Below, piece after piece: positions 1 to 64,000 of a stretch of 64,000 nt of DNA. Positions within the stretch are counted from its first letter, which is position 1. The number at the start of each line of letters is the position of its first letter. Origin of the DNA: an uncultured Oscillospiraceae bacterium (GTDB lineage Bacteria; Bacillota; Clostridia; Oscillospirales; Oscillospiraceae). Position numbers and translations under genes: made by a program. The stretch lies in NCBI GenBank assembly GCA_944385365.1, contig CALWWW010000008.1, positions 1-64,000 of the forward strand, written 5' to 3'. The notes beneath the pieces are model-generated. The model was not told the origin of the DNA, ran no database searches, and saw only the letters and a list, made by a program, of their open reading frames with translations.

Positions 1-305
1 CCAAAGCGCCATCCGCAGATGGCGCAATCCCCGCGGCGTATGCCGCAAGGCCGCCGTCCCCACCCCATCGCGGGTGGCGGACGGCGGCCTTTTTGGTCCC
101 CCCCACCGTAGGGCGCGGCATCCTTGACGCGCCCATATTGCATTACCATCCGGGGCCGTCAGGGATGCCGGCCCCTACGTTTAAGGTAAGCAGAAATGCA
201 CACCGGCGGCGGGACACACAGGTCCCGCCCTACGTTCCATATCGGCAGTCCGTTCGTGTTCGTCGGGCGCAGCATCCCGGCGGCGGGGGCAAGCCCCCGC
301 CCTAC
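1..305. repeat. Intergenic hairpin mosaic, block 1
   Basis: Series of short inverted repeats with no supportable gene. In order: an 8-bp stem with CGCA loop (6-25), a long GC stem ending in T5 (47-94), a GTAGGG-headed hairpin (108-134), its inverted relative ending CCCTAC (152-178), a hairpin built on GGCGGGAC/GTCCCGCC (205-233) and one on GGCGGGGGC/GCCCCCGCC (282-305). The same modules recur in six other gaps in this window. The block runs off the left edge, so its full extent is unknown. ORFs predicted across it translate the repeats and have no ribosome site. Confidence 0.85.
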
Positions 306-387
306 ACGGTAGAACATATCGGTCCAACGGTGGAATTTCAGTGCGTACGCCGGACGATTAGATATATTCGGTCTCTTCCATGGACGC

Positions 388-422
388 AAAACCGGAGGCG
401 CCGCTGCTGCGGCGTCCCCGGT
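388..422 (-). terminator. Putative terminator after the small acidic protein gene
   Basis: GC-rich inverted repeat (CGCCGC and GCGGCG arms around AGCA, extended by AACCGG/CCGGTT) followed on the minus strand by TTTTG. It lies just downstream of the stop of the 443-883 gene. Confidence 0.5.
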
Positions 423-442
423 TGGTATACGTTCCTACTTTT

Positions 443-883
443 TTACTGCTGCTCTTCGTCGTCCTTGTCGGCCACGTCCACGTCGATGACAACGGATTCG
501 GCGGACTTGGGCTCGGTCACCAGATCATCCTCGGTGATATCCACCACATAGTCGTCGGTGACAATCTCATCGTCGTCGTCATGACCCTGGCTGCGCAGCT
601 CCTCAATGGCGATTTTCAGGTCCTCAATGGCGATCTTGGACTCGGAAATCCGCTCGCACCAGGGCGTATACACCGCCGGGTCCGGGGTCTGGCCCACAAT
701 ATAGTCCTTATAGTACAGCTTGCCCAGTTCAATCTGGGCCTTTTTGATCTTTTCCTCTTCGGTACGGATGGCCAGATTGGCCTTGGCCACGGATGCCAGC
801 TGGCGGGTCTTCTTCACTGCCGTCTGGGCACCCTCCACGGCCATGCCCTTGAACGTCTCCAGATAATCATTGAATGTTGCCAT
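443..883 (-). CDS. Small acidic coiled-coil protein of unknown function
   Basis: 146 residues, not recognised as a named family. Residues 1-95 are a charged, probably helical stretch rich in Lys, Glu and Ala (ALTLAKAN-type heptads) without membrane segment or signal peptide. From about residue 100 the chain turns strongly acidic, with DDDDE near 101-105 and further D/E runs to the end. The start is supported by GAAAGGAG about 9 bases upstream. The layout resembles small cytosolic Clostridia proteins annotated only as hypothetical; some relatives end in a zinc ribbon, which is missing here. It is transcribed in the same direction as lgt but 81 bp away, so it could have its own promoter. No function is claimed. 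Confidence 0.75.
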   Translation of the reverse strand: MATFNDYLETFKGMAVEGAQTAVKKTRQLASVAKANLAIRTEEEKIKKAQIELGKLYYKDYIVGQTPDPAVYTPWCERISESKIAIEDLKIAIEELRSQGHDDDDEIVTDDYVVDITEDDLVTEPKSAESVVIDVDVADKDDEEQQ

Positions 884-964
884 AGGGAATCGCTCCTTTC
901 AGTCCTGTGGGGTTGTTTCCTTATTTTTCGCCATTATACCACGGTTTTCCCCTTGTGGGAAGAG

Positions 965-1837
965 TCAGGCCGTCTTTTCTTCCGCTTCCGCGGCGGCGGC
1001 TTTCTGCCGGTTGACCGCCAGATTGGCCGGGTCGTGGGGCCGGATTTTCAGGTTCCACACCAACAGGCCCACGGCCACCAGGCAGGACAGAGCCGCCAGC
1101 AGCTGGCTGACCCGGATGCCGGTATTGAACAGGTACAGGCTGTCGGTGCGCATCCCCTCAATCCAGGCCCGGCCCAGGCCGTACCAGGCCACATACATGG
1201 TAAAAATCTGACCGTCATAGCGGCGGCGCTTTTTAAAATAGAAGTGCAGGGCCAGAAATCCCACCGCGTTCCAGACGGATTCATAGAGGAATGTGGGGTG
1301 ATAGTACGTCACCACACCGGCGCTGTCCTGGAGGCCCATCTTAAAAAAGCTGTCGGTGATGCCGCCATGGGCTTCCCGGTTCATGAAGTTGCCCCAGCGG
1401 CCGATGCACTGGCCGATGAGCAGGCCCATGGAGCCGATATCCATCATGGGCAGCAGGGGCGTTTTTTTCCATCTGGAATGGAGAATCACGCCGATGGCCG
1501 CGCCAATGACGCCGCCGTAGATGGCCAGACCGCCCTCCCAGATATAGAGGACGGAGATGGGATTGTCGGCGTACAGCTCCCAATAGAAAATGCAGTAATA
1601 GAGCCGCGCGCCGATGATGCCCAGGGGGGCCGCCAGCAGCAGCATATCGAGAATGTTGTCCTCGGTGAGACCGAACTGTTTGGCGCAGCGGCAGCCGTAG
1701 AGCACCGCCAGGGCGAAGCCGATGGCGATGAGAATGCCATACCAGTAGATGGGTTTGTCACCCAGAGAAAAGGCCACCGGCGAGGGGTTGATGTCAATGC
1801 CCAGATTGGGGAACGTGATGGGGGATGCCAAAAACAC
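965..1837 (-). CDS. lgt: Prolipoprotein diacylglyceryl transferase
   Basis: Transfers diacylglycerol from phosphatidylglycerol to the lipobox cysteine of prolipoproteins at the cytoplasmic membrane, the first step of lipoprotein maturation. The 290-residue product has several hydrophobic segments (about 31-48, 67-85, 100-120 and near the C-terminus) and the family signature GRWGNFMNRE at 146-155, with GGLAIYGG just before it. The start is a GTG six bases after the stop of the upstream M16 gene, with AAAGGA overlapping that stop, so the two are probably translationally coupled. A lipoprotein substrate is encoded in this window at 50724. The Ala/Glu-rich last 20 residues are an ordinary tail. 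Confidence 0.95.
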   Translation of the reverse strand: MFLASPITFPNLGIDINPSPVAFSLGDKPIYWYGILIAIGFALAVLYGCRCAKQFGLTEDNILDMLLLAAPLGIIGARLYYCIFYWELYADNPISVLYIWEGGLAIYGGVIGAAIGVILHSRWKKTPLLPMMDIGSMGLLIGQCIGRWGNFMNREAHGGITDSFFKMGLQDSAGVVTYYHPTFLYESVWNAVGFLALHFYFKKRRRYDGQIFTMYVAWYGLGRAWIEGMRTDSLYLFNTGIRVSQLLAALSCLVAVGLLVWNLKIRPHDPANLAVNRQKAAAAEAEEKTA

Positions 1838-1843
1838 AATACG

Positions 1844-3124
1844 TCATCCTTTCGCGTTGGGATAGATGAGGGAGAGGGCCGCCCGCTGGGGGACCACCGT
1901 ATCCCGGATCATCCGCACCGTCTCGTCCAGGGTGATGGAACGGTACAAATCCGGGAAGTCATAATAGAACGCCCCCTCAAAGGTGCTCTGGCACATACGG
2001 TAGCAGATGTTCTCGAAACTGTCAAGTTCCCGGACGCGCCGTCCGAAAGCCGACCGCTTGAGCCGCTGGAACAGGGCTTCGTCGGCGCCCTCCCTGCCCA
2101 GCCGCTCCGCCTCCTTGAGAATGGCGTCCACCACCCGCTCCGGCTCGTTGCTGTCGCCGCCGATGGACAGCATGCCCAGGGTCTTGACACCCTCGTAACC
2201 GGCGGAAAAATCGCAGTCGATGAGACCGTCCTCGTACAGCTTCGTATAAAAGGCCGTGGACTCGCCCACCAGCAGCTCTGCCGCCAGATCGCCCACCAGC
2301 TCCTGCCGGAGAATATCCGCGCCGGTTTTGGGCGTGTCGCAGCGGAACGCCACGGTGAAGCCCGGCATGGACACCTCCATGTTCTGTTCCACCCGCGCCA
2401 TCTTCTCCGCCGTCAGGGGCTCAGCAGGGCCGTAGTCCCGGCCGCCCACGCCGCCGGGGGTCTTGGGCAGAATCTCTCTTGCGCTCTCCACCACCAGGGC
2501 CGGGTCCACAGGACCCGCCACGCAGAGCATCATATTGGACGGGTCATAAAACGCCTTGTGGCAGTCGTACAGCGTCTGGGCCGTGATATCCTGGATGGAT
2601 TCCACCGTACCGGCGATGGGCACCCGAATGGGATGGTGCTGATACAGGGCCGCGAAGAGGTTCTCATACATCCGGGAGCCGGAGCTGTCCTCGTACATGC
2701 GGATTTCCTGGGCGATGATGCCCCGCTCCTTCTCCACGCTCTCCTCGGTAAAATAGGGCGTGGACACGTACCGCAGCAGCAGTTCCAGATTTTCCCGCCA
2801 ATTTTCCGTGGATTCTACATGATATGCCGTCATGGAATAGCCGGTGAAGGCGTTGGGACTGCCGCCCAGGGCGGAAAACTGCTGCATCACATTGCCCTCG
2901 GGCATATCGAACAGCTTATGCTCCAGATAGTGGGCCACACCGGCGGGCGTCTCATACACCTTGCCGTCCATGGTGAACTTGGTGTCGATGGAACCGAAGT
3001 CCGTGGCAAAAAAGGAATACGTCTTGGCAAAGTCGGGCCGGGGAATGACGCGAATCAGCAGCCCATTGGGCAGCCGCTCCTCGTAAAACGTCTCCCGCAG
3101 CTGTTCCAGCACTACCTTTTTCAT
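1844..3124 (-). CDS. M16-family zinc peptidase (YmfH-like, active type)
   Basis: 426-residue member of the pitrilysin/insulinase clan. It keeps the inverted zinc motif HYLEH at 65-69 and a downstream Glu near 140 in the IIAQEIRMYED stretch, which are the expected zinc ligands and catalytic Glu. No signal peptide, so cytosolic. It follows and overlaps (ATGA, 4 bp) the gene for a second M16 protein that lacks the zinc motif; Firmicutes YmfF/YmfH pairs are arranged the same way, and the two subunits probably pair into one chamber. The substrate is unknown; family members degrade short or unfolded peptides. lgt follows six bases later. Confidence 0.88.
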   Translation of the reverse strand: MKKVVLEQLRETFYEERLPNGLLIRVIPRPDFAKTYSFFATDFGSIDTKFTMDGKVYETPAGVAHYLEHKLFDMPEGNVMQQFSALGGSPNAFTGYSMTAYHVESTENWRENLELLLRYVSTPYFTEESVEKERGIIAQEIRMYEDSSGSRMYENLFAALYQHHPIRVPIAGTVESIQDITAQTLYDCHKAFYDPSNMMLCVAGPVDPALVVESAREILPKTPGGVGGRDYGPAEPLTAEKMARVEQNMEVSMPGFTVAFRCDTPKTGADILRQELVGDLAAELLVGESTAFYTKLYEDGLIDCDFSAGYEGVKTLGMLSIGGDSNEPERVVDAILKEAERLGREGADEALFQRLKRSAFGRRVRELDSFENICYRMCQSTFEGAFYYDFPDLYRSITLDETVRMIRDTVVPQRAALSLIYPNAKG

Positions 3125-4392
3125 TTTGCCACCCCCTCAATAAAGTACACCGTGTCCAGCGTCACCCGGCGGGCGGCCTCGGCCACCTGCTCCGCCGTCA
3201 CCGTCTCCAGCGATTTGGCCAGATCGGCCATGGTGCCCTCCCGGTCCAAAATGGCCTGGCCCAAGGCGTAATCGTCCAGCCGACCGGGGCTGTCCATGCC
3301 GGTTTTCAGGGAGGACAGCAGCGCAATGCGGGCGCCCTCCAGTTCTTCCTCGCTGATCTCCCCCTGCCGGGTCAGTTCCAGCTGGTGGAGAATCTCGTCC
3401 CGGGCCACCTCAAATTTGTCAAACTCAATGCCCGACGACACCACCATGACGCCTTTGAACTTTTCAATGGTGGAGCTGGCATAATAGCACAGAGACATCT
3501 TTTCCCGGACGTTCAGAAACAGCTTGCTGGTGACGCCGGAACCGAACACGGCGTTCATCATCAAGGCCGCCGGATACCGCTCCACATCGTCGGCGGTGCA
3601 GCCCAGGCGGAAGCCCATGGCCAGCTTGCCCTGGGTCACGTCCAGCGCTTCCCGCTTCGTCTGGACCGTCTCCGCCTTGTCCACAATCACGGTGGAAAAC
3701 GCGTCGGCCTCGCCGCGGGGCAGGTCCGACAGGCCCGCTTTCAGCAGGTCCGCCACCGTGTCACCGTCACAGCTGCCGTGGTAGAAAATCTCCATGCGGG
3801 AATGGGCCAGAATGTGGCGGTAGTGGTCGTAAAGACTCTTCGCCGTGATGGGCTCCACCTCTTCCACGTCGCCCAGACGGGGCAGGCCGTAGGCTTCGTC
3901 CTTGCACATGGTCCGCAGCAGCTGGGACACCACATAGCTGCGCTTGTTGTTGATGCGGGCTTCCATGGTGTTGATGAGGTTTTGCTTTTCGCCGTCCACA
4001 AAGGCGGAGACGAACGCCCCGTCCTCTGTCACCGGTTTTAGCAGCAGGCGGCAGACAAAGTCCACCATGGGGGCCAGAATGGGTTCGCCGTCCAATGCGT
4101 AACGGTCCTCCAGAAACGCCGCATAGAAGCCCGTGGTCTGCACCTCGCCCTTTTTGCGGACGAGACTGCCCACGCTGGCCCCGTAGTAGCCGTCCAGGAA
4201 CGCGGAAATTTCCCGCATGTCCGGGCAGCCCTCGCAGCCCCGCAGGAGCACCGCCGGCAGCAGCGCATTGGCCGCCGCTTCCTCCCGCCGCAGGGGGCGC
4301 AGCAGGGACAGGCTGAGACAGCCGGTTTTGAATTTTTCACTCTGCACACAGGTGAGGAACACACCGGGCAGAAGTTCTGTTCGTCTGTTCAA
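3121..4392 (-). CDS. M16-family peptidase-like protein without catalytic motif (YmfF-like)
   Basis: 423 residues with the M16 fold by sequence flavour (Ala/Leu-rich amphipathic helices, GSGVTSKLF and MSLCYYASS segments typical of the second half), but no HxxEH anywhere in the N-terminal domain. It is therefore the likely inactive partner of the peptidase encoded immediately downstream. The genes overlap by four bases, which favours balanced co-translation. First gene of the probable three-gene unit with the active M16 peptidase and lgt. A 12-bp-arm inverted repeat lies just upstream of its start. Confidence 0.85.
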   Translation of the reverse strand: MNRRTELLPGVFLTCVQSEKFKTGCLSLSLLRPLRREEAAANALLPAVLLRGCEGCPDMREISAFLDGYYGASVGSLVRKKGEVQTTGFYAAFLEDRYALDGEPILAPMVDFVCRLLLKPVTEDGAFVSAFVDGEKQNLINTMEARINNKRSYVVSQLLRTMCKDEAYGLPRLGDVEEVEPITAKSLYDHYRHILAHSRMEIFYHGSCDGDTVADLLKAGLSDLPRGEADAFSTVIVDKAETVQTKREALDVTQGKLAMGFRLGCTADDVERYPAALMMNAVFGSGVTSKLFLNVREKMSLCYYASSTIEKFKGVMVVSSGIEFDKFEVARDEILHQLELTRQGEISEEELEGARIALLSSLKTGMDSPGRLDDYALGQAILDREGTMADLAKSLETVTAEQVAEAARRVTLDTVYFIEGVAK

Positions 4393-4409
4393 TCAATTCA
4401 TCCTTTCCA

Positions 4410-4438
4410 GGGTATGGTGACCTATTGGGTCATCATAC
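4410..4438. promoter_or_regulatory. Interrupted inverted repeat between divergent operons
   Basis: Arms GGTATGGTGACC and GGTCATCATACC with a 5-bp spacer pair at 11 of 12 positions. It sits between the start of the M16 operon (minus) and the prmA promoter (plus), where a repressor site or a leader hairpin would fit. No known operator consensus is matched. Confidence 0.4.
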
Positions 4439-4476
4439 CACAGTTCGTCAAAAAAGTAAAATATGTTGGAAACTGC

Positions 4477-4505
4477 TTGTCAGAACGGCGCTTTTCCTGT
4501 AAACT
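4477..4505 (+). promoter_or_regulatory. Sigma-A-type promoter for prmA
   Basis: TTGTCA, 17-bp spacer, TAAACT, ending 30 bp before the prmA start. AAGGAGG stands at the proper distance in front of the ATG. Confidence 0.6.
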
Positions 4506-4534
4506 AATATCCACTGAATAAGGAGGCATACTAC

Positions 4535-5503
4535 ATGCAATGGATCGAACTGACCATCGCCACCGCGCCCGCGGGCATTGAGCTGGTGGCGGCACGGCTG
4601 ACGGCCTTGGGCTTCGACAGCTTTATTATGGACGATCAACAGGAGTTTCATGATTTTTTGGAGCAGAATCGTCAGTATTGGGACTATGTAGATGAAGAAC
4701 TGGAAGAAAAGATGGCGGGTGTTTCCCAAATTCGCCTCTATGTGGAGGACACGCCCCAGGCTGTGGAAACCGCGTCCTATCTCAGCGAGCAGCTTTCCCT
4801 GCTGCGCTGTCAGTTCCCGGCCGTGGACTTCGGCCCCCTGACGGTGTCCGCGGCGGGCTGCCGGGATGAGGACTGGGAGAACAGCTGGAAACAGTATTAC
4901 GAGCCCCTGCCCATCGGAGAAAAACTGTTGGTGGTGCCCCAGTGGCTTCACCCGGAAAACCCCGAGGGCCGTATTGAGGTACGGCTGGACCCGGGCATGA
5001 TCTTCGGCACCGGCGCCCACGCCTCCACGCAGATGTGCATGAAGGCGCTGGAACAGTGCATTCATGGCGGCGAGCGGGTCATCGACCTGGGCAGCGGCAG
5101 CGGTATCCTGTCCTTTACGGCGCTGCTGCTGGGGGCCGCCACGGCCACCGGCGTGGACATTGACCCCAAGGCCGAGGATATCGCTCGGGAAAACGCCGCC
5201 ATGAACGGCCTGGACGGTTCCCGATTCACCGCCGTCACCGGCAATGTCATTGAGGACCGGGCCCGCATGGAAGAGCTGGCAGAAGGCGGCTATGATGTGG
5301 TGTTGGCCAACATTGTGGCCGACGTCATCATCCCCCTGGCCCCGGTGGTGCCCCATTTTCTGCGCAAGGGCGGCGTGTTCCTGTGCTCCGGCGTCCTCAA
5401 TGTGCGGCTGGACGAGGTGAAAGCGGCCCTGGAAGCGGCGGGTCTCACCATCACCGGCTGCAATCAGATGGACGACTGGTGCCAGCTGAGCGCCACCTGC
5501 TGA
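4535..5503 (+). CDS. prmA: Ribosomal protein L11 methyltransferase
   Basis: SAM-dependent methyltransferase that trimethylates ribosomal protein L11 in the cytosol. The 322-residue chain has an N-terminal substrate-recognition domain and a C-terminal Rossmann methyltransferase domain. Motif I is IDLGSGSGIL at about 181-190, followed by an acidic end of strand 2 (GVDIDP), and the family-specific VLANIVADVI near 255. Length is usual. AAGGAGG precedes the ATG. The next gene begins 13 bp after the stop, so they are probably co-transcribed. Confidence 0.93.
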   Translation: MQWIELTIATAPAGIELVAARLTALGFDSFIMDDQQEFHDFLEQNRQYWDYVDEELEEKMAGVSQIRLYVEDTPQAVETASYLSEQLSLLRCQFPAVDFGPLTVSAAGCRDEDWENSWKQYYEPLPIGEKLLVVPQWLHPENPEGRIEVRLDPGMIFGTGAHASTQMCMKALEQCIHGGERVIDLGSGSGILSFTALLLGAATATGVDIDPKAEDIARENAAMNGLDGSRFTAVTGNVIEDRARMEELAEGGYDVVLANIVADVIIPLAPVVPHFLRKGGVFLCSGVLNVRLDEVKAALEAAGLTITGCNQMDDWCQLSATC

Positions 5504-5516
5504 GGAGGCTGCAACC

Positions 5517-6539
5517 TTGCCATACATTCCCTATCGCACCCGTGTGCGTCTGCGCAAACTGGCCGTGGCCCTGGTCATTGTCATTGTGCTGCTGTTGCTG
5601 ACCGCCGTGGGCCTTGTCATCTATTTGCAGCGCTTTCTGGTCTACTCCGCCGACGGCGTCCGATTGGAGTTCTCCCCCTCCACCGAGAACAGCACCGTCC
5701 ATGAAAAGCTGGAGCCGTTGCCCGACGCCCAGGTGGTAGTGGACACCAGTCCCGTGGAGGACACCAGCGCCATGACCCGCCTGGAGGGCATCTATGTGAC
5801 CACCGATATGCTGGACGAAACCGACGCCATTCTGGAAGCCGTCCAATCCGCCGAGGGACAGGTGGCCGTGCTGCTGGATGTGAAAAGCATCTACGGCAAT
5901 TTCTGTTACTCCACCGCCATTTCCGGCGCGGAGACGTCCTCCTCTGTGGATGTGACCGCCGTGGACCAGCTCATTGCCGATCTCAACGCCAATGGACGCG
6001 TCTATCTGATCGCCCGCCTGCCGGCGTTCCGGGACAGCGCCTATGCCCTGGCCAACCAGTCCTGCGGCCTGCCCCTGGACAACGGTGCACTGTGGCTGGA
6101 CAGCGACAGCTGTTACTGGCTGGACCCGGCCAATGAACAGGTCCTCTCCTATCTCCAGAGCATTCTCTCCGAACTGGCCGGTCTGGGCTTTGAGGAAGTG
6201 GTCCTGTCGGATTTCACATTCCCCTCCAGTCAGAACATTGCCTATGACGGCGACCGGGTGGCCGCCGTGCTGGACGCCGCCCAGCGGCTTTCCTCCAACC
6301 AGACGGAGAGCTCCCCTGCCCTGTCTCTGGCCACCACGGACCCGGTCCTGGCCGCCTACGCCGACCGGGTATATCTGACCAGCAGCGACGGCTCCCAGGT
6401 CCAGTCCCTGGTGGATACCTTTGCCGATGTCTATGACACGCTCCATGATTGCGTGGTCTTTCTCACCGATTCCCGTGATACCCGTTTTGCCGACTACGGT
6501 ATTCTGCGTCCGGCGGTGACGGAGGACGACGAGGAATAA
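5517..6539 (+). CDS. Membrane-anchored DUF4015-like (putative glycoside hydrolase fold) protein
   Basis: 340 residues. A TTG start is chosen because GAGGAGG sits about 9 bases upstream, right after the prmA stop. After a basic leader (YRTRVRLRKLA) comes a single membrane helix at about 18-40, so the rest is probably outside the cell. The ectodomain from about 85 resembles the TIM-barrel DUF4015 proteins: EGIYVT at the first strand, VAVLLDVKS, VYLIARLPAF, then a Trp/Asp-rich LWLDSDSCYWLDP segment and EVVLSDFTFP. The assignment is from motif flavour only, and no catalytic pair can be proven by eye. It ends in an acidic EDDEE tail and is followed by a repeat block. Confidence 0.6.
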   Translation: MPYIPYRTRVRLRKLAVALVIVIVLLLLTAVGLVIYLQRFLVYSADGVRLEFSPSTENSTVHEKLEPLPDAQVVVDTSPVEDTSAMTRLEGIYVTTDMLDETDAILEAVQSAEGQVAVLLDVKSIYGNFCYSTAISGAETSSSVDVTAVDQLIADLNANGRVYLIARLPAFRDSAYALANQSCGLPLDNGALWLDSDSCYWLDPANEQVLSYLQSILSELAGLGFEEVVLSDFTFPSSQNIAYDGDRVAAVLDAAQRLSSNQTESSPALSLATTDPVLAAYADRVYLTSSDGSQVQSLVDTFADVYDTLHDCVVFLTDSRDTRFADYGILRPAVTEDDEE

Positions 6540-6552
6540 CGGAGCTCCCAAA

Positions 6553-6926
6553 AAATAAAAAGTTTTACTCGATTTTTTTCAAAAAATCGCGGAGTCCAGA
6601 GGCAGCGCCTCTGGTCGCCCGTCGCAACGGGCGAAATCCCGCTGGCCGCAGCCAGCGAAACACCCGCGCCGCGCACGGCGCGAACTCCCCCATCGTCCCA
6701 AAGCGCCATCCGCAGATGGCGCAACCTCCACGGCGTCAGCCGTAAGGCCGCCGTCCCCACCCCATCGCGGGTGGCGGACGGCGGCCTTTTTGTACTCCAC
6801 ACCGTAGGGGGCGGCATCCTTGACGCGCCCATATTGCATTGCCATCCGGGGCCGTCAGGGATGCCGGCCCCTACATCGGTGGTAACCGGAGGACGTACCG
6901 GCGGCGGGGGCAAGCCCCCGCCCTAC
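6553..6926. repeat. Intergenic hairpin mosaic, block 2
   Basis: Lies between two convergent genes. Modules in order: AT-rich palindrome CGATTTTTTTCAAAAAATCG (6570-6589); CCAGAGGC/GCCTCTGG stem (6596-6614); three tandem small hairpins each followed by GAAA or GAA (6615-6690); CGCA-loop stem (6703-6722); long GC stem with T5 (6744-6791); GTAGGG-headed hairpin (6804-6830) with its inverted relative (6848-6874); and GGCGGGGGC hairpin (about 6903-6926). No gene is supportable. Bases 6927-7025 show nothing I can name. Confidence 0.85.
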
Positions 6927-7025
6927 GGGGTGGAAACCATCAGTCTATGGAAAATGGCCGACGCTTCCCACTCTGCAAACACACTCCATGCCCCTACTGG
7001 ATTTTATGGAATCGCCATATCGCAC

Positions 7026-7059
7026 AACTGGGAGCGCCGCGTTTGCGGCGCTCCCAGTT
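7026..7059 (-). terminator. Perfect hairpin directly after htpG
   Basis: 15-bp perfect arms (AACTGGGAGCGCCGC and its complement) around GTTT, ending 2 bp from the htpG stop codon. No T-run follows, so it may act as an mRNA 3' stabiliser or a weak terminator rather than a classic one. Confidence 0.5.
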
Positions 7060-7061
7060 GG

Positions 7062-8954
7062 TTACTGCATCAACGAGCAGATGCGGTCGGTATATTCCGT
7101 GGGGTTGTCGATGGGCAGGCCCGCCATGAGCAGAGCCTGATCGTAGAGGACCTCCACATACTTCTTGGCCTTGTCCGGGTCCTGGGCCACGGCAATCTGC
7201 AAAGTGGCAAAGACGGCGTGCTCCGGGTTCAGCTCCAGAATACGACCAGCCTTGAAGCCCATTTCCGGGTTCATCTTCTGGAAGTATTTCTCCATCTCGA
7301 AGCTCATGCCCTCGTCGGGGACCAGGCAGACGGGATGGCTCTTGAGGGTGGCGCTGAGCCGCACGTCCTTGACGCGGTCGCCCAGGGTCTCCTTGATGAA
7401 GTCCAGGGTGGGCTTGGCAGCTTCGTTCTTCTCCTCCATGGCCTTCTTCTCCTCGTCGGAGGTCAGGCCCAGGTCGTCGGACGCAATGTTCTTGAAGTCC
7501 TTCTCAGCAAACTTCTGGAGGGTCTGGGGAATGAATTCGTCCACATCCTCTGTGAAGAACAGCACGTCGTAGCCCTTGTCCTGGAGCAGCTCCATCTGGG
7601 GCAGCTGGGACAGGCGCTGGCGGCTCTCACCGGCGGCAAAGTAGATGTGCTCCTGGCCCTCGGCCATACCGTCCACGTACTCCTGGAGGGTCACCAGCTT
7701 CTGTTCCTTGCTGGACCAGAACAGCATCAAATCCTGGAGCAGGTCCTTATGCATACCGTACTCGGATACCAGACCGTATTTCAGGTTGCGGCCAAAGGCA
7801 TTGAAGAACTTCTCGTACTTCTCCCGGTCGTTTTCCAGGAGCTTCTTCAATTCGGACTTGATCTTCTTTTCCAGATTGGAGGCAATGAGCTTCAGCTGGC
7901 GGTCATGCTGGAGCATCTCACGGGAGATATTCAGGCTCAAATCCTGGGAATCCACAATGCCCTTGACAAAGCGGAAGTGCTCCGGCAGCAGGTCCTCGCA
8001 ATTCTCCATAATCAGAACGCCGGAGGAATAGAGCTGCAAGCCCTTCTTGTACTCCTTGGTGTAGAAGTCGTAGGGGGCACGGGCGGGGATATAGAGCAAG
8101 GCCTTGTAGGTGATGTTGCCCTCGATGCTCAGATGGATGGTGGCCAGGGGGTTTTCATAGTCGAAGAACTTCTCCTGATAGAACCGGTTGTACTCCTCCT
8201 CGGTAACGTCCTTCTTGGCCCGCTGCCACAGGGGCACCATGGAGTTGAGGGTCTCGTTCTCCGTGTAGGTCTCATACTCGGGCTTGTCGCTGTCCTTGGT
8301 CTCCTCCTTGACGCGGGTCTTGGTCACGTCCATGCGGATGGGATAGCGGATATAGTCGGAGTATTTGCGGACCAGGGACCGCAGTTCGTGCTCCTGGAGG
8401 AACCGGCTGTAGTTCTCGTCCTCGGTATCGGCTTTCAGGTGCATGATGACCTGGGTACCGGCGGCGTCCTTCTCACAGGCGGTGATGGTGTAGCCGTCGG
8501 CGCCGGAGGACTGCCACATCCAGGCTTCGCCGGAACCGTACTTCTTGGAAATGACGGTAACGGCGTCGGCCACCATAAAGGCGGAGTAGAAGCCCACGCC
8601 GAACTGGCCGATGATGTCGATATCCTCCTGCTGGTCCATGTCCTTTTTGAACTGGAGGGAACCGCTCTTGGCGATGGTACCCAGATTCTCCTCCATGTCC
8701 TCCCGGCTCATGCCGATGCCGTTGTCGGACACGGTCAGCAGACGTTCTTTTTCGTCCACCGTAATGTCGATGGCGAAGTCGCTGCGGTTCAGGCCCACGT
8801 TCTGGTCCGTCAGGCTCAGATAAGCCAGCTTGTCCATGGCGTCGGAGGCGTTGGAAATGATCTCACGGAGAAAAATCTCCTGATGGGTGTAAATGGAGTT
8901 GATCATCAGATCAAGAAGCCGCTTGGATTCGGCTTTGAATTGCTGCTTTTCCAT
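7062..8954 (-). CDS. htpG: Hsp90-family chaperone HtpG
   Basis: ATP-dependent cytosolic homodimeric chaperone. 630 residues, the usual length. The GHKL ATPase domain shows SNASDAMDKL near 36-45, DNGIGM near 81-86 and GQFGVGFYS near 117-125; the middle and C-terminal dimerisation domains follow in order. Transcribed alone from a sigma-A-type promoter whose transcribed start region carries a perfect CIRCE element, so HrcA repression and heat induction are expected. In Bacillus subtilis htpG is not a CIRCE gene, so the wiring here differs from that model. It ends against the hairpin at 7026. Confidence 0.96.
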   Translation of the reverse strand: MEKQQFKAESKRLLDLMINSIYTHQEIFLREIISNASDAMDKLAYLSLTDQNVGLNRSDFAIDITVDEKERLLTVSDNGIGMSREDMEENLGTIAKSGSLQFKKDMDQQEDIDIIGQFGVGFYSAFMVADAVTVISKKYGSGEAWMWQSSGADGYTITACEKDAAGTQVIMHLKADTEDENYSRFLQEHELRSLVRKYSDYIRYPIRMDVTKTRVKEETKDSDKPEYETYTENETLNSMVPLWQRAKKDVTEEEYNRFYQEKFFDYENPLATIHLSIEGNITYKALLYIPARAPYDFYTKEYKKGLQLYSSGVLIMENCEDLLPEHFRFVKGIVDSQDLSLNISREMLQHDRQLKLIASNLEKKIKSELKKLLENDREKYEKFFNAFGRNLKYGLVSEYGMHKDLLQDLMLFWSSKEQKLVTLQEYVDGMAEGQEHIYFAAGESRQRLSQLPQMELLQDKGYDVLFFTEDVDEFIPQTLQKFAEKDFKNIASDDLGLTSDEEKKAMEEKNEAAKPTLDFIKETLGDRVKDVRLSATLKSHPVCLVPDEGMSFEMEKYFQKMNPEMGFKAGRILELNPEHAVFATLQIAVAQDPDKAKKYVEVLYDQALLMAGLPIDNPTEYTDRICSLMQ

Positions 8955-8979
8955 GATATGTCATCCTTTGTATTCAGCA

Positions 8980-9006
8980 TTAGCACTCATAGCTTTCGAG
9001 TGCTAA
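8980..9006. promoter_or_regulatory. CIRCE operator (HrcA site) upstream of htpG
   Basis: TTAGCACTC, nine bases, GAGTGCTAA: an exact match to the CIRCE consensus, including spacing. It overlaps the predicted transcription start of htpG and lies 26 bp before its start codon. Confidence 0.95.
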
Positions 9007-9010
9007 TGCT

Positions 9011-9038
9011 ATTATACCGCGCTCTGAAATTTTTTCAA
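9011..9038 (-). promoter_or_regulatory. htpG promoter
   Basis: On the minus strand TTGAAA, 16-bp spacer, TATAAT, placed so that transcription begins inside CIRCE. Confidence 0.8.
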
Positions 9039-9068
9039 GTACATTTACAAAAATTTTATATTTAGCCC

Positions 9069-9097
9069 TTAACAGACGGGGAGGACTATGATAGAAT
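9069..9097 (+). promoter_or_regulatory. ridA promoter
   Basis: TTAACA, 17-bp spacer, TAGAAT, 37 bp before the ridA start. It is divergent from the htpG promoter. Confidence 0.55.
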
Positions 9098-9133
9098 GGG
9101 ATTACCAATTCTACGAAAGGAAGGTTTTCAACC

Positions 9134-9511
9134 ATGAAAACTGTGATTTGCTCCAAGAACGCTCCCGCCGCTGTGGGTCCCTACTCCCAGGCCATCGCCG
9201 TGGGCGACACCCTGTACTGCTCCGGCCAGCTGGGTCTGGTGCCCGAGACCGGCAAGCTGGCCGAGGGCGGTCTGGCTGCCCAGGCCCGTCAGATGTTCGC
9301 CAATGTCAAGGCGGTTCTGGCCGAGAACGGCATGGACCTGAGCAACGTGGTCAAGACCACCGTGTTTATGACCGATCTGGCCGGTTTTGCGGAGCTGAAC
9401 GGCATCTACGCTGAGAACTTCACCGGCGAGCATCCCGCTCGTTCCTGCGTGCAGGTGGCTGCTCTGCCCCTGGGTGGCGTGGTGGAGATGGAAGTCATCG
9501 CCGTCAAGTAA
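9134..9511 (+). CDS. ridA: RidA-family enamine/imine deaminase
   Basis: 125 residues, the full family length. RidA hydrolyses reactive 2-aminoacrylate-type enamine/imine intermediates from PLP enzymes to the keto acid plus ammonia, as a cytosolic trimer. Seen here: N-terminal AVGPYSQAI, YCSGQLG near 32-38, and the C-terminal signature HPARSCVQV followed by EMEVIA, with the Arg near 102 that binds the substrate carboxylate. Preceded by AAAGGAAGG and its own promoter, and closed by a strong terminator, so monocistronic. PLP enzymes encoded in this window (threonine synthase, an aminotransferase) are the kind of source of such intermediates. Confidence 0.95.
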   Translation: MKTVICSKNAPAAVGPYSQAIAVGDTLYCSGQLGLVPETGKLAEGGLAAQARQMFANVKAVLAENGMDLSNVVKTTVFMTDLAGFAELNGIYAENFTGEHPARSCVQVAALPLGGVVEMEVIAVK

Positions 9512-9528
9512 TTGCATCGAACCGTTGA

Positions 9529-9566
9529 ACGGGCGTGCCGCTGCGTGCGGCACGCCCGTTTTTTTC
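9529..9566 (+). terminator. ridA intrinsic terminator
   Basis: ACGGGCGTGCCG / CGGCACGCCCGT hairpin followed by T7. Confidence 0.92.
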
Positions 9567-9625
9567 AGTATAGCGGTACCAAAAGGCACAGTATGTACAA
9601 TCCACACCAAAAATTGCCCCTGGAA

Positions 9626-9654
9626 TTGACCGCTCTTATACCATCTGCTATAAT
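9626..9654 (+). promoter_or_regulatory. Promoter for the zinc-ribbon membrane protein gene
   Basis: TTGACC, 17-bp spacer, TATAAT, 57 bp upstream of the chosen start. Confidence 0.75.
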
Positions 9655-9710
9655 AAAATAAAGTATTACAGCAGGTGGCCGAAGCAGCCGGATGGAAAGG
9701 AGTGTTCCCC

Positions 9711-10778
9711 ATGTTCTGTTATCTCTGCGGAAAAGAATTGCCCGATGGTGCCCGGTTCTGTCCTGCCTGCGGAGCAAAGGCGGCAGCGCCCACGGCAAAA
9801 CCAGCCCCGCCCCAGCCCACAGCGGAATCCATCGCTCCCCCGTCCCAGCCTTCTGCAACGCCGCCCACACCCCCTGTCCATTCTTCTCCCTTCCGTTTCT
9901 GGAAGCTGGCGGCAGGGTTGTTCTGTGTGGTAGCTCTGGTACTGGTTCTGGTGGTACGGGAGCTGGACAGCGACGACCGTCTGGCCAAGCCGGTGTCCTC
10001 CTCGCATAGCAGCGGCAGCACAGCAAAATCCGACGGCAGGTCTGATGATGATACGGCTGATGTTGAGACTGTGGCCGCAGACGGCGGCGAAGCAGGTATC
10101 ACGCTGCCGGACCCCGCCCGGTTTTACCAGCTGAACGACAACGAGGTATCCGAGGGCGAAGATTCCAAGATGTTCTATTTGCAAGGAGATGCCGCCGAGA
10201 TTCTGGGTACATATGCCGCGCTGCTGGAGGAATCGCCCTACAGCTTCCAGCCGGATGCGGAATACCCCTGGCGTCTGGACCTGTCCAATGATGATGTCTT
10301 GGGCGGATACAATCTGACGGACCCCCGGCAGGAAGGCTGCACCGTGTCTGTCGGCTGGTTCTATGACGCAAGCCTGGACTTTACGCAGGTGCAGGTGGAC
10401 TATGACGGCGGAGAGACAGCCGATTCTCTGCGCTGGGTGGACAGCGGAACAGCCTGTCCCGACGCGGTAACCGGCCTGGATTATGACAAGTCCCACACCG
10501 CTCTGCAAGCGGAAACGGAAGCGCGCAGCCAGAGCGACTCCGACAGCAGTTCGTCGGACAATTCGTCGGGCAGCGGTTCCGGCAGCACCACCAAGCACGA
10601 CTGGTCCTTTTCCAGCCAGTGCATCAGCTGCAGCGGCAGCGGGATCTGCCGCCAATGCGGCGGCACCGGGTATGTGTATAAAATTATGCCTGGTACCACC
10701 GAACGGATTCAGGTCAACTGCACCAGCTGCTACTCTCCCGGCAAGTGCCGCGACTGCGGCGGCACGGGACGACGATAA
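9711..10778 (+). CDS. Zinc-ribbon membrane protein with DnaJ-like cysteine-rich tail
   Basis: 355 residues. The ATG at 9711 is chosen over an upstream GTG because GAAAGGAG stands 7 bases before it and the zinc ribbon then begins at residue 2. Order: zinc ribbon CYLCG...FCPACG (2-22), Pro-rich linker, one membrane helix (about 62-80), an extracytoplasmic-looking acidic domain (about 110-265), a Ser/Gly linker, then CISCSGSGICRQCGGTG and CTSCYSPGKCRDCGGTG (about 303-353), which match the CxxCxGxG repeats of DnaJ zinc domains. No J domain is present. The combination suggests a membrane sensor or scaffold with metal-binding modules at both ends; the function is unknown. Monocistronic, with its own promoter and terminator. 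Confidence 0.8.
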   Translation: MFCYLCGKELPDGARFCPACGAKAAAPTAKPAPPQPTAESIAPPSQPSATPPTPPVHSSPFRFWKLAAGLFCVVALVLVLVVRELDSDDRLAKPVSSSHSSGSTAKSDGRSDDDTADVETVAADGGEAGITLPDPARFYQLNDNEVSEGEDSKMFYLQGDAAEILGTYAALLEESPYSFQPDAEYPWRLDLSNDDVLGGYNLTDPRQEGCTVSVGWFYDASLDFTQVQVDYDGGETADSLRWVDSGTACPDAVTGLDYDKSHTALQAETEARSQSDSDSSSSDNSSGSGSGSTTKHDWSFSSQCISCSGSGICRQCGGTGYVYKIMPGTTERIQVNCTSCYSPGKCRDCGGTGRR

Positions 10779-10785
10779 GCCTGAA

Positions 10786-10827
10786 GCCGCCGGTGCCGCC
10801 CCATTGTGGGCGGCACCGGCGGCCTTC
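10786..10827 (+). terminator. Terminator of the zinc-ribbon protein gene
   Basis: Long perfect stem, GCCGCCGGTGCCGCC and its complement around CCATTGTG, followed by CTTCTTA. The T-run is weak but the position just after the stop fits. Confidence 0.7.
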
Positions 10828-10841
10828 TTATGTGCAAAATA

Positions 10842-10871
10842 CAAAAACCGGGCTGCCGCAGCAGCCCGGCT
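10842..10871 (-). terminator. Terminator of ispH-rpsA
   Basis: On the minus strand GCCGGGCTGC / GCAGCCCGG hairpin followed by TTTTTGT, 33 bp after the stop codon. Confidence 0.9.
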
Positions 10872-10903
10872 TTCATTACGCTCACAGAATGCAGGCGCGG
10901 AGA

Positions 10904-12859
10904 TTACTCCTCGTCGCTGTACTCCTCGCCGTCGCCCTCCACCAGCAGGGCGCGGATGGACAGGGAGATACGCTTGTTCTCCTCGTCGATGTCGATGATC
11001 TTGGCCTCGACCTCCTGGCCCTCGGACAGCACATCCTCGGGCTTGCCGATGCGGCGATCAGCAATCTGGGAGATGTGGATCAGGCCGTCCACGCCGGGGA
11101 TGATCTCAGCGAAAGCGCCGAAGGTCATCAGCTTGACAACCTTGACAGTGGCCACGTCGCCCACCTGGAACTGGTTCAGGAACAGGTTCCAGGGGTTGGT
11201 CTCAGCGGTCTTGTAGCCCAGAGAAATCTTCTTCTTCTCGGGATCAAAGCCGATGACATAGACGTCGATCTCGTCGCCCACCTTGACAACCTCGGCGGGG
11301 TTCTTGATGCGGCTCCAGCTCAGCTCGGAAACGTGCACCATGCCGTCCACGCCGCCGATGTCGACGAAGGCGCCGTAGGAAGTGAGGCTCTTGACAACGC
11401 CATGGTACTGCTTGTTGACCTCGATCTCGTTCCAGATCTGCTCGGCGGCAGCCTTGCGGGCCTCAGCGGTGACGGCACGGATGGAGCCGACCACTCTGCG
11501 GCGGGCGCGGTTGACCTCGGTGATCTTCATGCTGACAGTCTGACGGATCAGCTGGCCCAGATCGCCGCCCTTGGGAATGCCGGTCTGGGAAGCGGGAATG
11601 AACACGCGGACGCCCTTGACATTGGCAACCAGGCCGCCCTTGTTCTCCTCGGTGATGACGCCCTCGACGACAGTCTTCTCCTCGCAGGCAGTCTCGATCT
11701 CGTCCCAGCTCTTGACGGTGTCCAGACGCTTCTTGGACAGCATCACGGTGCCCTCCATGTCGTTGACACGGACCACATAGACCTCGATCTCATCGCCCAC
11801 ATTGAACAGGTCCTCGGCCTTGGCAGCGGGGTCGCTGCTAATCTCGCTGTAGGGGATGTAGCCGGCGTGCTTGGTGCCCAGGTCCACATACACTTCGGTG
11901 GGGGTGATGGACGTGACGATGCCGGTCACCTTGTCTCCTGTATTTAAAGTCTTGATGGACTGCTCGAGAAGCTCGGCAAAGTTCTCCTCCATAGCAGCAT
12001 TTTCAACACGAATTTCGTCGCTCATTTGGTTGTTGACCTCCTTTATTATCCACGCCGGCGTTGACGCCCCGGCAGTGATACCAACGGATTGCACATTAGA
12101 GAAAAGCGTAGTGTCCAATTCATCGGCACTGTCCACCAGGGAAACCAGCTTGCAGTGTTCTCTGCAAATCATCGCAAGGCGCTTCGTATTGGAGCTCATT
12201 GCATCACCGACTATGACCATTCCATCGCATAGCCCGGCTAGGGCTATGGCTTCTTTCTGCCGTTTTTCCGTCGCTCCACATATTGTATCAAATATTTCGG
12301 CATTTGTATACACTTTTTTTATAATTTCACAACAACTTTTCCATAGGGCCTCGGTACTGGTGGTCTGAGACACCATGGTGACGGCCAATTCCGCCCGCCG
12401 GGGGTCCTCATCCAGCCATGCCTGCAGCTCCCCGGCGTTTTCAAACACCGCCGGGTGGTCGCACCATCCGGCGATGGCCACGATTTCCGGATGGGTCCGG
12501 GTGCCGATGATGATGACCTGACGGCCCCGCTCCGTGGCCTTGCGGACAATTTCATGGATGCGCTTGACAAAGGGACAGGTGGCGTCCAGAATGGTGAGAT
12601 TTCTGGCTTCCAGTTCCTCATAGACGGCCCGGCTGACACCGTGGCTGCGGATGATGACGGCGCAGCCGTCCTCGATCTCCGAAACCTCGTCCACCTGCCG
12701 CACGCCCATTTCCGCGAAGCGCTGCACCACATGGCGGTTGTGGATGATGGGGCCCAGGGTCACGGCCCGCAGACCGTCTTTTGCTGCCTGCTCCACCATG
12801 GACACAGCCCGGTCCACACCGAAGCAGAACCCCGCCGTCTTGGCAAGATAGACCTTCAT
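10904..12859 (-). CDS. ispH-rpsA: Fusion of IspH (HMBPP reductase) and ribosomal protein S1
   Basis: 651 residues in one frame. Residues 1-278 are IspH, the [4Fe-4S] enzyme that makes IPP and DMAPP in the last step of the MEP pathway: cluster cysteines in GFCFGVD (C12), DATCPF and ICGATEKR, the HNRHV and RSHGV histidines, GTRTHPE, and GASTPAW. Residues 279-651 hold four S1 RNA-binding repeats (GYIPYSEIS, VFIPASQTG, GMVHVSELSW, GLIHISQIAD mark them), then an acidic tail EGDGEEYSDEE. The fusion is known in Clostridia. An in-frame ATG at the junction (12025) has its own strong ribosome site, so free S1 of 373 residues may also be made. The start overlaps the plsC stop by four bases (ATGA). Confidence 0.95.
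   Translation of the reverse strand: MKVYLAKTAGFCFGVDRAVSMVEQAAKDGLRAVTLGPIIHNRHVVQRFAEMGVRQVDEVSEIEDGCAVIIRSHGVSRAVYEELEARNLTILDATCPFVKRIHEIVRKATERGRQVIIIGTRTHPEIVAIAGWCDHPAVFENAGELQAWLDEDPRRAELAVTMVSQTTSTEALWKSCCEIIKKVYTNAEIFDTICGATEKRQKEAIALAGLCDGMVIVGDAMSSNTKRLAMICREHCKLVSLVDSADELDTTLFSNVQSVGITAGASTPAWIIKEVNNQMSDEIRVENAAMEENFAELLEQSIKTLNTGDKVTGIVTSITPTEVYVDLGTKHAGYIPYSEISSDPAAKAEDLFNVGDEIEVYVVRVNDMEGTVMLSKKRLDTVKSWDEIETACEEKTVVEGVITEENKGGLVANVKGVRVFIPASQTGIPKGGDLGQLIRQTVSMKITEVNRARRRVVGSIRAVTAEARKAAAEQIWNEIEVNKQYHGVVKSLTSYGAFVDIGGVDGMVHVSELSWSRIKNPAEVVKVGDEIDVYVIGFDPEKKKISLGYKTAETNPWNLFLNQFQVGDVATVKVVKLMTFGAFAEIIPGVDGLIHISQIADRRIGKPEDVLSEGQEVEAKIIDIDEENKRISLSIRALLVEGDGEEYSDEE
12035..12044 (-). 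promoter_or_regulatory. Internal Shine-Dalgarno for free S1 inside ispH-rpsA
   Basis: AAAGGAGGTC on the minus strand, 9 bases before the in-frame ATG at 12025-12023 (protein MSDEIRVE). The purine-rich run falls exactly at the IspH/S1 domain boundary and encodes the KEV of the IspH C-terminus. Confidence 0.65.
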
Positions 12860-13458
12860 CCGACACCCTCCCCCAGCTTGTAAATAATGTCCATCATCCG
12901 GTCGGTTTCGCTGCGCAGCTCCTCCGCTGTGGCCTTGCCCGTGGCGGTGACCACCTTAAAGGGTTCGCCGATGACCATGGCCATGGGGCTGAATGGAAAC
13001 CGCTTCCGCTTGATATACACCGGCAGGATGGGGCAGTTTACCCGGTTGGCCAGCATGACCGCGCCGGTCTTGCCCTCCAGGGGGCCGTCCTTGGCACGGG
13101 TACCCTCAGGATAGAGCAGCAGCTTTTTTCCCTCTTTCAGGGTTTTCAGCGCTTCCTTGATGGCATTGATATCGCCCTCGCCCCGCTTGACGCCGATGAT
13201 GCCCGCCCAGTGGAGCAGCTTTCCCAGCAGGGGCGCTTCCAACAGGGATTCTTTGGCCATAATGCGGAAAAAGGGGCCCTGTTTCAGGCCGAAAATGGCC
13301 CACAGGGGGTCCGCCATGCCGATGTGGTTGCTGCAAATGACGCAGGCCCCCTCGGGGATATGCTCCCGGCCCGTGACCCGGAACACCGGATGGTAGAAAA
13401 ACATGCCGAAGCGGGCCAGCCGCTCCAGAATGCGATATACGACTGCATTTGCTTTCAT
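12856..13458 (-). CDS. plsC: 1-acyl-sn-glycerol-3-phosphate acyltransferase
   Basis: Acylates lysophosphatidic acid to phosphatidic acid at the inner face of the membrane. 200 residues with the catalytic NHIGMADP block (H45 to D50, the Hx4D motif) and the acceptor-binding PEGTR at 118-122; FFRIMAKESL near 63-72 fits motif II. A short hydrophobic stretch lies near the N-terminus. The gene overlaps cmk upstream and ispH-rpsA downstream by four bases each, so it is the middle of a tightly coupled operon. The cmk-plsC-ispH order is common in Clostridia. Confidence 0.93.
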   Translation of the reverse strand: MKANAVVYRILERLARFGMFFYHPVFRVTGREHIPEGACVICSNHIGMADPLWAIFGLKQGPFFRIMAKESLLEAPLLGKLLHWAGIIGVKRGEGDINAIKEALKTLKEGKKLLLYPEGTRAKDGPLEGKTGAVMLANRVNCPILPVYIKRKRFPFSPMAMVIGEPFKVVTATGKATAEELRSETDRMMDIIYKLGEGVG

Positions 13459-14144
13459 CGCTGCCCCAGCTTCTCCTTTATGATGGACTCCATGGCCGCC
13501 GCCGCCTGTTCAATGTCCAGGTCGGTGGTGTCCAGATGAACGGCGTCCTTGGCGGGACGCAGAGGCGCAATTTTCCGGTTCTTGTCCTGCTCGTCCCGGG
13601 CAATCAGGTCCTGGAGCACCTTCTCGTACTTGACCTTCTCCCCCTTGGCCGTCAGCTCGTCAAAGCGGCGGCGGGCGCGGACCTCCGGGTCCGCCGTCAG
13701 GAAGATTTTCACGTCTGCCCCCGGCAGTACCACGGTGCCGATGTCCCGGCCGTCCATAACCACATTGTGGGTCCGGGCCAGCTGGCGCTGCATGTCCAGA
13801 AGATAGTCCCTGACCACCTTCTGGGCGGAAATCACCGACGCGATTTTGGACATTTCCGGCGTGCGGATTTCCTCGGTGACGTCCCGGCCATTGAGAATCA
13901 TATGCTGGAGGCCGTCGGCGTCGTACTCGATGGCAATATTCACATCGCCAATGAGACGGGTGATGCCGTCGGTGTCCTTGGGGCCGATGCCGTAGAAGTC
14001 CATATGGTAGCCCACAGTCCGGTAGATGGCCCCGGTATCCACATAGACAAAGCCCAAATCCTTGGCCACTCTCCGGGCCATGGTGCTTTTGCCGCTGCCG
14101 GCGGGGCCGTCGATGGCAATGGCGTAGTTGCGTTTCGTTGTCAT
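13455..14144 (-). CDS. cmk: Cytidylate kinase
   Basis: Phosphorylates CMP/dCMP with ATP for pyrimidine nucleotide recycling. 229 residues from the ATG preceded by GGAGGAGA; the longer upstream reading is the shadow of the preceding gene. P-loop GPAGSGKST at 13-21, VDTGAIYR near 36-43, and the Asp-Gly-Arg-Asp-Ile-Gly block (DGRDIGT) near 127-133. Overlaps its upstream neighbour by four bases and plsC downstream by four. Confidence 0.95.
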   Translation of the reverse strand: MTTKRNYAIAIDGPAGSGKSTMARRVAKDLGFVYVDTGAIYRTVGYHMDFYGIGPKDTDGITRLIGDVNIAIEYDADGLQHMILNGRDVTEEIRTPEMSKIASVISAQKVVRDYLLDMQRQLARTHNVVMDGRDIGTVVLPGADVKIFLTADPEVRARRRFDELTAKGEKVKYEKVLQDLIARDEQDKNRKIAPLRPAKDAVHLDTTDLDIEQAAAAMESIIKEKLGQR

Positions 14145-15397
14145 GTCTTCTCCTCCTTGCTGGTCCCGGCGGCGGCCCGTCCCGCGGCCCGGCCGGTGGC
14201 CCAGGCAATCTGTAAATTGAAGCCGCCGGTATAGGCGTCCACGTCCAGCAGTTCCCCGGCCAGATACAGGCCGGAACACTTCTTCGATGCCATGGTCTTG
14301 GGGTCCACCTCCGACACCTTGACGCCGCCGGCGGTGACAATGGCCTCTTTGACGGGTCGGGCCCCGGTGACCGTAAGGGTAAACCGTTTCATGGTTTCCA
14401 GCAGCGCCCGCCGCTGCTGCTTGGTGACGGAATGGACCTTTTCCGCCGGGTGGATGCCCGTCCGGGCCACCACCACGGGAATCATGCTGCTGGGCAGCAA
14501 ATCCCCCAGGGCGTTTTCAAAATCCCGGTTCTGGTACTTTTCAAAATCCCGCAGAATGCGTTCATCCAGCTTTTTCTCGTCCAGCGCCGGTTTCAAATCG
14601 ATTTCTATGGTATAGGAGTCCTTTTCCTTTCGGTGTGCGCTGGCCGACAGAATCGTGGGGCCGGAAACGCCGAAATGGGTAAACAGCAGCTCTCCGAAGT
14701 CCTCAAAGGCCACCTTTCCCTTCTGATTTTTCATGTGGACGGCCACATTGCGCAAACTCAATCCCATCATGGCCCGGCACTCGTCGGCCTCGGCCACCTC
14801 CAGGGGCACCAGGGAGCCGCGGGGCTCCACAATGGTATGGCCCACGGCGGCGGCCATATCGTAACCGTCGCCGGTGGAGCCGGTCAGCGGATAGGAACAG
14901 CCGCCGGTACAGAGAATCACCCGTCCGGCCTGATACGTTCCCTGGTCGGTGACCACACCGGTCACCGCACCGTCGACCGTTTGCAGGGATTGGACGTGAG
15001 CCGTCACCACCCGGACGCCGGTACGCTTCAAATATGTCCGCAAAGCGTCAATGACCGACGCGGCCTTGTCGCTTTCGGGAAACACCCGGTTGCCCCGCTC
15101 CACCTTGAGACGGCACCCCAGTCCTTCAAAAAAGGCCATGACCTCCTCCGGCGGGAAGGCTTCCATGGCGCTGTAGAGAAAACGGCTGTTGCGGGGGACG
15201 TTCTGCAAAACCTCCTGGGGGGTGCAGCAGTTGGTGACGTTGCAGCGGCCCTTGCCGGTGATGTACAGTTTTTTGCCCAGGCGGTCGTTGTGCTCCAGAA
15301 GCACTACCCGGGCCCCCAGTTCCGCCGCCGTACCGGCGGCCATCATTCCGGCGGCCCCGGCGCCCACCACCAGGACGTCAGTTTTCCATTCGTTCAT
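14141..15397 (-). CDS. HI0933/BaiN-family FAD-dependent oxidoreductase
   Basis: 418 residues starting at MNEWKT, directly in front of the dinucleotide-binding fold VVGAGAAGMMAA (about 8-19). Further family marks are GRCNVTN near 49-55, the CTGGCSYPLTGSTGDGY block, and the C-terminal SKKCSGLYLAGELLDVDAYTG-type FAD-binding region (about 368-388). Relatives (YhiN, BaiN) are cytosolic flavoproteins; BaiN was linked to bile-acid dehydroxylation in Clostridium scindens, but most family members have no proven substrate and nothing else here points to bile acids. The start codon lies 20 bp inside the end of the upstream regulator gene. The start is not backed by a strong ribosome site. Confidence 0.88.
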   Translation of the reverse strand: MNEWKTDVLVVGAGAAGMMAAGTAAELGARVVLLEHNDRLGKKLYITGKGRCNVTNCCTPQEVLQNVPRNSRFLYSAMEAFPPEEVMAFFEGLGCRLKVERGNRVFPESDKAASVIDALRTYLKRTGVRVVTAHVQSLQTVDGAVTGVVTDQGTYQAGRVILCTGGCSYPLTGSTGDGYDMAAAVGHTIVEPRGSLVPLEVAEADECRAMMGLSLRNVAVHMKNQKGKVAFEDFGELLFTHFGVSGPTILSASAHRKEKDSYTIEIDLKPALDEKKLDERILRDFEKYQNRDFENALGDLLPSSMIPVVVARTGIHPAEKVHSVTKQQRRALLETMKRFTLTVTGARPVKEAIVTAGGVKVSEVDPKTMASKKCSGLYLAGELLDVDAYTGGFNLQIAWATGRAAGRAAAGTSKEEKT

Positions 15398-16241
15398 AGG
15401 CTTCGTACTCTTCCCAAATCTGTTCCAGTTCCTCATAGGTCCGGGACAGGTCGTTTTCGTTCTTGCGGCCCACCGACACAATGAGGGCGTTGATGACGCT
15501 CATGGGCGCCACCAGGGAGTCCACGATGGACACCATATCGCTCTTGGCCAGCAGCACATGGGTGGATACCCGTGCGCCCGGCGCTTCCGGCGTGTCGGTG
15601 ATGGCCACCACCGTGGCCCCGGCCTTGCGGCAGAAATCCATGGCCTTGATGGTGCGGCTGGAATACCGGGGAAAGCTGATGCCGATAACCACATCCTGGG
15701 GGCCCACATGGACCAGCTGTTCCAGCATTTCACTGATGGAATAGGGCTCCACCAGCCGCACATGGTGGAGCATATTGCGCAGATGGAAGTTGAGGAAGGT
15801 GGCCAACGCCATGGAGGACCGGACGCCGATGATATAGATGGTCCGGGCGGACATCATCCGTTCCACCACCTGGTCGAACACCTGCCGGTCCAATGCTTCC
15901 CCGGTCATCCGCAGCGTCTCCATGTCCGACTGGAGCACCATGGACACCACATCCTGATTGCCCAGCAGATCATTGATGACGCCCATACGCTGCACCGACG
16001 TCAGCTTGTTGCGGACCATCTCCTGCATGGCCTTCTGCATGGCCGGGTAGCCGTTATACCCCAGTTCCACGGCAAAGCGCACCACCGTGGACTCGCTGAC
16101 GCCCACGGTCTTGCCCAGACGGCTGGCCGTCATAAAGGCGGCCTTGTCGTAGGACTCCATGATGTATTCTGAAATTCGCCGCTGTCCCTTGGAAAAGGTG
16201 GGCAAATCCTTTTGAATTTTGGAAAGGATATCCGTTGCCAT
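15378..16241 (-). CDS. MurR/RpiR-family transcriptional regulator
   Basis: 287 residues: N-terminal helix-turn-helix (about 1-77, with SRLGKTVGVSESTVVRFA as the recognition region) and a C-terminal SIS sugar-phosphate isomerase-fold domain (about 125-260, IIGVRSSMAL and VIGISFPRYSSRT). Such proteins respond to phosphosugars, often amino-sugar phosphates. No sugar operon is adjacent, so the target is unknown. The last 20 bases overlap the flavoprotein gene, which suggests co-transcription. AAAGGGGAT precedes the start. Confidence 0.9.
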   Translation of the reverse strand: MATDILSKIQKDLPTFSKGQRRISEYIMESYDKAAFMTASRLGKTVGVSESTVVRFAVELGYNGYPAMQKAMQEMVRNKLTSVQRMGVINDLLGNQDVVSMVLQSDMETLRMTGEALDRQVFDQVVERMMSARTIYIIGVRSSMALATFLNFHLRNMLHHVRLVEPYSISEMLEQLVHVGPQDVVIGISFPRYSSRTIKAMDFCRKAGATVVAITDTPEAPGARVSTHVLLAKSDMVSIVDSLVAPMSVINALIVSVGRKNENDLSRTYEELEQIWEEYEAYERMEN

Positions 16242-16321
16242 GTTGTACCATCCCCTTTCCGGATCGATTCTGTTGGTTTACTGTATGATACGGGGTTTCC
16301 CGAAAATTTGCAAGAAAAACT

Positions 16322-17032
16322 TCACAGCAGGCTGTGGAGATACGATACCTCCTCGTCGGTCAGGTACCGCCACTGGCCCACGGGCAGCCGGTCCAGCCGC
16401 AGCTGTCCCTCGCCGATGCGCTTGAGCCGCGTCACATGGAGCCCCGCCAGTTCGCACATGCGGCGGACCTGCCGGTTGCGGCCCTCGGTGATGCCCACCT
16501 CGATCATGGCCTGGTCCCCGTTGACCCGCCGCAGCACCACCCGGGCCGGATTCAGCGGGCGGCCGTCCAGCTCCAGAGGCCCCCGCAGCTTGTCCTCGGC
16601 CCCGGTTTTGTACCCGGTGACCCAGCAGAGATAGACCTTTTCCACCTGTCCCGACGGGTGCATGAGCCGGTTGGCCAGCGCGCCGTCGTTGGTCAGCAGC
16701 AGCAGCCCCTCGGAGTTCAGATCGAGCCGCCCCACGGGGTAGACCCGCTCCGGGCAATCTTTGACCAGTTCCGTCACGTCGCGCCGTCCCTGCTCGTCCT
16801 TGCAGGTGGTCACATAGCCCCTGGGTTTATGCAGCATGATGTACACGGGACGGGGCGCACGGTGCAGCACTGCGCCGTCCACCTCGATGACGTCGGTTTC
16901 CGTCACCTTGTCCCCCAAGCGGGCCGTGTTGCCGTTGACCCGGACCCGGCCCTCGGTAATCATCTGTTCGGCCTGCCGGCGGGACGCGACACCGTGGGCC
17001 GACAGCACCTTTTGCAGTCGTTGTTCTTCCAT
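16322..17032 (-). CDS. Pseudouridine synthase, RsuA/RluB type
   Basis: 236 residues. An N-terminal S4 RNA-binding domain (RLQKVLSAHGVASRR, about 4-18) precedes the RsuA/RluB catalytic domain with the signature GRLDLNSEGLLLLTNDG (about 100-116), where the Asp is the nucleophile; RNRQVRRM follows near 183-190. Family members convert one or two uridines of 23S or 16S rRNA. Which one cannot be told from sequence alone; the RluB type is the usual one beside scpAB in Firmicutes. It follows the dacF-like gene by 9 bp. Confidence 0.9.
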   Translation of the reverse strand: MEEQRLQKVLSAHGVASRRQAEQMITEGRVRVNGNTARLGDKVTETDVIEVDGAVLHRAPRPVYIMLHKPRGYVTTCKDEQGRRDVTELVKDCPERVYPVGRLDLNSEGLLLLTNDGALANRLMHPSGQVEKVYLCWVTGYKTGAEDKLRGPLELDGRPLNPARVVLRRVNGDQAMIEVGITEGRNRQVRRMCELAGLHVTRLKRIGEGQLRLDRLPVGQWRYLTDEEVSYLHSLL

Positions 17033-17041
17033 ATTGGATTC

Positions 17042-18136
17042 CTACCCTTTCAAAAGCCGCTCCAGAAAGGACCGCGGCTTGTCCGGCAGCACCGCCGCCG
17101 CCGTGTCGTAGATCAGTTCCGTCCGGGCCAGAACCGCCTCCCCCACCCGGACCTCCGCCCAGCCCGCCGTGTCTCCGGCCCGGACCGGCGCAAAAGCCAT
17201 CCGGGGCAGACAGACGGTGACTGTGGGCGTCTCCTCCGGCAGCAGGGCACAGGATAAATCGCCCCGGGCGCGGCAGGTTACGGCCTCCGCCGTGCCGCCG
17301 ACGATGGGGACGCTGCCCAGCACCGTCCCGTCCGTCAGGGCCGTGTGGGCCGTCAGACGGGAAAAACCGTCGTCCAGCAGCTTGCTGTGGTCGTTCCAGT
17401 CGTCGGGGGCGTTGATGGTGACGGCAATGAGCCGCCGCCCCTGCCGTTCCGCCGCGCTGACCAGCAGCCGTCCGGCGGCCTTGGTAAAGCCCGTTTTCAC
17501 GCCCATGGCTCCCTCGTACCGCCACAGGAGCTTGTTGTGGTTGGTCAGATGCCGCTGGCCCACGGTACACGTTTTGGTGGAGACCACCTGCCGGAATACC
17601 TCGTTTTCCAGGGCCGCCGCCGCCAGCACCGCCAGATCATGGGCTGTGCCGTAGTTGCCCTCGTCGTCGAGACCGTTGGGATTGGCAAAATGAGTTTCCG
17701 TCAGCCCCAATTCTGCGGCCCGTTCATTCATCCGGTCCACAAAGTTCTCCACGTCGCCGGACAGATGGAGGGCCAGGGCCACGGCGGCATCGTTGCCCGA
17801 ATGGAGCATGAGACCGTAGAGCAGCTGCTCCACGGTCAGCCGTTCCCCGGCCTTGAGATACAGGGAGGACCCCTCGATGCCCACGGCCTCCGGCGGGATG
17901 GTCACGGTTTCCGAAAGCCGTCCCGACTCCGCCGCCAGCAGCCCTGTCATAATTTTCGTGGTGCTGGCAATGAGGCTTTTTTCGTGGCTGTTCTTCTCAT
18001 AGAGGACCCGGCCCGTGGCCGCGTCCATCAAAATGGCGCTGCGGGCCGAAATTGTATCCACGGCACCCGCCGCAGTGCTCAGCAAAAGGGCGGCGGACAG
18101 GAAAATTGCCGCCGCCCGCTGCATCCGTTGTTTCAT
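17042..18136 (-). CDS. D-alanyl-D-alanine carboxypeptidase (S11, DacF-like)
   Basis: Penicillin-binding carboxypeptidase that trims the terminal D-Ala of peptidoglycan stem peptides outside the membrane. 364 residues. Signal peptide at 1-25 (basic start, hydrophobic core, TAAGA end). The three active-site motifs are present: STTK (S58-K61), SGN (113-115) and KTG (213-215). A C-terminal beta domain follows from about 270. The neighbouring spore gene gerW and scpAB match the DacF context of other spore formers, but a vegetative role is equally possible. Confidence 0.92.
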   Translation of the reverse strand: MKQRMQRAAAIFLSAALLLSTAAGAVDTISARSAILMDAATGRVLYEKNSHEKSLIASTTKIMTGLLAAESGRLSETVTIPPEAVGIEGSSLYLKAGERLTVEQLLYGLMLHSGNDAAVALALHLSGDVENFVDRMNERAAELGLTETHFANPNGLDDEGNYGTAHDLAVLAAAALENEVFRQVVSTKTCTVGQRHLTNHNKLLWRYEGAMGVKTGFTKAAGRLLVSAAERQGRRLIAVTINAPDDWNDHSKLLDDGFSRLTAHTALTDGTVLGSVPIVGGTAEAVTCRARGDLSCALLPEETPTVTVCLPRMAFAPVRAGDTAGWAEVRVGEAVLARTELIYDTAAAVLPDKPRSFLERLLKG

Positions 18137-18184
18137 CGTTCATCACCGGTAACAGTATGCGCCGCCGGTAATGGAGTATGCCTG

Positions 18185-18598
18185 TTAAAATTCGCCGGTC
18201 TCGTCCATATCTTTCGGTTTTTTGTCCTTTTTCAGCAGTTCGGAGAGCTTGTCGGTGAGGTCCGGCAGCAATTCGATGATACGGTCCAGAGAGGACGCCG
18301 CGGGAGCCACCACCGGCAGCATCCGCACCGATTCGCCCTTGATGACGATAAAGGACACGGGCTGAATGGTGACGCCGGCGCCGGCGCCGCCGCCAAAGGG
18401 GTTGGTACCGTCGGCGGAGGTGTGCTTGGATACATAGTCGCTGCCGCCGCTGGCAAAACCAAAGGACACCTTGGACACGGGGATAATGGTCACGCCGTCG
18501 GGCGTGGTAATGGGCTCACCGATGACGGAATTGGTATCCACCATGGAGCGGATTTTCTCCATATTGACGCCCATCATGTCGGAAAGAGGATGACTCAT
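18185..18598 (-). CDS. gerW: GerW/YtfJ-family spore protein
   Basis: 137 residues. Shows the family core: GEPITTPDGVTIIPVSKVSFG, then a Gly-rich segment (NPFGGGAGAGV) and IQPVSFIVI. In Bacillus subtilis the homologue is forespore-made and needed for germination with some germinants. Its presence is the main evidence that this organism forms spores. It lies 1 bp after the DUF2953 gene, whose product is the usual partner of YtfJ in Firmicutes. Confidence 0.92.
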   Translation of the reverse strand: MSHPLSDMMGVNMEKIRSMVDTNSVIGEPITTPDGVTIIPVSKVSFGFASGGSDYVSKHTSADGTNPFGGGAGAGVTIQPVSFIVIKGESVRMLPVVAPAASSLDRIIELLPDLTDKLSELLKKDKKPKDMDETGEF

Positions 18599-18599
18599 A

Positions 18600-19199
18600 T
18601 TACTGCACCGCCTTTTTCTTGTATTGTAGGAACACGGGAATCAGGCGGCACAGCGCCTGTAAGCCCAGCCACAGAGCCGTGCCTCCCCGCAGGGTGACGC
18701 GCATCTCCAGCAGCAGCCGGAGGCGGTCGGAATGGTAATCGCAGAGCACCTCCGCCTGCCGGTGGGCAATGCGGAAGCAGTTGTGAAGCACCGGGTCCAG
18801 GGACCCGATCAAGGCCCACGCCTTTCCATACTGTAACGCCGTATGGGCCGCGTCTTTGCCGCCGCAGCGGACGCAGAGATACAGCTCCGAAACCAGGAGC
18901 TTTCGCCGCATCTTCCCCAGCAAATCCAGCAGAACGGACAGCAGAGGCTTGAGCAGCTTCCAGGGGAACTTCCCTTTTTTCTTTGGTTCGGGCGGCTGGT
19001 CGTGGGCCGTCTGCCGCGCCTTTTTCGGCTTGGGCGGCTTTTTCGGCTTCCGCCGCCGGGGTTTCATGGGATAGCGGAACACCGTCACCGGTCCCACGCT
19101 GGCCGCCGCTTCCAGCGTCCCGTCGTCGTACCGGAACCACACGCCCATGGGCAGCGCCAGAATCAGCAGCACCAGGGCCGCGGCCACGGCAGCGATCAT
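18600..19199 (-). CDS. DUF2953-family protein
   Basis: 199 residues. One membrane helix at the N-terminus (about 3-18), a very basic Pro/Lys linker (KPRRRKPKKPPKPKK, about 46-60), then the conserved DUF2953 region ending with two amphipathic or membrane-associated helices. Function unknown; it regularly sits between scpB and ytfJ in spore formers. The start codon overlaps the scpB stop by four bases. Confidence 0.85.
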   Translation of the reverse strand: MIAAVAAALVLLILALPMGVWFRYDDGTLEAAASVGPVTVFRYPMKPRRRKPKKPPKPKKARQTAHDQPPEPKKKGKFPWKLLKPLLSVLLDLLGKMRRKLLVSELYLCVRCGGKDAAHTALQYGKAWALIGSLDPVLHNCFRIAHRQAEVLCDYHSDRLRLLLEMRVTLRGGTALWLGLQALCRLIPVFLQYKKKAVQ

Positions 19200-19774
19200 A
19201 CGGTTCCCTCCTCCTTCGATACCTCCGGCAGCTGTAACTGCTGGCCCTCGGGGATATGGATATCCGCCTTTTCAATGGGCGGCAAGTCCTCCAGACTGGT
19301 CAGGCCGAAGGTGCGCAGAAATACCGGCGTCGTCTCATAGAGAATGGGTCTGCCCGGCACGTTGAGCCGTCCGGCCTCGGTGATCAGCTGTTTGCCCAGC
19401 AGGGCGCTGACGGCGTAGCTACTGTCCACTCCCCGCAGCTGTTCAATATAGGCTTTCGTCACCGGCTGGTAATAGGCCACAATGGTAAGGGCCTCCAGCT
19501 GGGCCGGGGACAGCCGGGGCGGCTTGCGAGTTTCCAGCGCTTTCGTCACCACGTCGGCCATCTCGCCGGAGGAACACATCTGGTAGGCGTCCTCCAAGCG
19601 GACAATGCGGATGCCGAAGCGCTCGTAATTCCACCGGCTCATGAGGGATTGGGCCGCCGTGTGGATTTCCTCCTCCGACACCCCCGCCGCCATGGCCATG
19701 CGCGACGCCCCCACCGGCTCACCGGCGGCGAACAGAATGGCCGCAACAGCCCGTTCGATTGCAGTTTGTTCCAT
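19196..19774 (-). CDS. scpB: Segregation and condensation protein B
   Basis: 192 residues from MEQTAIER, chosen because GAGGCC precedes this ATG and upstream sequence is the scpA shadow. Two winged-helix domains are visible (about 1-80 and 85-165) with the diagnostic LSPAQLEALTIVAYYQPV and Arg-Gly-Val-Asp-Ser stretch. ScpB binds ScpA and bridges the Smc heads in chromosome condensation. The gene begins 11 bp after the scpA stop. Confidence 0.95.
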   Translation of the reverse strand: MEQTAIERAVAAILFAAGEPVGASRMAMAAGVSEEEIHTAAQSLMSRWNYERFGIRIVRLEDAYQMCSSGEMADVVTKALETRKPPRLSPAQLEALTIVAYYQPVTKAYIEQLRGVDSSYAVSALLGKQLITEAGRLNVPGRPILYETTPVFLRTFGLTSLEDLPPIEKADIHIPEGQQLQLPEVSKEEGTV

Positions 19775-19785
19775 TTTGGCCTCCT

Positions 19786-20598
19786 CTATTCCTCGGAGCT
19801 GCCGAAAGGCTGTCCGTCCACGGTTCCCTGGGGCATTTGGAGAAAGGTCACGTCGGCGTCGCCGCCGCCGTCGGATTCCACCCGGACGGAACAGAGCTTG
19901 CACAGCTCCAGCACCGCCAGAAAGGTGGCCACCACTTCGGACCGGCTTTTGCAGCCGCGAAACAGGCTGCGGAATTTGCCTACGCCCACTTGCAGCAGCC
20001 GCCGCAGAATGTGGGCCGCTTTTGTCACCACCGGGAACGGTTCCGCTCCCACGATGGCGGCAAAGGGATGGGTGGGCGACGCCAGACCGGCGGCGCTGCG
20101 TTCGGCCAGGGCCGCCCAGGCCGTCACCAAATCCGATGGGTCGTGGCGATACTGGTACGTTTTGTCCCGCCGCAGCGGTTCCGGCTCCTTGATAAAGAGA
20201 TTGCAGCCGATTTCGTTGCGGTCCGCCAGAAAGGACGCGGCCATGCGAATTTGCTCATAGGCCGCCGCCCGCTGCCGCTCCTCCAGGGAGTGAATCAGCA
20301 GTTCCATCTCCGACTGGGCTTCGGCCTGCTCCGTCACCGACAGGAGCATTTTCGTCTTGATCAGCATGAGATGGGATGCCATGGCGATAAATTCGCTGGC
20401 AATCTCCATGTCCATGCGCTTCTGCTCGTCCAGATAGGCCAGATACTGCTCCAGAATCTGCGAGATACTCACGTTGCTGATCTCAATTTTGTGTTTGCTC
20501 AGCAGCAGGAAAATCACGTCCAGGGGGCCTTGGAAGTCCTCCATGGTCTCGCTTTTCGTCTGCACCACGCCGGGCAGATAATAGCTTGGGGTTTCCAT
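19786..20598 (-). CDS. scpA: Segregation and condensation protein A
   Basis: Kleisin subunit of the Smc complex, 270 residues. N-terminal DFQGPLDVIFLLL (about 22-34) and SEFIAMASHLMLIKTKMLL (about 68-86) are the family's Smc-neck-binding helices; the C-terminal winged helix lies in about the last 70 residues. Followed by scpB and preceded at 9 bp by a site-2 protease gene, an order shared by many Clostridia. Confidence 0.95.
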   Translation of the reverse strand: METPSYYLPGVVQTKSETMEDFQGPLDVIFLLLSKHKIEISNVSISQILEQYLAYLDEQKRMDMEIASEFIAMASHLMLIKTKMLLSVTEQAEAQSEMELLIHSLEERQRAAAYEQIRMAASFLADRNEIGCNLFIKEPEPLRRDKTYQYRHDPSDLVTAWAALAERSAAGLASPTHPFAAIVGAEPFPVVTKAAHILRRLLQVGVGKFRSLFRGCKSRSEVVATFLAVLELCKLCSVRVESDGGGDADVTFLQMPQGTVDGQPFGSSEE

Positions 20599-20607
20599 GG
20601 GTCCCTC

Positions 20608-21294
20608 CTACCGCAGCAATAGTTCCGCAGGCCACAGGGCCAGGGGCTGCAACAGGTTCAGCAAACCGGTGCGGAGATAATAGAGGGGCCCGTCCAGCCA
20701 ACCGGCCAGCAGCACCACCATCAGCAGAAGCATCCCGTACCGCTCATAGCGCATGAGCTTGGCATAATTCTGGGGCGGCAGCACGGCAAAGAGGACCTTG
20801 GAGCCGTCCAGGGGGGAAATGGGAATCAGGTTGAACACCGCAAGACCGGCCGACAGGACCGCCACATACGCGGTAAAGGTAATCAGCCATTGGCCCAGAC
20901 TGTTGGGGCCCAGGCGAATCATCAGCACCATCAGCAGGCCCCGGACCACCAGGGCCGCCCAGGCCAGCAGAATGTTGGAGATGGGACCGGCCAGGGCCGT
21001 CAGGGCCATGTCCCGTTTGGGGTTTTTGAAATTGTTCATATTGACCGGCACCGGCTTGGCCCAGCCGAACCGTGCCACGGCCATCATCAAAAGGCCGAGA
21101 ATGTCGATGTGGCGCAGGGGGTTCAACGTCAGCCGTCCGGCCAGCTTGGCCGTGGGGTCCCCCAGGCGGTAGGCGGCCAGGCCGTGACACGTCTCATGGA
21201 CGGTGATACACAGCAGGGACGCCAGGACGATGAGCAGCATATCGGACAGCCAGCCGAATTGCAGCTGATGGAGCCACGCGGTAAATCCGTGCAA
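20608..21294 (-). CDS. Site-2 (M50) membrane metalloprotease
   Basis: 228 residues from a TTG at 21294. This start is preferred because AAAGGAGGGG lies 5 bases before it; a longer reading upstream would place that ribosome site inside the gene. Several membrane segments. The zinc motif HETCH is near residue 33-37 within a hydrophobic helix, and LDGSKVLF-type NPDG-like sequence (SPLDGSK) lies near 155. Family members cut substrates within the membrane. In Firmicutes this small YwhC/YdfL-like type is encoded next to scpAB; the substrate is unknown. Confidence 0.85.
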   Translation of the reverse strand: MHGFTAWLHQLQFGWLSDMLLIVLASLLCITVHETCHGLAAYRLGDPTAKLAGRLTLNPLRHIDILGLLMMAVARFGWAKPVPVNMNNFKNPKRDMALTALAGPISNILLAWAALVVRGLLMVLMIRLGPNSLGQWLITFTAYVAVLSAGLAVFNLIPISPLDGSKVLFAVLPPQNYAKLMRYERYGMLLLMVVLLAGWLDGPLYYLRTGLLNLLQPLALWPAELLLR

Positions 21295-21451
21295 AAAAGC
21301 CCCTCCTTTGGGTCGTTTTAACCAGTATAGCACCGGCCCGGCCCTTTTGCAAGGGACAGGCGGGCGGCAGGAAATTTCTCACGCCGCCCCTATCCAAGGA
21401 CGGCGAAATCTGCTACAATAAACTAAAAAACAAGGGAAGGCGGGATACCCC

Positions 21452-21679
21452 ATGGCATTGGTCTACTATGAGACCGGCATCCAGTTCCTCGGCCCCGAGG
21501 GCCACAGCGATTATCTCAACGTGTTTGTCACCCAGTCGGAAGAAGAGGCCCGGCGGGCCTATGGCAAGGACCGGCGCAACTATCTGGCCCGGCTGACCAT
21601 GGACGACGATGGCAGTCACACAGAGTTCTGGAACCGGGAGGCATCCTGCTGGGAGCCACACGACGCCACCACAGAATAA
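21452..21679 (+). CDS. Small protein of unknown function
   Basis: 75 residues, MALVYYETG start, soluble, acidic and rich in aromatic residues, with no motif I recognise. It is the only plus-strand gene between two long minus-strand operons. It has a plausible ribosome site (AAGGCGGG) and normal codon use, and it ends 26 bp before a repeat block. Coding status is likely but not certain. Confidence 0.55.
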   Translation: MALVYYETGIQFLGPEGHSDYLNVFVTQSEEEARRAYGKDRRNYLARLTMDDDGSHTEFWNREASCWEPHDATTE

Positions 21680-21704
21680 ACTGTAACGCACGCTACAACC
21701 CCAA

Positions 21705-22344
21705 AAATAAAGTTTTTACTCAATTTTTTTACAAAAAAATTGTGGGGTCCAGGGGCAAAGCCCCGGTCGCCCGTCGCAACGGGCGAAATACCCGCTGGCC
21801 GCAGCCAGCGAAACACCCGCGCCGCGCACGGCGCGAAATCCCGCCCGCCGCAGCGGGCGAAATCCCCTATCGTCCCAAAGCGCCATCCGCAGATGGCGCA
21901 ATCTCCGGGGCGTAAGCCCCAAGGCCGCCGTCCCCACCCCGTCAGCGGGTGGCGGACGGCGGCCTTTTGTCAAAGTAAGATGGAATAGTGAAACGTGAAG
22001 AAGTGTGGTGACCGCTGACGCGGTCGATTGAAAAGTGCCGCACCGGGCGTGGTGCGGCGCGGCGCAGCACTGCCGTAGGGCGCGGCATCCTTGACGCGCC
22101 CACACCGCACCCCATCCGGGGCCGTCAGGGATGCCGGCCCCTACGCCGATGGTGGTCGGCAGTGCGGCACAGCGGCGGGGGCAAGCCCCCGCCCTACAGG
22201 GTGGAACCAATCGGCCAGTGGAAACCAGCAAGTGCATACCGGCGGCGGGACACGCAGGTCCCGCCCTACGTTCCATATCGGCAGTTCATCCGGTTCATCG
22301 GGGCAAATACACAACGGGCGCGCTGCAACCCAGGCAGCGCGCCC
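21705..22344. repeat. Intergenic hairpin mosaic, block 3
   Basis: Between convergent genes (the small protein and engB). Contains the AT-rich palindrome (21718-21743), CCAGGGGC/GCCCCGG stem, four tandem GAAA-tailed hairpins, the CGCA-loop stem, the long GC stem (21921-21968), an extra GCCGCACC/GGTGCGGC hairpin near 22036-22058, GTAGGG-headed pair (22075-22101 and 22118-22144), GGCGGGGGC hairpin (22173-22196), GGCGGGAC hairpin (about 22241-22269) and a final GGGCGCGCTGC/GCAGCGCGCCC hairpin (22316-22344), 9 bp from the engB stop. No gene is supportable. Confidence 0.85.
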
Positions 22345-22353
22345 CTGTATGGC

Positions 22354-22941
22354 TCAGGCGTCACCGGCAACGCTCTGGAGGATTCCCACCAGGGCGTCGC
22401 GGCCGTCGCCCTTTTCCGCGGAAAAGGCGATGATCTCCACCGTTTCCGGTAATTCCAGCGTCTGCCGGATCAGGGCCAGATTGGGTTCAATGTCCCGCTT
22501 GCGCAGCTTGTCCAGCTTGTTGGCCACAATGACAAAGGGCTTGCCGGAGTTTTTAAACCACTCCGCCATGGTCATGTCGTTGGCCGTTGGCTTGTGGCGG
22601 GCGTCCACAATCATCACGCCGTAGTCGATGAGCCCCGAGGCAAAATACGCCTCCATGAGCTTGCCCCACCGGTCTTTCTCAGCCTTGCTGACCTTGGCAT
22701 AGCCATAGCCCGGCAGGTCCACCAGATACAATTTCTGGTCAATGCGGAAATAGTTGATATGGGTGGTCTTGCCGGGGGCCTCGCCTACCCGGGCGAAGTT
22801 CTTCCGCTGCAATACCCGGTTGATGACTGAGGATTTGCCCACGTTGGATTTTCCGGCAAAGGCCACCTGGGGCAGGCCGTCCCGTGGGCAATCGGCAATG
22901 GCCGTGGAGGAGATGACAAATTCCGCGTTATGCAGATTCAC
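22354..22941 (-). CDS. engB: Ribosome-assembly GTPase EngB (YsxC)
   Basis: 195 residues from a GTG preceded by GAGGAGGGG. GTPase of the TrmE-Era-EngA-EngB family needed for 50S maturation. Motifs in order: G1 AGKSNVGKS (about 29-37), G3 DLPGYGYAKV (about 75-84), G4 NKLDK (about 143-147), G5 FSAEKG (about 174-179). The start lies 13 bp after the lon stop; lon-engB is a common Firmicutes pair. Confidence 0.95.
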   Translation of the reverse strand: MNLHNAEFVISSTAIADCPRDGLPQVAFAGKSNVGKSSVINRVLQRKNFARVGEAPGKTTHINYFRIDQKLYLVDLPGYGYAKVSKAEKDRWGKLMEAYFASGLIDYGVMIVDARHKPTANDMTMAEWFKNSGKPFVIVANKLDKLRKRDIEPNLALIRQTLELPETVEIIAFSAEKGDGRDALVGILQSVAGDA

Positions 22942-22954
22942 AATGCCCCTCCTC

Positions 22955-25390
22955 TCACTGGCGCAGACCGGCCCGGTCGCCGCCGGATTCCGGCACCGGC
23001 AGGGGCAGCTCCTTGGCAGGCTGGGGCTCCGGTTCCGGCTCCGTGGGGACGTCGTCCTTGCGGCAGGGTCCGAAATCCAGCGCCGCCTCAATGACGGCGT
23101 CCACATGGCGGACGGTGATAAAGTTCAGCGCCTTGCGCACCGTCTGGTCGATTTCCTCCAGGTCCTTCTCGTTGGCGGCGGGGATGATGACGGTCTTGAC
23201 GCCGTGGCGCAGGGCCGCCATGGTCTTCTCCTTCAATCCGCCGATGGCCAGCACCCGGCCCCGGATGGAAATTTCACCCGTCATGGCAATATCGCGGCGG
23301 ACCGTGGCCCCGGTCAGGGCCGACACCATGGCCGTGCAGACGGTGATACCCGCCGAAGGGCCGTCCTTGGGCACCGCGCCCTCGGGGAAATGGACGTGGA
23401 TATCCTTGGTCTGGTAGAAATCCGGGGCAATGCCGAACTTGGCGGCACGGGACCGGATATAGCTCATGGCGGCATGGGCCGACTCCTTCATGACATCGCC
23501 CAGGTTGCCGGTGAGCTCCAGCTTGCCGGTGCCGTCCACCACGTTGACCTCCACCTCCAGCGTCTCGCCGCCGACGGAGGTCCAGGCCAGCCCCGTCACC
23601 AGACCAACCTGGTCGGTGGTGGGCTTTTCATCGGGCAAATACCGGCGGACACCGAGAAACTCCTCCAGATTGGACCCGGTCACGGTAATGCGCTTGGGGG
23701 CGTTGTCGGAGACGAACCGCATATCGGCCTTGCGGCAGATGGCGGCCAGCTGCCGTTCCAGGTTCCGGACGCCGGATTCCCTGGTGTAGCAGGTGATGGT
23801 CTCCCGGATGGCCTCGTCGGTGACCCGCAGCTGCTGCTTGGTCAGGCCATGGCGGGCCATGACCTTGGGCAGCAGATGGTCCTTGGCAATGCGCAGCTTT
23901 TCCTCGTCGGTGTAGGAGCTGAGCTCGATGACCTCCATACGGTCCAGCAGGGGCCGGGGCACCGTATCCAAAGTATTGGCCGTGGTGATGAACATGCACT
24001 CCGACAGGTCGAAAGGCAATTCGATATAATGGTCCCGGAACGTGCCGTTCTGCTCGCTGTCCAGGACCTCCAGCAGTGCCGCCGACGGGTCGCCCTTGTA
24101 ATCGGCGCCCATCTTGTCGATCTCGTCCAGGAGCATCAGGGGATTGCGGGTACCAGCCTGCAAAATGCCGTTGATGATGCGGCCCGGCATGGCGCCGATA
24201 TACGTTTTCCGGTGGCCGCGGATGTCGGCCTCGTCATGGACGCCGCCCAGGGAAATCCGGGCCAGCTTCCGGTTCAGGCTCTTGGCGATGGACATGGCAA
24301 TGGACGTTTTACCGGTGCCGGGAGGGCCCACCAGACAGATGATCTGTCCCGGCAGCTCCGGGGCCATCTTCTTGACGGCCAGCACCTCCAGAACCCGCTC
24401 CTTCACCTTGTCCAGGCCGAAATGGTCGTGGTCCAGCAGCTTTTTGGCCGCTTTCACGTCCACCCGCTCCTTGGTGCGCTCGTTCCAGGGCAGCTCCAGG
24501 CAGATGTCCAGATAGTTGCGGATGACGGCGGCCTCCGAGGAGCCGCCGGGCTGACGGGCCAGCCGCTGGACCTCCTTGTGGAGCTTCTTGTCCACCTCTT
24601 CCGGCAGCTTGAGGGCCTCGATGCGCTCCTCGTACTCGAGAATCTCGCTGTCCTCGTCGTCCCCCAGCTCCCGCCGCAGGACCTTCATCTGCTCCCGGAT
24701 ATAGTATTCCTTCTGGCTGCGGTTGACGCTCTCCTGGACCTTCTCCTGGAGCTCGTTTTCCAGCCGCAGAACCTCGATTTCCTTGGCCAGCATGGCGCTG
24801 ATGACGGCGGCCCGCTTGGTGGGGACCAGCTGTTCCAGAACCCGCTGCTTGTCGCTGTAGGAAATGGAAGCGTTCTGGGCGGCAAAGTCCGCCACATAGC
24901 TCAAATCCTCCGAGGCAAACACCTGGTGCAGCCCCTCCTGGACCGACTTGGGCGTCAGCTCCAGGAACTGGTCGAACAGCTGCAAACACTGGCGCAGCAG
25001 CGCTTCGCTGCGGACGGCATCGGGGTTGTACTTGCCGTCGGGCAGCAGCTCCACCCGGCCCCGGAAAAAGGGCTCCTCCTGAATCCACTGGGTCACATGG
25101 GCCCGGTATTCGCCCTCCACCAGAATGCGCACCGTGTCGCCGGGCAGCTTCAATACCTGGCGGATATGGGCCACGGTGCCGATCTCGTAGAGGTCGTCCA
25201 TGGAAGGCTCGTCGGTGGCCACGTTCTTTTGGGCAACGAGGAAAATCTCCTGGTTGGTCCGCATGGCCTCGTCCACGGCCCGGATGGACTTTTCGCGGCC
25301 CACGTCGAAGTGGACCAGCATTTTGGGAAATACACACAGTCCGCGCAGCGCCAGCACCGGCAGCCGCTCAGACAGAATGATGTCGTTCAT
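22955..25390 (-). CDS. lon: ATP-dependent protease Lon
   Basis: 811-residue LonA. N-terminal substrate-binding domain and coiled coil (1-310), AAA+ module with Walker A GPPGTGKT (about 354-361) and Walker B LLDEIDKM, then the Ser-Lys protease domain with PKDGPSAG (catalytic Ser near 679) and the Lys about 43 residues later. The C-terminus carries a Pro/Glu-rich extension (PTEPEPEPQPAK) after the protease domain that is not part of the core fold. Degrades misfolded and regulatory proteins in the cytosol. AAAGGAGAG precedes the start. It is separated from clpX by a strong terminator-like hairpin. Confidence 0.97.
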   Translation of the reverse strand: MNDIILSERLPVLALRGLCVFPKMLVHFDVGREKSIRAVDEAMRTNQEIFLVAQKNVATDEPSMDDLYEIGTVAHIRQVLKLPGDTVRILVEGEYRAHVTQWIQEEPFFRGRVELLPDGKYNPDAVRSEALLRQCLQLFDQFLELTPKSVQEGLHQVFASEDLSYVADFAAQNASISYSDKQRVLEQLVPTKRAAVISAMLAKEIEVLRLENELQEKVQESVNRSQKEYYIREQMKVLRRELGDDEDSEILEYEERIEALKLPEEVDKKLHKEVQRLARQPGGSSEAAVIRNYLDICLELPWNERTKERVDVKAAKKLLDHDHFGLDKVKERVLEVLAVKKMAPELPGQIICLVGPPGTGKTSIAMSIAKSLNRKLARISLGGVHDEADIRGHRKTYIGAMPGRIINGILQAGTRNPLMLLDEIDKMGADYKGDPSAALLEVLDSEQNGTFRDHYIELPFDLSECMFITTANTLDTVPRPLLDRMEVIELSSYTDEEKLRIAKDHLLPKVMARHGLTKQQLRVTDEAIRETITCYTRESGVRNLERQLAAICRKADMRFVSDNAPKRITVTGSNLEEFLGVRRYLPDEKPTTDQVGLVTGLAWTSVGGETLEVEVNVVDGTGKLELTGNLGDVMKESAHAAMSYIRSRAAKFGIAPDFYQTKDIHVHFPEGAVPKDGPSAGITVCTAMVSALTGATVRRDIAMTGEISIRGRVLAIGGLKEKTMAALRHGVKTVIIPAANEKDLEEIDQTVRKALNFITVRHVDAVIEAALDFGPCRKDDVPTEPEPEPQPAKELPLPVPESGGDRAGLRQ

Positions 25391-25432
25391 GGTTACACTC
25401 TCCTTTCCGGGGAATCCTCCGCGGAAATTGAC

Positions 25433-25458
25433 AAAAGGGGGCCGTTTGGCCCCCTTTT
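25433..25458 (-). terminator. Terminator between clpX and lon
   Basis: AAAAGGGGGCC / GGCCCCCTTTT around GTTT, symmetric and therefore possibly bidirectional. On the minus strand it follows clpX and precedes lon, so lon likely has its own promoter or depends on read-through. Confidence 0.8.
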
Positions 25459-25526
25459 ATGGCAAGTATTGGGCCGTCGGGGGGTTCTCCGTCGGGCTTG
25501 CGCCGCCATCGGGGCCCATGGCCCGA

Positions 25527-26801
25527 TTACGACGCGTCGGCAGAGCCGGCCTCCGGCAGCACGGCCCGCTCGTCCCGGAACTCCTGGGGCTTGGCGCCGT
25601 TGCGGACGCTGTCCGCCGTCACCAGAACCCGTGTAATGGTGGGGTCCGAGGGAATCTCGTACATGATACCGGTCATGACGCCTTCCAGGATGGCCCGCAG
25701 GCCGCGGGCGCCGATTTGCCGTTCCATGGCCTTTTCGGCCACGGCCTCCAACGCCTCCTGCTCAAAGTTCAGCTCCACATGATCGTATTCCAGGAGCTTG
25801 GCGTACTGCTTGCACAGGGCGTTCTTGGGCTCCGTGAGAATCTTGATCAAATCCTCCTTCTGGAGGCTCTGCAGGCTGGTGATCACCGGCAGACGGCCCA
25901 CCAGTTCGGGAATGATGCCGAATTTCAGCAGATCATGGGGCTGCACCTCCCGGAACAGTTCGCCCACATCCCGGTTCTTCTTGCTCTTGACCTCGCCGCC
26001 AAAGCCGATGGAGCTGCGGTCGGTACGGCGGCCGATGATCTTGTCGAGACCGTCGAAGGCGCCGCCGCAGATGAAGAGAATATTGGAGGTGTCGATCTGG
26101 ATGAACTCCTGCTGGGGGTGCTTACGGCCGCCCTGGGGCGGCACATTGGCCACGGTGCCCTCCAGAATCTTCAAAAGGGCCTGCTGGACGCCTTCGCCGG
26201 ACACGTCGCGGGTGATGGACGTGTTTTCGCTCTTGCGGGCGATCTTGTCCATCTCGTCGATATAGATAATGCCCCGCTGGGCCAGTTCCACATCGAAATC
26301 GGCGGCCTGTAACAGCCGCAGCAGAATGTTCTCCACGTCCTCGCCCACGTAACCGGCCTCGGTGAGGGTGGTGGCGTCGGCGATGGCAAAGGGCACGTTG
26401 AGAATCTTGGCCAGGGTCTGGGCAAAGAGGGTCTTGCCGCTGCCCGTGGGACCGATGAGCAGAATGTTGCTCTTCTGCAATTCCACATCGGAGGCGCTGC
26501 TCTCGAAGTAGATGCGCTTATAGTGGTTGTAGACGGCCACCGACAGGGCCACCTTGGCCTCGTCCTGTCCGATGATATAGCCGTCCATATATTCCTTGAT
26601 CTCTTTGGGCGTGGGCAGCTTCTCCGGCAGCACCATCTGGTGGTCCGCTTCGTCCACCATCTCGTCGTGCAGAATGCTGGAGCACAGCTCGATGCATTCA
26701 TTGCAGATATAGACGTTGGGGCCGGCGATCAGCCGCACCACCTGATCCTGGGTCTTGCCGCAAAAGCTGCAGCGAACGCTGCGCTCGTCGTTGCGCGCCA
26801 A
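25527..26801 (-). CDS. clpX: ClpX unfoldase of the ClpXP protease
   Basis: 424 residues. N-terminal zinc domain with C11, C14, C33 and C36, AAA+ domain with Walker A GPTGSGKT (117-124), Walker B IYIDEMDK, pore loop GYVGED and the ClpP-docking IGF-type loop (SSIGFGG). Feeds proteins to ClpP, encoded next. The gene begins 75 bp after the clpP stop; the tig-clpP-clpX-lon-engB order is classic. Confidence 0.97.
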
Positions 26802-26876
26802 TGGAATGCCTCCTTCTGTCTGTTCAAAAACCGACTTCGGCGCATCAGACGGCTGTCCGATGCGCCTTGGCCGTTG

Positions 26877-27461
26877 TTACCGTTTGGGGTATACGATCTT
26901 GTCGATGAGACCGTATTCCACGGCCTCCTCGGCGGGCATAAAGTTGTCGCGCTCGGTGTCGATGGCGATCTGCTCAATGCTCTTGCCGGTGTTCTCCGAG
27001 AGGATCTTGTTGAGCTTCTCCCGGGTCCGCAGCATCCACTCGGCCTGGATTTTGATGTCCGAGGCCTGGCCCCGGGCGCCGCCGGAGGGCTGATGGATCA
27101 TGATTTCGGCGTTGGGCAGGGCCATGCGCTTGCCCTTGGCGCCGGCGGACAGCAGGAACGCGCCCATGCTGGCGGCCATGCCGATGCAGATGGTGGAAAC
27201 GTCGCATTTGACGTAATTCATCGTATCGTAGATGGCCATACCGGCTGTGACGGAGCCGCCGGGGGAATTGATATAGAACTGAATATCCTTATCGGGGTCC
27301 TGGGCCTCCAGATACAGCATCTGGGCGACGATCAGGCTGGCGGTCGTGTCGTTGACCTCCTCGGAAAGCATCACGATGCGGTCGTTGAGCAGCCGGGAAA
27401 AAATATCATAGGACCGCTCGCCGCGGCTGGTCTGCTCCACGACATAGGGAACTAGGCTCAT
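26877..27461 (-). CDS. clpP: ClpP serine protease subunit
   Basis: 194 residues from MSLVPYVV, preceded by AAAGGAG; the start further upstream lacks a ribosome site. Catalytic triad S98 (GMAASMGAF), H123 (MIHQPSGG) and D172 (TERDNF) at canonical numbers. Forms the tetradecameric chamber for ClpX. No CtsR-type operator is visible upstream, so heat regulation by CtsR is not supported here. Confidence 0.97.
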
Positions 27462-27515
27462 GGGGTTACTGTCTCCTTTCGTTGGATGAAACATTCTAAC
27501 CGCCTGACCGGAAAA

Positions 27516-28958
27516 TTATTCCTCGGTCTTGGTCTCCGTCTCGGCCTTCTTGCGGGTGGTGCGCTTCTTGGGCTTCTCCTCGCCCTCGGCGGCCTCGGCG
27601 GTCTCTTCGGCCTTCTTCTTGGTGGTGCGCTTCTTGGCGGGCTTCTTCTCAGCCTCGCCCTCGGCGGTCTCCTCGGCGGCCTTGGGAGCCACGGCCACGG
27701 CGCTGTCGGCAATCAGGCGGACGGCCTTGCGGGTGGCCAGATCAATCTTCAGGCTCTCCACGGGCAGAGCGGCCTTGACCTTCTCCAGCTCCATGGAATA
27801 CTGCTCGGCCAGGGAAGCGTACTCGGCCTCGATCTCCTCCTCGGAGACCTCGATCTTCTCCTCTTCCACGATCTGGCTCAGGAGCACATTGGCGCGGACG
27901 GTCTTCTCAGCCATGGGACGCATGTTGGCGCGCAGGCCGTTCAGGTCGCCGCCCATCATCTTGGCGTAGTCCTCCATCTTCATGCCGCTGGCCTGCAGCT
28001 GGTAGCCGAACTGCTCCATCTGCTTGTCCACCTGCTCGTCGATCATGCAGGCGGGAATCTCGCAGGTCATGTTGTCGGCGGCCATGGTGACGGCGGTGTT
28101 CTCAAACTCCTGGTTGACGGCACGCTCGCGGTTCTCGGTGAAGCGCTTGCGGATGTCCTCCTTCAGGGCGTCCAGGGTGTCGAACTCGGACACGTCCTTG
28201 GCGAACTCGTCGTCCAGCTCGGGGCGCACGGTCTCCTTGACCTCGTGGATCTTGCACTTGAAGACAGCGGGCTTGCCGGCCAGCTCGGGGGTGTACTGCT
28301 CGGGGAAGGTGACTTCCACGTCCTTCTCCTCGTCGGCCTTGACGCCCACCAGGGCCTCTTCAAAGCCGGGGATGAACTGATGGGAGCCCAGCTTCAGGAT
28401 GTGGCCCTCAGCCTTGCCGCCCTCGAAGGGCTTGCCGTCCACAAAGCCCTCGAAGTCGAAGACCAGGGTATCGCCCATTTCGGCAGCGCGGTCCACGGTG
28501 GAGATGCGGGCGTTGCGCTCGGCCATGCGGTCCAGCTCGGCGGCAACCTCCTCGTCGGTGACGTTGACCTCAGCCTTGGGAACCTCCAGGCCCTTGTACT
28601 GGCCCAGGGTCACTTCGGGATACAGAGCGGTTTCGATGGTCAGAACGACGGTGCCGTCCTCTTCCTTGTTCAGGTCGATAACGGAGGGCATGCCCACAGC
28701 GTTCAGCTTCTGCTCCACAACGGCCTTCTCGTAAATCTCGGGGAACAGCTCGTTGACGGCGTCCTCAAAGAACACCTCGGCGCCGTACATACCCTCGATG
28801 ACCTTGCGGGGGGCCTTGCCCTTGCGGAAGCCGGGGATGGCGATGTGCTTGCGGTTCTTCAGATAGGCCTTGTTGAGGCCGTTCTCAAAGGTATCCTTGG
28901 CAATCGCAATCACGATTTTGGCATTGCCGTTCTCTTTCTCAACGCTCTTTACGTTCAT
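27516..28958 (-). CDS. tig: Trigger factor with lysine/alanine-rich tail
   Basis: Ribosome-bound chaperone and peptidyl-prolyl isomerase. 480 residues, about 45 longer than usual. The ribosome-binding signature GFRKGKAPRKVIE is at about 44-56, the FKBP domain at about 160-245 (GDTLVFDFEGFVDG), then the helical C-terminal chaperone domain. The extra C-terminus, from about residue 437, contains KKPAKKRTTKKK and KPKKRTTRKK separated by acidic stretches, similar to histone H1-like low-complexity tails. Codon use there is like the rest of the gene, so it is probably real. Followed 54 bp later by clpP. Confidence 0.95.
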   Translation of the reverse strand: MNVKSVEKENGNAKIVIAIAKDTFENGLNKAYLKNRKHIAIPGFRKGKAPRKVIEGMYGAEVFFEDAVNELFPEIYEKAVVEQKLNAVGMPSVIDLNKEEDGTVVLTIETALYPEVTLGQYKGLEVPKAEVNVTDEEVAAELDRMAERNARISTVDRAAEMGDTLVFDFEGFVDGKPFEGGKAEGHILKLGSHQFIPGFEEALVGVKADEEKDVEVTFPEQYTPELAGKPAVFKCKIHEVKETVRPELDDEFAKDVSEFDTLDALKEDIRKRFTENRERAVNQEFENTAVTMAADNMTCEIPACMIDEQVDKQMEQFGYQLQASGMKMEDYAKMMGGDLNGLRANMRPMAEKTVRANVLLSQIVEEEKIEVSEEEIEAEYASLAEQYSMELEKVKAALPVESLKIDLATRKAVRLIADSAVAVAPKAAEETAEGEAEKKPAKKRTTKKKAEETAEAAEGEEKPKKRTTRKKAETETKTEE

Positions 28959-29026
28959 TGGTGTATTCCTCCTATGTGGTGGGCTGCCGGTGGGCAGCCA
29001 TATTGCACCGAATTATATGCCGTACT

Positions 29027-29055
29027 ATTCTAGCAGAAATCCCGGCGCATTTCCA
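29027..29055 (-). promoter_or_regulatory. Putative tig promoter
   Basis: Minus strand TGGAAA, 17-bp spacer, TAGAAT, about 70 bp upstream of the tig start codon. Confidence 0.45.
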
Positions 29056-29110
29056 CTGTTTTTTTCAACATTTCCCGGTTTTCCGAAAAAAACCGGCCAT
29101 TCCACCGCCG

Positions 29111-29797
29111 TCAGCGGAGTTTTTGGGGGGTGAAGTTTACATAATCTGCCGCCAGCAGCCGGTAGGCGATGCCGTCCACGTCTCCCTCCACAGCCAGACG
29201 GTGGGACGGGCCGTGGAGATGGCCGTAGCAGCACTCCCGGACGCCGTAGCGGTGGAGCAGGTCCAGAATCTCCGGGCAGCGGTAGCCCCGGTACAGGGGC
29301 GGATAATGGAGGAAGCAGAGTTTCTCCTTCTCCCCCGCCGCTTTCAGCGACGCTTCCAGCCGCAGAACCTCCCGGTTGTAGACCTTTTCATTGTGGGTGC
29401 CCTCGTTGTCCTCTTCAAAAAACCAGCCGCGGGAGCCGCAGAGGGCCACATCCTCATAATAGAGACAGTTGTTGTGGAGCAGTTCCATGTTGGTGAAGCC
29501 GTGGGCCTCGCAGAACTGGCGGAACTTGTTAGCCGTGGACCACCAGTAATCGTGGTTCCCCTTGAGAAGAATTTTCCGGCCGGGAATCTCGTTGACAAAG
29601 GCAAAATCCGCGGCGGCGGCTTCCAGGCCCAGGGCCCAGCTGATATCGCCCAGGAGCACGGTGGTGTCGTCGGGTCCGATGACGGACAATCCCTGCCGCA
29701 GCTTGTCCATATAACCCACCCATGCGCCGCCGAAGATATCCATGGGTTTGTCGGCGCCCAGACACAGGTGCAGGTCGCCCATGGCGTAGAGGGCCAT
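29111..29797 (-). CDS. Calcineurin-like metallophosphoesterase
   Basis: 228 residues. Motifs of the two-metal phosphoesterase fold: GDLHL (7-11), LLGDISW (about 49-55), KGNHDYWW (about 77-84), and the C-terminal CYGHLHG (about 195-201). Cytosolic, no signal peptide. The substrate cannot be told from sequence. The start overlaps the thrC stop by one base (TAATG), so the two are translationally coupled, although no metabolic link is obvious. Confidence 0.88.
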   Translation of the reverse strand: MALYAMGDLHLCLGADKPMDIFGGAWVGYMDKLRQGLSVIGPDDTTVLLGDISWALGLEAAAADFAFVNEIPGRKILLKGNHDYWWSTANKFRQFCEAHGFTNMELLHNNCLYYEDVALCGSRGWFFEEDNEGTHNEKVYNREVLRLEASLKAAGEKEKLCFLHYPPLYRGYRCPEILDLLHRYGVRECCYGHLHGPSHRLAVEGDVDGIAYRLLAADYVNFTPQKLR

Positions 29798-31284
29798 TAC
29801 ACAAGGGCCTCCCGGACCACGTCGGTCATCTGCTGCTTCTCCACCACCTGGTCGAAGCGGCAGGCCTTGCCCTTGAGACCGGCCAGGGGCGCGGGGGCCG
29901 CCTTGCCGGAAACCTCCGCCAGCTGGTCGAGAATTTCCACGCCGCCCCGCTGGTCGGTGACGCCCAGAGCCGTCAGGACGCTGTCACAGAACTTGAAGGG
30001 GCTGGCCGTGGACACCACCACCGTGGGGGTGGCGTCGCCGGTGGCGGCCCGATGGTCCATCATCACCGTGTAGGCCACGGCGGTGTGGGTGTCCATCAGG
30101 TACCTGCCATGGCCGAAGACCTTGCCGATGGCGTTGGTGGTGCGCTCGTCGTCGCAGAAGCCGCAGAGGAAATTATCCTGGATTTTTTCCAGCATATCCT
30201 TGGAGACCTCATAGCGGCCCGTCTGGTTCAGCTGCTCCATGTAGCCCCGGACCTCGGCATCAGAACCGCTGAGCAGGTACAGCAGCCGCTCCAGGTTGGA
30301 GGAAATGAGGATATCCATGGAGGGAGAGATCGTATTGTGGAACGGACGGTTCCGGTCATAGATACCGGTGCGGATAAAGTCCGTCAGGACGTTATTGGCA
30401 TTGGAAGCGCAGAGCAGCTTGTCGATGGGCACACCCATGCGCTTGGCGTAGTAACCGGCCAGAATGTTGCCGAAGTTGCCGGTGGGGACGCAGAAATTGA
30501 TCTTGTCGCCCATCTGAATGTCGCCGCGCTTGACCAGCTCGGCATAGGTGGCCACATAGTAGACAATCTGCGGCAGAACGCGGCCCCAGTTGATGGAGTT
30601 GGCCGAGGACAGGAAATAGCCGCGGCCTGCCAGCTCCGCCCGCAGGGCTTCGTCGGAGAAAATCCGCTTGACGCCGGTCTGGGCGTCGTCGAAGTTGCCC
30701 ACCACGGCGCACACATCGACGTTGCTGCCCTCCTGGGTCACCATTTGCAGCTGCTGAATCTCGGAGACGCCGTCCTTGGGATAGAACACCATAATCCGGG
30801 TGCCGTCCACGTCGCGGAAGCCCTCCAGGGCCGCCTTGCCGGTGTCGCCGGAGGTGGCCACCAGGATGCAGGCGGTCTTCTCCTCGCCGGTCTTACGGAG
30901 GGATGCCGTCAGCAGATAGGGCAGCATCTGCAAGGCCATGTCCTTAAAGGCGCAGGTGGGACCGTGCCACAGCTCCAGAAAATGGGTCTTGTGGTGGGTG
31001 GAGTAGATGGGCGTCACCGCCGCGTCGTCAAACTTGCCGGGGACGGCGTAGGCCTTGGCGGCGTACTCCGCCAGCTCCTCCTCGGTGAATTCGTCCAGAT
31101 AGGCTTTCATGACCTTGACAGCCCGCTGCTGATAGGTCATGCCCACCAGGTCCTGCAAGTCCTGGGTGGTGAGCGCCGGAATGGTCTCGGGCAGAAACAG
31201 GCCGCCGTCGCGGCTCAGGCCCTGGACAATGGCCTGGGCGGCGGAGTAGCGGAGGGAGGAATCTCTGGTGCTGATGTACTGCAT
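29797..31284 (-). CDS. thrC: Threonine synthase
   Basis: PLP enzyme converting O-phosphohomoserine to threonine. 495 residues, the long form typical of this Clostridia/proteobacterial type. N-terminal YISTRD and DGGLFLPE (27-34), the PLP Lys in TCAFKDMA (K114), ATSGDTGKAA near 147-156, and FCVPTGNFGN further on. Of two ATGs six bases apart I prefer the second because GAGG then stands 8 bases away. The structured repeat at 31311-31463 ends 27 bp before the start and would lie in the sense orientation in the mRNA leader. Confidence 0.94.
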   Translation of the reverse strand: MQYISTRDSSLRYSAAQAIVQGLSRDGGLFLPETIPALTTQDLQDLVGMTYQQRAVKVMKAYLDEFTEEELAEYAAKAYAVPGKFDDAAVTPIYSTHHKTHFLELWHGPTCAFKDMALQMLPYLLTASLRKTGEEKTACILVATSGDTGKAALEGFRDVDGTRIMVFYPKDGVSEIQQLQMVTQEGSNVDVCAVVGNFDDAQTGVKRIFSDEALRAELAGRGYFLSSANSINWGRVLPQIVYYVATYAELVKRGDIQMGDKINFCVPTGNFGNILAGYYAKRMGVPIDKLLCASNANNVLTDFIRTGIYDRNRPFHNTISPSMDILISSNLERLLYLLSGSDAEVRGYMEQLNQTGRYEVSKDMLEKIQDNFLCGFCDDERTTNAIGKVFGHGRYLMDTHTAVAYTVMMDHRAATGDATPTVVVSTASPFKFCDSVLTALGVTDQRGGVEILDQLAEVSGKAAPAPLAGLKGKACRFDQVVEKQQMTDVVREALV

Positions 31285-31310
31285 GGTCATTACCTCTATT
31301 TCTTCTGGAC

Positions 31311-31463
31311 AGTCCCACATAATTGTGTCTGCGGTGGTCGCCGGGCCTTTTCCGCCATAGCTGCGGTGCGGCTTCTTGCCATACATCCAGTATGGCTGCG
31401 AATCCACACCTTGCTCTGACGAAAAATTCCTCGCCGACCACTCTTGCCAAATTATGTGGAACT
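31311..31463 (-). repeat. Structured repeat element, copy a (upstream of thrC)
   Basis: 153 bp. On the minus strand it has 14-nt ends AGTTCCACATAATT and AATTATGTGGGACT that pair with one G-U, then TTGGCAAGAG opposite CGCAGACACA, a second stem GTGGTCG/CGACCAC, a third stem GGTGTGGATT/AAGCCGCACC (one mismatch), and the apical hairpin CCATAC-TGGAT-GTATGG. Shares the core but not the stem sequences with copies b and c. Sense to thrC. Confidence 0.8.
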
Positions 31464-31512
31464 ATCCGTATTTATATATTATATCGTGTGTCGCGCTAAT
31501 TTCGTCGAACCC

Positions 31513-31875
31513 TCAGAAGGCGTTCTCCAAATGAATATATTTAGGTCGTTTGGTGTCCAAGCCCTGTGGGGCGTAGACCTCCACCACGTCGAAGCGGGGC
31601 TGCAAGTCCGTTTCCCGCTGGGACAGATACAGCAAAGCCGCGCTGCGGAGCCGTTCCTGTTTGCGGTGGTCCACATACTCCCGTGCCTCGGCAAAGCCGC
31701 TCCCGGCCCGGAGCTTCACTTCCACAAAGACCAAATAGCTCCCCTTTTGGGCAATCAGGTCGATTTCCCCGAAGCGGCACCGGTAGTTGGCCCCCACAAT
31801 CTCATAGCCCTTGTGCCGCAGATAGTCGGCGGCCCGGGCTTCACCCCATGGTCCCAGCAGATTGCTTCGCTTCAT
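31513..31875 (-). CDS. yraN: YraN-family (UPF0102) nuclease-fold protein
   Basis: 120 residues, full family length. The PD-(D/E)XK-like core is visible: GEARAADYL (about 10-18), [11 protein letters not shown] (about 35-45) and LVFVEVKLR (about 48-56), which give the D, E and K metal and catalytic positions. Biochemical role not settled for the family; often next to rnhB, as here. Its start lies 35 bp inside rnhB. Confidence 0.92.
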
Positions 31876-32473
31876 AGAATTTCTTCAAAAAACTCTGTCG
31901 ATGAATGGGACAGGGTCCAAATTCTTCCAGGGCCGCGTAATGGCGTTTGGTGCCGTAGCCCTTATGGACGGCAAAGCCGTACTGCGGGTATGTACTGTCC
32001 AATTCTTCCATGAGCCGGTCCCGGGTGACCTTGGCCAGAATGGACGCCGCCGCAATGGACGCGCTTTTGCCGTCGCCGCCGACGACGCAGCGGACCGCCA
32101 CGCCCTCGGGACTGGGTTCCCGGTTGCCGTCCACCAGGGCCAGCTGGGGCCGGACGTTCAGGCCGGCAATGGCCTGTTCCATGGCCCGGAAGGTGGCCTG
32201 CAAAATATTGATCTCGTCGATGGTTTTTTCATCCACCAACGCGATGGCGTAGGCCGTGGCCTGTTCCGTAATGAGGTCGTACAGCTCCCGGCGCCTCTTG
32301 TCCGTCAGCTTCTTGGAGTCGTTGAGGCCCGGCAGCTCCAGATGGGGCGGCAGAATCACCGCCGCCGCACAGACCGGTCCGGCCAGGGGCCCCCGGCCCG
32401 CCTCGTCCACACCGCAGACCGTCTCGATGCCTTCGTCAAAACAGCCCTGTTCAATTTCCCATAAATTCGTCAT
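31841..32473 (-). CDS. rnhB: Ribonuclease HII
   Basis: Removes single ribonucleotides and RNA from RNA-DNA hybrids. 210 residues. [13 protein letters not shown] (21-33) provides the first D-E pair, LVDGN near 112-116 the next Asp, and [12 protein letters not shown] near 140-151 the Ser/Asp region. Overlaps yraN by 35 bp at its end and rbgA by four bases at its start, so part of the lepB-rbgA-rnhB-yraN unit seen in many Firmicutes. Confidence 0.95.
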
Positions 32474-33351
32474 TCCGTCACCTCGTAGACCTCGGGGCCT
32501 TCCAATGTAAAGCGGCCGATTTTACAGCCGCGGTATTCGTCCAGCAGGACCTTGGCGGCCCGCTCCAAATCCACGTCGCCGCCGGAAATCCGGAAGCCCC
32601 GGCGTCTGCCCAATTCCTCCAGCAGTTCCCAGCCGGGCGCGTCGGCGGGGCAGTCCATTTTATACCGCTCCTTTAAATTCTGCGGGTAGCGCTGCCACAG
32701 CATTTCAATGAGGTGGCAGGCCAGCTCTTCCACATCCAGAACGCCGTCCTTGACCGCGCCGGTATAGGCCAGCATCATGCCCACGCGGGGGTCTTCAAAC
32801 TTGGGCCACAGGATACCCGGCGTGTCCAGGAGCAGCAGTTCCCGGTCCACGGATACCCACTGTTTGCCCCGTGTGACGCCGGGGCGGTTCTCCGCTTTCG
32901 CGCCCTTGCGGCCGGAAACCTGGTTGATAAACGTGGACTTGCCCACGTTGGGGATGCCCACCACCATGACCCGCAGACTGCGGCCCACCTGGCCCTTGTC
33001 CCGGTAGCGCTGTAATTTTTCCGCCAGCAGCTCCCGGACGGCGGGCTGGAACGCGGACACGCCCTTTTTGGATTTGCAGTCGGTCTGGATGGCCGCCAGT
33101 CCCTGGGCCCGGAACCACTCGGCCCACCGCTTGGTCTCCGCCGGGTCCGCCAGGTCCGTGCGGTTGAGAATCACCATCCGGGGTTTATTGCCGCAGATGG
33201 ATGCAATGTCCGGGTTGCGGCTGGAATAGGGAATGCGGGCGTCGAGAATCTCACAGACCGCGTCCACCAGTTTCAGGTCCTCTTCCATCTGCCGCCGGGT
33301 TTTCGTCATGTGGCCCGGATACCACTGGATATTCAGATTTTCCCGGTCCAT
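32470..33351 (-). CDS. rbgA: Ribosome biogenesis GTPase RbgA (YlqF)
   Basis: 293 residues. Circularly permuted GTPase for late 50S assembly: N-terminal QWYPGHMTK (9-17), G4 as NRTD (63-66), then G1 GIPNVGKST (132-140) and G3 DTPG (176-179), followed by an ANTAR-like C-terminal domain. The G4 motif has Arg where Lys is usual. It starts immediately after the lepB stop. Confidence 0.95.
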
Positions 33352-33996
33352 TCAGGAAACACCTCCGATTCTGCTCCAATCCCGCTTCTCCGTGTCCTCG
33401 TCGGCGCCGGGCAGCAGGATACAGAGGACCTTGCCCAAGACATCCCGCTCGTCCACCATGCCGATGGGGGCATAGCGGCTGTCGGAAGAGCCGTTGCGGT
33501 TGTCACCCAGGACAAAAATATGGCCCTCCGGCACGGTGACCGGGTACTCCAGCCCCTCGCCGATTTCCTGGAAGCTCACATAGGTGGGTTCATAGGTGTA
33601 GGGTTCGTCCAGGGCCTCGCCGTCCACATAGACGACGCCCGCGTTAAAATCGATATCCACCGTCTGCCCCTCCGTGGCAATGACCCGCTTGACAATGGGT
33701 TCGTCCTGGAATTCCTCGGCGGGCACCGTCATCACCACAATGTCCCCCGGCTCCGGGTCACCGCAGATGGTACTGCTGAGCAGGGCCAGGTAGTCACTGT
33801 GGTGCAGCGTCGGGTACATGGAGCTGCCGTCCACGCTGACCATACGGATGACAAAGACGAATACAATAGTCACGGCCACCAGCGTGTAGACCATGTCCCG
33901 CAGGAGCTGGTACAGCTCAAAGCCGCCGTTTTTTTCGTCTTTTTTGTTGGAATTTTCCGGCGTTTCCGCCGGGTGCTGCCGTGCTTCTTCGTTCAT
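33352..33996 (-). CDS. lepB: Signal peptidase I
   Basis: Membrane serine protease that removes signal peptides from exported proteins. 214 residues from MNEEARQH, with AGAAGG before this ATG. A charged cytosolic N-terminus (1-34), one membrane helix (about 37-52), nucleophile Ser59 in SSMYPT and general base Lys103 in VKRVIATEG, then the GDNRNGSSDSR box near 170-180. The next gene starts with no gap. A minus-strand TATAAT at 34083-34088 could be its -10 element. Confidence 0.94.
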   Translation of the reverse strand: MNEEARQHPAETPENSNKKDEKNGGFELYQLLRDMVYTLVAVTIVFVFVIRMVSVDGSSMYPTLHHSDYLALLSSTICGDPEPGDIVVMTVPAEEFQDEPIVKRVIATEGQTVDIDFNAGVVYVDGEALDEPYTYEPTYVSFQEIGEGLEYPVTVPEGHIFVLGDNRNGSSDSRYAPIGMVDERDVLGKVLCILLPGADEDTEKRDWSRIGGVS

Positions 33997-34171
33997 AAGG
34001 GCCTTCTTTCTATGGTCAGCCGCCAACGATTCACGCCGCGGCGATCTTTCCATGTTCCATTCGGCGCGTCGCGCCACTATTCATTATACACAGTCCCGGC
34101 ACATAAGAAAAGTCTCGGCCGGACTTTTTTACACATTGGTCATAAATGGTCATACTTTTCCAAACAGATGC

Positions 34172-34202
34172 AAAAAAGGAGGCCCGAAGGCCTCCTCTTT
34201 TT
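34172..34202 (-). terminator. rplS terminator
   Basis: Minus strand AAGAGGAGGCC / GGCCTCCTTTTTT around TTCGG, six bases after the rplS stop. Confidence 0.92.
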
Positions 34203-34207
34203 GAGAA

Positions 34208-34549
34208 TTACACCTTTTCCTTGACCTTGGCAGCCTTGCCCAGGCGGGAACGCAGGTAGTACAGCTTGGCGCGGCGCACCTTACCGTGGCGGACCACCTC
34301 GATCTTCTCCAGCAGGGGAGAATGCAGGGGGAACACCTTCTCGCAGCCCACGCCGTAGCTCAGACGGCGAACGGTGATGGTCTCTTCCAGACCGCCATGC
34401 TTCTTGGCAATGACAGTGCCTTCAAAAACCTGGATTCTCTCGCGGGAACCTTCCTTGATTTTGACATGAACGCGAACCGTATCGCCAACGCTGACCTGAG
34501 GAGCGTTTTCTTTCATGTACTGGTTGGCCAGAGCCTTCATCAGATCCAT
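34208..34549 (-). CDS. rplS: 50S ribosomal protein L19
   Basis: 113 residues, usual length, with the conserved [14 protein letters not shown] (about 22-35), FEGTVIAKK (about 42-50) and C-terminal [18 protein letters not shown]. Located at the interface of the ribosomal subunits. Perfect AAAGGAGG ribosome site. Preceded by a possible regulatory hairpin and followed by its own terminator, so transcribed singly. Confidence 0.97.
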
Positions 34550-34589
34550 TTGTTTGTCCTCCTTTAATTTTGGACGTTCTTACCGCAGG

Positions 34590-34635
34590 GAATGCCGCAG
34601 CACTTCTTGTGCCGGCAGCGGCAGAGGACGCATCC
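34590..34635 (-). promoter_or_regulatory. Candidate L19 mRNA leader hairpin
   Basis: About 40 bases before rplS the minus strand holds GCCGC...GCGGC with an inner CGGCAC/GTGC pair, located where Firmicutes L19 leaders act in feedback control. The match is by position and shape only. Confidence 0.35.
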
Positions 34636-34692
34636 ATTCACAGACTAACAAATGATATCACAGACTTCCGGAAAAAGCAAGGGGAAATTCAC

Positions 34693-35883
34693 CTATTTCA
34701 TAAAATTCCGCAATGCTTCGCCCAGGAGCTTCACACCCTCGACAATGCGCTCATTTTCCATGGTGGAGTAGTTGAGGCGGAATGCCGAACACGGGGCCTG
34801 ATCGTCCACCATAAACGTACAGCCGGGAACGAAAACCACCTTTCGCTGGGCGCAGTACTGGGCCACTTCCCTGGTGTCGTAATCGCCGTGCATATCGCAC
34901 CAGACAAACAGGCCGCCCTTGGGCACCGTGTGGGTGATGGACTTGGGCAGATAGTCCTCGATGGCGTCCAGCATCACCTGACATTTGTCCCGATAAAGGA
35001 CCCGCATCTTGGCAATGGCCGCGTCGATATCGTAGCGTTTCAGATATTCGTAGGTCATCAGCTGGTTGAGGATGGGGGTATGGACGTCACAGGTCTGCTT
35101 GGAATCCACCATTTTTTGAATGAGGTCCTTGTGGCCCACGGCGTAGCCCACGCGGAGACCCGGCGACAGGACTTTAGAGAAGGAGTTGCAATAGAGGACG
35201 ATTCCCTCCCCGTCCATGGATTTATAGGTGGGCAGCTTTTCGCCGTCGAAGGTCAGTTCGCCGTAGGGATTGTCCTCGAGAATCACCACGCCGTACTGGG
35301 CGCAAAGGGCATAGACGGCCTTTCGTTTTTCATAGGAAGTGGTGATACCCGTGGGGTTGTGGAATGAGGGAATGGTATAGAACAGTTTGGCGTTGGGGTT
35401 GGCTTTCAGCGCCGCTTCCAGACCGGCCACATCGACGCCGTCGTCCTCCATCTTCACGCCCACCAGCTTGGCGCCGTAGGAGCGGAACGCGTTGAGCGCG
35501 CCCACAAAGGACGGTTCCTCCACGAGAACCACGTCGCCCTCGTCGCACATCACCTTCGTCAGCAGGTCCACGGCCTGCTGGCCGCCGGTGACGATGAACA
35601 GATCGTCGAAGTCCCGTCCGATGTTGTCATGGTCCCGCAGCCGCGCCGTCATCAATTCCCGGAACGGCGCGTACCCTCTGGGCGTGTTGTATTGCAGCGC
35701 CAGGGACGGCTGTTTCGTCAGCAGTTCCTGGGCAATCTCGCCCAGCTCCGCCGCCGGAAAGGTCTCCGTGGCCGGGTTGCCGCCAGCCAGGGAAATGACC
35801 GTGGGATCACCGGCGTACTTTAAAATCTCTTCGATGGCGGCCCCGCTGATCTGGCTGACCTTCTGGGAGAAGCGAAATTCCAT
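34693..35883 (-). CDS. PLP-dependent class I aminotransferase (LysN/2-aminoadipate type)
   Basis: 396 residues of fold type I. ISLAGGNPATETFP (about 31-44) and YNTPRGYAPFRE (about 64-75) are typical of the MocR-related aminotransferases; the PLP Lys is in SFSKVLSPGLRVGY at about 235, and FRLNYS near the end gives the carboxylate-binding Arg. Substrate is uncertain: relatives act on 2-aminoadipate, branched-chain or aromatic amino acids. No N-terminal DNA-binding domain. Appears monocistronic. A repeat block begins about 150 bp upstream of it. Confidence 0.85.
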   Translation of the reverse strand: MEFRFSQKVSQISGAAIEEILKYAGDPTVISLAGGNPATETFPAAELGEIAQELLTKQPSLALQYNTPRGYAPFRELMTARLRDHDNIGRDFDDLFIVTGGQQAVDLLTKVMCDEGDVVLVEEPSFVGALNAFRSYGAKLVGVKMEDDGVDVAGLEAALKANPNAKLFYTIPSFHNPTGITTSYEKRKAVYALCAQYGVVILEDNPYGELTFDGEKLPTYKSMDGEGIVLYCNSFSKVLSPGLRVGYAVGHKDLIQKMVDSKQTCDVHTPILNQLMTYEYLKRYDIDAAIAKMRVLYRDKCQVMLDAIEDYLPKSITHTVPKGGLFVWCDMHGDYDTREVAQYCAQRKVVFVPGCTFMVDDQAPCSAFRLNYSTMENERIVEGVKLLGEALRNFMK

Positions 35884-36036
35884 GACACATCCTCTTTTCT
35901 ATGGTAATAATTTAATTCATTATATTACGCAAGCAACAAAAGGTCAAGAGGAAAATATATTGTTGTTCGCCGTGCGGCGGTTCGGCAAAGTTTGATATGG
36001 CGGCCGGATTATGTTTGTGAGGACCGGTTGGTTCCA

Positions 36037-36530
36037 CTCCGTAGGTCGGGGGCTTGCCCCCGCCGTTGGCAGGGGGTTACGATTGCGCCGCAATGCACCG
36101 GACAACACGCCCGGTACCGCACGGCGGCACACGCAGGTGCCGCCCTACATACACAGACGAACTGCCGACATGGGACGTAGGGCGGGACCTATGTGTCCCG
36201 CCGCCGTGCTGCACTGCCGAGCACCACCGGCGTAGGGGCCGGCATCCCTGACGGCCCCGGATGGGGTGCGGTGTGGGCGCGTCAAGGATGCCGCGCCCTA
36301 CGGTGGGGTGTACAAAAAGGCCGCCGTCCACCACCCGCGATGGGGTGGGGACGGCGGCCTTACGGCTGACGCCGTGGGGATTGCGCCATCTGCGGATGGC
36401 GCTTTGAGACGATTGGGGAGTTCGCGCCGTGCGCGGCGCGGGTATTTCGCCCGCTGCGGCGGGCGACCGGGGACGCTGTCCCCTGGACCCCTGCGATTTT
36501 TTGAAAAAAATCGAGTAAAACTTTTATCTT
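36037..36530. repeat. Intergenic hairpin mosaic, block 4
   Basis: Lies between the aminotransferase promoter side and the thrS 3' end, in inverted order relative to block 2. Modules: GTAGG-headed CGGGGGC hairpin (36041-36064), GGCGGCAC and GGCGGGAC hairpins (about 36123-36205), GTAGGG pair (36233-36303), long GC stem (36316-36363), CGCA-loop stem (36388-36407), GAAA-tailed hairpins, GGGGAC/GTCCCC stem, and the AT palindrome (36499-36519), which ends 22 bp from the thrS stop. Bases 35884-36036 are AT-rich and probably hold the aminotransferase promoter. Confidence 0.85.
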
Positions 36531-36541
36531 TTTTCTGCTTT

Positions 36542-38338
36542 TTAGACGTTGCGGCCCTTGGTATCGATCTCTTCGCGGATACGCTTACCGAAGTCCGCCA
36601 CGCTCATGACGCCCTCGTCCACGCCCTTACGGGTCCGGACGGCAACCTGGCCGTTTTCGGCCTCCTTGTCGCCCACCACCAGCATAAAGGGCACCTTCTC
36701 CAGCTGGGCCTCGCGGATTTTCTTGCCGATCTTCTCGTTGCGGTCGTCCACTTCCACCCGGATGCCCAGAGCCTCCAGCTGCTTCTTGACCTCCCAAGCG
36801 TAATCGTTGGTCCGCTCGGTGATGGTCATAATGCGGGCCTGCTCAGGAGCCATCCACGTGGGCAGCGCGCCGGCGTACTCCTCAATCAGATAGGCCAGGG
36901 TACGCTCATAGCAGCCCAGAGAGGTACGGTGAATGATATAGGGGGTCTTCTTCTGGCCGTCGGTATCGGTGTACTCCATGCCGAACTGCTTGGCCAGGAG
37001 CATGTCGATCTGAATGGTGACCAGCGTATCCTCCTTGCCGTAGACATTCTTATACTGAATGTCCAGCTTGGGGCCGTAGAAAGCGGCCTCGTCGATGCCG
37101 ACGGTGTAGTTCACGTCCAGATCGTCAAGAATCTGGCCCATGACCCGCTGGGCTTCCTCCCACTGCTCCGGCGTGCCCTCATATTTATTGTTGGGGTTGG
37201 CCGGGTCCCACTGGGAGAAGCGGAACGTACACTTGTCCAGCAGGCCCACGGTGCCCAGGCAGTATTTGGCCAGGTCCAGGCAGCCCTTGAACTCCTCTTC
37301 CAGCTGCTCGGGACGCAGGACCAGGTGGCCCTCGGAGATGGTGAACTGACGGACACGGATCAAACCGTGCATCTCACCGGAATCCTCATTGCGGAACAGA
37401 GTGGAGGTCTCACCCAGACGCATGGGCAGATCGCGGTAGGAACGGGCCCGATTCAGATAGACCTGATACTGGAAGGGGCAGGTCATGGGACGCAGGGCGA
37501 AGCACTCCTTGGTCTCGTCGTGGGGGTCGCCCAGGACAAACATGCCGTCCAGATAGTGGTCCCAGTGGCCGGAAATCTTATAGAGCTCCCGCTTTGCCAT
37601 CAAGGGGGTCTTGGTCAGCAGATAGCCGCGCTTCTGCTCCTCGTCCTCCACCCAGCGCTGCAGCTGCTGGATGACTCTCGCGCCCTTGGGCAGCAGCACC
37701 GGCAGGCCCTGGCCGATGACATCAACGGTGGTGAAGTATTCCAGCTCCCGGCCCAGCTTGTTGTGGTCCCGCTTGAGGGCCTCGGCCTGCTTGGCCAGAT
37801 ACTCGTCCAGCTCGTCCTTCTTGGGGAAGGCCACGCCGTAGATACGCTGGAGCATCTTCCGGTTGGAGTCGCCGCGCCAATACGCGCCGCAGCACTGGGT
37901 CAGCTTGATGGCGTTGCCCTTGATGCGGCCCGTGGAATCCAGATGGGGACCGGCGCACAGGTCGGTGAACTCGCCCTGCTTATAGAAAGAGATGTGGGCA
38001 TCCTCCGGCAGATCGTTGATCAGCTCCACCTTATAGGGCTCGCCCTGCTCCTCCATCAGCTTCAGCGCCTCGGCGCGGGGCAGCTCGAACCGCTCCAGCT
38101 TCAGCTTTTCCTTGCAGATTTTCCGCATTTCGGCCTCGATTTTCTCCAGGTCCTCCGGGGTGAAGGCCTTCTCGGAGTCCAGATCATAATAGAAGCCGTT
38201 GTCGATGGCGGGACCGATGGCCAGCTTCGTCTCGGGCCACAGGCGCTTGACAGCCTGGGCCATCACATGGGAACAGGTGTGCCAATAGGTCTTGCGGTAT
38301 TCCTCGTTTTCAAAGGTGTACAGGTTTTCTTCGGACAT
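36542..38338 (-). CDS. thrS: Threonyl-tRNA synthetase lacking the TGS domain
   Basis: Charges tRNA-Thr in the cytosol. 598 residues, about 40-60 short of the standard enzyme: the chain starts directly at the editing domain, with HTCSH (H20 and H24) as editing-site histidines, and there is no N-terminal TGS domain. Class II core is complete: motif 2 near LGETSTLFRNEDSGEMHG, zinc ligands in RPMTCPFQ and later His residues, and the C-terminal anticodon-binding domain (about 500-598). AAAGGAGGAA precedes the start. A T-box leader upstream gives control by uncharged tRNA-Thr. Confidence 0.95.
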   Translation of the reverse strand: MSEENLYTFENEEYRKTYWHTCSHVMAQAVKRLWPETKLAIGPAIDNGFYYDLDSEKAFTPEDLEKIEAEMRKICKEKLKLERFELPRAEALKLMEEQGEPYKVELINDLPEDAHISFYKQGEFTDLCAGPHLDSTGRIKGNAIKLTQCCGAYWRGDSNRKMLQRIYGVAFPKKDELDEYLAKQAEALKRDHNKLGRELEYFTTVDVIGQGLPVLLPKGARVIQQLQRWVEDEEQKRGYLLTKTPLMAKRELYKISGHWDHYLDGMFVLGDPHDETKECFALRPMTCPFQYQVYLNRARSYRDLPMRLGETSTLFRNEDSGEMHGLIRVRQFTISEGHLVLRPEQLEEEFKGCLDLAKYCLGTVGLLDKCTFRFSQWDPANPNNKYEGTPEQWEEAQRVMGQILDDLDVNYTVGIDEAAFYGPKLDIQYKNVYGKEDTLVTIQIDMLLAKQFGMEYTDTDGQKKTPYIIHRTSLGCYERTLAYLIEEYAGALPTWMAPEQARIMTITERTNDYAWEVKKQLEALGIRVEVDDRNEKIGKKIREAQLEKVPFMLVVGDKEAENGQVAVRTRKGVDEGVMSVADFGKRIREEIDTKGRNV

Positions 38339-38632
38339 GTGGGGTTCCTCCTTTTTTAATTGAGGGGCAAAAGAAAAATCCCGCCCCTGACTGTGATCAG
38401 GGGTGGGATACAAAGTCGTATTCCACGGTTCCACCCTGCTTGCGCCCCACAGGACGCCGCTCATTGGCCGCTGTAACGGGCGGTCCCGTCCCGCTTACTG
38501 CTCTGAAAAGAGGTTCAGCCGGGCAGCTCGGAAGTGGTGGGCCTTCGTCCATAAAACAGGACCCTTTCACCATCCGGGCCCCTCTCTGGGTTTCTGGGAA
38601 CGACGCGCGTCTTCGTCAACGCCATTTTGTCA
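38339..38632 (-). ncRNA. T-box leader of thrS
   Basis: Minus-strand leader of about 290 nt. It carries the T-box sequence AGGGTGGAACCGTG at 38437-38424, followed by a terminator (38409-38373) that can compete with the antiterminator. Upstream, AGAGAGGGGCCCGGATGGTG resembles the Stem I distal region, and CACCACTTCCGAGC offers ACC or ACU as a threonine specifier. Uncharged tRNA-Thr should promote read-through into thrS. Exact stem borders are not resolved. Confidence 0.9.
38373..38409 (-). terminator. T-box-controlled terminator before thrS
   Basis: Minus strand ATCCCACCCCTGA / TCAGGGGCGGGAT hairpin (G-U and one mismatch) followed by TTTTTCTT. Confidence 0.88.
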
Positions 38633-38637
38633 TCCCT

Positions 38638-38666
38638 ACTCTAGCACAGCCCACGGCAAATGTCAA
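38638..38666 (-). promoter_or_regulatory. thrS T-box promoter
   Basis: Minus strand TTGACA, 17-bp spacer, TAGAGT, immediately before the T-box leader. The 160 bp between this and the yabE promoter are AT-rich and show no gene. Confidence 0.75.
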
Positions 38667-38827
38667 TTACCATTTGCTGCTGTCATTATGTTAACTCTTT
38701 TGTAACAGTATTCATTTTTAACGAAGCTTTAACGGGAAATTTTCGCATATATGCAAAATAACAGATGTAACCTGTGTTTACATAAATTCTAAAAAATTCA
38801 GAAAATAATGCACTTTTCCTCGAAAAC

Positions 38828-38855
38828 TTGACAAAATTGAATTTCCCGTTATAAT
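38828..38855 (+). promoter_or_regulatory. Promoter of the yabE-like gene
   Basis: TTGACA, 16-bp spacer, TATAAT, leaving a leader of about 90 nt. No ydaO (c-di-AMP) riboswitch signature is visible in that leader, unlike yabE of Bacillus. Confidence 0.85.
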
Positions 38856-38952
38856 ACATACCTGTCGTGCATATGATTACAAAAAGTTACAGCTTGTAAA
38901 CTATCGTTATTTATTCAACAAGAGTATACAGGCTGCAAAAGGAGGTATCCCA

Positions 38953-39993
38953 ATGCACTACAGTACCTACTCCCTGCTGCACCGCCATTCCCCCTTGCAG
39001 CGTCTGGCCTCCGCCGTGGTGACCACGGCCCTGACGGCTTCGGCGCTGATGATTCCGGCGGCAGCCCAGAGTACCTACGTGATTCACGACCGGGACGAGG
39101 TCATCGTCCACACCACCTTCACCCGGGACCCGGACGCGGTCCTGCAGGAAGCCGGTGTGATGTTGGGCCGGTCCGATGTCTATACCGCCGCCCAGGGGGC
39201 CGACGGCCTGGATCTGACGGTGCTGCGCCGTCAGACGGTCCATCTGGTGGCCGACGGGCAGGTTCTCACCCTGGCCACCTACGGCGAGCCCGTCTCCCAG
39301 GTGCTGGACGCCGTAGGCGTCACCCTGGACAGCGACGACAAGATTTCCGTCCCCCTGGACACCCCCACGGAAACCGGTATGACCATCGTCGTCACCCGCG
39401 TCGAAACCAAAACCCTCACCTATGAGGAAACCGTCCCCGCTGGGGAGCAGGTGTTCCACAACAACGTTCTCCAGCCCGGCCAGGAAACCGTGCTGGAAGA
39501 GGGCAGCGACGGTATGCAGACCGTCACCGCCAATGTCACCTATGAAAACGGCGTGGAGGTGAGCCGCACGGTCACCAATACCACCGTGACCACCGAGGCC
39601 AAGGACCGCATTGTCATCCGCGGCGCGGAAAGCGCCGCCATGCCCACCGACGCCGAGGGCAACGCCATTATCACCGCCGGCGGTGAAGTGCTGGAATATG
39701 AACGGGTCATCAACGGCAAGGCCACGGCCTACAACTGTCCCGGCTATGTGGGCCACACGGCCTCCGGCACCGTGGCCGAGGTGGGCAAGGTGGCCGTGGA
39801 CCCCAGCGTGATTCCCCTGGGCTCCAAATTGTACATTGTCTCCCAGGACGGCCAGTACGTCTACGGCTACTGCATCGCCGAGGACACCGGCGGCCTCATC
39901 AAGGGCAACAAGGTGGACCTCTATTTCAGCACCTGGGATGAATGCATCCAGTTCGGCTACCGGCCTGTGACCATCTATGTGGTGGAAGAATAA
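38953..39993 (+). CDS. YabE-like cell-wall protein with DUF348, G5 and 3D domains
   Basis: 346 residues, exported. N-terminal membrane/signal helix at about 18-39. Then two DUF348 repeats (about 41-150, each with VLxEAG or VLDAVG), a G5 domain (about 150-225, PAGEQVFHNN and GSDGMQTVTANVTY), and a C-terminal 3D domain (about 255-346) with the Asp-containing DPSVIPLGSKLYI and EDTGGLIKGNKVDLYF. 3D domains are found in lytic transglycosylase-type wall enzymes; the Asp residues expected for activity are present. AAAGGAGG precedes the ATG. The yabE-ksgA neighbourhood is conserved in Firmicutes; rnmV, usually between them, is absent. Confidence 0.93.
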   Translation: MHYSTYSLLHRHSPLQRLASAVVTTALTASALMIPAAAQSTYVIHDRDEVIVHTTFTRDPDAVLQEAGVMLGRSDVYTAAQGADGLDLTVLRRQTVHLVADGQVLTLATYGEPVSQVLDAVGVTLDSDDKISVPLDTPTETGMTIVVTRVETKTLTYEETVPAGEQVFHNNVLQPGQETVLEEGSDGMQTVTANVTYENGVEVSRTVTNTTVTTEAKDRIVIRGAESAAMPTDAEGNAIITAGGEVLEYERVINGKATAYNCPGYVGHTASGTVAEVGKVAVDPSVIPLGSKLYIVSQDGQYVYGYCIAEDTGGLIKGNKVDLYFSTWDECIQFGYRPVTIYVVEE

Positions 39994-39999
39994 AAATTG

Positions 40000-40050
40000 A
40001 AAAATCGTCCGTTGTCTGGTACACTATCCATGACAACGGACGATTTTTTA
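40000..40050 (+). terminator. Terminator between the yabE-like gene and ksgA
   Basis: 17-bp perfect stem AAAAATCGTCCGTTGTC and complement with a 15-nt loop, ending in T6. Seven bases after the yabE-like stop. Confidence 0.9.
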
Positions 40051-40115
40051 TGACGGCAGCACCGTGCCTTTTCGGTTCTGCTTCTATATTATATAGTATA
40101 TCACGGAGGATCACC

Positions 40116-40976
40116 ATGGACCTTTGCAATATCAACGACATCAAGGAGCTGCTGCACCGCCACGGCTTCCGGTTCTCCAAGGCCAAGGGCCAGAATTTTC
40201 TGACCCAGGGCTGGGTGCCACGGCAGATCGTGGAAGCCGCCGGCATCGACGAGACCTGCGGCGTTCTGGAGGTGGGCCCCGGCATCGGCCCCCTGACGGA
40301 ACAGCTGTGTCTCAACGCCGGAAAAGTCCTGGCCGTGGAGGTGGACCGGACGTTGCAGCCCATTCTGGCTGAAACGTTGGGCCGCTTCGACAATCTGCGC
40401 ATTCAGTTTGACGACGTGCTCAAGCAGGACATTGCCAAACTGGTGCGGGAGGAATTTCCCGGTCTGCGGCCCATGGCCTGTGCCAACCTACCTTATTATA
40501 TTACGTCGCCCGTGCTGGCCGCCCTGCTGGAAAGCCGCGCCTTTGAAGCGGTCACGGTCATGGTTCAAAAGGAAGTGGCCCAGCGCATCTGTTCCAAGGC
40601 GGGCAGCGGCAATTACGGCGCGTTCAGCGTCTTCTGTCAATACTACGCCCAGCCGGAACTGCTCTTCGACGTGCCGCCCTCCTGCTTTATCCCCCAGCCC
40701 AAGGTTATGTCTGCCATTCTCAAACTGACCATGCGGACGGAGCCTCCCTGCCACATTGAGGACGAAGCCCTCTTTTTCCGGGTGGTCCGGGCCAGCTTCG
40801 CCCAGCGGCGCAAAACGCTGCTCAACGGTCTGTCCAGCGGCTTCTCCAATCTCAGCAAGGAACAGCTTGCCGGGGTCATCGAGGCGTGCGGCCTGCCCGC
40901 CAATGTCCGGGGTGAGACGCTGGAAATTGAGGGCTTCGCCGCCATCGCCAACGAAATTTATAAATTGCTGCACTGA
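40116..40976 (+). CDS. rsmA: 16S rRNA dimethyladenosine transferase (KsgA)
   Basis: Dimethylates two adjacent adenines in helix 45 of 16S rRNA in 30S assembly. 286 residues from the ATG preceded by CGGAGGA; upstream in-frame sequence belongs to the terminator region. KGQNFL near 24-29, SAM motif EVGPGIGPLT (52-61), and catalytic NLPYYITSP near 125-133. Its last 19 bases overlap the end of the convergent sfsA gene. Confidence 0.95.
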   Translation: MDLCNINDIKELLHRHGFRFSKAKGQNFLTQGWVPRQIVEAAGIDETCGVLEVGPGIGPLTEQLCLNAGKVLAVEVDRTLQPILAETLGRFDNLRIQFDDVLKQDIAKLVREEFPGLRPMACANLPYYITSPVLAALLESRAFEAVTVMVQKEVAQRICSKAGSGNYGAFSVFCQYYAQPELLFDVPPSCFIPQPKVMSAILKLTMRTEPPCHIEDEALFFRVVRASFAQRRKTLLNGLSSGFSNLSKEQLAGVIEACGLPANVRGETLEIEGFAAIANEIYKLLH

Positions 40977-41662
40977 TCGGGCAGCACCACCGGCACAGGC
41001 CGGGCGGCGGTGATGGAATCGGGCGTCACATCGCATTCCACCGCCAGCAGCTGTACGCCCGCTTCCCGGGCCATCCACAATGCCTGTGCAAACGCCGGGT
41101 CCCGTTCCACATTGGGTTCCACACGGGAAATGCCCGCCATCTGGCAGACAAAGAGGATATAGGCCCCGTAGCCCTCCTCCACGGCCTGCCGCAGATGGTG
41201 GACATGCTTCGCGCCCCGTTCCGTGGGGGCGTCGGGGAACCGGGCCACACCGTCCTGTTCCAGCGTCACGCCCTTGACCTCCAGCAGACAGGGCCGCCCT
41301 CCGGCAATAAAATACCAGTCCAGCCGGGCGTCGCCGTAGCGATGCTCGGCTTTCTGCTGCTCCACAGGCACCCCCAGGCCGCCCTGCTGCATCCACTCCC
41401 CGGCCAGCCGGTTGGGAACCTGGGAATCGATGTTAAATAAGGTGTCGCCCTTGCGGACGGTGATGAGGGACCATTGGGTTTTGCGCTTTGGGTCGTCGTG
41501 GTAGGTGCACCAGACCTCCGCGCCGGGAATCAGAAGTTCTCCACAGCGGCCTGTGTTTTTCACATGGGCCACCACTTCCCTGCCGTCGATGACCACATGG
41601 GCCAGAAAGCGGTTGGGGCGGCGGAGAAAGACACCCTTGTGGATGTTGTCGTATATAATCAT
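40958..41662 (-). CDS. sfsA: SfsA-family DNA-binding/nuclease-like protein
   Basis: 234 residues from MIIYDNIHKG with GGGAGG before it. The family core includes RRPNRFLAHV (about 14-23), HVKNTGRCGELL (about 32-43), and the nuclease-like LLEVKGVTL region (about 130-138) after DARLDWY. SfsA was named for maltose-gene stimulation in E. coli; later ideas include a PD-(D/E)XK nuclease fold. The role here is unknown. Convergent with ksgA, overlapping by 19 bp. Confidence 0.93.
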   Translation of the reverse strand: MIIYDNIHKGVFLRRPNRFLAHVVIDGREVVAHVKNTGRCGELLIPGAEVWCTYHDDPKRKTQWSLITVRKGDTLFNIDSQVPNRLAGEWMQQGGLGVPVEQQKAEHRYGDARLDWYFIAGGRPCLLEVKGVTLEQDGVARFPDAPTERGAKHVHHLRQAVEEGYGAYILFVCQMAGISRVEPNVERDPAFAQALWMAREAGVQLLAVECDVTPDSITAARPVPVVLPDQCSNL

Positions 41663-41694
41663 AGGACCTCCCAGTTTTGCACAGTCCAAACGTT

Positions 41695-42134
41695 AAAAGT
41701 TTTACTCGATTTTTTTCAAAAAATCGCGGTTTCCAAAGGCAGAGCCTTTGGTCGCCCGCCGCAGCGGGCGAAATACCCGCGCCGCGCACGGCGCGAAACC
41801 CCCTGTCGTCCCCAGCGCCATCCGCAGATGGCGCAATCCCGGCCAACGGCCATGACCCTCGCCGCCGCCCCTGTGGGGGTGGACGGCGAGGGTCATCAGT
41901 TGCAGTAACCGTTTCGTAGGACGCGGCATCCTTGACGCGTCGGGGGCGTATTCTGTCCGGGGCCGTCAGGGATGCCGGCCCCTACACCACTGGGAATGGA
42001 TAGCCCGTGCCAGCGGCGGGACACACAGGTCCCGCCCTACGGTCCATGTCGGCAGTCCGGCCAAGTTCCTACAGCGGTACCCGTGCCGCCGCACCATTAA
42101 ATCGGGCGCGCTGCAACGGTTCTGCAACGCGCCC
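41695..42134. repeat. Intergenic hairpin mosaic, block 5
   Basis: Between the sfsA start and the obg stop. AT palindrome (about 41707-41726), CCAAAGGC/GCCTTTGG stem, two GAAA-tailed hairpins, CGCA-loop stem (41816-41835), a long stem whose arms are ATGACCCTCGCCG and its complement instead of the AAGGCCGCCG type, GTAGGA-headed hairpin pair (41917-41983), GGCGGGAC hairpin (42015-42040), and the GGGCGCG hairpin (42104-42134), which ends six bases from the obg stop. No gene. Confidence 0.85.
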
Positions 42135-42140
42135 TTGTCT

Positions 42141-43421
42141 TTATTTCTCGTAGGTGAATTCCCAATTATAGATGCTGACGGTATCGCCGTCCTGAATCCC
42201 CATTTCCTCCAGCCGGGCAAATAGGCCGCTCTTGCGCAGCTGCCGGTCGAAGTACATGCGGGACTCGTAATCGTCAAAGTTGACGTCGCCCAGAAGCCGC
42301 TCCATCCAGGGGCCGGAGACGCTCCACACGTCGTCGAACTGCTCGATGGTCAGTTCCTCCACACCGCCGGCCTCGGCCAGAGGCTTGACGTATTCCGGCT
42401 CATAGACGATGACCGGGGGCAGCTGAGCCAGTTTGCCCGCTACCACCTTCATCAAATCCCGCGTACCGGCGGTGGTGGCGGCGGAGATTTCATAGAACTC
42501 ATAGCCCCGCTCGGTGACATAATCGCGCAGCCGTTCCAGGTTGTCGCTGTCGGGGGGCAGCAGGTCGATTTTATTGGCGGCCACAATCATGGGCCGCTCC
42601 GCCAGCTCTGGAGAATACTCCCGCAATTCGGCGTTGATCTTCTCGAAATCCTCCACCGGGTCCCGGTCCTCGCTGCCGGACACGTCCACCACGTGAATCA
42701 TCAGGCGGCAGCGGTCAATGTGGCGGAGAAAATCGTGGCCCAGGCCCGCACCCTCGGCAGCACCTTCGATGATGCCGGGGATATCGGCCATGACGAAGGA
42801 GACGCCCTCCTCCACATAGATAACGCCTAGGTTGGGAAACAGGGTGGTAAAATGGTAATTGGCGATCTTGGGCCGGGCGTTGGACGTGACGGACAGCAGC
42901 GTGGACTTGCCCACATTGGGGAAGCCCACCAAGCCCACATCGGCCAGGAGCTTCAATTCGAGAATCACGTCGTGGGTTTCGCCGGGCAGTCCCGCCTTGG
43001 CGAACCGGGGCACCTGCCGGGTGGGGGTGGCAAAATGGTGGTTGCCCCAGCCGCCCCGGCCGCCCTTGGCCAGGATGAAGTCCTCGTCGTCGGACATATC
43101 CTTGATGATCTCATTGGTCTCGGCATCCCGGACCACAGTGCCGCGGGGCACCTTGATAATGAGGTTTTCACCGGCCTTGCCCTTGCGGCGGCCGCCCTCG
43201 CCCTTGATGCCGTCGGCGGCGGTATATTTGCGCTTGTAGCGGAAGTCCATCAGCGTGGACATGTGATCGTCCACCCGCAGGACAATGCTGCCGCCGTTGC
43301 CGCCGTCACCGCCGTCGGGGCCGCCGGCAGCCACAAACTTCTCCCGGTGGAAGGCCACGGCGCCATCGCCGCCGCGGCCGGCCTTGACGGTGATTCTGAC
43401 TTTATCAATAAATGCGGACAT
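42141..43421 (-). CDS. obg: Obg-family ribosome-associated GTPase
   Basis: 426 residues from MSAFIDKVRI, with GGAGGAAG before it. Gly-rich Obg domain (1-157, GGDGAVAFHREKF and PDGGDGGNGG), GTPase domain with G1 GFPNVGKST (about 166), G3 DIPGIIEGA and G4 NKIDLL, and a C-terminal OCT domain (about 350-426). Links 50S maturation to growth and, in spore formers, to sporulation onset. Follows rpmA after a terminator hairpin, the standard rplU-prp-rpmA-obg order. Confidence 0.97.
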   Translation of the reverse strand: MSAFIDKVRITVKAGRGGDGAVAFHREKFVAAGGPDGGDGGNGGSIVLRVDDHMSTLMDFRYKRKYTAADGIKGEGGRRKGKAGENLIIKVPRGTVVRDAETNEIIKDMSDDEDFILAKGGRGGWGNHHFATPTRQVPRFAKAGLPGETHDVILELKLLADVGLVGFPNVGKSTLLSVTSNARPKIANYHFTTLFPNLGVIYVEEGVSFVMADIPGIIEGAAEGAGLGHDFLRHIDRCRLMIHVVDVSGSEDRDPVEDFEKINAELREYSPELAERPMIVAANKIDLLPPDSDNLERLRDYVTERGYEFYEISAATTAGTRDLMKVVAGKLAQLPPVIVYEPEYVKPLAEAGGVEELTIEQFDDVWSVSGPWMERLLGDVNFDDYESRMYFDRQLRKSGLFARLEEMGIQDGDTVSIYNWEFTYEK

Positions 43422-43453
43422 CGTCTTCCTCCATACTCCAAAAATCAATGACG

Positions 43454-43487
43454 AAAAAAATCCCGAACAGTGCTGTTCGGGATTTTT
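43454..43487 (-). terminator. Terminator between rpmA and obg
   Basis: AAAAATCCCGAACAG / CTGTTCGGGATTTTT hairpin, 10 bp after the rpmA stop on the minus strand and flanked by T-runs both ways. Confidence 0.88.
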
Positions 43488-43497
43488 GATCGGTAAA

Positions 43498-43782
43498 TTA
43501 CTGCTCCACAGCGTAGACGGACGCCATCTTGCGGTCCTTGCCCATGCGCTCGAACTTGACGGTACCGTCGATCAGAGCGAACAGGGTGTCGTCGCTGCCG
43601 ATGCCCACGTTCTTGCCGGGGTGGATGTGGGTGCCTCTCTGCCGAACCAGAATGTTGCCAGCCAGCACGAACTGACCGTCGGCACGCTTCACGCCCAGGC
43701 GCTTGGCCTCGGAATCACGGCCGTTCTTGGTGGAACCGCCGCCCTTCTTGTGAGCGAAGAACTGAAAACCAATGTTAAGCAT
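43498..43782 (-). CDS. rpmA: 50S ribosomal protein L27 with cleavable leader
   Basis: 94 residues. The N-terminus [17 protein letters not shown] carries the Firmicutes-type extension that must be removed after FFA for L27 to reach the peptidyl transferase centre; the processing enzyme Prp is encoded next door. The body shows [14 protein letters not shown] and the C-terminal FERMGKDRK. Preceded by an ordinary ribosome site. Confidence 0.97.
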
Positions 43783-43783
43783 G

Positions 43784-44110
43784 TTATTGCACCTCCATGA
43801 CTTCGATATAATCCGGATACTCGTCCCGCAGCTCGCAGAGGGTCAGCATCAGGCCGGTGAGTACCGCCTGCACCGTCTCCTCCTCGTCGCAGGTTGCGGG
43901 GAGCGTCAAGGTGATCCGGGCCTCCTTGTCATTGACACGGGTTTTGGCGCGGCTGCCGCACACATCGTTGATGGTGCACTCGGCCATCCGAATGGCCGTG
44001 GTGACGGCGGCGCAGACAATGTCGCTGCCCGCCTCGGCGTAGCCGCTGTGGCCCTCGCAGCAGAATCCGGTGATTCTGCCGTCCTGATCAAAAAATTCAA
44101 CTCTGGTCAT
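43784..44110 (-). CDS. prp: Ribosomal-processing cysteine protease Prp
   Basis: 108 residues, cytosolic, removes the L27 leader. The catalytic His and Cys are in [17 protein letters not shown] (about 20-36), the family signature. Between rplU and rpmA with 1-bp gaps, so expression is coupled to its substrate. Confidence 0.95.
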
Positions 44111-44421
44111 TACACAGAGATCTTCTCGATCTGCACCTTGGTGTAGGGCTGACGATGGCCCTGGCAGCTCTTGGAGTCCTTCTTGGGACGGTACTTGAAG
44201 ACGGTGATCTTCTTGCCCTTGCCGTTCTTGAGGACCTTGGCAGCCACGGAAGCGCCGGCAACCACGGGGGTACCGAACTTGGAGTTCTCGCCGTCAACCA
44301 CAGCCAGAACCTTGTCAAAAGTCACGGTCTGATCGGCTTCAACATTCAGCTTTTCGATGAACAGCACGTCGCCTTCCTTGACGTTGTACTGCTTGCCACC
44401 GGTAACGATAATAGCCTGCAT
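44110..44421 (-). CDS. rplU: 50S ribosomal protein L21
   Basis: 103 residues from [14 protein letters not shown], the family's usual N-terminus; a GTG four codons upstream is possible but would lengthen the protein unusually. C-terminal [19 protein letters not shown] is the rRNA-binding part. First gene of rplU-prp-rpmA. Its leader shows a candidate pseudoknot. Confidence 0.96.
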
Positions 44422-44451
44422 TTCAAATTGCACCTACCTTTTGTTTGTAGA

Positions 44452-44480
44452 CTCGCTCTGGAGGTGCGAGGGCATACCTC
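44452..44480 (-). promoter_or_regulatory. Candidate pseudoknot in the rplU leader
   Basis: On the minus strand GAGGT pairs with ACCTC, and CTCGC (lying inside that loop) pairs with GCGAG further downstream, giving an interlocked H-type arrangement about 30 bases before rplU. Firmicutes L21 leaders are known regulatory RNAs; the identity here is inferred from position and pairing only. Confidence 0.4.
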
Positions 44481-44510
44481 GACTGTCAACCTCTTCGATG
44501 CGGCTTTTCC

Positions 44511-44539
44511 AGTATAGCAGGACAACCGCCCAATGTCAA
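44511..44539 (-). promoter_or_regulatory. rplU-prp-rpmA promoter
   Basis: Minus strand TTGACA, 17-bp spacer, TATACT: near-perfect sigma-A promoter giving a leader of about 80 nt. Confidence 0.88.
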
Positions 44540-44568
44540 ATGGTTTTTTGCATTTTTTCCGGTTTTTC

Positions 44569-44997
44569 TTATCGTTTTTTCAGATTGGTGCAGATTTCCG
44601 CCAGACAGTCCGATGCCTCCATGCGAAACCGGTCGTTGACGGTCAGATCGCCCAGGGACAGGACCCCCACCAGCTTGCCGCCCTCCACCACCGGCAGGCG
44701 GCGCACCTGCTCCAGCGCCATGCGCTGGGCGGCTTCCTCGGCGTCGTCGCCGGGGGCGGCGGCCACAATCCGCCGGGTCATAATATCGGCCACGGCGGTT
44801 TTTTCCGGCGGCAGCCCCGCCGCCACGCAGCGCAATACAATATCCCGGTCCGTCAGCAAGCCGCAGAGCTTGCCGCCCTTGGCGCAGACGGGCACGGACC
44901 CGATGTTATACCGGGACAGCACCCGTGCCGCCGACGCGGCCATGTCCTCCGGGGCCACGCAGACCGGCCCCGGCGTCATAAAATCCTGTACTTTCAT
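44569..44997 (-). CDS. Two-CBS-domain protein
   Basis: 142 residues from MKVQDFMTPG. Two CBS motifs form one Bateman module (about 7-58 and 70-122: LLTDRDIVLR and GVLSLGDL are the adenosyl-ligand loops). Such stand-alone proteins bind AMP, ATP or SAM and act as energy sensors; partner unknown. Upstream ribosome site is only moderate (AAAGGGG, 12 bases away). Confidence 0.85.
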   Translation of the reverse strand: MKVQDFMTPGPVCVAPEDMAASAARVLSRYNIGSVPVCAKGGKLCGLLTDRDIVLRCVAAGLPPEKTAVADIMTRRIVAAAPGDDAEEAAQRMALEQVRRLPVVEGGKLVGVLSLGDLTVNDRFRMEASDCLAEICTNLKKR

Positions 44998-45042
44998 ATG
45001 GAATCGTTCCCCTTTCCGGCAGACAGTTCCCGGAGACGCACA

Positions 45043-45066
45043 CCGCAGGGCGGTGGGCTTGCCCCC
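45043..45066. repeat. Isolated remnant of the GGCGGGGGC hairpin module
   Basis: AGGGCGGTGGGCTTGCCCCCGCC, one imperfect copy of the repeat module seen in the mosaic blocks, standing alone between the CBS gene and the M18 peptidase terminator. Confidence 0.55.
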
Positions 45067-45096
45067 GCCGCGGTACCGGTGTCTGCGCTGCCACAT

Positions 45097-45131
45097 AAAA
45101 AACTCCCTCCAGAGCATTCTGAAGGGAGTTT
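45097..45131 (-). terminator. Terminator of the M18 aminopeptidase gene
   Basis: Minus strand AAACTCCCTTCAGA / TCTGGAGGGAGTTTTTT hairpin (one mismatch), 26 bp after the stop. Confidence 0.9.
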
Positions 45132-45156
45132 GGGAAGATTTCTCAATTCTTATACA

Positions 45157-46455
45157 TCAAAAGGCATAGACGCCGTCGGCGGTCTGGACAAATTCCTTGC
45201 GGAAGAAGGCTTCGCAGGCCTTGGCCATATGGGCCGGGTCCTCGCTGCCTGCCGTCTCCACGGCGGAGTGCATGGCCAGCTGGGCCATACCGATGTCCAC
45301 CATGGGGATGCTGACCAGCTGGGTCAGCAGGTTGCCCAACGTAGAACCACCGGCCTCGTCGGCCCGGTTGGCGAAGATCTGCACCGGTACCCCGGCTTCG
45401 TCGCAGACGGCCCGGAACAGGCCCGCCGTGACGCCGTTGGTGGTATACTTCTGGTTGGCCGAATACTTGACCACAATGCCGCCGTTGGGATAGACCCGGT
45501 TGGCCGGGTCGGCCTTTTCGGGGAAATTGGGGTGGACGGCGTGGCCGTTATCGGCGCTGAGGAGCATACTGTGGGCCAACGCCATGCGGCGCTGCTCGCC
45601 GGTCAGGTGCAGGGCGTCGGCTGCCCGCTCCAGCACGTCGGGCAGCAGGGTGCTCTTTGCGCCCTGGCGGGTGCCGCTGCCCACCTCTTCATTGTCAAAC
45701 AGGCAGTAAATCTGTCCCAGTTTGGCGCTTTTCCCGGCGTTCAGGAACCCTTCCAGCGTGGCGTAAGCACAGGCCAGATCGTCAATGCGGGGCGACTGGA
45801 ACAGCTCCCCCTCCGCGCCGATACGGACGGCCTTCTGGCGGGGGCACAGGAACAGGTCCCGGCCTAGGATATCCGATTCCGCCACGTTCAGCGCTTCGGC
45901 CAGCAGGGCCGTCAGGCTCTTGCCACCGGACAGGCCGTACAGGGGCTGCAATTCCTTCTGGCCGTTGAACTCGTGGCCCCGGTTCACGTCCCGCTGCTGA
46001 TGGATGGCCAGACTGGGCATGGTCAGCAGGTCCCGGTCCAGATAGACCAGACGGCTTTCCACACCCGATTGGGTGCGGACAATGACGCGGCCCGCCACGG
46101 TCAGGGGCCGGTCCATCCAGGTATAGTGAATCATACCGCCGTAGCCCTCGGCAGACAGGCGGGCATACTTGGCGTCGCCGTCCAGCCGGTCCCCCTTGAC
46201 GGCAAAGGTGGGGACGTCGCTGTGGGCCGCCGTCATACGCCAGGCCGTCAGCGTTTCACTTGGCAGGCGGAACGCGATGAGGCTGCTCTGGTTGCGGGTG
46301 ACATAATATTGACCGCCGGGAACCAGGGTCCAGGCGCTGCCCTCTTCCAGACGGGTGAAACCGGCCTGTTCCAACAGGTCCGCGGCGGCAGCCACGGCGT
46401 GGAAGGGGCTGGGGCTGCGGTCCAGAAAGGCCATGGTGTTTTCCAAGGTTGCCAT
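45157..46455 (-). CDS. apeB: M18-family aminopeptidase (aspartyl aminopeptidase type)
   Basis: 432 residues from MATLENTM with AAGGAGAA before it. Zinc aminopeptidase releasing acidic N-terminal residues, cytosolic dodecamer. Seen: SPSPFHAVAAAA (about 14-25), the first His/Asp block TAAHSDVPTFAVK (about 76-88), CLFDNEEVGSGT (catalytic and zinc Glu, about 265-276) and the late H in MLAMHSAVETAG-like MAQLAMHSAVETAG (about 399-412). Single-gene unit; a repeat block lies upstream. Confidence 0.93.
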   Translation of the reverse strand: MATLENTMAFLDRSPSPFHAVAAAADLLEQAGFTRLEEGSAWTLVPGGQYYVTRNQSSLIAFRLPSETLTAWRMTAAHSDVPTFAVKGDRLDGDAKYARLSAEGYGGMIHYTWMDRPLTVAGRVIVRTQSGVESRLVYLDRDLLTMPSLAIHQQRDVNRGHEFNGQKELQPLYGLSGGKSLTALLAEALNVAESDILGRDLFLCPRQKAVRIGAEGELFQSPRIDDLACAYATLEGFLNAGKSAKLGQIYCLFDNEEVGSGTRQGAKSTLLPDVLERAADALHLTGEQRRMALAHSMLLSADNGHAVHPNFPEKADPANRVYPNGGIVVKYSANQKYTTNGVTAGLFRAVCDEAGVPVQIFANRADEAGGSTLGNLLTQLVSIPMVDIGMAQLAMHSAVETAGSEDPAHMAKACEAFFRKEFVQTADGVYAF

Positions 46456-46580
46456 ATGGATTCTCCTTATATTTGATAGTTGGATGGTAGTATGTGCAGA
46501 AATGGGTAAAAACACCCATACGATTCTCCGACTAAGTATGGCGGTTATCGGTAGTTGGGTAGGCACACCCGTTTGATCTC

Positions 46581-47285
46581 GTAGGGCGGGACCTGCGTGT
46601 CCCGCCGTGCAGCAACCCTGGCGGTTACTGGACAGCACCGGGGCGAATCCGCATCCACATCCGTAGGGCGCGGCATCCCTGACGCGCCCCTGGCACAATT
46701 TGTCCGGGGCCGTCAAGGATGCCGGCCCCTACGTTGTTGTTGGTCGATGGTGCATACCAGCGGCGGGACACATAGGTCCCGCCCTACGTCCATTGTTGGT
46801 GGTGCGTTTGTGCTCATGGGCTGGCAGATGGTCCCCGCCGCCCACCCCCACAGGGGGCGGCGGTGGGGGCCATGGCCTTTGGCCGGGGATTGCGCCATCT
46901 GCGGATGGCGCTTCGGGGCGCTTGGAGGTTTCGCCCGCTGCGGCGGGCGGGTGTTTCGCGCCGTGCGCGGCGCGGGTATTTCGTCTGCTGCGGCGGACGA
47001 CCAAAGACTCTGCCTTTGGAAACCGCGATTTGGGCAACGCGCCGCCGGTTGGCAAGAGGTGTCGGCGAGGAATTTTGTGTCAGAGCAAGGCGCAGCTTTG
47101 CAGCCATACTGGATGTATGGCAAGAAGCTGGGCCGCAGCTATGGCGCAAAAGACCCGGCGACACCCGCAAACACACCGGTGGTAAGTTGCCCCACAGAAA
47201 AAAATCGAGTAAAACTTTTATCTTTTTTCCCATTACCGCCAAATTGCGAAACAGGGCGCACTGCAAACCCGGTTGCAGTGCGCCC
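46581..47285. repeat. Intergenic hairpin mosaic, block 6 (contains element copy b)
   Basis: Between the apeB start and the nfnB stop. GTAGGG-headed GGGAC hairpin (46581-46606), GTAGGG pair (46662-46733), GGCGGGAC hairpin (about 46762-46787), long stem of the ATGGCCCCCG class (about 46826-46874), CGCA-loop stem (46893-46912), GAAA-tailed hairpins, CCAAAGGC stem (46998-47020), then element copy b interrupting the AT palindrome, and finally GGGCGCACTGCAA/TTGCAGTGCGCCC (47254-47285) 15 bp from the nfnB stop. Bases 46456-46580 presumably carry the apeB promoter. Confidence 0.85.
47031..47194 (+). repeat. Structured repeat element, copy b
   Basis: 164 bp. Ends TGGGCAAC/GTTGCCCCA, then CCGCCGGT/ACCGGTGG with one G-U, TTGGCAAGAG opposite CGCAAACACA, GGTGTCG/CGACACC, GGCGCAGCTT/AAGCTGGGCC (one mismatch), apical CCATAC-TGGAT-GTATGG. 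Inserted in the AT palindrome of block 6. Antisense to nfnB. Confidence 0.8.
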
Positions 47286-47299
47286 GCTCAATGGAATCC

Positions 47300-48685
47300 T
47301 TACTTGGACAGGGAAGCGTCGATGGCCTCGGCAGCCTTCTTACCAGCGCCCATGGCCAGAATGACGGTGGCCGCACCGGTGACGGCGTCGCCGCCGGCGT
47401 AGACCTGGTCGCGGGTGGTCATCATGGTGTCTTCGTTGACGATGAGGCAGCCCTTGCGGTTGGTCTCCAGACCGGGGGTGGTGGACCGAATCAGAGGATT
47501 GGGAGAAGTACCCAAACTCATGATGACGGTATCCACCGGCAGCTCGAACTCACTGCCGGGAATCTCCACGGGTCTGCGGCGGCCGGAAGCGTCGGGCTCG
47601 CCCAGCTCCATACGGACGCACTTTATGGCGCCCACGCGGCCATTGCCGTCGTTGAGAATCTCCACGGGGTTGCACAGGACCTGCAGCTCGATGCCCTCTT
47701 CCTTGGCGTGGTGCAGCTCCTCGGCACGGGCGGGCATTTCGGCCTCGCCGCGGCGGTAGACGATGTACACATGCTCCGCGCCCAGACGCTTGGCGCAGCG
47801 GGCGGCGTCCATGGCCACGTTGCCGCCGCCCACGACGGCCACGGCCTTGGACTGGATGATGGGGGTGTCGTCCTCTTCCCGGAATGCCTTCATCAGGTTG
47901 ACACGGGTCAGGTACTCGTTGGCGGAGTACACGCCCACCAGGGCCTCGCCGGGGATGCCCATGAACATGGGCAGGCCCGCGCCGGAGCCGACGAACACAG
48001 CCTTGAAGCCCATCTCGAACAGCTCGTCGATGGACAGGACCTTGCCGATGACCATGTTGGTCATGACGTTGACGCCCTGGGCCTCCAGCTTGTCGACCTC
48101 GTTCTGGACGATGGCCTTGGGCAGACGGAACTCGGGGATACCGTAGACCAGCACGCCGCCGGCGGTGTGCAGGGCCTCGAACATGGTGACCTCATAGCCC
48201 TTCTTGGCCAGATCGCTGGCGCAGGTCAGACCGGCGGGGCCGGAACCGACCACGGCCACCTTCTTGCCGTTGGACGGCACCTTTTCGGGCATCTTGTTGA
48301 CGTTCTCCATGTACCAGTCGGCCACGAAACGCTCCAGACGGCCGATGGCCACAGGCTCGCCCTTCTTGCCCCGGACGCAGACGGCTTCGCACTGGGTCTC
48401 CTGGGGGCAGACGCGGCCGGACAGGGCCGGCAGGGCGTTGGTGGAGGTGATGATCTCATATGCGCCCATGAAGTCGCCCTCGGCCACCTTGGCGATGAAC
48501 TCGGGGATACGGACGTTGACAGGGCAGCCGCCCACGCAGGGGGGCTTCTTACATTGCAGGCAGCGCTGTGCCTCGGAGACGGCCATCTCGGCAGTATAGC
48601 CCAGGGCCACTTCGTCAAAGTTATGGTTACGGACGTTGGCGTCCTGCTCCGGCATCGGAGTCTTGGTGGTCTGCATATTTGCCAT
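47300..48685 (-). CDS. nfnB: NfnB: large subunit of NADH-dependent ferredoxin:NADP+ oxidoreductase (GltA-like)
   Basis: 461 residues, homologous to the glutamate synthase small subunit. N-terminal cysteines C42, C45, C50, C54 and C93, C99, C103 bind two [4Fe-4S] clusters; FAD fold VVGSGPAGLTCA (about 145-156) and NADP(H) fold VVGGGNVAMDAAR (about 286-298). With NfnA, encoded 16 bp upstream, it forms the electron-bifurcating NfnAB complex that couples NADH and reduced ferredoxin to NADPH formation. The pairing, rather than a nearby gltB, supports Nfn over glutamate synthase. Confidence 0.92.
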   Translation of the reverse strand: MANMQTTKTPMPEQDANVRNHNFDEVALGYTAEMAVSEAQRCLQCKKPPCVGGCPVNVRIPEFIAKVAEGDFMGAYEIITSTNALPALSGRVCPQETQCEAVCVRGKKGEPVAIGRLERFVADWYMENVNKMPEKVPSNGKKVAVVGSGPAGLTCASDLAKKGYEVTMFEALHTAGGVLVYGIPEFRLPKAIVQNEVDKLEAQGVNVMTNMVIGKVLSIDELFEMGFKAVFVGSGAGLPMFMGIPGEALVGVYSANEYLTRVNLMKAFREEDDTPIIQSKAVAVVGGGNVAMDAARCAKRLGAEHVYIVYRRGEAEMPARAEELHHAKEEGIELQVLCNPVEILNDGNGRVGAIKCVRMELGEPDASGRRRPVEIPGSEFELPVDTVIMSLGTSPNPLIRSTTPGLETNRKGCLIVNEDTMMTTRDQVYAGGDAVTGAATVILAMGAGKKAAEAIDASLSK

Positions 48686-48701
48686 GGTTAAACTGCCTCC
48701 C

Positions 48702-49556
48702 TTACTTGATCAGGTCCTTGCCCAGCTTCTCGATGCGGCACATATGGGTCTTGGCCGTCTCGGTCTCCCGTGCCTTGTACACGGAGTTGCGGTTCATGAG
48801 CTCGGCGAAGTCCACCTGATGGCCGTCAAAGTCGGGGCCGTCGACGCAGGCGAACTTGACCTCGCCGCCCACGGTGACGCGGCAGCCGCCGCACATGCCG
48901 GTGCCGTCCACCATGATGGGGTTCAGGGAAACGGTGGTGGGAACGTTGAAGGGCTTGGTGGTGGCGGCCACAAACTTCATCATGGGGATGGGGCCGATGG
49001 CCAGAACTTCATCGTACTGATTGCCCTGCTCCAGCAGCTGCTGCAGCTTGGCGGTGACGAAGCCCTGCTCGCCGTAGGAGCCGTCGTCGGTCATCAGGTA
49101 GAAGTTGTCGCAAGCGGCCTTGAACTCCTCCTCCAGGATGACAATGTCCTTGCTGCGGAAACCGGCAATGACATCCACCTGCACACCGGCCTCATGGAAG
49201 GCCTTGGCAGAGGGGTAAGCGATGGCGCAGCCCACGCCGCCGCCGACGACACAGACGCGCTTCTTGCCCTCGATGTTGGTGGGACGGCCCAGGGGACCGA
49301 CGAAGTCGCGGATGGAATCGCCCTCGTTGAGAGCGCCCAGCATATTGGTGGACAGACCGACCTTCTGGAAGATGATGGTGACGGTGCCCTTCTCCCGGTC
49401 ATAGCCGGCGATGGTCAGCGGCACCCGCTCGGATTTCTCGTCAATGCGGAAAATGATGAACTGACCGGCCAGAGCCTTTTTGGCCACAAAGGGGGCCTCG
49501 ATCTCCAGCAGTGTGACGGTCGGGTTCAGCTCCTGCTTGCGCACGATTTTATACAT
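48702..49556 (-). CDS. nfnA: NfnA: FAD/NAD-binding small subunit of NfnAB
   Basis: 284 residues, related to dihydroorotate dehydrogenase electron-transfer subunit PyrK. FAD-binding beta-barrel (about 1-100, RVPLTIAGYD), NAD fold VCVVGGGVGCAIAY (about 109-122), and a C-terminal [2Fe-2S] site in MCGGCRV...FACVDGPDFDGHQVD (about 219-250). First gene of the nfnA-nfnB operon. The leader from 49557 to about 49680 can form at least two hairpins. Confidence 0.92.
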   Translation of the reverse strand: MYKIVRKQELNPTVTLLEIEAPFVAKKALAGQFIIFRIDEKSERVPLTIAGYDREKGTVTIIFQKVGLSTNMLGALNEGDSIRDFVGPLGRPTNIEGKKRVCVVGGGVGCAIAYPSAKAFHEAGVQVDVIAGFRSKDIVILEEEFKAACDNFYLMTDDGSYGEQGFVTAKLQQLLEQGNQYDEVLAIGPIPMMKFVAATTKPFNVPTTVSLNPIMVDGTGMCGGCRVTVGGEVKFACVDGPDFDGHQVDFAELMNRNSVYKARETETAKTHMCRIEKLGKDLIK

Positions 49557-49622
49557 GATGGTTCATCCCTTCATTTTTCGGCCCGCCGTTGGGATGGCGC
49601 GCCGGATTCATAGAAAACGAAC

Positions 49623-49680
49623 ATGGGTTCGGCCCATGGACGCAGAGGGGTAAGCGAGCGACGCCAGCCGCTCTGCATAC
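49623..49680 (-). promoter_or_regulatory. Structured leader of nfnAB
   Basis: In the mRNA, GCAGAG...CTCTGC encloses a GC-rich stretch (about 49642-49677), followed by a compact CATGGG-CCGAA-CCCATG hairpin (49623-49639). No riboswitch consensus is recognised. Confidence 0.35.
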
Positions 49681-49686
49681 AACTAA

Positions 49687-49716
49687 ATTATAACATAATC
49701 GCCTTTTCATTGTAAA
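49687..49716 (-). promoter_or_regulatory. nfnAB promoter
   Basis: Minus strand TTTACA, 18-bp spacer, TATAAT, about 130 bp upstream of nfnA. Confidence 0.75.
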
Positions 49717-49744
49717 GGCGGGCAGCATGACTTTTATCCCAATT

Positions 49745-50656
49745 TCAGCAAAAATCCCCAAATTCCACAAAGATATCCCGGCTGGGAACACGATTCCAGT
49801 GAAAATATCGCACCAATTCCCCGGCGGACACCGGTTCCGGCCGGTCCAGCAGTCCCGCCAGCGACGCCAGACGGCCCAAAAGGGCCTCCGCCGTCATGGT
49901 CTGCCGCAGAATCCCCAAATCCAAATCCCGCTCCCGCTTGCTCAGCCGCCGCCCGTCGGCGGCCAGCAGCAGGGGCACATGGTACGCCGCCGGGGGCGTA
50001 CCCTCCAACAGTTTGTACAGGTACCGCTGCCGCGGGGTGGAATCCAGCAGGTCCCGGCCCCGGACCACCTCGGTGATCCCGCCCTCCAGGTCGTCCACCA
50101 CCACGGCCAGCTGGTAGGCATAGACGCCGTCGGCCCGCCGGATGATGAAGTCGCCGCAGTCGGCGGCCAGATTTTCCGAGATAATCCCCTGCAATCCATC
50201 GGTGAACGTGATGGTTCCATCGGGGACCATCAGCCGCCACGCCGGGGCCTTGGTCTTCTCCCGCCGCTGCTGCTCCGTCAGATGGCGGCAGGTCCCGGCG
50301 TAAAGCAATCGCCCGTCGGACGCGTGGGGGGCGTTGGCCGCGTGGAGGTCTGCACGGGAGCAATAGCAGGGGTAGACCAGGCCCATGGAGTCCAGTTTGG
50401 AAAAGGATGCGGCATAGGCGTCGGTCCGCCGGCTCTGCCGCGTCTGCTCCCGGTCCCAATCGAGGCCCAGCCATTGAAGATCGTCCTTGAGCTGGTCGCA
50501 GTATTCCGGACGGCACCGGTCCGGGTCCAGGTCCTCCAGACGCAGAACCATCTCCCCGTTTTGGGACCGCACCGACAGCCACGCCAGCAGGGCGCTCCAA
50601 ACGTTCCCCAGGTGCATCCGTCCGCTGGGACTGGGTGCAAACCGTCCCACCACCAT
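49745..50656 (-). CDS. gluQ: Glutamyl-Q tRNA(Asp) synthetase
   Basis: 303 residues. A truncated GluRS paralogue with only the catalytic domain: FAPSPSGRMHLGN (6-18, HIGH-type), zinc region CYCSRADLH and AGTCRH, VVRGRDLLDSTPRQ, and the KMSKS-type RRLSKRE near 230. GluQRS glutamylates queuosine at the tRNA-Asp wobble base. It lacks the anticodon-binding domain of true GluRS, which fixes the assignment. The second ATG of MDMVV is preferred for spacing to AAAGGCGG. It is 67 bp downstream of the DUF5104 lipoprotein gene. Confidence 0.92.
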   Translation of the reverse strand: MVVGRFAPSPSGRMHLGNVWSALLAWLSVRSQNGEMVLRLEDLDPDRCRPEYCDQLKDDLQWLGLDWDREQTRQSRRTDAYAASFSKLDSMGLVYPCYCSRADLHAANAPHASDGRLLYAGTCRHLTEQQRREKTKAPAWRLMVPDGTITFTDGLQGIISENLAADCGDFIIRRADGVYAYQLAVVVDDLEGGITEVVRGRDLLDSTPRQRYLYKLLEGTPPAAYHVPLLLAADGRRLSKRERDLDLGILRQTMTAEALLGRLASLAGLLDRPEPVSAGELVRYFHWNRVPSRDIFVEFGDFC

Positions 50657-50723
50657 ATCCATTCCGCCTTTCCTATCCGGTGTAACCCCTTTTCGCGCCT
50701 GTATCACAAAAAGAGCAATACCC

Positions 50724-51992
50724 TCAATCGAGTTCGTATTTGCTGTACAAAAGCACTTTTCCGTCGGAGTTCACGGTGACCGGCTGTTCCACCGATTCCG
50801 TCTCCGTCGCTGCCGTAAAGGTGTAGTATTCCCACTCCATGGGAATGGTGACCTCCCAGGTGCGGGCGTCCAATCGCTTCGGCGTGACGGTGTCGCGGTC
50901 ACAGGTCACCTCCGCTTCCACACTGGTGGAGAGGGTCACGGTGGCAAAGCCGTTTTCGATGCCCTCCAACTCTGCGTCCACGGTAAGCTGCCGGACGAAA
51001 ACGCCCGGCGTCTGCCAGCCCAGGTTTTTATAGTCGATGCTGTGTTCCTCGGCATGGAACGTCACGCTGTAAAGCCCCAGACTTTCCCGGCTTTCCGGGT
51101 CCAGCAGATCGCGCAGGTGGAGCACATACGTTTTTCCGTCCGTTTCCAGCACATACATGGTATGGCGTTTGACCACCGGTTCCTCCATGCCGGGAAGATA
51201 CTCCCGCTCCGTCACACAGCCGTACAGCTTCTGGGAGAGAATCGGCCGTTCCAGAACGGTCATCAGCGTTTCAATTTGCCCCGGCAGGTCCTCCGCGTGT
51301 TCCTGGGCATAGGGGGAAAACAGTTGAAAAATACCATCGCCGTCCCCGGCCGCCGCCAGTTCCATCAGCTGTTCCATGTCCGCGTCGTCGGGGGTTTCCT
51401 CCCGATAGGAGCGGAAAATACCGGCCCGCTCCTCCCCGCTGCCGACTGCCCCGTTGTAAAACGTGCCATTGCCGCACAGCAGCCCCAGGTCCGCGGGAAA
51501 GACAGCGAGACTGTAAAATCCCACATTGCCTGGAATAAAATCGTCGTCTATCACATCGATGGCGGCGCATTCATACGCCCCGTCCCTGGTCTCCAGTTCG
51601 ATGGTCCAGTCGCGGGAGCGCCGGACCTGTCCATCGTTCACATAGGCGTCGGACAGATTGCCGCCCAATCCGTGCTCCCAGGAAAGCACCTCCGCCTGGA
51701 AAAAGTCCTCCAGCTCCTCCAGACGTTCCTGAAAATCCCGCTGCTGATTTTTGGCCGCCGGGGAAAACACCTGATACAGCTGCTCCAAATCCCCATCCCG
51801 CAGGCAGCCCATGAGCTTGTCAGTGGTATTTTGGGCGGGATACAGGGGTTTGTACTGCCCCTTGACCAGCCATTCCGTGCTCTTTTCATCGGAAAACAGG
51901 CTGCATCCGGTCAGGAGCAGCAGAAGCAGCAGGGACAGGGCCGCAGCCGTCAGCCGGACCGCGGCGCGTCTGGTCTTTGCAGGTTGATGCAT
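50724..51992 (-). CDS. Lipoprotein with tandem DUF5104-like domains
   Basis: 422 residues. Lipoprotein signal: basic start, hydrophobic run (about 17-27) and lipobox LLTGC, with acylated Cys near 29, so anchored outside. Two related segments follow: LMGCLRDGDLEQLYQVFSP (about 58-76) and LMELAAAGDGDGIFQLFSP (about 203-221), each followed by a helical and beta region like DUF5104, so the gene looks internally duplicated. A final beta-sandwich-like domain lies at about 345-422. Function unknown. The start is preceded by GGGAGG at a slightly long distance. Divergent from the ABC-F gene. Confidence 0.78.
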   Translation of the reverse strand: MHQPAKTRRAAVRLTAAALSLLLLLLLTGCSLFSDEKSTEWLVKGQYKPLYPAQNTTDKLMGCLRDGDLEQLYQVFSPAAKNQQRDFQERLEELEDFFQAEVLSWEHGLGGNLSDAYVNDGQVRRSRDWTIELETRDGAYECAAIDVIDDDFIPGNVGFYSLAVFPADLGLLCGNGTFYNGAVGSGEERAGIFRSYREETPDDADMEQLMELAAAGDGDGIFQLFSPYAQEHAEDLPGQIETLMTVLERPILSQKLYGCVTEREYLPGMEEPVVKRHTMYVLETDGKTYVLHLRDLLDPESRESLGLYSVTFHAEEHSIDYKNLGWQTPGVFVRQLTVDAELEGIENGFATVTLSTSVEAEVTCDRDTVTPKRLDARTWEVTIPMEWEYYTFTAATETESVEQPVTVNSDGKVLLYSKYELD

Positions 51993-52077
51993 GGTTGGAA
52001 CGTCCTCCCTCCGCCGTCGGGCAATCCACGGGAATTTGCCGGACGTGTCCCCACCAGTATACCGGCAAAAGTTCCCG

Positions 52078-52106
52078 TGGTCAACGGGCCTGTCCTGTGA
52101 TACAAT
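52078..52106 (+). promoter_or_regulatory. Promoter of the ABC-F gene
   Basis: TGGTCA, 17-bp spacer, TACAAT, 31 bp before the start codon. Confidence 0.5.
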
Positions 52107-52137
52107 GGAGAAAATCACCAGGAACGGAGAATCCCCC

Positions 52138-53928
52138 ATGTTGTTACGCGCAGAACAGGTGTCCATGAACTACGGCACCCGTCAACTTTTCACCGATGTG
52201 ACCATTCACCTCAATGCCGGGGACCGCATCGGCATCATCGGCATCAACGGCACCGGCAAGTCGTCGCTGCTGCGGGTTCTGGCCGGGGCCGCCGAGCCGG
52301 ACAGCGGCACGGTGACGCTGGACCCCAACATTCAGGTGTCCTATCTGTCCCAGGACCCCCATATGGAACCGGAACACACGGTGCTGGAACAGGTGTTTGC
52401 CGCCTGGCCCGCCGAATTCCGGGAGCTGGCCGAGTACGAAGCCCGCTCCATGCTGACCCGGCTGGGCACCACCGATGTTGAGCAAGAAGTGGGCACCCTG
52501 TCCGGTGGACAGAAAAAGCGGGTGGCGTTGGCGGCGGCGCTGATTCACCCGGCGGATGTGCTGATTCTCGACGAGCCGACGAACCATCTGGACGCCGACA
52601 TGGTGGCGTGGCTGGAGGAACGGCTGAAAAAGTTTCGGGGCGGTCTGATTATGGTCACCCACGACCGGTATTTTCTGGAACGGGTCGTCACGGAGATTGC
52701 CGAGTTGTCCCATGCAAAATTACGGTTCTACGAGGCCAACTATTCCAAATATCTGGAGTTAAAGGACCAGGAAGCCCAGATGCAGGAGGCGTCGGAGCGG
52801 AAGCGTCAGGCGCTGCTGCGGCGGGAACGGGAATGGATTATGCGGGGCTGCCGGGCCCGGACCACCAAGAGCAAGGACCGGGTGGAGCGGTATCACGTCC
52901 TGGTCAACCAGACCCAGGAAGCCGCCGACGGTACGGTGCAGGTGGCGGCCCAGGCCAGCCGGTTGGGCAAGCAGATCATTGCATTGGACCACGTTTCCAA
53001 GTCCTACGACGGCAAGGTGGTCCTTGCGGATTTCTCCCTGTCCATCAGCCGGGAGGACCGGCTGGGCATTGTGGGCCACAACGGCGCGGGCAAGTCCACG
53101 CTGCTGAACATGATCGCGGGCCGTCTGGCCCCGGACAGCGGCACGGTGGAAATCGGCCAGACGGTGAAAATCGGCTACTTTACCCAGGAGGGCCGGGACC
53201 TGGACCCCAACCAGCGGGTCTTCGACTGCATTTCCGAAATCGGCAGTCAAGTGACCACGTCGGAGGGCACCCTGTCGGCGTCGCAGATGCTGGAGCGGTT
53301 CCTGTTCCCGCCGGAGGTCCAGTACCGGCAAATCGGCAAGCTGTCCGGCGGCGAACGGCGGCGGCTGTATCTGCTGAGCATTCTGATGCAGGCCCCCAAT
53401 GTGCTGCTGTTGGACGAGCCCACCAACGACCTGGATATTACGACGCTGTCCATTCTGGAGGACTATCTGGAGACGTTCCCCGGTCCGGTGCTGGCGGTGT
53501 CCCACGACCGGTATTTTCTGGACCGGCTGGCCGGTGAGATTCTCGAGGTGGGCGAAGGCGGCATGGTCACCCGCCATGTGGGCAACTACAGCGATTACGC
53601 CGCGTCCCGGCCCGCGCCGGAAACCCCGGAGAAAAAGGCCGTGGAGAAAAAGGAGCCGCCCAAGCCCCGGCCCAAGAAATTGAAGTTCTCTTTTAAGGAG
53701 CAGCGGGAATATGATACCATCGACGCGGACATTGCGGCGCTGGAGGAAAAAATCGCCGCCTGTGACCGGGAGATTACGGAAAACGCCTCGGATTATCTGG
53801 CGTTGGAACGGCTGAGCGAAGAAAAAAGCCAGCTGGAAGCCCAGCTGGACGAGAAGACGGAACGGTGGGTCTATCTGACGGAACTGGCGGAACAGATCGA
53901 GGCCCAGCGGCAGGAGGGGAACCGATGA
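52138..53928 (+). CDS. ABC-F family ATPase
   Basis: 596 residues, soluble, two ABC cassettes and no membrane domain. Cassette 1: Walker A GINGTGKSS (about 38-46), signature LSGGQKKRV, Walker B VLILDEPTNHLD. Cassette 2: GHNGAGKST near 320, LSGGERRRL, LLLDEPTNDLD. The inter-domain linker (about 210-285) is long and charged with an arm-like insert, and a C-terminal coiled coil (about 535-596) follows a Pro/Lys-rich linker. ABC-F proteins act on the ribosome. The Uup/EttA-like layout fits housekeeping more than antibiotic protection, but resistance cannot be excluded. The stop overlaps the next start by four bases. Confidence 0.92.
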   Translation: MLLRAEQVSMNYGTRQLFTDVTIHLNAGDRIGIIGINGTGKSSLLRVLAGAAEPDSGTVTLDPNIQVSYLSQDPHMEPEHTVLEQVFAAWPAEFRELAEYEARSMLTRLGTTDVEQEVGTLSGGQKKRVALAAALIHPADVLILDEPTNHLDADMVAWLEERLKKFRGGLIMVTHDRYFLERVVTEIAELSHAKLRFYEANYSKYLELKDQEAQMQEASERKRQALLRREREWIMRGCRARTTKSKDRVERYHVLVNQTQEAADGTVQVAAQASRLGKQIIALDHVSKSYDGKVVLADFSLSISREDRLGIVGHNGAGKSTLLNMIAGRLAPDSGTVEIGQTVKIGYFTQEGRDLDPNQRVFDCISEIGSQVTTSEGTLSASQMLERFLFPPEVQYRQIGKLSGGERRRLYLLSILMQAPNVLLLDEPTNDLDITTLSILEDYLETFPGPVLAVSHDRYFLDRLAGEILEVGEGGMVTRHVGNYSDYAASRPAPETPEKKAVEKKEPPKPRPKKLKFSFKEQREYDTIDADIAALEEKIAACDREITENASDYLALERLSEEKSQLEAQLDEKTERWVYLTELAEQIEAQRQEGNR

Positions 53929-54575
53929 AACATCGATCTTTGAAAGAGTGGGCCATCCGGCTGGTGCTGCTGCTGTTGGGTCTGACGGTGGCCCATCTGG
54001 GCGTGACGCTGTTTTTGCAGTCGGATTTGGGGTCGGACCCCTTTTCGGTGCTGGTCCAGGGCATTTCCATGCAGGTGGGGCTGTCCTTCGGTACGACCCA
54101 TGTGATTGTGACCTGTGCATTGATGGCGATTATGCTGGTGACCACCAGGGGCTATGTGCTGCCGGGTACGGTGGTCTGCGCGTTCTGCGGCGGGCCGATT
54201 ATCGACGCGTTCACATGGCTGCTGGGGGGCTTCATCAACGCTTCCCTGCCCATGGCGCTGCGGGTGGCGTCGTCGGTGGTGGGATGCGTCATTCTGGCGG
54301 CGGGCATGTCGCTGGTGATTCGGTCTGACGCCGGTACGGGCCCCAATGACCTGGTGGCGGTGATTCTGGCGGATAAGTTGAAGCGGTTTCAGTTCCGGTG
54401 GGTCCGGATGACGTGTGACGCAGTGTTTATGGTGGTGGGCTTCGTGCTGGGCGGTACCGTGGGATTGGGAACGGTGCTGGCCGTGTTCCTGATCGGGCCC
54501 GTGGTCCAGTGGTTCCTGCCCCGGAGCCAGAAAATTGTGGAGCGGTGCGTCCGCACCATGCCCAAAGTCTCCTGA
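53925..54575 (+). CDS. YczE/YyaS/YitT-family membrane protein
   Basis: 216 residues with five or six membrane segments (about 9-27, 45-68, 75-98, 105-130, 150-170, 180-200). FLQSDLGSDPFSVLVQGIS near the first helix and DAGTGPNDLVAVIL near 140-153 are the paired D-x-G-x-x-P motifs of the YczE family, apparently from internal duplication. The transported molecule, if any, is unknown. Overlaps the ABC-F gene by four bases (ATGA). Confidence 0.82.
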   Translation: MKHRSLKEWAIRLVLLLLGLTVAHLGVTLFLQSDLGSDPFSVLVQGISMQVGLSFGTTHVIVTCALMAIMLVTTRGYVLPGTVVCAFCGGPIIDAFTWLLGGFINASLPMALRVASSVVGCVILAAGMSLVIRSDAGTGPNDLVAVILADKLKRFQFRWVRMTCDAVFMVVGFVLGGTVGLGTVLAVFLIGPVVQWFLPRSQKIVERCVRTMPKVS

Positions 54576-54587
54576 GCACCAAAAATT

Positions 54588-55412
54588 AAAAGTTTTACTC
54601 GATTTTTTTCAAAAAATCGCAGGGGTCCAGGGGGCAGCGCCCCCGGTCGCCCGTCGCAGCGGGCGAAATTCCCGCTGGCCGCAGCCAGCGAAACACCCGC
54701 GCCGCGCACGGCGCGAAATGCCCCTGTCGTTCAAAGCGCCATCCGCAGATGGCGCAATCCCCGGCCAAAGGCCATGGCCCCCGTCGCCGCCCCCTGCGGG
54801 GGTGGACGGCGGGGGCCATCCATTTCACCCAGCGTAGGGGCCGGCATCCCTGACGGCCCCGGACGGAATACTCCATGAACGCGTCAAGAATGCCGCGTCC
54901 TACGAAACGGTTACGCATTCGCCCCCATGCGCCGGTCAACGCCACCCAGTGCGGCGCGGCGGCACACACAGGTGCCGCCCTACGAACACGGACGAACTGC
55001 CCCGCATGGTTTGTGGGGCGGGTACGTCATCGGGCACGGTACGACATAAGGCCGCCGCCCACCACCCGCTGACGGGGTGGGGACGGCGGCCTTCGGCTTT
55101 GCCGGAGATTGCGCCATCTGCGGATGGCGCTTTAGACGATTAGGGATTTCGCCCGCTGCGGCGGGCGGGTATTTCGCGCCTTGCGAGGCGCGACCAAAGG
55201 CTCTGCCTTTGGAAACCGCGATTTGGGCAACGCACCGCCGGTTGGCAAGAGGTGTCGGCGAGGAATTTTGTGGCAGAGCAAGGCCCAGCTTCGCCGCCAT
55301 ACTGGATGTATGGCAAGAAGCTGGGCCGCAGCTATGGCGCAAAAGGCCCGGCGACACCCGCAGACATACCGGCGGTAAGTTGCCCCACAGAAAAAAATCG
55401 AGTAAAACTTTT
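54588..55412. repeat. Intergenic hairpin mosaic, block 7 (contains element copy c)
   Basis: Between convergent genes. Holds two mosaic halves: 54588-54910 (AT palindrome, CCAGGGGGC stem, GAAA-tailed hairpins, CGCA-loop stem, long stem of the ATGGCCCCCG class, GTAGGG pair) and 54955-55412 in reverse order (GGCGGCAC hairpin, long AAGGCCGCCG stem at 55047-55093, CGCA-loop stem near 55108-55130, GAAA-tailed hairpins, CCAAAGGC stem, element copy c). The whole block is roughly a head-to-head arrangement ending at the stop codons of both flanking genes. No gene. Confidence 0.85.
55224..55387 (+). repeat. Structured repeat element, copy c
   Basis: 164 bp, best-paired copy: TGGGCAAC/GTTGCCCCA ends, CCGCCGGT/ACCGGCGG perfect, GGTGTCG/CGACACC perfect, GGCCCAGCTT/AAGCTGGGCC perfect, and the CCATAC-TGGAT-GTATGG tip. 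Its flanks are nearly the same as those of copy b. Confidence 0.82.
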
Positions 55413-56395
55413 TACTTTTCCGTATTCAGAGTACGGTAGCCGGTGGCGAAGTCCACCACGTTATCGGGGCGCTCTCCGTTCAGAAACTTTTTCAGATTCC
55501 GACAGGCAATCTCCACGATTTTCTCCGTGGTTTCCGGCACGTCCCCAAAACTGGCGCCCGCCACATGGGGCGTAATCAGCACATCTTTCCGCCGCCACAA
55601 CGGATGGTCCGGCGGCAGCGGTTCCGGGTTGGTCACATCCAGCACCGCCCCGGCCAGGTGGCCCGATTCCAGCACTTCATTGAGCACGTCCGGGTCCAGC
55701 AGCGTTCCCCGGCCCACATTGACCAGCAACGCCGTATCTTTCATGGACCGCAGCACTTCCCGGCTCAGCAGTCCCCTGGTCTCCGCCGTATTGGGCAGGG
55801 CGCACACCACCACGTCGGCCCGGCCCCACAATTTGGGCAGGTCCTCCATGGTGTACATCTCGTCAAAACACTCGGGCGTTTCCCGCTTGGTCCGGCGGAC
55901 GCCGATGACGGCCCTGGGCAAAAAGGGCCGCAGCCGTTTCGCCACCGCCGTGCCGATATCCCCGGCTCCGACGATCAGAACCGTCGCGCCCTCGATGCCC
56001 TTTCCCGACAGCTGGGGTAGCCACTCTCCCCGCTCCTGCTGGCGCACATAGGCGTCCAGGTGGCGAAGCCGCAGCAGCACCGCGCCGAGGACATACTCCG
56101 CAATGACACCGCCGAACGCGCCGGTGGCGCAGCTGACCAGAACATTGTCCGGAAACGACGGAGCCTTGGTGTACAGGTCTGCCCCGGCCCAGGTCATCTG
56201 AATCCACCGGAGATTGGGCGCATCCGCCAGCGTCTCCGGCTTCGGTTCTCCGACGATGGCCGTGGCGGCCCCAAAGGCCGCCCGCCGCTGTTCCTCGTCG
56301 CAGTCCTCCGCAAAGATCACCGGCACGGACCCGGCGGCGGCCCGCAGCCGTTCCCGCTGGGCCGGTGTAAACGACGGCAGCACGTAAACACTCAT
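55412..56395 (-). CDS. D-2-hydroxyacid dehydrogenase (NAD-dependent)
   Basis: 327 residues. NAD-binding VLIVGAGDIGTAVAKRL (about 139-155) within a D-isomer dehydrogenase fold; catalytic Arg in VNVGRGTLLD (about 231-240), Glu in TNPEPLPPDHPL, and His in ITPHVAGAS (about 283-291). The substrate may be glyoxylate/hydroxypyruvate or a branched 2-ketoacid; no neighbour decides. The start overlaps the YbaK-type gene by four bases. Confidence 0.9.
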   Translation of the reverse strand: MSVYVLPSFTPAQRERLRAAAGSVPVIFAEDCDEEQRRAAFGAATAIVGEPKPETLADAPNLRWIQMTWAGADLYTKAPSFPDNVLVSCATGAFGGVIAEYVLGAVLLRLRHLDAYVRQQERGEWLPQLSGKGIEGATVLIVGAGDIGTAVAKRLRPFLPRAVIGVRRTKRETPECFDEMYTMEDLPKLWGRADVVVCALPNTAETRGLLSREVLRSMKDTALLVNVGRGTLLDPDVLNEVLESGHLAGAVLDVTNPEPLPPDHPLWRRKDVLITPHVAGASFGDVPETTEKIVEIACRNLKKFLNGERPDNVVDFATGYRTLNTEK

Positions 56396-56967
56396 GCTTC
56401 CGGCTCCTCCACCGGCAAATCCACAAAAATCGGCTCGTGGTGCAGCTCCGGCAGCACCTTATGGAGCAGATCGTCCATGGTGAACCAGATGGTGGACGCG
56501 TTGATGCAGGGGTGGCAGCTGACGTTTTTCGCCTCGGCCACGGATTTGTCGATGACCAGCTGCACCTGGTTTTCCGTGTCGTGCATCAGTCCCAGCACCG
56601 TGACGGAGCCGGGCGTCAGATTCAGATACCGCTCCATGTCCTCCGCCCCGGCAAAGCTGAGCCGGGCCACGCCCAGCTGCTTGGACAGGTCCTTGGTCTT
56701 GAACACCTTTTCCCCGTCCAGCATCAGCAGATAGAACTTGGTTTTCTGCCGGTTGCAGAGGAAGAGATTCTTGCAGATTTTCTCCCCCAGAACCTGCTCC
56801 ACGGCCTCACACTGGGCGATGGTGTCGGCGTGGCTGTGGTCGGCACGGGCATAGGGGATTTCCAGCCGGTCCAGCAGGTCGTAGCAGGCCATCTCTTTGG
56901 GAAGCCGGTTGGCCGCCGAAGCGGGCCGCCCGTGATACAGCGTTTGATCGATGTAAAATTCGTCCAT
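56392..56967 (-). CDS. YbaK/ProX-type aminoacyl-tRNA deacylase (PrdX-like)
   Basis: 191 residues, start chosen at the ATG preceded by GAGGTACAAA. Trans-editing domain that removes mischarged Ala or Cys from tRNA-Pro. The Lys in KTKFYLLMLDGEK and KTKDLSKQLG, LTPGSVTVLGLMHD (about 121-134), and the C-terminal HPCINASTIWF follow the PrdX/ProXp-ala pattern. The separate protein is consistent with a ProRS without editing insert, but proS is not in this window. Overlaps the dehydrogenase gene. Confidence 0.88.
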   Translation of the reverse strand: MDEFYIDQTLYHGRPASAANRLPKEMACYDLLDRLEIPYARADHSHADTIAQCEAVEQVLGEKICKNLFLCNRQKTKFYLLMLDGEKVFKTKDLSKQLGVARLSFAGAEDMERYLNLTPGSVTVLGLMHDTENQVQLVIDKSVAEAKNVSCHPCINASTIWFTMDDLLHKVLPELHHEPIFVDLPVEEPEA

Positions 56968-56975
56968 TTTGTACC

Positions 56976-58376
56976 TCAATAGCCGCGGATGTACAGATCA
57001 TCCACGGTGATATCCCGCTCATAGGGATTGATGCAGCGGTTCACCGTATCGGGCACCGTGTAGGGGTCCAGCAGATAGTAGGAGCCGCCGGAAATGGTGG
57101 TGGCCGTACCGGGCAGCGTCTCCGTCTGGATGTTGTCCAGGTCACAGCGCAGCATGGCCCAGGCCAGCCACGACAGCTCCTTGACGTTCAAATCCGTCTC
57201 CACGTTGCCGCCCAGCCAGGCCACCAGCTGGGGCGTCTTGAACACCAGCGTGGGGCTGACCCACTGCTTGGCCGCCGCCGAGACAAAGTCCCGCTGCACG
57301 TCCACACGGCCCAAATCCGCCGTGGCATAGCCGGAACGGAACCGCACCAGGCCCATAGCCTCGGTGCCGTTGAGCTTCTGCTCTCCGGCCTTCAAATCAA
57401 TATAGAGGTCCTGGCTGGGGTCGTTGTAGTACATATCCTGGGGCACGTTGAAGGTGACGCCGCCCATGATATCCACCAGGTCCACAAAGCTGTCCAGATT
57501 GACCATAATATAGCCGTCGGGCCAGAATCCAATGGACTCCTTCACCCGCTGCTGGAGCATTTCCATGCCCTCTTCGCCGCCGCCGTTGATGCCGTAAACG
57601 CCGTTGATCTTGGGCACCGAATAGGAGCCGTTGACCCGGGTATCTCTGGGAATACTGACCAGCGACACCTGTTTGTCACTGGTATTGACATTCATCAGCA
57701 TCAGGGTGTCGGTGCGGGTGCCGCCCTCGTCGGTACCGATGAGCAGAATGGTAGAGGAACCGGCCTTGCGGGCGCCCAGACTGTCCGCGCCATCGTAGAC
57801 GGGCTGGGTAGCGATGAGCTTGGACACCAGAGCCACCAGCGCCGCCAGCACCAGAAGGATCAGCAGCAGGATGAAAATGCGTTTGATCCAACGGCCTTTC
57901 CGCTTCTTTCTGGGGCGCTCCTCGTACAACTCGTCGTCCTCCTCATCCTCGTCATCATCCAGGTCCTCGAACATCTGCCGGGCGGACATGGGACCCTGGG
58001 CGCGGCGGACGGCCCGTTGGGCGTCGCTGCGGGATTGGGGCGGAGCCGCCGAGGGCTTCGGCTGGGTCGGACGGCCGCCGGCAGGCGTCTGCACAGGCCG
58101 GGCCGCACGGGCCGACGCGCTGCGGACCACCGGGGCACGGTTCTCCGAGCCGAAATACTCACCGGCAAAGTCGGGCCGCTCCCAGGGCGGCACCGGTTTC
58201 GACTGCTGCGGCATATGGATGGGAGTATATTGCTGCGTCTCATCGGAGACGGCGCTGTGGCTGGGTGCGGCAGGCTCTGCCGGAGGCACGTCTCCGCCGT
58301 CGGCCCCGTCCTCGCCCAGCAGCCGCCGGACATCCGACAAAATCTCGTCCAGATCGCCGGAATCATAAGGGGACAT
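56976..58376 (-). CDS. LytR-CpsA-Psr (LCP) family wall-polymer ligase
   Basis: 466 residues from MSPYDSGD, with AAAGGAAG upstream. A long disordered cytosolic N-terminus (about 1-150, rich in Ala, Pro, acidic and Arg residues, with a DLDDDEDEEDDE run) precedes a basic patch and one membrane helix (about 163-183). The extracytoplasmic LCP domain (about 210-430) shows LIGTDEGGTRTDTLMLM, SIPRDTRV and the later VRFRSGYATADLGRVDVQ block with the conserved Arg and Asp. LCP enzymes attach teichoic-acid or capsule-type polymers to peptidoglycan. Confidence 0.92.
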   Translation of the reverse strand: MSPYDSGDLDEILSDVRRLLGEDGADGGDVPPAEPAAPSHSAVSDETQQYTPIHMPQQSKPVPPWERPDFAGEYFGSENRAPVVRSASARAARPVQTPAGGRPTQPKPSAAPPQSRSDAQRAVRRAQGPMSARQMFEDLDDDEDEEDDELYEERPRKKRKGRWIKRIFILLLILLVLAALVALVSKLIATQPVYDGADSLGARKAGSSTILLIGTDEGGTRTDTLMLMNVNTSDKQVSLVSIPRDTRVNGSYSVPKINGVYGINGGGEEGMEMLQQRVKESIGFWPDGYIMVNLDSFVDLVDIMGGVTFNVPQDMYYNDPSQDLYIDLKAGEQKLNGTEAMGLVRFRSGYATADLGRVDVQRDFVSAAAKQWVSPTLVFKTPQLVAWLGGNVETDLNVKELSWLAWAMLRCDLDNIQTETLPGTATTISGGSYYLLDPYTVPDTVNRCINPYERDITVDDLYIRGY

Positions 58377-58530
58377 AACGCCACTTCCTTTCCTGTTTTT
58401 ATCCGGACCGCGCCCATGGGCTGCCATCCGGGTCTACTATTTTAATACGAAATCGCGGCGGTGTAAACGAGATTTTTTGAAAAACCGGGAAATTCGTCGA
58501 AATTCTACCGCGTATTTTTACTGTACTATC

Positions 58531-58560
58531 TTTACAGACACGGTTGGATTGTGGTATACT
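58531..58560 (+). promoter_or_regulatory. Promoter of the DUF362 gene
   Basis: TTTACA, 18-bp spacer, TATACT, about 40 bp before the ATG. Confidence 0.6.
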
Positions 58561-58599
58561 GGAAGTTGAATTGGAATAATTTCACTAGGAGTTTTAGCC

Positions 58600-59742
58600 A
58601 TGGATGTCTCTGTCGTTCCCTGTTCTGCATATGACTTGTCCCAATGCCGTCAGGCGCTGGAGCAATTACTGTCCCCCCTGGGGGGCCTGGACTGGGTGCG
58701 CCCCGGTATGCGCGTGGGGCTCAAGGCCAATCTGATCACGTTTCTCAAGCCCGACGCCGCCGGTACCACCCATCCGGTGGTGCTCAGCGCCCTGTCGGAG
58801 CTGCTGACCGAGCGCGGCGCGGAGGTCATCATCGGCGACAGCCCCGGCGGACTCTACAATGCCGCCTTTGTGGGCCGGGTCTACAGCGCCGCCGGGCTCC
58901 ATGAGACGGAACAGCACGGGGCCAAGCTCAACCAGGATTTCTCCCAGCGGGAGGTGGAGTACCCCGAGGGCAAGATCTGCCGCCGCTTTCCCTATACGGC
59001 ATGGCTGGATTCCGTGGACGCCGTCATCAACGTGTGCAAGCTGAAAACCCACGGCATGATGGCCCTGTCCTGCGGCGCGAAAAACCTCTTCGGCGTCATC
59101 CCCGGCACCCGCAAGCCGGAATTCCATTTTCAGTTTTCCAATCCGGCGGACTTTACCCGGATGATTATTGATCTGGATGAATATGTCAAACCGGTGCTCC
59201 ACATCTGCGACGCCATTGTGGGCATGGAGGGCAACGGTCCCACCGCCGGTACGCCCCGGCCCGTGGGCTGTCTGGCCGCCTCGGCCAGCCCCCACCAGCT
59301 GGATTTGGTCTGCGCTGCCCTGGTGGGCCTGAGCCGCAGCGACGTCCCCACGTTGGAGGCCGCCTACGAACGGCAGATGATCCCGGCCACGGTGGACGAG
59401 CTCACCGTCTCCGACGGCTGGCGGGACTTTATCGTGCCCGATTACCAGCGCATTCAGGGCCAGAGCAGCCTGCTGTTCCGGGGCCGCGGCGGTCTTTTGG
59501 GCCGCGTGGGCGGCGCCGTCATTCAGGCCGCCGTCTGTCCCCGGCCCACGGTGAAGCCATCGGTCTGCGTCGGCTGCGGCGAATGTTCCCACGTCTGCCC
59601 GGCCAAGGCCATCACCATGAAAAACAAACTGCCGGTCATCGACCGCCGCGCCTGTATCCGCTGCTTCTGCTGTCAGGAGTTTTGCCCCAAGGGGGCCATG
59701 GTACAGCACCGGCCCCTGGCCGCCCGGATTCTCAACCCATGA
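58600..59742 (+). CDS. DUF362 protein with two [4Fe-4S] ferredoxin motifs
   Basis: 380 residues, no signal peptide. DUF362 domain at about 30-250 (GLKANLITF, IIGDSPGG, VINVCKLKTHGM and SCGAKNLFGVIPG). The C-terminus has CVGCGECSHVCP (about 325-336) and CIRCFCCQEFCP (about 352-363), a bacterial 2x[4Fe-4S] ferredoxin module. Members are probable redox proteins of anaerobes with no settled reaction. yfcE follows after 19 bp. Confidence 0.9.
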   Translation: MDVSVVPCSAYDLSQCRQALEQLLSPLGGLDWVRPGMRVGLKANLITFLKPDAAGTTHPVVLSALSELLTERGAEVIIGDSPGGLYNAAFVGRVYSAAGLHETEQHGAKLNQDFSQREVEYPEGKICRRFPYTAWLDSVDAVINVCKLKTHGMMALSCGAKNLFGVIPGTRKPEFHFQFSNPADFTRMIIDLDEYVKPVLHICDAIVGMEGNGPTAGTPRPVGCLAASASPHQLDLVCAALVGLSRSDVPTLEAAYERQMIPATVDELTVSDGWRDFIVPDYQRIQGQSSLLFRGRGGLLGRVGGAVIQAAVCPRPTVKPSVCVGCGECSHVCPAKAITMKNKLPVIDRRACIRCFCCQEFCPKGAMVQHRPLAARILNP

Positions 59743-59761
59743 TTGAAGGAGATGCTTTCTC

Positions 59762-60304
59762 ATGAAACTCATGATTGCTTCCGACCTCCACGGCTCGGCC
59801 CATTGGTGCCGCAAGCTGCTGGACGCCTACGAGCGGGAGCAGCCGGACCGGCTGCTGCTGCTGGGAGATATTCTCTACCACGGCCCCCGCAACGATCTGC
59901 CCAAGGCCTATGACCCTAAAGCCGTCATCGCCATGCTGAACCCGCTGGCCGACCGGCTTCTTTGCGTCCGGGGCAACTGCGACTGTGAGGTGGACCAGAT
60001 GGTGCTGGACTTCCCCATTCTGGCCGACTATGCCGTGCTGACCTGGAATGGCCGCCTGATTTACGCCACCCACGGCCATATCTTCGGGGAAAACAACCCG
60101 CCCAAATTGCAGCCCAAGGACATTTTGCTCTGCGGTCACACCCATGTGCCCCGGTGCAAGGCCCATGACGGGTTCACCTACTGGAACCCCGGCTCCGTGT
60201 CCATTCCCAAGGAGAACTCCCACCGGGGCTATATGCTGCTGGAGGGCGACCGGGCCGTCTGGAAAGAACTGGACGGCGACACGGTCATGGAGACGAAGAT
60301 TTGA
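59762..60304 (+). CDS. yfcE: YfcE-family phosphodiesterase
   Basis: 180 residues of the MJ0936/YfcE metallophosphoesterase type. ASDLHGS (6-12), LLGDILYHGPRN (about 34-45), VRGNCD (about 72-77), THGHIF (about 98-103) and CGHTHVPR (about 122-129) provide the metal ligands. E. coli YfcE cleaves phosphodiesters in vitro; the natural substrate is unknown. AAGGAGAT precedes the start. The stop overlaps the next gene by four bases. Confidence 0.92.
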   Translation: MKLMIASDLHGSAHWCRKLLDAYEREQPDRLLLLGDILYHGPRNDLPKAYDPKAVIAMLNPLADRLLCVRGNCDCEVDQMVLDFPILADYAVLTWNGRLIYATHGHIFGENNPPKLQPKDILLCGHTHVPRCKAHDGFTYWNPGSVSIPKENSHRGYMLLEGDRAVWKELDGDTVMETKI

Positions 60305-60975
60305 CCCGGCCCAGCCGCCTGCTGACGGTGCTGCGGGCCGTGGTCACGGCGCTGCTGGTCCTCAGCGGCTCCATCGCCGTCCCCATCCTCTGCCGGTTTT
60401 TCTACTATCTGCACATCGGCCCCCTGGGACTGGTGGAGCAGACGGGCCTGTCGGCGGACCAGATTCGGCAGGCCTACAATGAAATGATGGACTTCTGCAT
60501 TGGACGGACGGATGTCTTTTCCGCCGGTGTTCTGCCCTTTTCTGCATCGGGGCGGGACCATTTTGCCGATGTGGGCGTGCTGTTCCGGCTGGATTTGATC
60601 ATTCTGGCCGGTTCCCTGGCAGCGTGGCTGCTGCTGTGGTTCCTGGGCCGCCGGACCCGTCGGGTCCCGGCGCGTCTGCTGGGTCACGGGCCGGGCTTTT
60701 GGGCCGCTGTGGGGCTGGGCGCTGTGTTTCTGATCATCGGCGTCCTGGCGGCTCTCGATTTTGACCGGGCCTTTGTCCTGTTTCACACGGTGTTTTTCCC
60801 CGGTAAGACCAACTGGGTCTTCGACTGGCGGACCGATCCCATTATCCTGCTGCTGCCGCAGTCCTTTTTCCGCAACTGCGCCCTGTTGATTCTCGGAGTG
60901 CTGCTGCTGTGGTGCGGCGCGCTGGTGGCGCTGGATCTCCGGACCCGCCGAAAACACCGCGTCCAATCTACATAA
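60301..60975 (+). CDS. TIGR01906-family integral membrane protein
   Basis: 224 residues with four membrane segments (about 12-33, 99-118, 139-160, 192-214). The TTG start overlaps the yfcE stop (TTGA), so translation is coupled. Family signature: HFADVGVLF near 80-88, and FHTVFFPGKTNWVFDWRTDPII near 160-181 (read as one conserved loop). Function unknown. A strong terminator follows. Confidence 0.9.
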   Translation: MTRPSRLLTVLRAVVTALLVLSGSIAVPILCRFFYYLHIGPLGLVEQTGLSADQIRQAYNEMMDFCIGRTDVFSAGVLPFSASGRDHFADVGVLFRLDLIILAGSLAAWLLLWFLGRRTRRVPARLLGHGPGFWAAVGLGAVFLIIGVLAALDFDRAFVLFHTVFFPGKTNWVFDWRTDPIILLLPQSFFRNCALLILGVLLLWCGALVALDLRTRRKHRVQST

Positions 60976-61018
60976 AAAATGAGGGGTTTATCCACACGGA
61001 TAACTCCCTCATTTTTTA
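60974..61018 (+). terminator. Terminator after the TIGR01906 gene
   Basis: AAAAAATGAGGG and CCCTCATTTTTT arms with an inner TTATCC/GGATAA stem, overlapping the stop codon. Confidence 0.93.
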
Positions 61019-61019
61019 C

Positions 61020-61032
61020 TTCATTTAATGAA
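61020..61032. promoter_or_regulatory. Short palindrome before the winged-helix regulator gene
   Basis: TTCATTTAATGAA, a perfect 6-1-6 palindrome in the 95-bp gap before the regulator gene. Possible operator; unproven. Confidence 0.25.
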
Positions 61033-61070
61033 AGTACAGGTGGCGTCGCCGCCGGAACCGGAGGTGCTTC

Positions 61071-61571
61071 ATGAAGCAACGAATGGAATTTCTCAAATTG
61101 GAACCGGCCCTGCACCGCTGGCTTCTGGCCCAGCTGGAACGGGCTCCCGCCACCCTGTCCGGCGCGGCGGAACTCCATGAGGCCATGTCTGATTTGCAGG
61201 AGGGGCATGTGTCCTCGCTGATGATGGAGCTGCTGCCCGCCGACACGCCAGCCATCGTTCCGGAGGAACGGCTGGTCTGCGGTCCGCTGACCATGTACCC
61301 CAGCAGCCACCGGGTCCTCAAGGAGGGCGCGGAACTGCTGCTGACGCCAAAAGAGTTCGATATTCTCCTGCTTTTGATGCAAAAACCCGGTCAGGTTTTT
61401 ACAAAAGAGCAGATTTATCAGGCCGTCTGGGGGGACCCCTACTACATGGACGAGAGCAACATCATGGCCTTTATCCACAAGCTGCGCCGGAAAGTCGAAC
61501 CCAATCCCGACGCCCCGGTCCATCTGCTCACGGTGTGGGGCGTGGGCTACCGTCTGGTGGATGGTCCCTGA
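61071..61571 (+). CDS. OmpR/PhoB-type winged-helix regulator without receiver domain
   Basis: 166 residues. The C-terminal 100 residues are a standard Trans_reg_C domain: LTPKEFDILLLL (about 91-102), the transactivation loop, ESNIMAFIHKLRRKVE (about 131-146, recognition helix) and VWGVGYRL. The N-terminal 65 residues are not a CheY-like receiver: no Asp cluster, no phosphorylation site, and too short. GGAGG stands 6 bases before the ATG. The stop codon is followed at once by three direct repeats and then mgtA, so this protein is probably the regulator of mgtA. How it senses its signal is unknown. Confidence 0.85.
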   Translation: MKQRMEFLKLEPALHRWLLAQLERAPATLSGAAELHEAMSDLQEGHVSSLMMELLPADTPAIVPEERLVCGPLTMYPSSHRVLKEGAELLLTPKEFDILLLLMQKPGQVFTKEQIYQAVWGDPYYMDESNIMAFIHKLRRKVEPNPDAPVHLLTVWGVGYRLVDGP

Positions 61572-61572
61572 A

Positions 61573-61601
61573 TCGCAAGAAAATTGCAAGGGTTTTGCCA
61601 T
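61573..61601 (+). promoter_or_regulatory. Three 7-bp direct repeats at 11-bp spacing (candidate operator)
   Basis: TCGCAAG (61573-61579), TTGCAAG (61584-61590) and TTGCCAT (61595-61601), each separated by 4 bp. This 7+4 layout is the binding geometry of OmpR/PhoB-type proteins, and such a protein is encoded immediately upstream. Confidence 0.55.
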
Positions 61602-61635
61602 GGGCAAATTCCTATAAGTTCGCTAAGCTGACTAT

Positions 61636-61676
61636 GGTCTGAAACAAAGACCGCAGCATTTGGCGTCAACCGCCAA
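61636..61676 (+). promoter_or_regulatory. Two small hairpins in the mgtA leader
   Basis: GGTCT-GAAACAA-AGACC (61636-61652) and TTGGCG-TCAAC-CGCCAA (61660-61676) precede the leader ORF. No M-box consensus is seen. Confidence 0.45.
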
Positions 61677-61718
61677 CGCAAACCATGAATTTTTCAATCT
61701 CTGAAGGAGGTGCGAACC

Positions 61719-61970
61719 ATGGACAACGACAGAAGTAGCAGTCACAGTATGCGGCCGAAGCCACGACACGGCCTTTGGGCGCCCATGGGCCGCGCCGCTC
61801 GTTTCTGCCGCCGATCTTACGGAACGGAGGAAACGACCAATGAAGAGAATGATGAACGCACCTGCTGTCCGCGCCGGCCAGCAGGCCCTGCGGCTGCAAT
61901 TCGCAGCCACGCACCCCTCCCGTGCGGTGCTGGAGCACCTGCACACCAGCCTTTCCGGCCTCACGCCTGA
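61719..61970 (+). CDS. Possible leader ORF overlapping the start of mgtA
   Basis: 83 codons, beginning [25 protein letters not shown] lies 8 bases before its ATG, the best ribosome site in the region. It covers the mgtA start (61840) in another frame and ends 130 bp inside mgtA. The product beyond the overlap looks like a frame shadow (Pro/Ala/Arg-rich), so only the part up to about residue 40 may matter. The early acidic residues and later prolines recall leader peptides such as MgtL that sense magnesium or proline through ribosome behaviour. That parallel is inference. Confidence 0.4.
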
Positions 61971-64000
61971 GGCAGTCACGGAAAGCCGTACCCAGTACGG
62001 CCCCAACACCATGGACCGCAGCAGCCGCCCCTCCCTGCTTCACCAGCTGTGGAGCGCCTTTGTCAATCCCTTTACGGCGATTTTGTTCTGTCTGGCCCTG
62101 GTGTCCACCGTCACCGACATGATTTTTCCCCGGTTTTCGCTGTTCGGCAGCACGCCGGAGGAGTTCGACCCCATTACGGTCATCATCATTCTGACCATGG
62201 TGACCATTTCCGGCATTCTGCGGTTTGTCCAGGAGCGCCGCAGCTCCAACGCCTCGGAAAAGCTCCTGGCCATGATCACAACCACCTGCACCGTCACCCG
62301 TGACGGCGCCGAGCGGCAGGAACTGCCCCTGGAAGAGCTGGTGGTGGGCGATATCATCCACCTGTCCGTGGGCGATCTGATTCCCGCCGACGTCCGCATT
62401 CTGGAGGCGCGGGACTGCTTTGTCAGCCAGGCCGGTCTCACCGGTGAGAGCGCCCCCATCGAAAAGACGGCGGCCGCGCTTCCCGTCTACAAGAGCGCCG
62501 CGGAATGCGAAAATCTGGCGTTGCAGGGCAGCAGTGTCGTGTCCGGCACGGCGACCGCCGTGGTACTGGCAGTAGGCGGCGAAACGCAGTTCGGCGCCAT
62601 TGCCGCCAGCCTGTCCAAGGAGCCTACGGAGAGCAGTTTTACTCGCGGCATCAACGCCGTGTCCAAGGTCCTGATCCGCTTTATGCTGGTCATGGTGCCC
62701 CTGGTCTTTGTGCTGACGGGGCTGACCAAGGGCAACTGGCTGTCGGCCTTCCTGTTCGCCATCTCCGTGGCCGTGGGGCTGACGCCGGAGATGCTGCCCA
62801 TGATTGTCACCACCTGTCTGGCCAAAGGCGCGGTGGTCATGGGACGGCGGCAGGTCATTGTAAAAAATCTCAACGCCATTCAGAATTTCGGTGCCATGGA
62901 CGTGCTGTGCACCGACAAAACCGGCACGCTGACCCGGGACGAGGTGGTTCTGGAATACCACTGGAACGTGGAGGGCCGGGAGGACCTGCGGGTGCTGCGC
63001 CACGCCTACCTGAACAGCTATTTCCAGACCGGATATAAAAACCTCATGGATTTGGCGATTATCCGCAAAACCGAGGAATCGGAAGCCGCCGACCCCCGGC
63101 TCACGGACCTGTCCGAAGCCTATGAGAAGGTGGACGAGATTCCCTTCGACTTCCAGCGCCGCCGTCTGACGACGGTGGTCCGGGACCGTCAGGGCAAAAC
63201 CCAGATGGTGACCAAGGGGGCCGTGGAGGAAATGCTCTCCGTCTGCGCCTATGCCGAGTGTGACGGCGCGGTGCGGCCCCTGGACGAGGACCTGCGCCGC
63301 CGGATTCTGGACACGGTGGCATCCCTCAACGACAAGGGCTTCCGGGTGCTGGCCCTGGCACAGAAGAGCAACCCCTCCCCGGTGGACGCTTTCGGTGTGG
63401 CCGATGAGCAGGACATGGTGCTGCTGGGCTATCTGGCCTTCCTGGACCCCCCCAAGGAGTCCGCCGCCGCGGCCATTGCCGCCATGGCAGCCCATGGTGT
63501 GGCTGTCAAGGTCCTGACCGGTGACAATGACAAGGTGACGGCCACGGTATGCCGTCAAGTGGGATTGCCGGTGGACCATCTGCTGCTGGGCAGCGATATC
63601 GAAGCCATGGACGACAAGACCCTGGCCCGTGCTGTGGAAACGACGACGGTATTTGCCAAGCTGTCCCCCGCCCAGAAAACCCGCATCGTTCAGGCGCTCC
63701 GGGCCAACGGCCACACGGTGGGCCATCTGGGCGACGGCATCAACGACGCCGCCGCCATGCAGGAGGCCGATATCGGCATCAGCGTCGATACGGCGGTGGA
63801 TGTGGCCAAGGAGGCCGCCGACCTGATTCTCCTGCAAAAGGACTTGATGGTGCTGGAAGACGGCATCCTCGAGGGCCGCAAGACGTACGCCAACATGATC
63901 AAATACATCAAAATGACGGCGTCTTCCAACTTCGGCAACATGTTTTCCGTGTTGGCAGCTTCGGCGCTGCTGCCGTTCCTGCCCATGGCAAGCTTGCAGC
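61840..64000 (+). CDS. mgtA: Magnesium-importing P-type ATPase MgtA (partial, runs off the end)
   Basis: 720 residues are present of about 900; the C-terminal membrane region is cut by the window edge. P-type ATPase of the P3B class for Mg2+ uptake. Order: first membrane pair (about 70-135), actuator domain with LTGESAP (about 199-205), second pair with [16 protein letters not shown], phosphorylation site [12 protein letters not shown] (D359), nucleotide domain, [13 protein letters not shown] (about 557) and hinge [14 protein letters not shown] (about 631). The start ATG is preceded by CGGAGGAAACGACC. Expression is probably controlled by the upstream repeats, hairpins and leader ORF. Confidence 0.95.

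Follow-up and report, generated by a model that had tools for sequence, protein, structure and literature searches.

The window analyzed here, a stretch of 64,000 nucleotides from an uncultured Oscillospiraceae bacterium, contains three copies of a long hairpin whose paired segments differ between copies on both sides of the stem, and this raises the question of whether the hairpin is a structured RNA, a mobile element, or both. Copy 1 (31307..31467, minus strand) stands alone, with an outer stem that starts GGATAGTTCCACATAAT; copy 2 (47032..47192) and copy 3 (55225..55385), both on the plus strand, each lie within a modular hairpin repeat. The first-pass annotation had placed all three correctly and assigned them 153-164 bp, but their paired ends go a few bases beyond its limits, giving 161 bp each. 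The changes that it had reported on both sides of the outer, middle, and inner stems are all in the sequence, although one inner-stem pair is broken in copy 2, which has GGCGCAGCTT opposite AAGCTGGGCC. Of the segments that it had called fixed, TCAGAGCAAGG reads GCAGAGCAAGG in copy 3. A conserved core of 127 nt is common to the three copies, at 31324..31450 on the minus strand (134.3 bits with covariance model R2), 47049..47175 on the plus strand (125.9 bits), and 55242..55368 on the plus strand (130.4 bits). A covariance model whose training sequences include the window's own three copies found only these three in the window at E<=5. With five bases added on each side, copy 1 has a folding energy of -93.3 kcal/mol (z = -11.7), a value that none of 200 shuffled sequences equaled.

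The earlier claim that no protein gene accompanies any copy is true for the element itself, but copy 1 does adjoin genes: a UPF0102 gene ends on one side of it and the threonine synthase gene starts on the other, which places it in the threonine synthase leader. It is found at the same place in three of the seven genomes of the genus, and inspection by eye of the 420 bases upstream of threonine synthase in the other four revealed no copy. No consensus promoter or terminator was found in the copy 1 region (31200-31620), and no target duplication is visible at any of the window's three copies. The element was expected to match no known Rfam family, and this was confirmed, with no matches over the window and none over the element that reached the Rfam 15 gathering threshold. 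Five matches from a relaxed scan over copy 1 all scored below gathering, and a relaxed scan of locus L003 gave none over the element copy present there. The Streptococcus model SpF59_sRNA scored above gathering in that locus (L003:3157-3186, minus strand; cut by the locus end) and was rejected as the identity of the element, as the match sits 1.5 kb away from it. We found no published description of the element; the list of 3161 candidates of PMC8040213, a source available in part, may contain the motif.

A blastn search of the window's own genome with copy 2 gave 41 matches, counting partial ones. Of the other six genomes in the genus, two gave blastn matches (19 in one and 34 in the other), and a third, G003, has two matches by covariance model. 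A first model built from 32 own-genome cores matched 84 of 200 genomes of the family, representing 56 of 106 genera. A second model, built from 46 sequences, matched 90 of 245 genomes of the order, in 49 of 127 genera, and 15 of 398 genomes drawn from the phylum, 11 of the 15 being outside the order. Copy numbers in these three surveys are lower bounds because at most 17, 14, and 8 candidates, respectively, were scored per genome. A scan of named genomes with the apical 22-base motif yielded at least 120 stretches; Oscillospiraceae appears in 43 of the 80 titles listed, and Oscillibacter, Colidextribacter, Butyricicoccus, Angelakisella, or Ruminococcus, and also Roseburia or Bacteroides, in a few. 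Copy 2 had no blastn match in phages and the element of genome G032 had none in plasmids; viral contigs provided three copies, each cut by a contig end. The three copies are members of a large, apparently undescribed family of short mobile elements in Clostridia.

The element is mobile. Perfect 4-bp direct repeats are present at the outer ends of 26 of 71 copies from other genera, 14 more have 3 of 4 positions identical, 20 have 2 or fewer, and no boundary was found for 11, in a count that permitted several boundary choices per copy. In genome G032, all 13 copies read have perfect 4-bp duplications, always at the same boundary. Their sequences are TTAG, TTAA, CTAA, CTAG, CTTG, and CTTT; nine of the 13 are not palindromic, and 10 fit YTAR, the other three being CTTG or CTTT. 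Outside G032, perfect duplications occur in just 13 of 58 copies. Reading by eye revealed duplications around 9 of 11 elements in genome G140, among them four of six internally deleted forms of 63-129 bp, suggesting that the complete fold is possibly dispensable for movement, or that it was lost after insertion. Some short forms (L086:811-857, L075:1409-1455, L304, and L312) retain little beyond the ends and the terminal internal loop; those with both ends read are 63 and 77 bp long. A search with end patterns identified 154 left ends in the G032 genome and, in G140, 163 end matches, while the reversed pattern gave 0 in both and 0 to 3 in seven other genomes searched. Outside the order the ends are quite different, with CTAG on both sides in loci L149, L150, and L152 (by eye). 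At one insertion locus of genome G102, the element is absent from G822, G825, and G827, whose intergenic DNA is too diverged from that of G102 for the exact joint to be read. The flanks of one G102 copy (query 1-361) are themselves highly repeated intergenic sequence in G102 contigs: this query has 132 matches in G102, and most among the matches listed fall in the flanks.

Ends that are mostly GG..CC, outer stems of about 16 bp, and YTAR-like 4-bp duplications characterize the copies, and insertion sequences of the IS5 family duplicate YTAR targets (PMC10359306, in the part consulted). An insertion sequence of 1150 bp in G140 (L115:1352-2501, a locus picked for its transposase and then read for its ends) has the ends GGCAGCACCGCACAAT and GGCAATACCGCACAGA and a CTAA duplication, and its transposase belongs to IS5 according to NCBIfam NF033581 (331.5 bits, cut-off 140) and to Pfam. 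A second, similar insertion sequence in G198 has the end GGCACCACCGCACAAT and the flanks CTAA and ATAA. Outer stems that match either IS5 end at 13 or more of 16 positions were found in 16 of 74 hairpin copies, from 10 genomes (five of the copies are from G102), compared with 0 of 15,000 in a shuffled control. The first-pass annotation had held that a match to the ends of insertion sequences would speak against a structured RNA of a new kind; such a match exists for the outer stem of these 16 copies and not for copies 1 to 3 of the window, and no insertion sequence was identified whose ends match the other end types, the window's included. The IS5 ends of G140 differ from the ends of the G140 hairpins read. 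With the IS5 protein as the query, 7 of 34 genomes matched. The domain PF01609 was not found in G000, G006, G032, G102, and G129, five of the seven draft genomes searched, which is weak evidence because draft assemblies lose repeats. The 30-40 end bases displayed for the two IS5 elements do not contain the conserved folded core, and there is no autonomous element with the core among the G140 end matches listed; one promising pair of G140 ends about 1.9 kb apart turned out to be two separate elements. IS701 makes 4-bp duplications and was also considered as the mobilizer; it was rejected, as PF13546 was found in none of nine genomes. The 4-bp duplications, together with the IS5-like ends of some copies, argue for an IS5-like miniature element that is non-autonomous, and against a plain RNA gene.

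Selection on a fold had been proposed from three copies, and two larger alignments bear it out, with covariation above controls and a bias to one strand. In the first (A4), made by aligning 78 sequences to the model, pairing is seen in 94.1% of the cells and 592 are changed on both sides, compared with 145 in shuffled and at most 161 in slid controls. The second (A7) contains 70 matches, 69 of them distinct, from 70 of the 120 motif-found stretches, so that not every stretch is represented; 90.8% pair, and 666 double changes compare with 210 in shuffled and at most 175 in slid controls, i.e., about three times the shuffled value. As the apical motif used for collection fixes the apical stem, the change seen in A7 is located in the remaining stems. 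Internal loops with mismatches are kept across genera, and outside the order the inner loops are recognizable by eye, with loss of the terminal GGCAAGAG loop of the core. The unusual feature of the element is that it is conserved inside and varies at its ends, which differ outright outside the order. Within the family this contrast is modest, with a mean identity between cluster representatives of 0.62 in the core compared with 0.53 in the outer 17 bases, where the value is the best of three shifts and thus flattered. At a locus common to G102 and G822, reading by eye revealed two double changes (A-U to U-A and G-C to A-U) and one wobble between the copies; these differences may have arisen by gene conversion from another copy.

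If only double-stranded DNA mattered, G-U and A-C combinations should be equally frequent on the modeled strand. Among all 40 pairs of 34 cluster representatives of A4 we counted 55 G-U and 23 A-C, and among all pairs of 52 clusters of A7 we counted 129 and 43, one probably misaligned pair holding 18 of the A-C in each set. At well-formed pairs, defined as at least 80% Watson-Crick by a filter that was added after the 55 versus 23 of A4 had been seen and was then used unchanged on A7, the counts were 28 versus 1 (32 pairs of A4) and 45 versus 17 (A7). The excess of G-U indicates selection on one folded strand and argues against template switching from arm to arm as the sole cause of the compensations. 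It fits RNA and single-stranded DNA alike, RNA being most simply the strand concerned. The sense strand also folds better than the antisense strand in 34 of 34 and 51 of 51 cluster representatives, an excess that we discount as independent evidence because the copies share ancestry.

Gene context was analyzed for 81 copies with long flanks, taken from the 120 motif stretches, some of them from the same genome, with a simple ORF caller. Eleven copies are co-directional with both neighbors and 19 are opposite to both (p = 0.20); 11 are between convergent and nine between divergent genes, 18 are inside predicted frames, 11 are far from genes, and two have no neighbor on one side. The absence of a preferred orientation leaves a fixed cis role in mRNA unsupported for the family as a whole. 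An early co-directional excess came from a crude and noisy ORF count with short flanks (20 co-directional and 8 opposite in other genera, 5 and 8 in the own genome) and was not repeated in the 81-copy count.

These observations are probably best explained by a MITE-like element of the IS5 type that moves by cut and paste and whose core persists as a folded strand, for which RNA is the simplest candidate. The variable outer stem would represent the terminal inverted repeats, and an IS5-family DDE transposase acting in trans would cut and paste the element, generating the 4-bp YTAR-like target duplication. The core of about 127 nt would be retained since one strand forms a long hairpin that is interrupted by recurring internal loops; this strand would most simply be RNA formed when a copy is transcribed, and the likeliest role of the folded transcript would be to protect or tune the flanking mRNA, as reported for the NEMIS and ERIC elements discussed below. 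Of the two possibilities first proposed, a structured RNA or the single-stranded DNA of a hairpin-type mobile element, mobility thus holds and the one-strand bias supports the RNA half, while RNA alone does not account for the element. A structured non-coding RNA, or a riboswitch-like leader regulator of which copy 1 is the functional form and the others spread by accident, would agree with the deep covariation, the one-strand bias, and the retention of copy 1 in three of the seven genomes of the genus. It is nevertheless quite improbable, given the lack of a preferred orientation, the target duplications, the IS5-like ends, and the threonine synthase leaders of the four other genomes of the genus, which by eye do not have the element.

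Two further readings were considered. Quasi-palindromes can be corrected by template switching between their arms during replication, and a passive palindromic MITE could in this way acquire compensations with no selection on a fold. Near-identical G032 copies that differ by matched changes and the persistence of deleted forms are in line with such a process, but it predicts strand symmetry and the erasure of mismatches, whereas G-U exceeds A-C at well-formed pairs in both alignments and the internal-loop mismatches persist across genera; we regard it as very unlikely. The alternative of a hairpin formed by single-stranded DNA, in an intermediate of transposition or replication, is somewhat less remote, though still unlikely. 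G-T wobbles are tolerated in DNA too, so that neither the wobble excess nor the sense-fold excess separates DNA from RNA, and the lack of gene-orientation bias would also suit single-stranded DNA. However, 4-bp duplications suit double-strand DDE transposition and not the route of IS200/IS605-type elements, which insert without target duplication. Beyond the IS5-type reading preferred here, one may speculate, with considerable doubt, about a transposon parasite that has an RNA at its center: its inherited unit would be the folded core, which would act in trans, as RNA, to promote its own mobility or survival, and its terminal repeats would have been swapped repeatedly to use different IS5-type transposases as it spread through the order and beyond.

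Judged by their descriptions in sources available in part, the nearest known kinds are bcr1, ERIC, and NEMIS. The repeat bcr1 resembles the element as a MITE-like intergenic repeat of about 150 bp that is often in transcribed untranslated regions (PMC2267715, PMC3446304) and is described as specific to the Bacillus cereus group. ERIC of enterobacteria (also IRU or RU-1), of about 127 bp, is likewise intergenic and dispersed with one long stem-loop, and has an orientation-dependent effect on mRNA stability (PMC2229807, PMC2267715). Its description sets it apart by TA termini and 7-bp terminal inverted repeats (PMC2229807), whereas the element has GG..CC ends and 4-bp duplications. NEMIS, or Correia elements, of Neisseria are miniature insertion sequences of about 107 and 155 bp, and RNase III is proposed to cut the hairpins that their transcripts would form; they are set apart, again by description, by 24-bp terminal inverted repeats and TA termini (PMC2229807), the element having host-variable ends and no TA termini. 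REP sequences are palindromes of 20-40 bp (PMC3733652), in contrast to a hairpin of about 160 bp. The palindromic candidate structured RNAs of gut bacteria in PMC8040213 are also similar, but Bacteroidetes are the main or sole source of the four palindromic RNAs discussed in the part consulted. The element shares with IS5-family insertion sequences and their MITEs the ends and the 4-bp YTAR duplication, and such IS5 elements occur in the same bacterial family; IS5 insertion sequences have a transposase gene, unlike the element.

Bacterial MITEs are usually recognized by their ends and show little internal constraint; in this element the inside fold is kept over many genera while the ends vary. 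With more than 150 end matches each in G032 and G140, many of them at contig ends in one of the two, the elements appear to fragment the genome assemblies of common gut and rumen bacteria, and Rfam has no model for the element. Should the fold function as RNA, the family would naturally allow one to test whether a mobile element can be driven or protected by a structured RNA.

In the window's genome, most copies are carried by a second kind of repeat. We read 36 near-full copies with their flanks, excluding partial copies at contig ends, and by eye 31 of them, one cut by a contig end, form the 3' tip of a larger multi-hairpin repeat, between CGATTT and AAAAATCGAGTAAAACTTTTA; copy 1 and four others (L024:176, L033, L036, and L037) stand alone. 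In the window, such repeats are found on the plus strand at 46829..47218, with copy 2 in the terminal CGATTT...AAATCG hairpin, and at 55048..55411, with copy 3 in the terminal hairpin, both with approximate limits. Unloaded repeats, which end in a plain hairpin of the CGATTTTTTGAAAAAAATCG type, occur at 36317-36524 (plus strand) and at 54589-54818, 41696-41838, about 21725, and 6559-6788 (all minus strand). As most own-genome copies occupy repeat tips and other repeats are unloaded, copies 2 and 3 represent cargo in the modular repeat. One own-genome copy (L024:6662-6763) has lost the middle of its core by deletion. The modular repeat itself (46829-47218, 55048-55411, and loci L009-L034) contains, by eye, a run of short TTTCG-led hairpins, variable in number, whose stems differ among otherwise similar repeats with pairing apparently kept, and these hairpins may constitute a separate system of shuffled hairpin cassettes.
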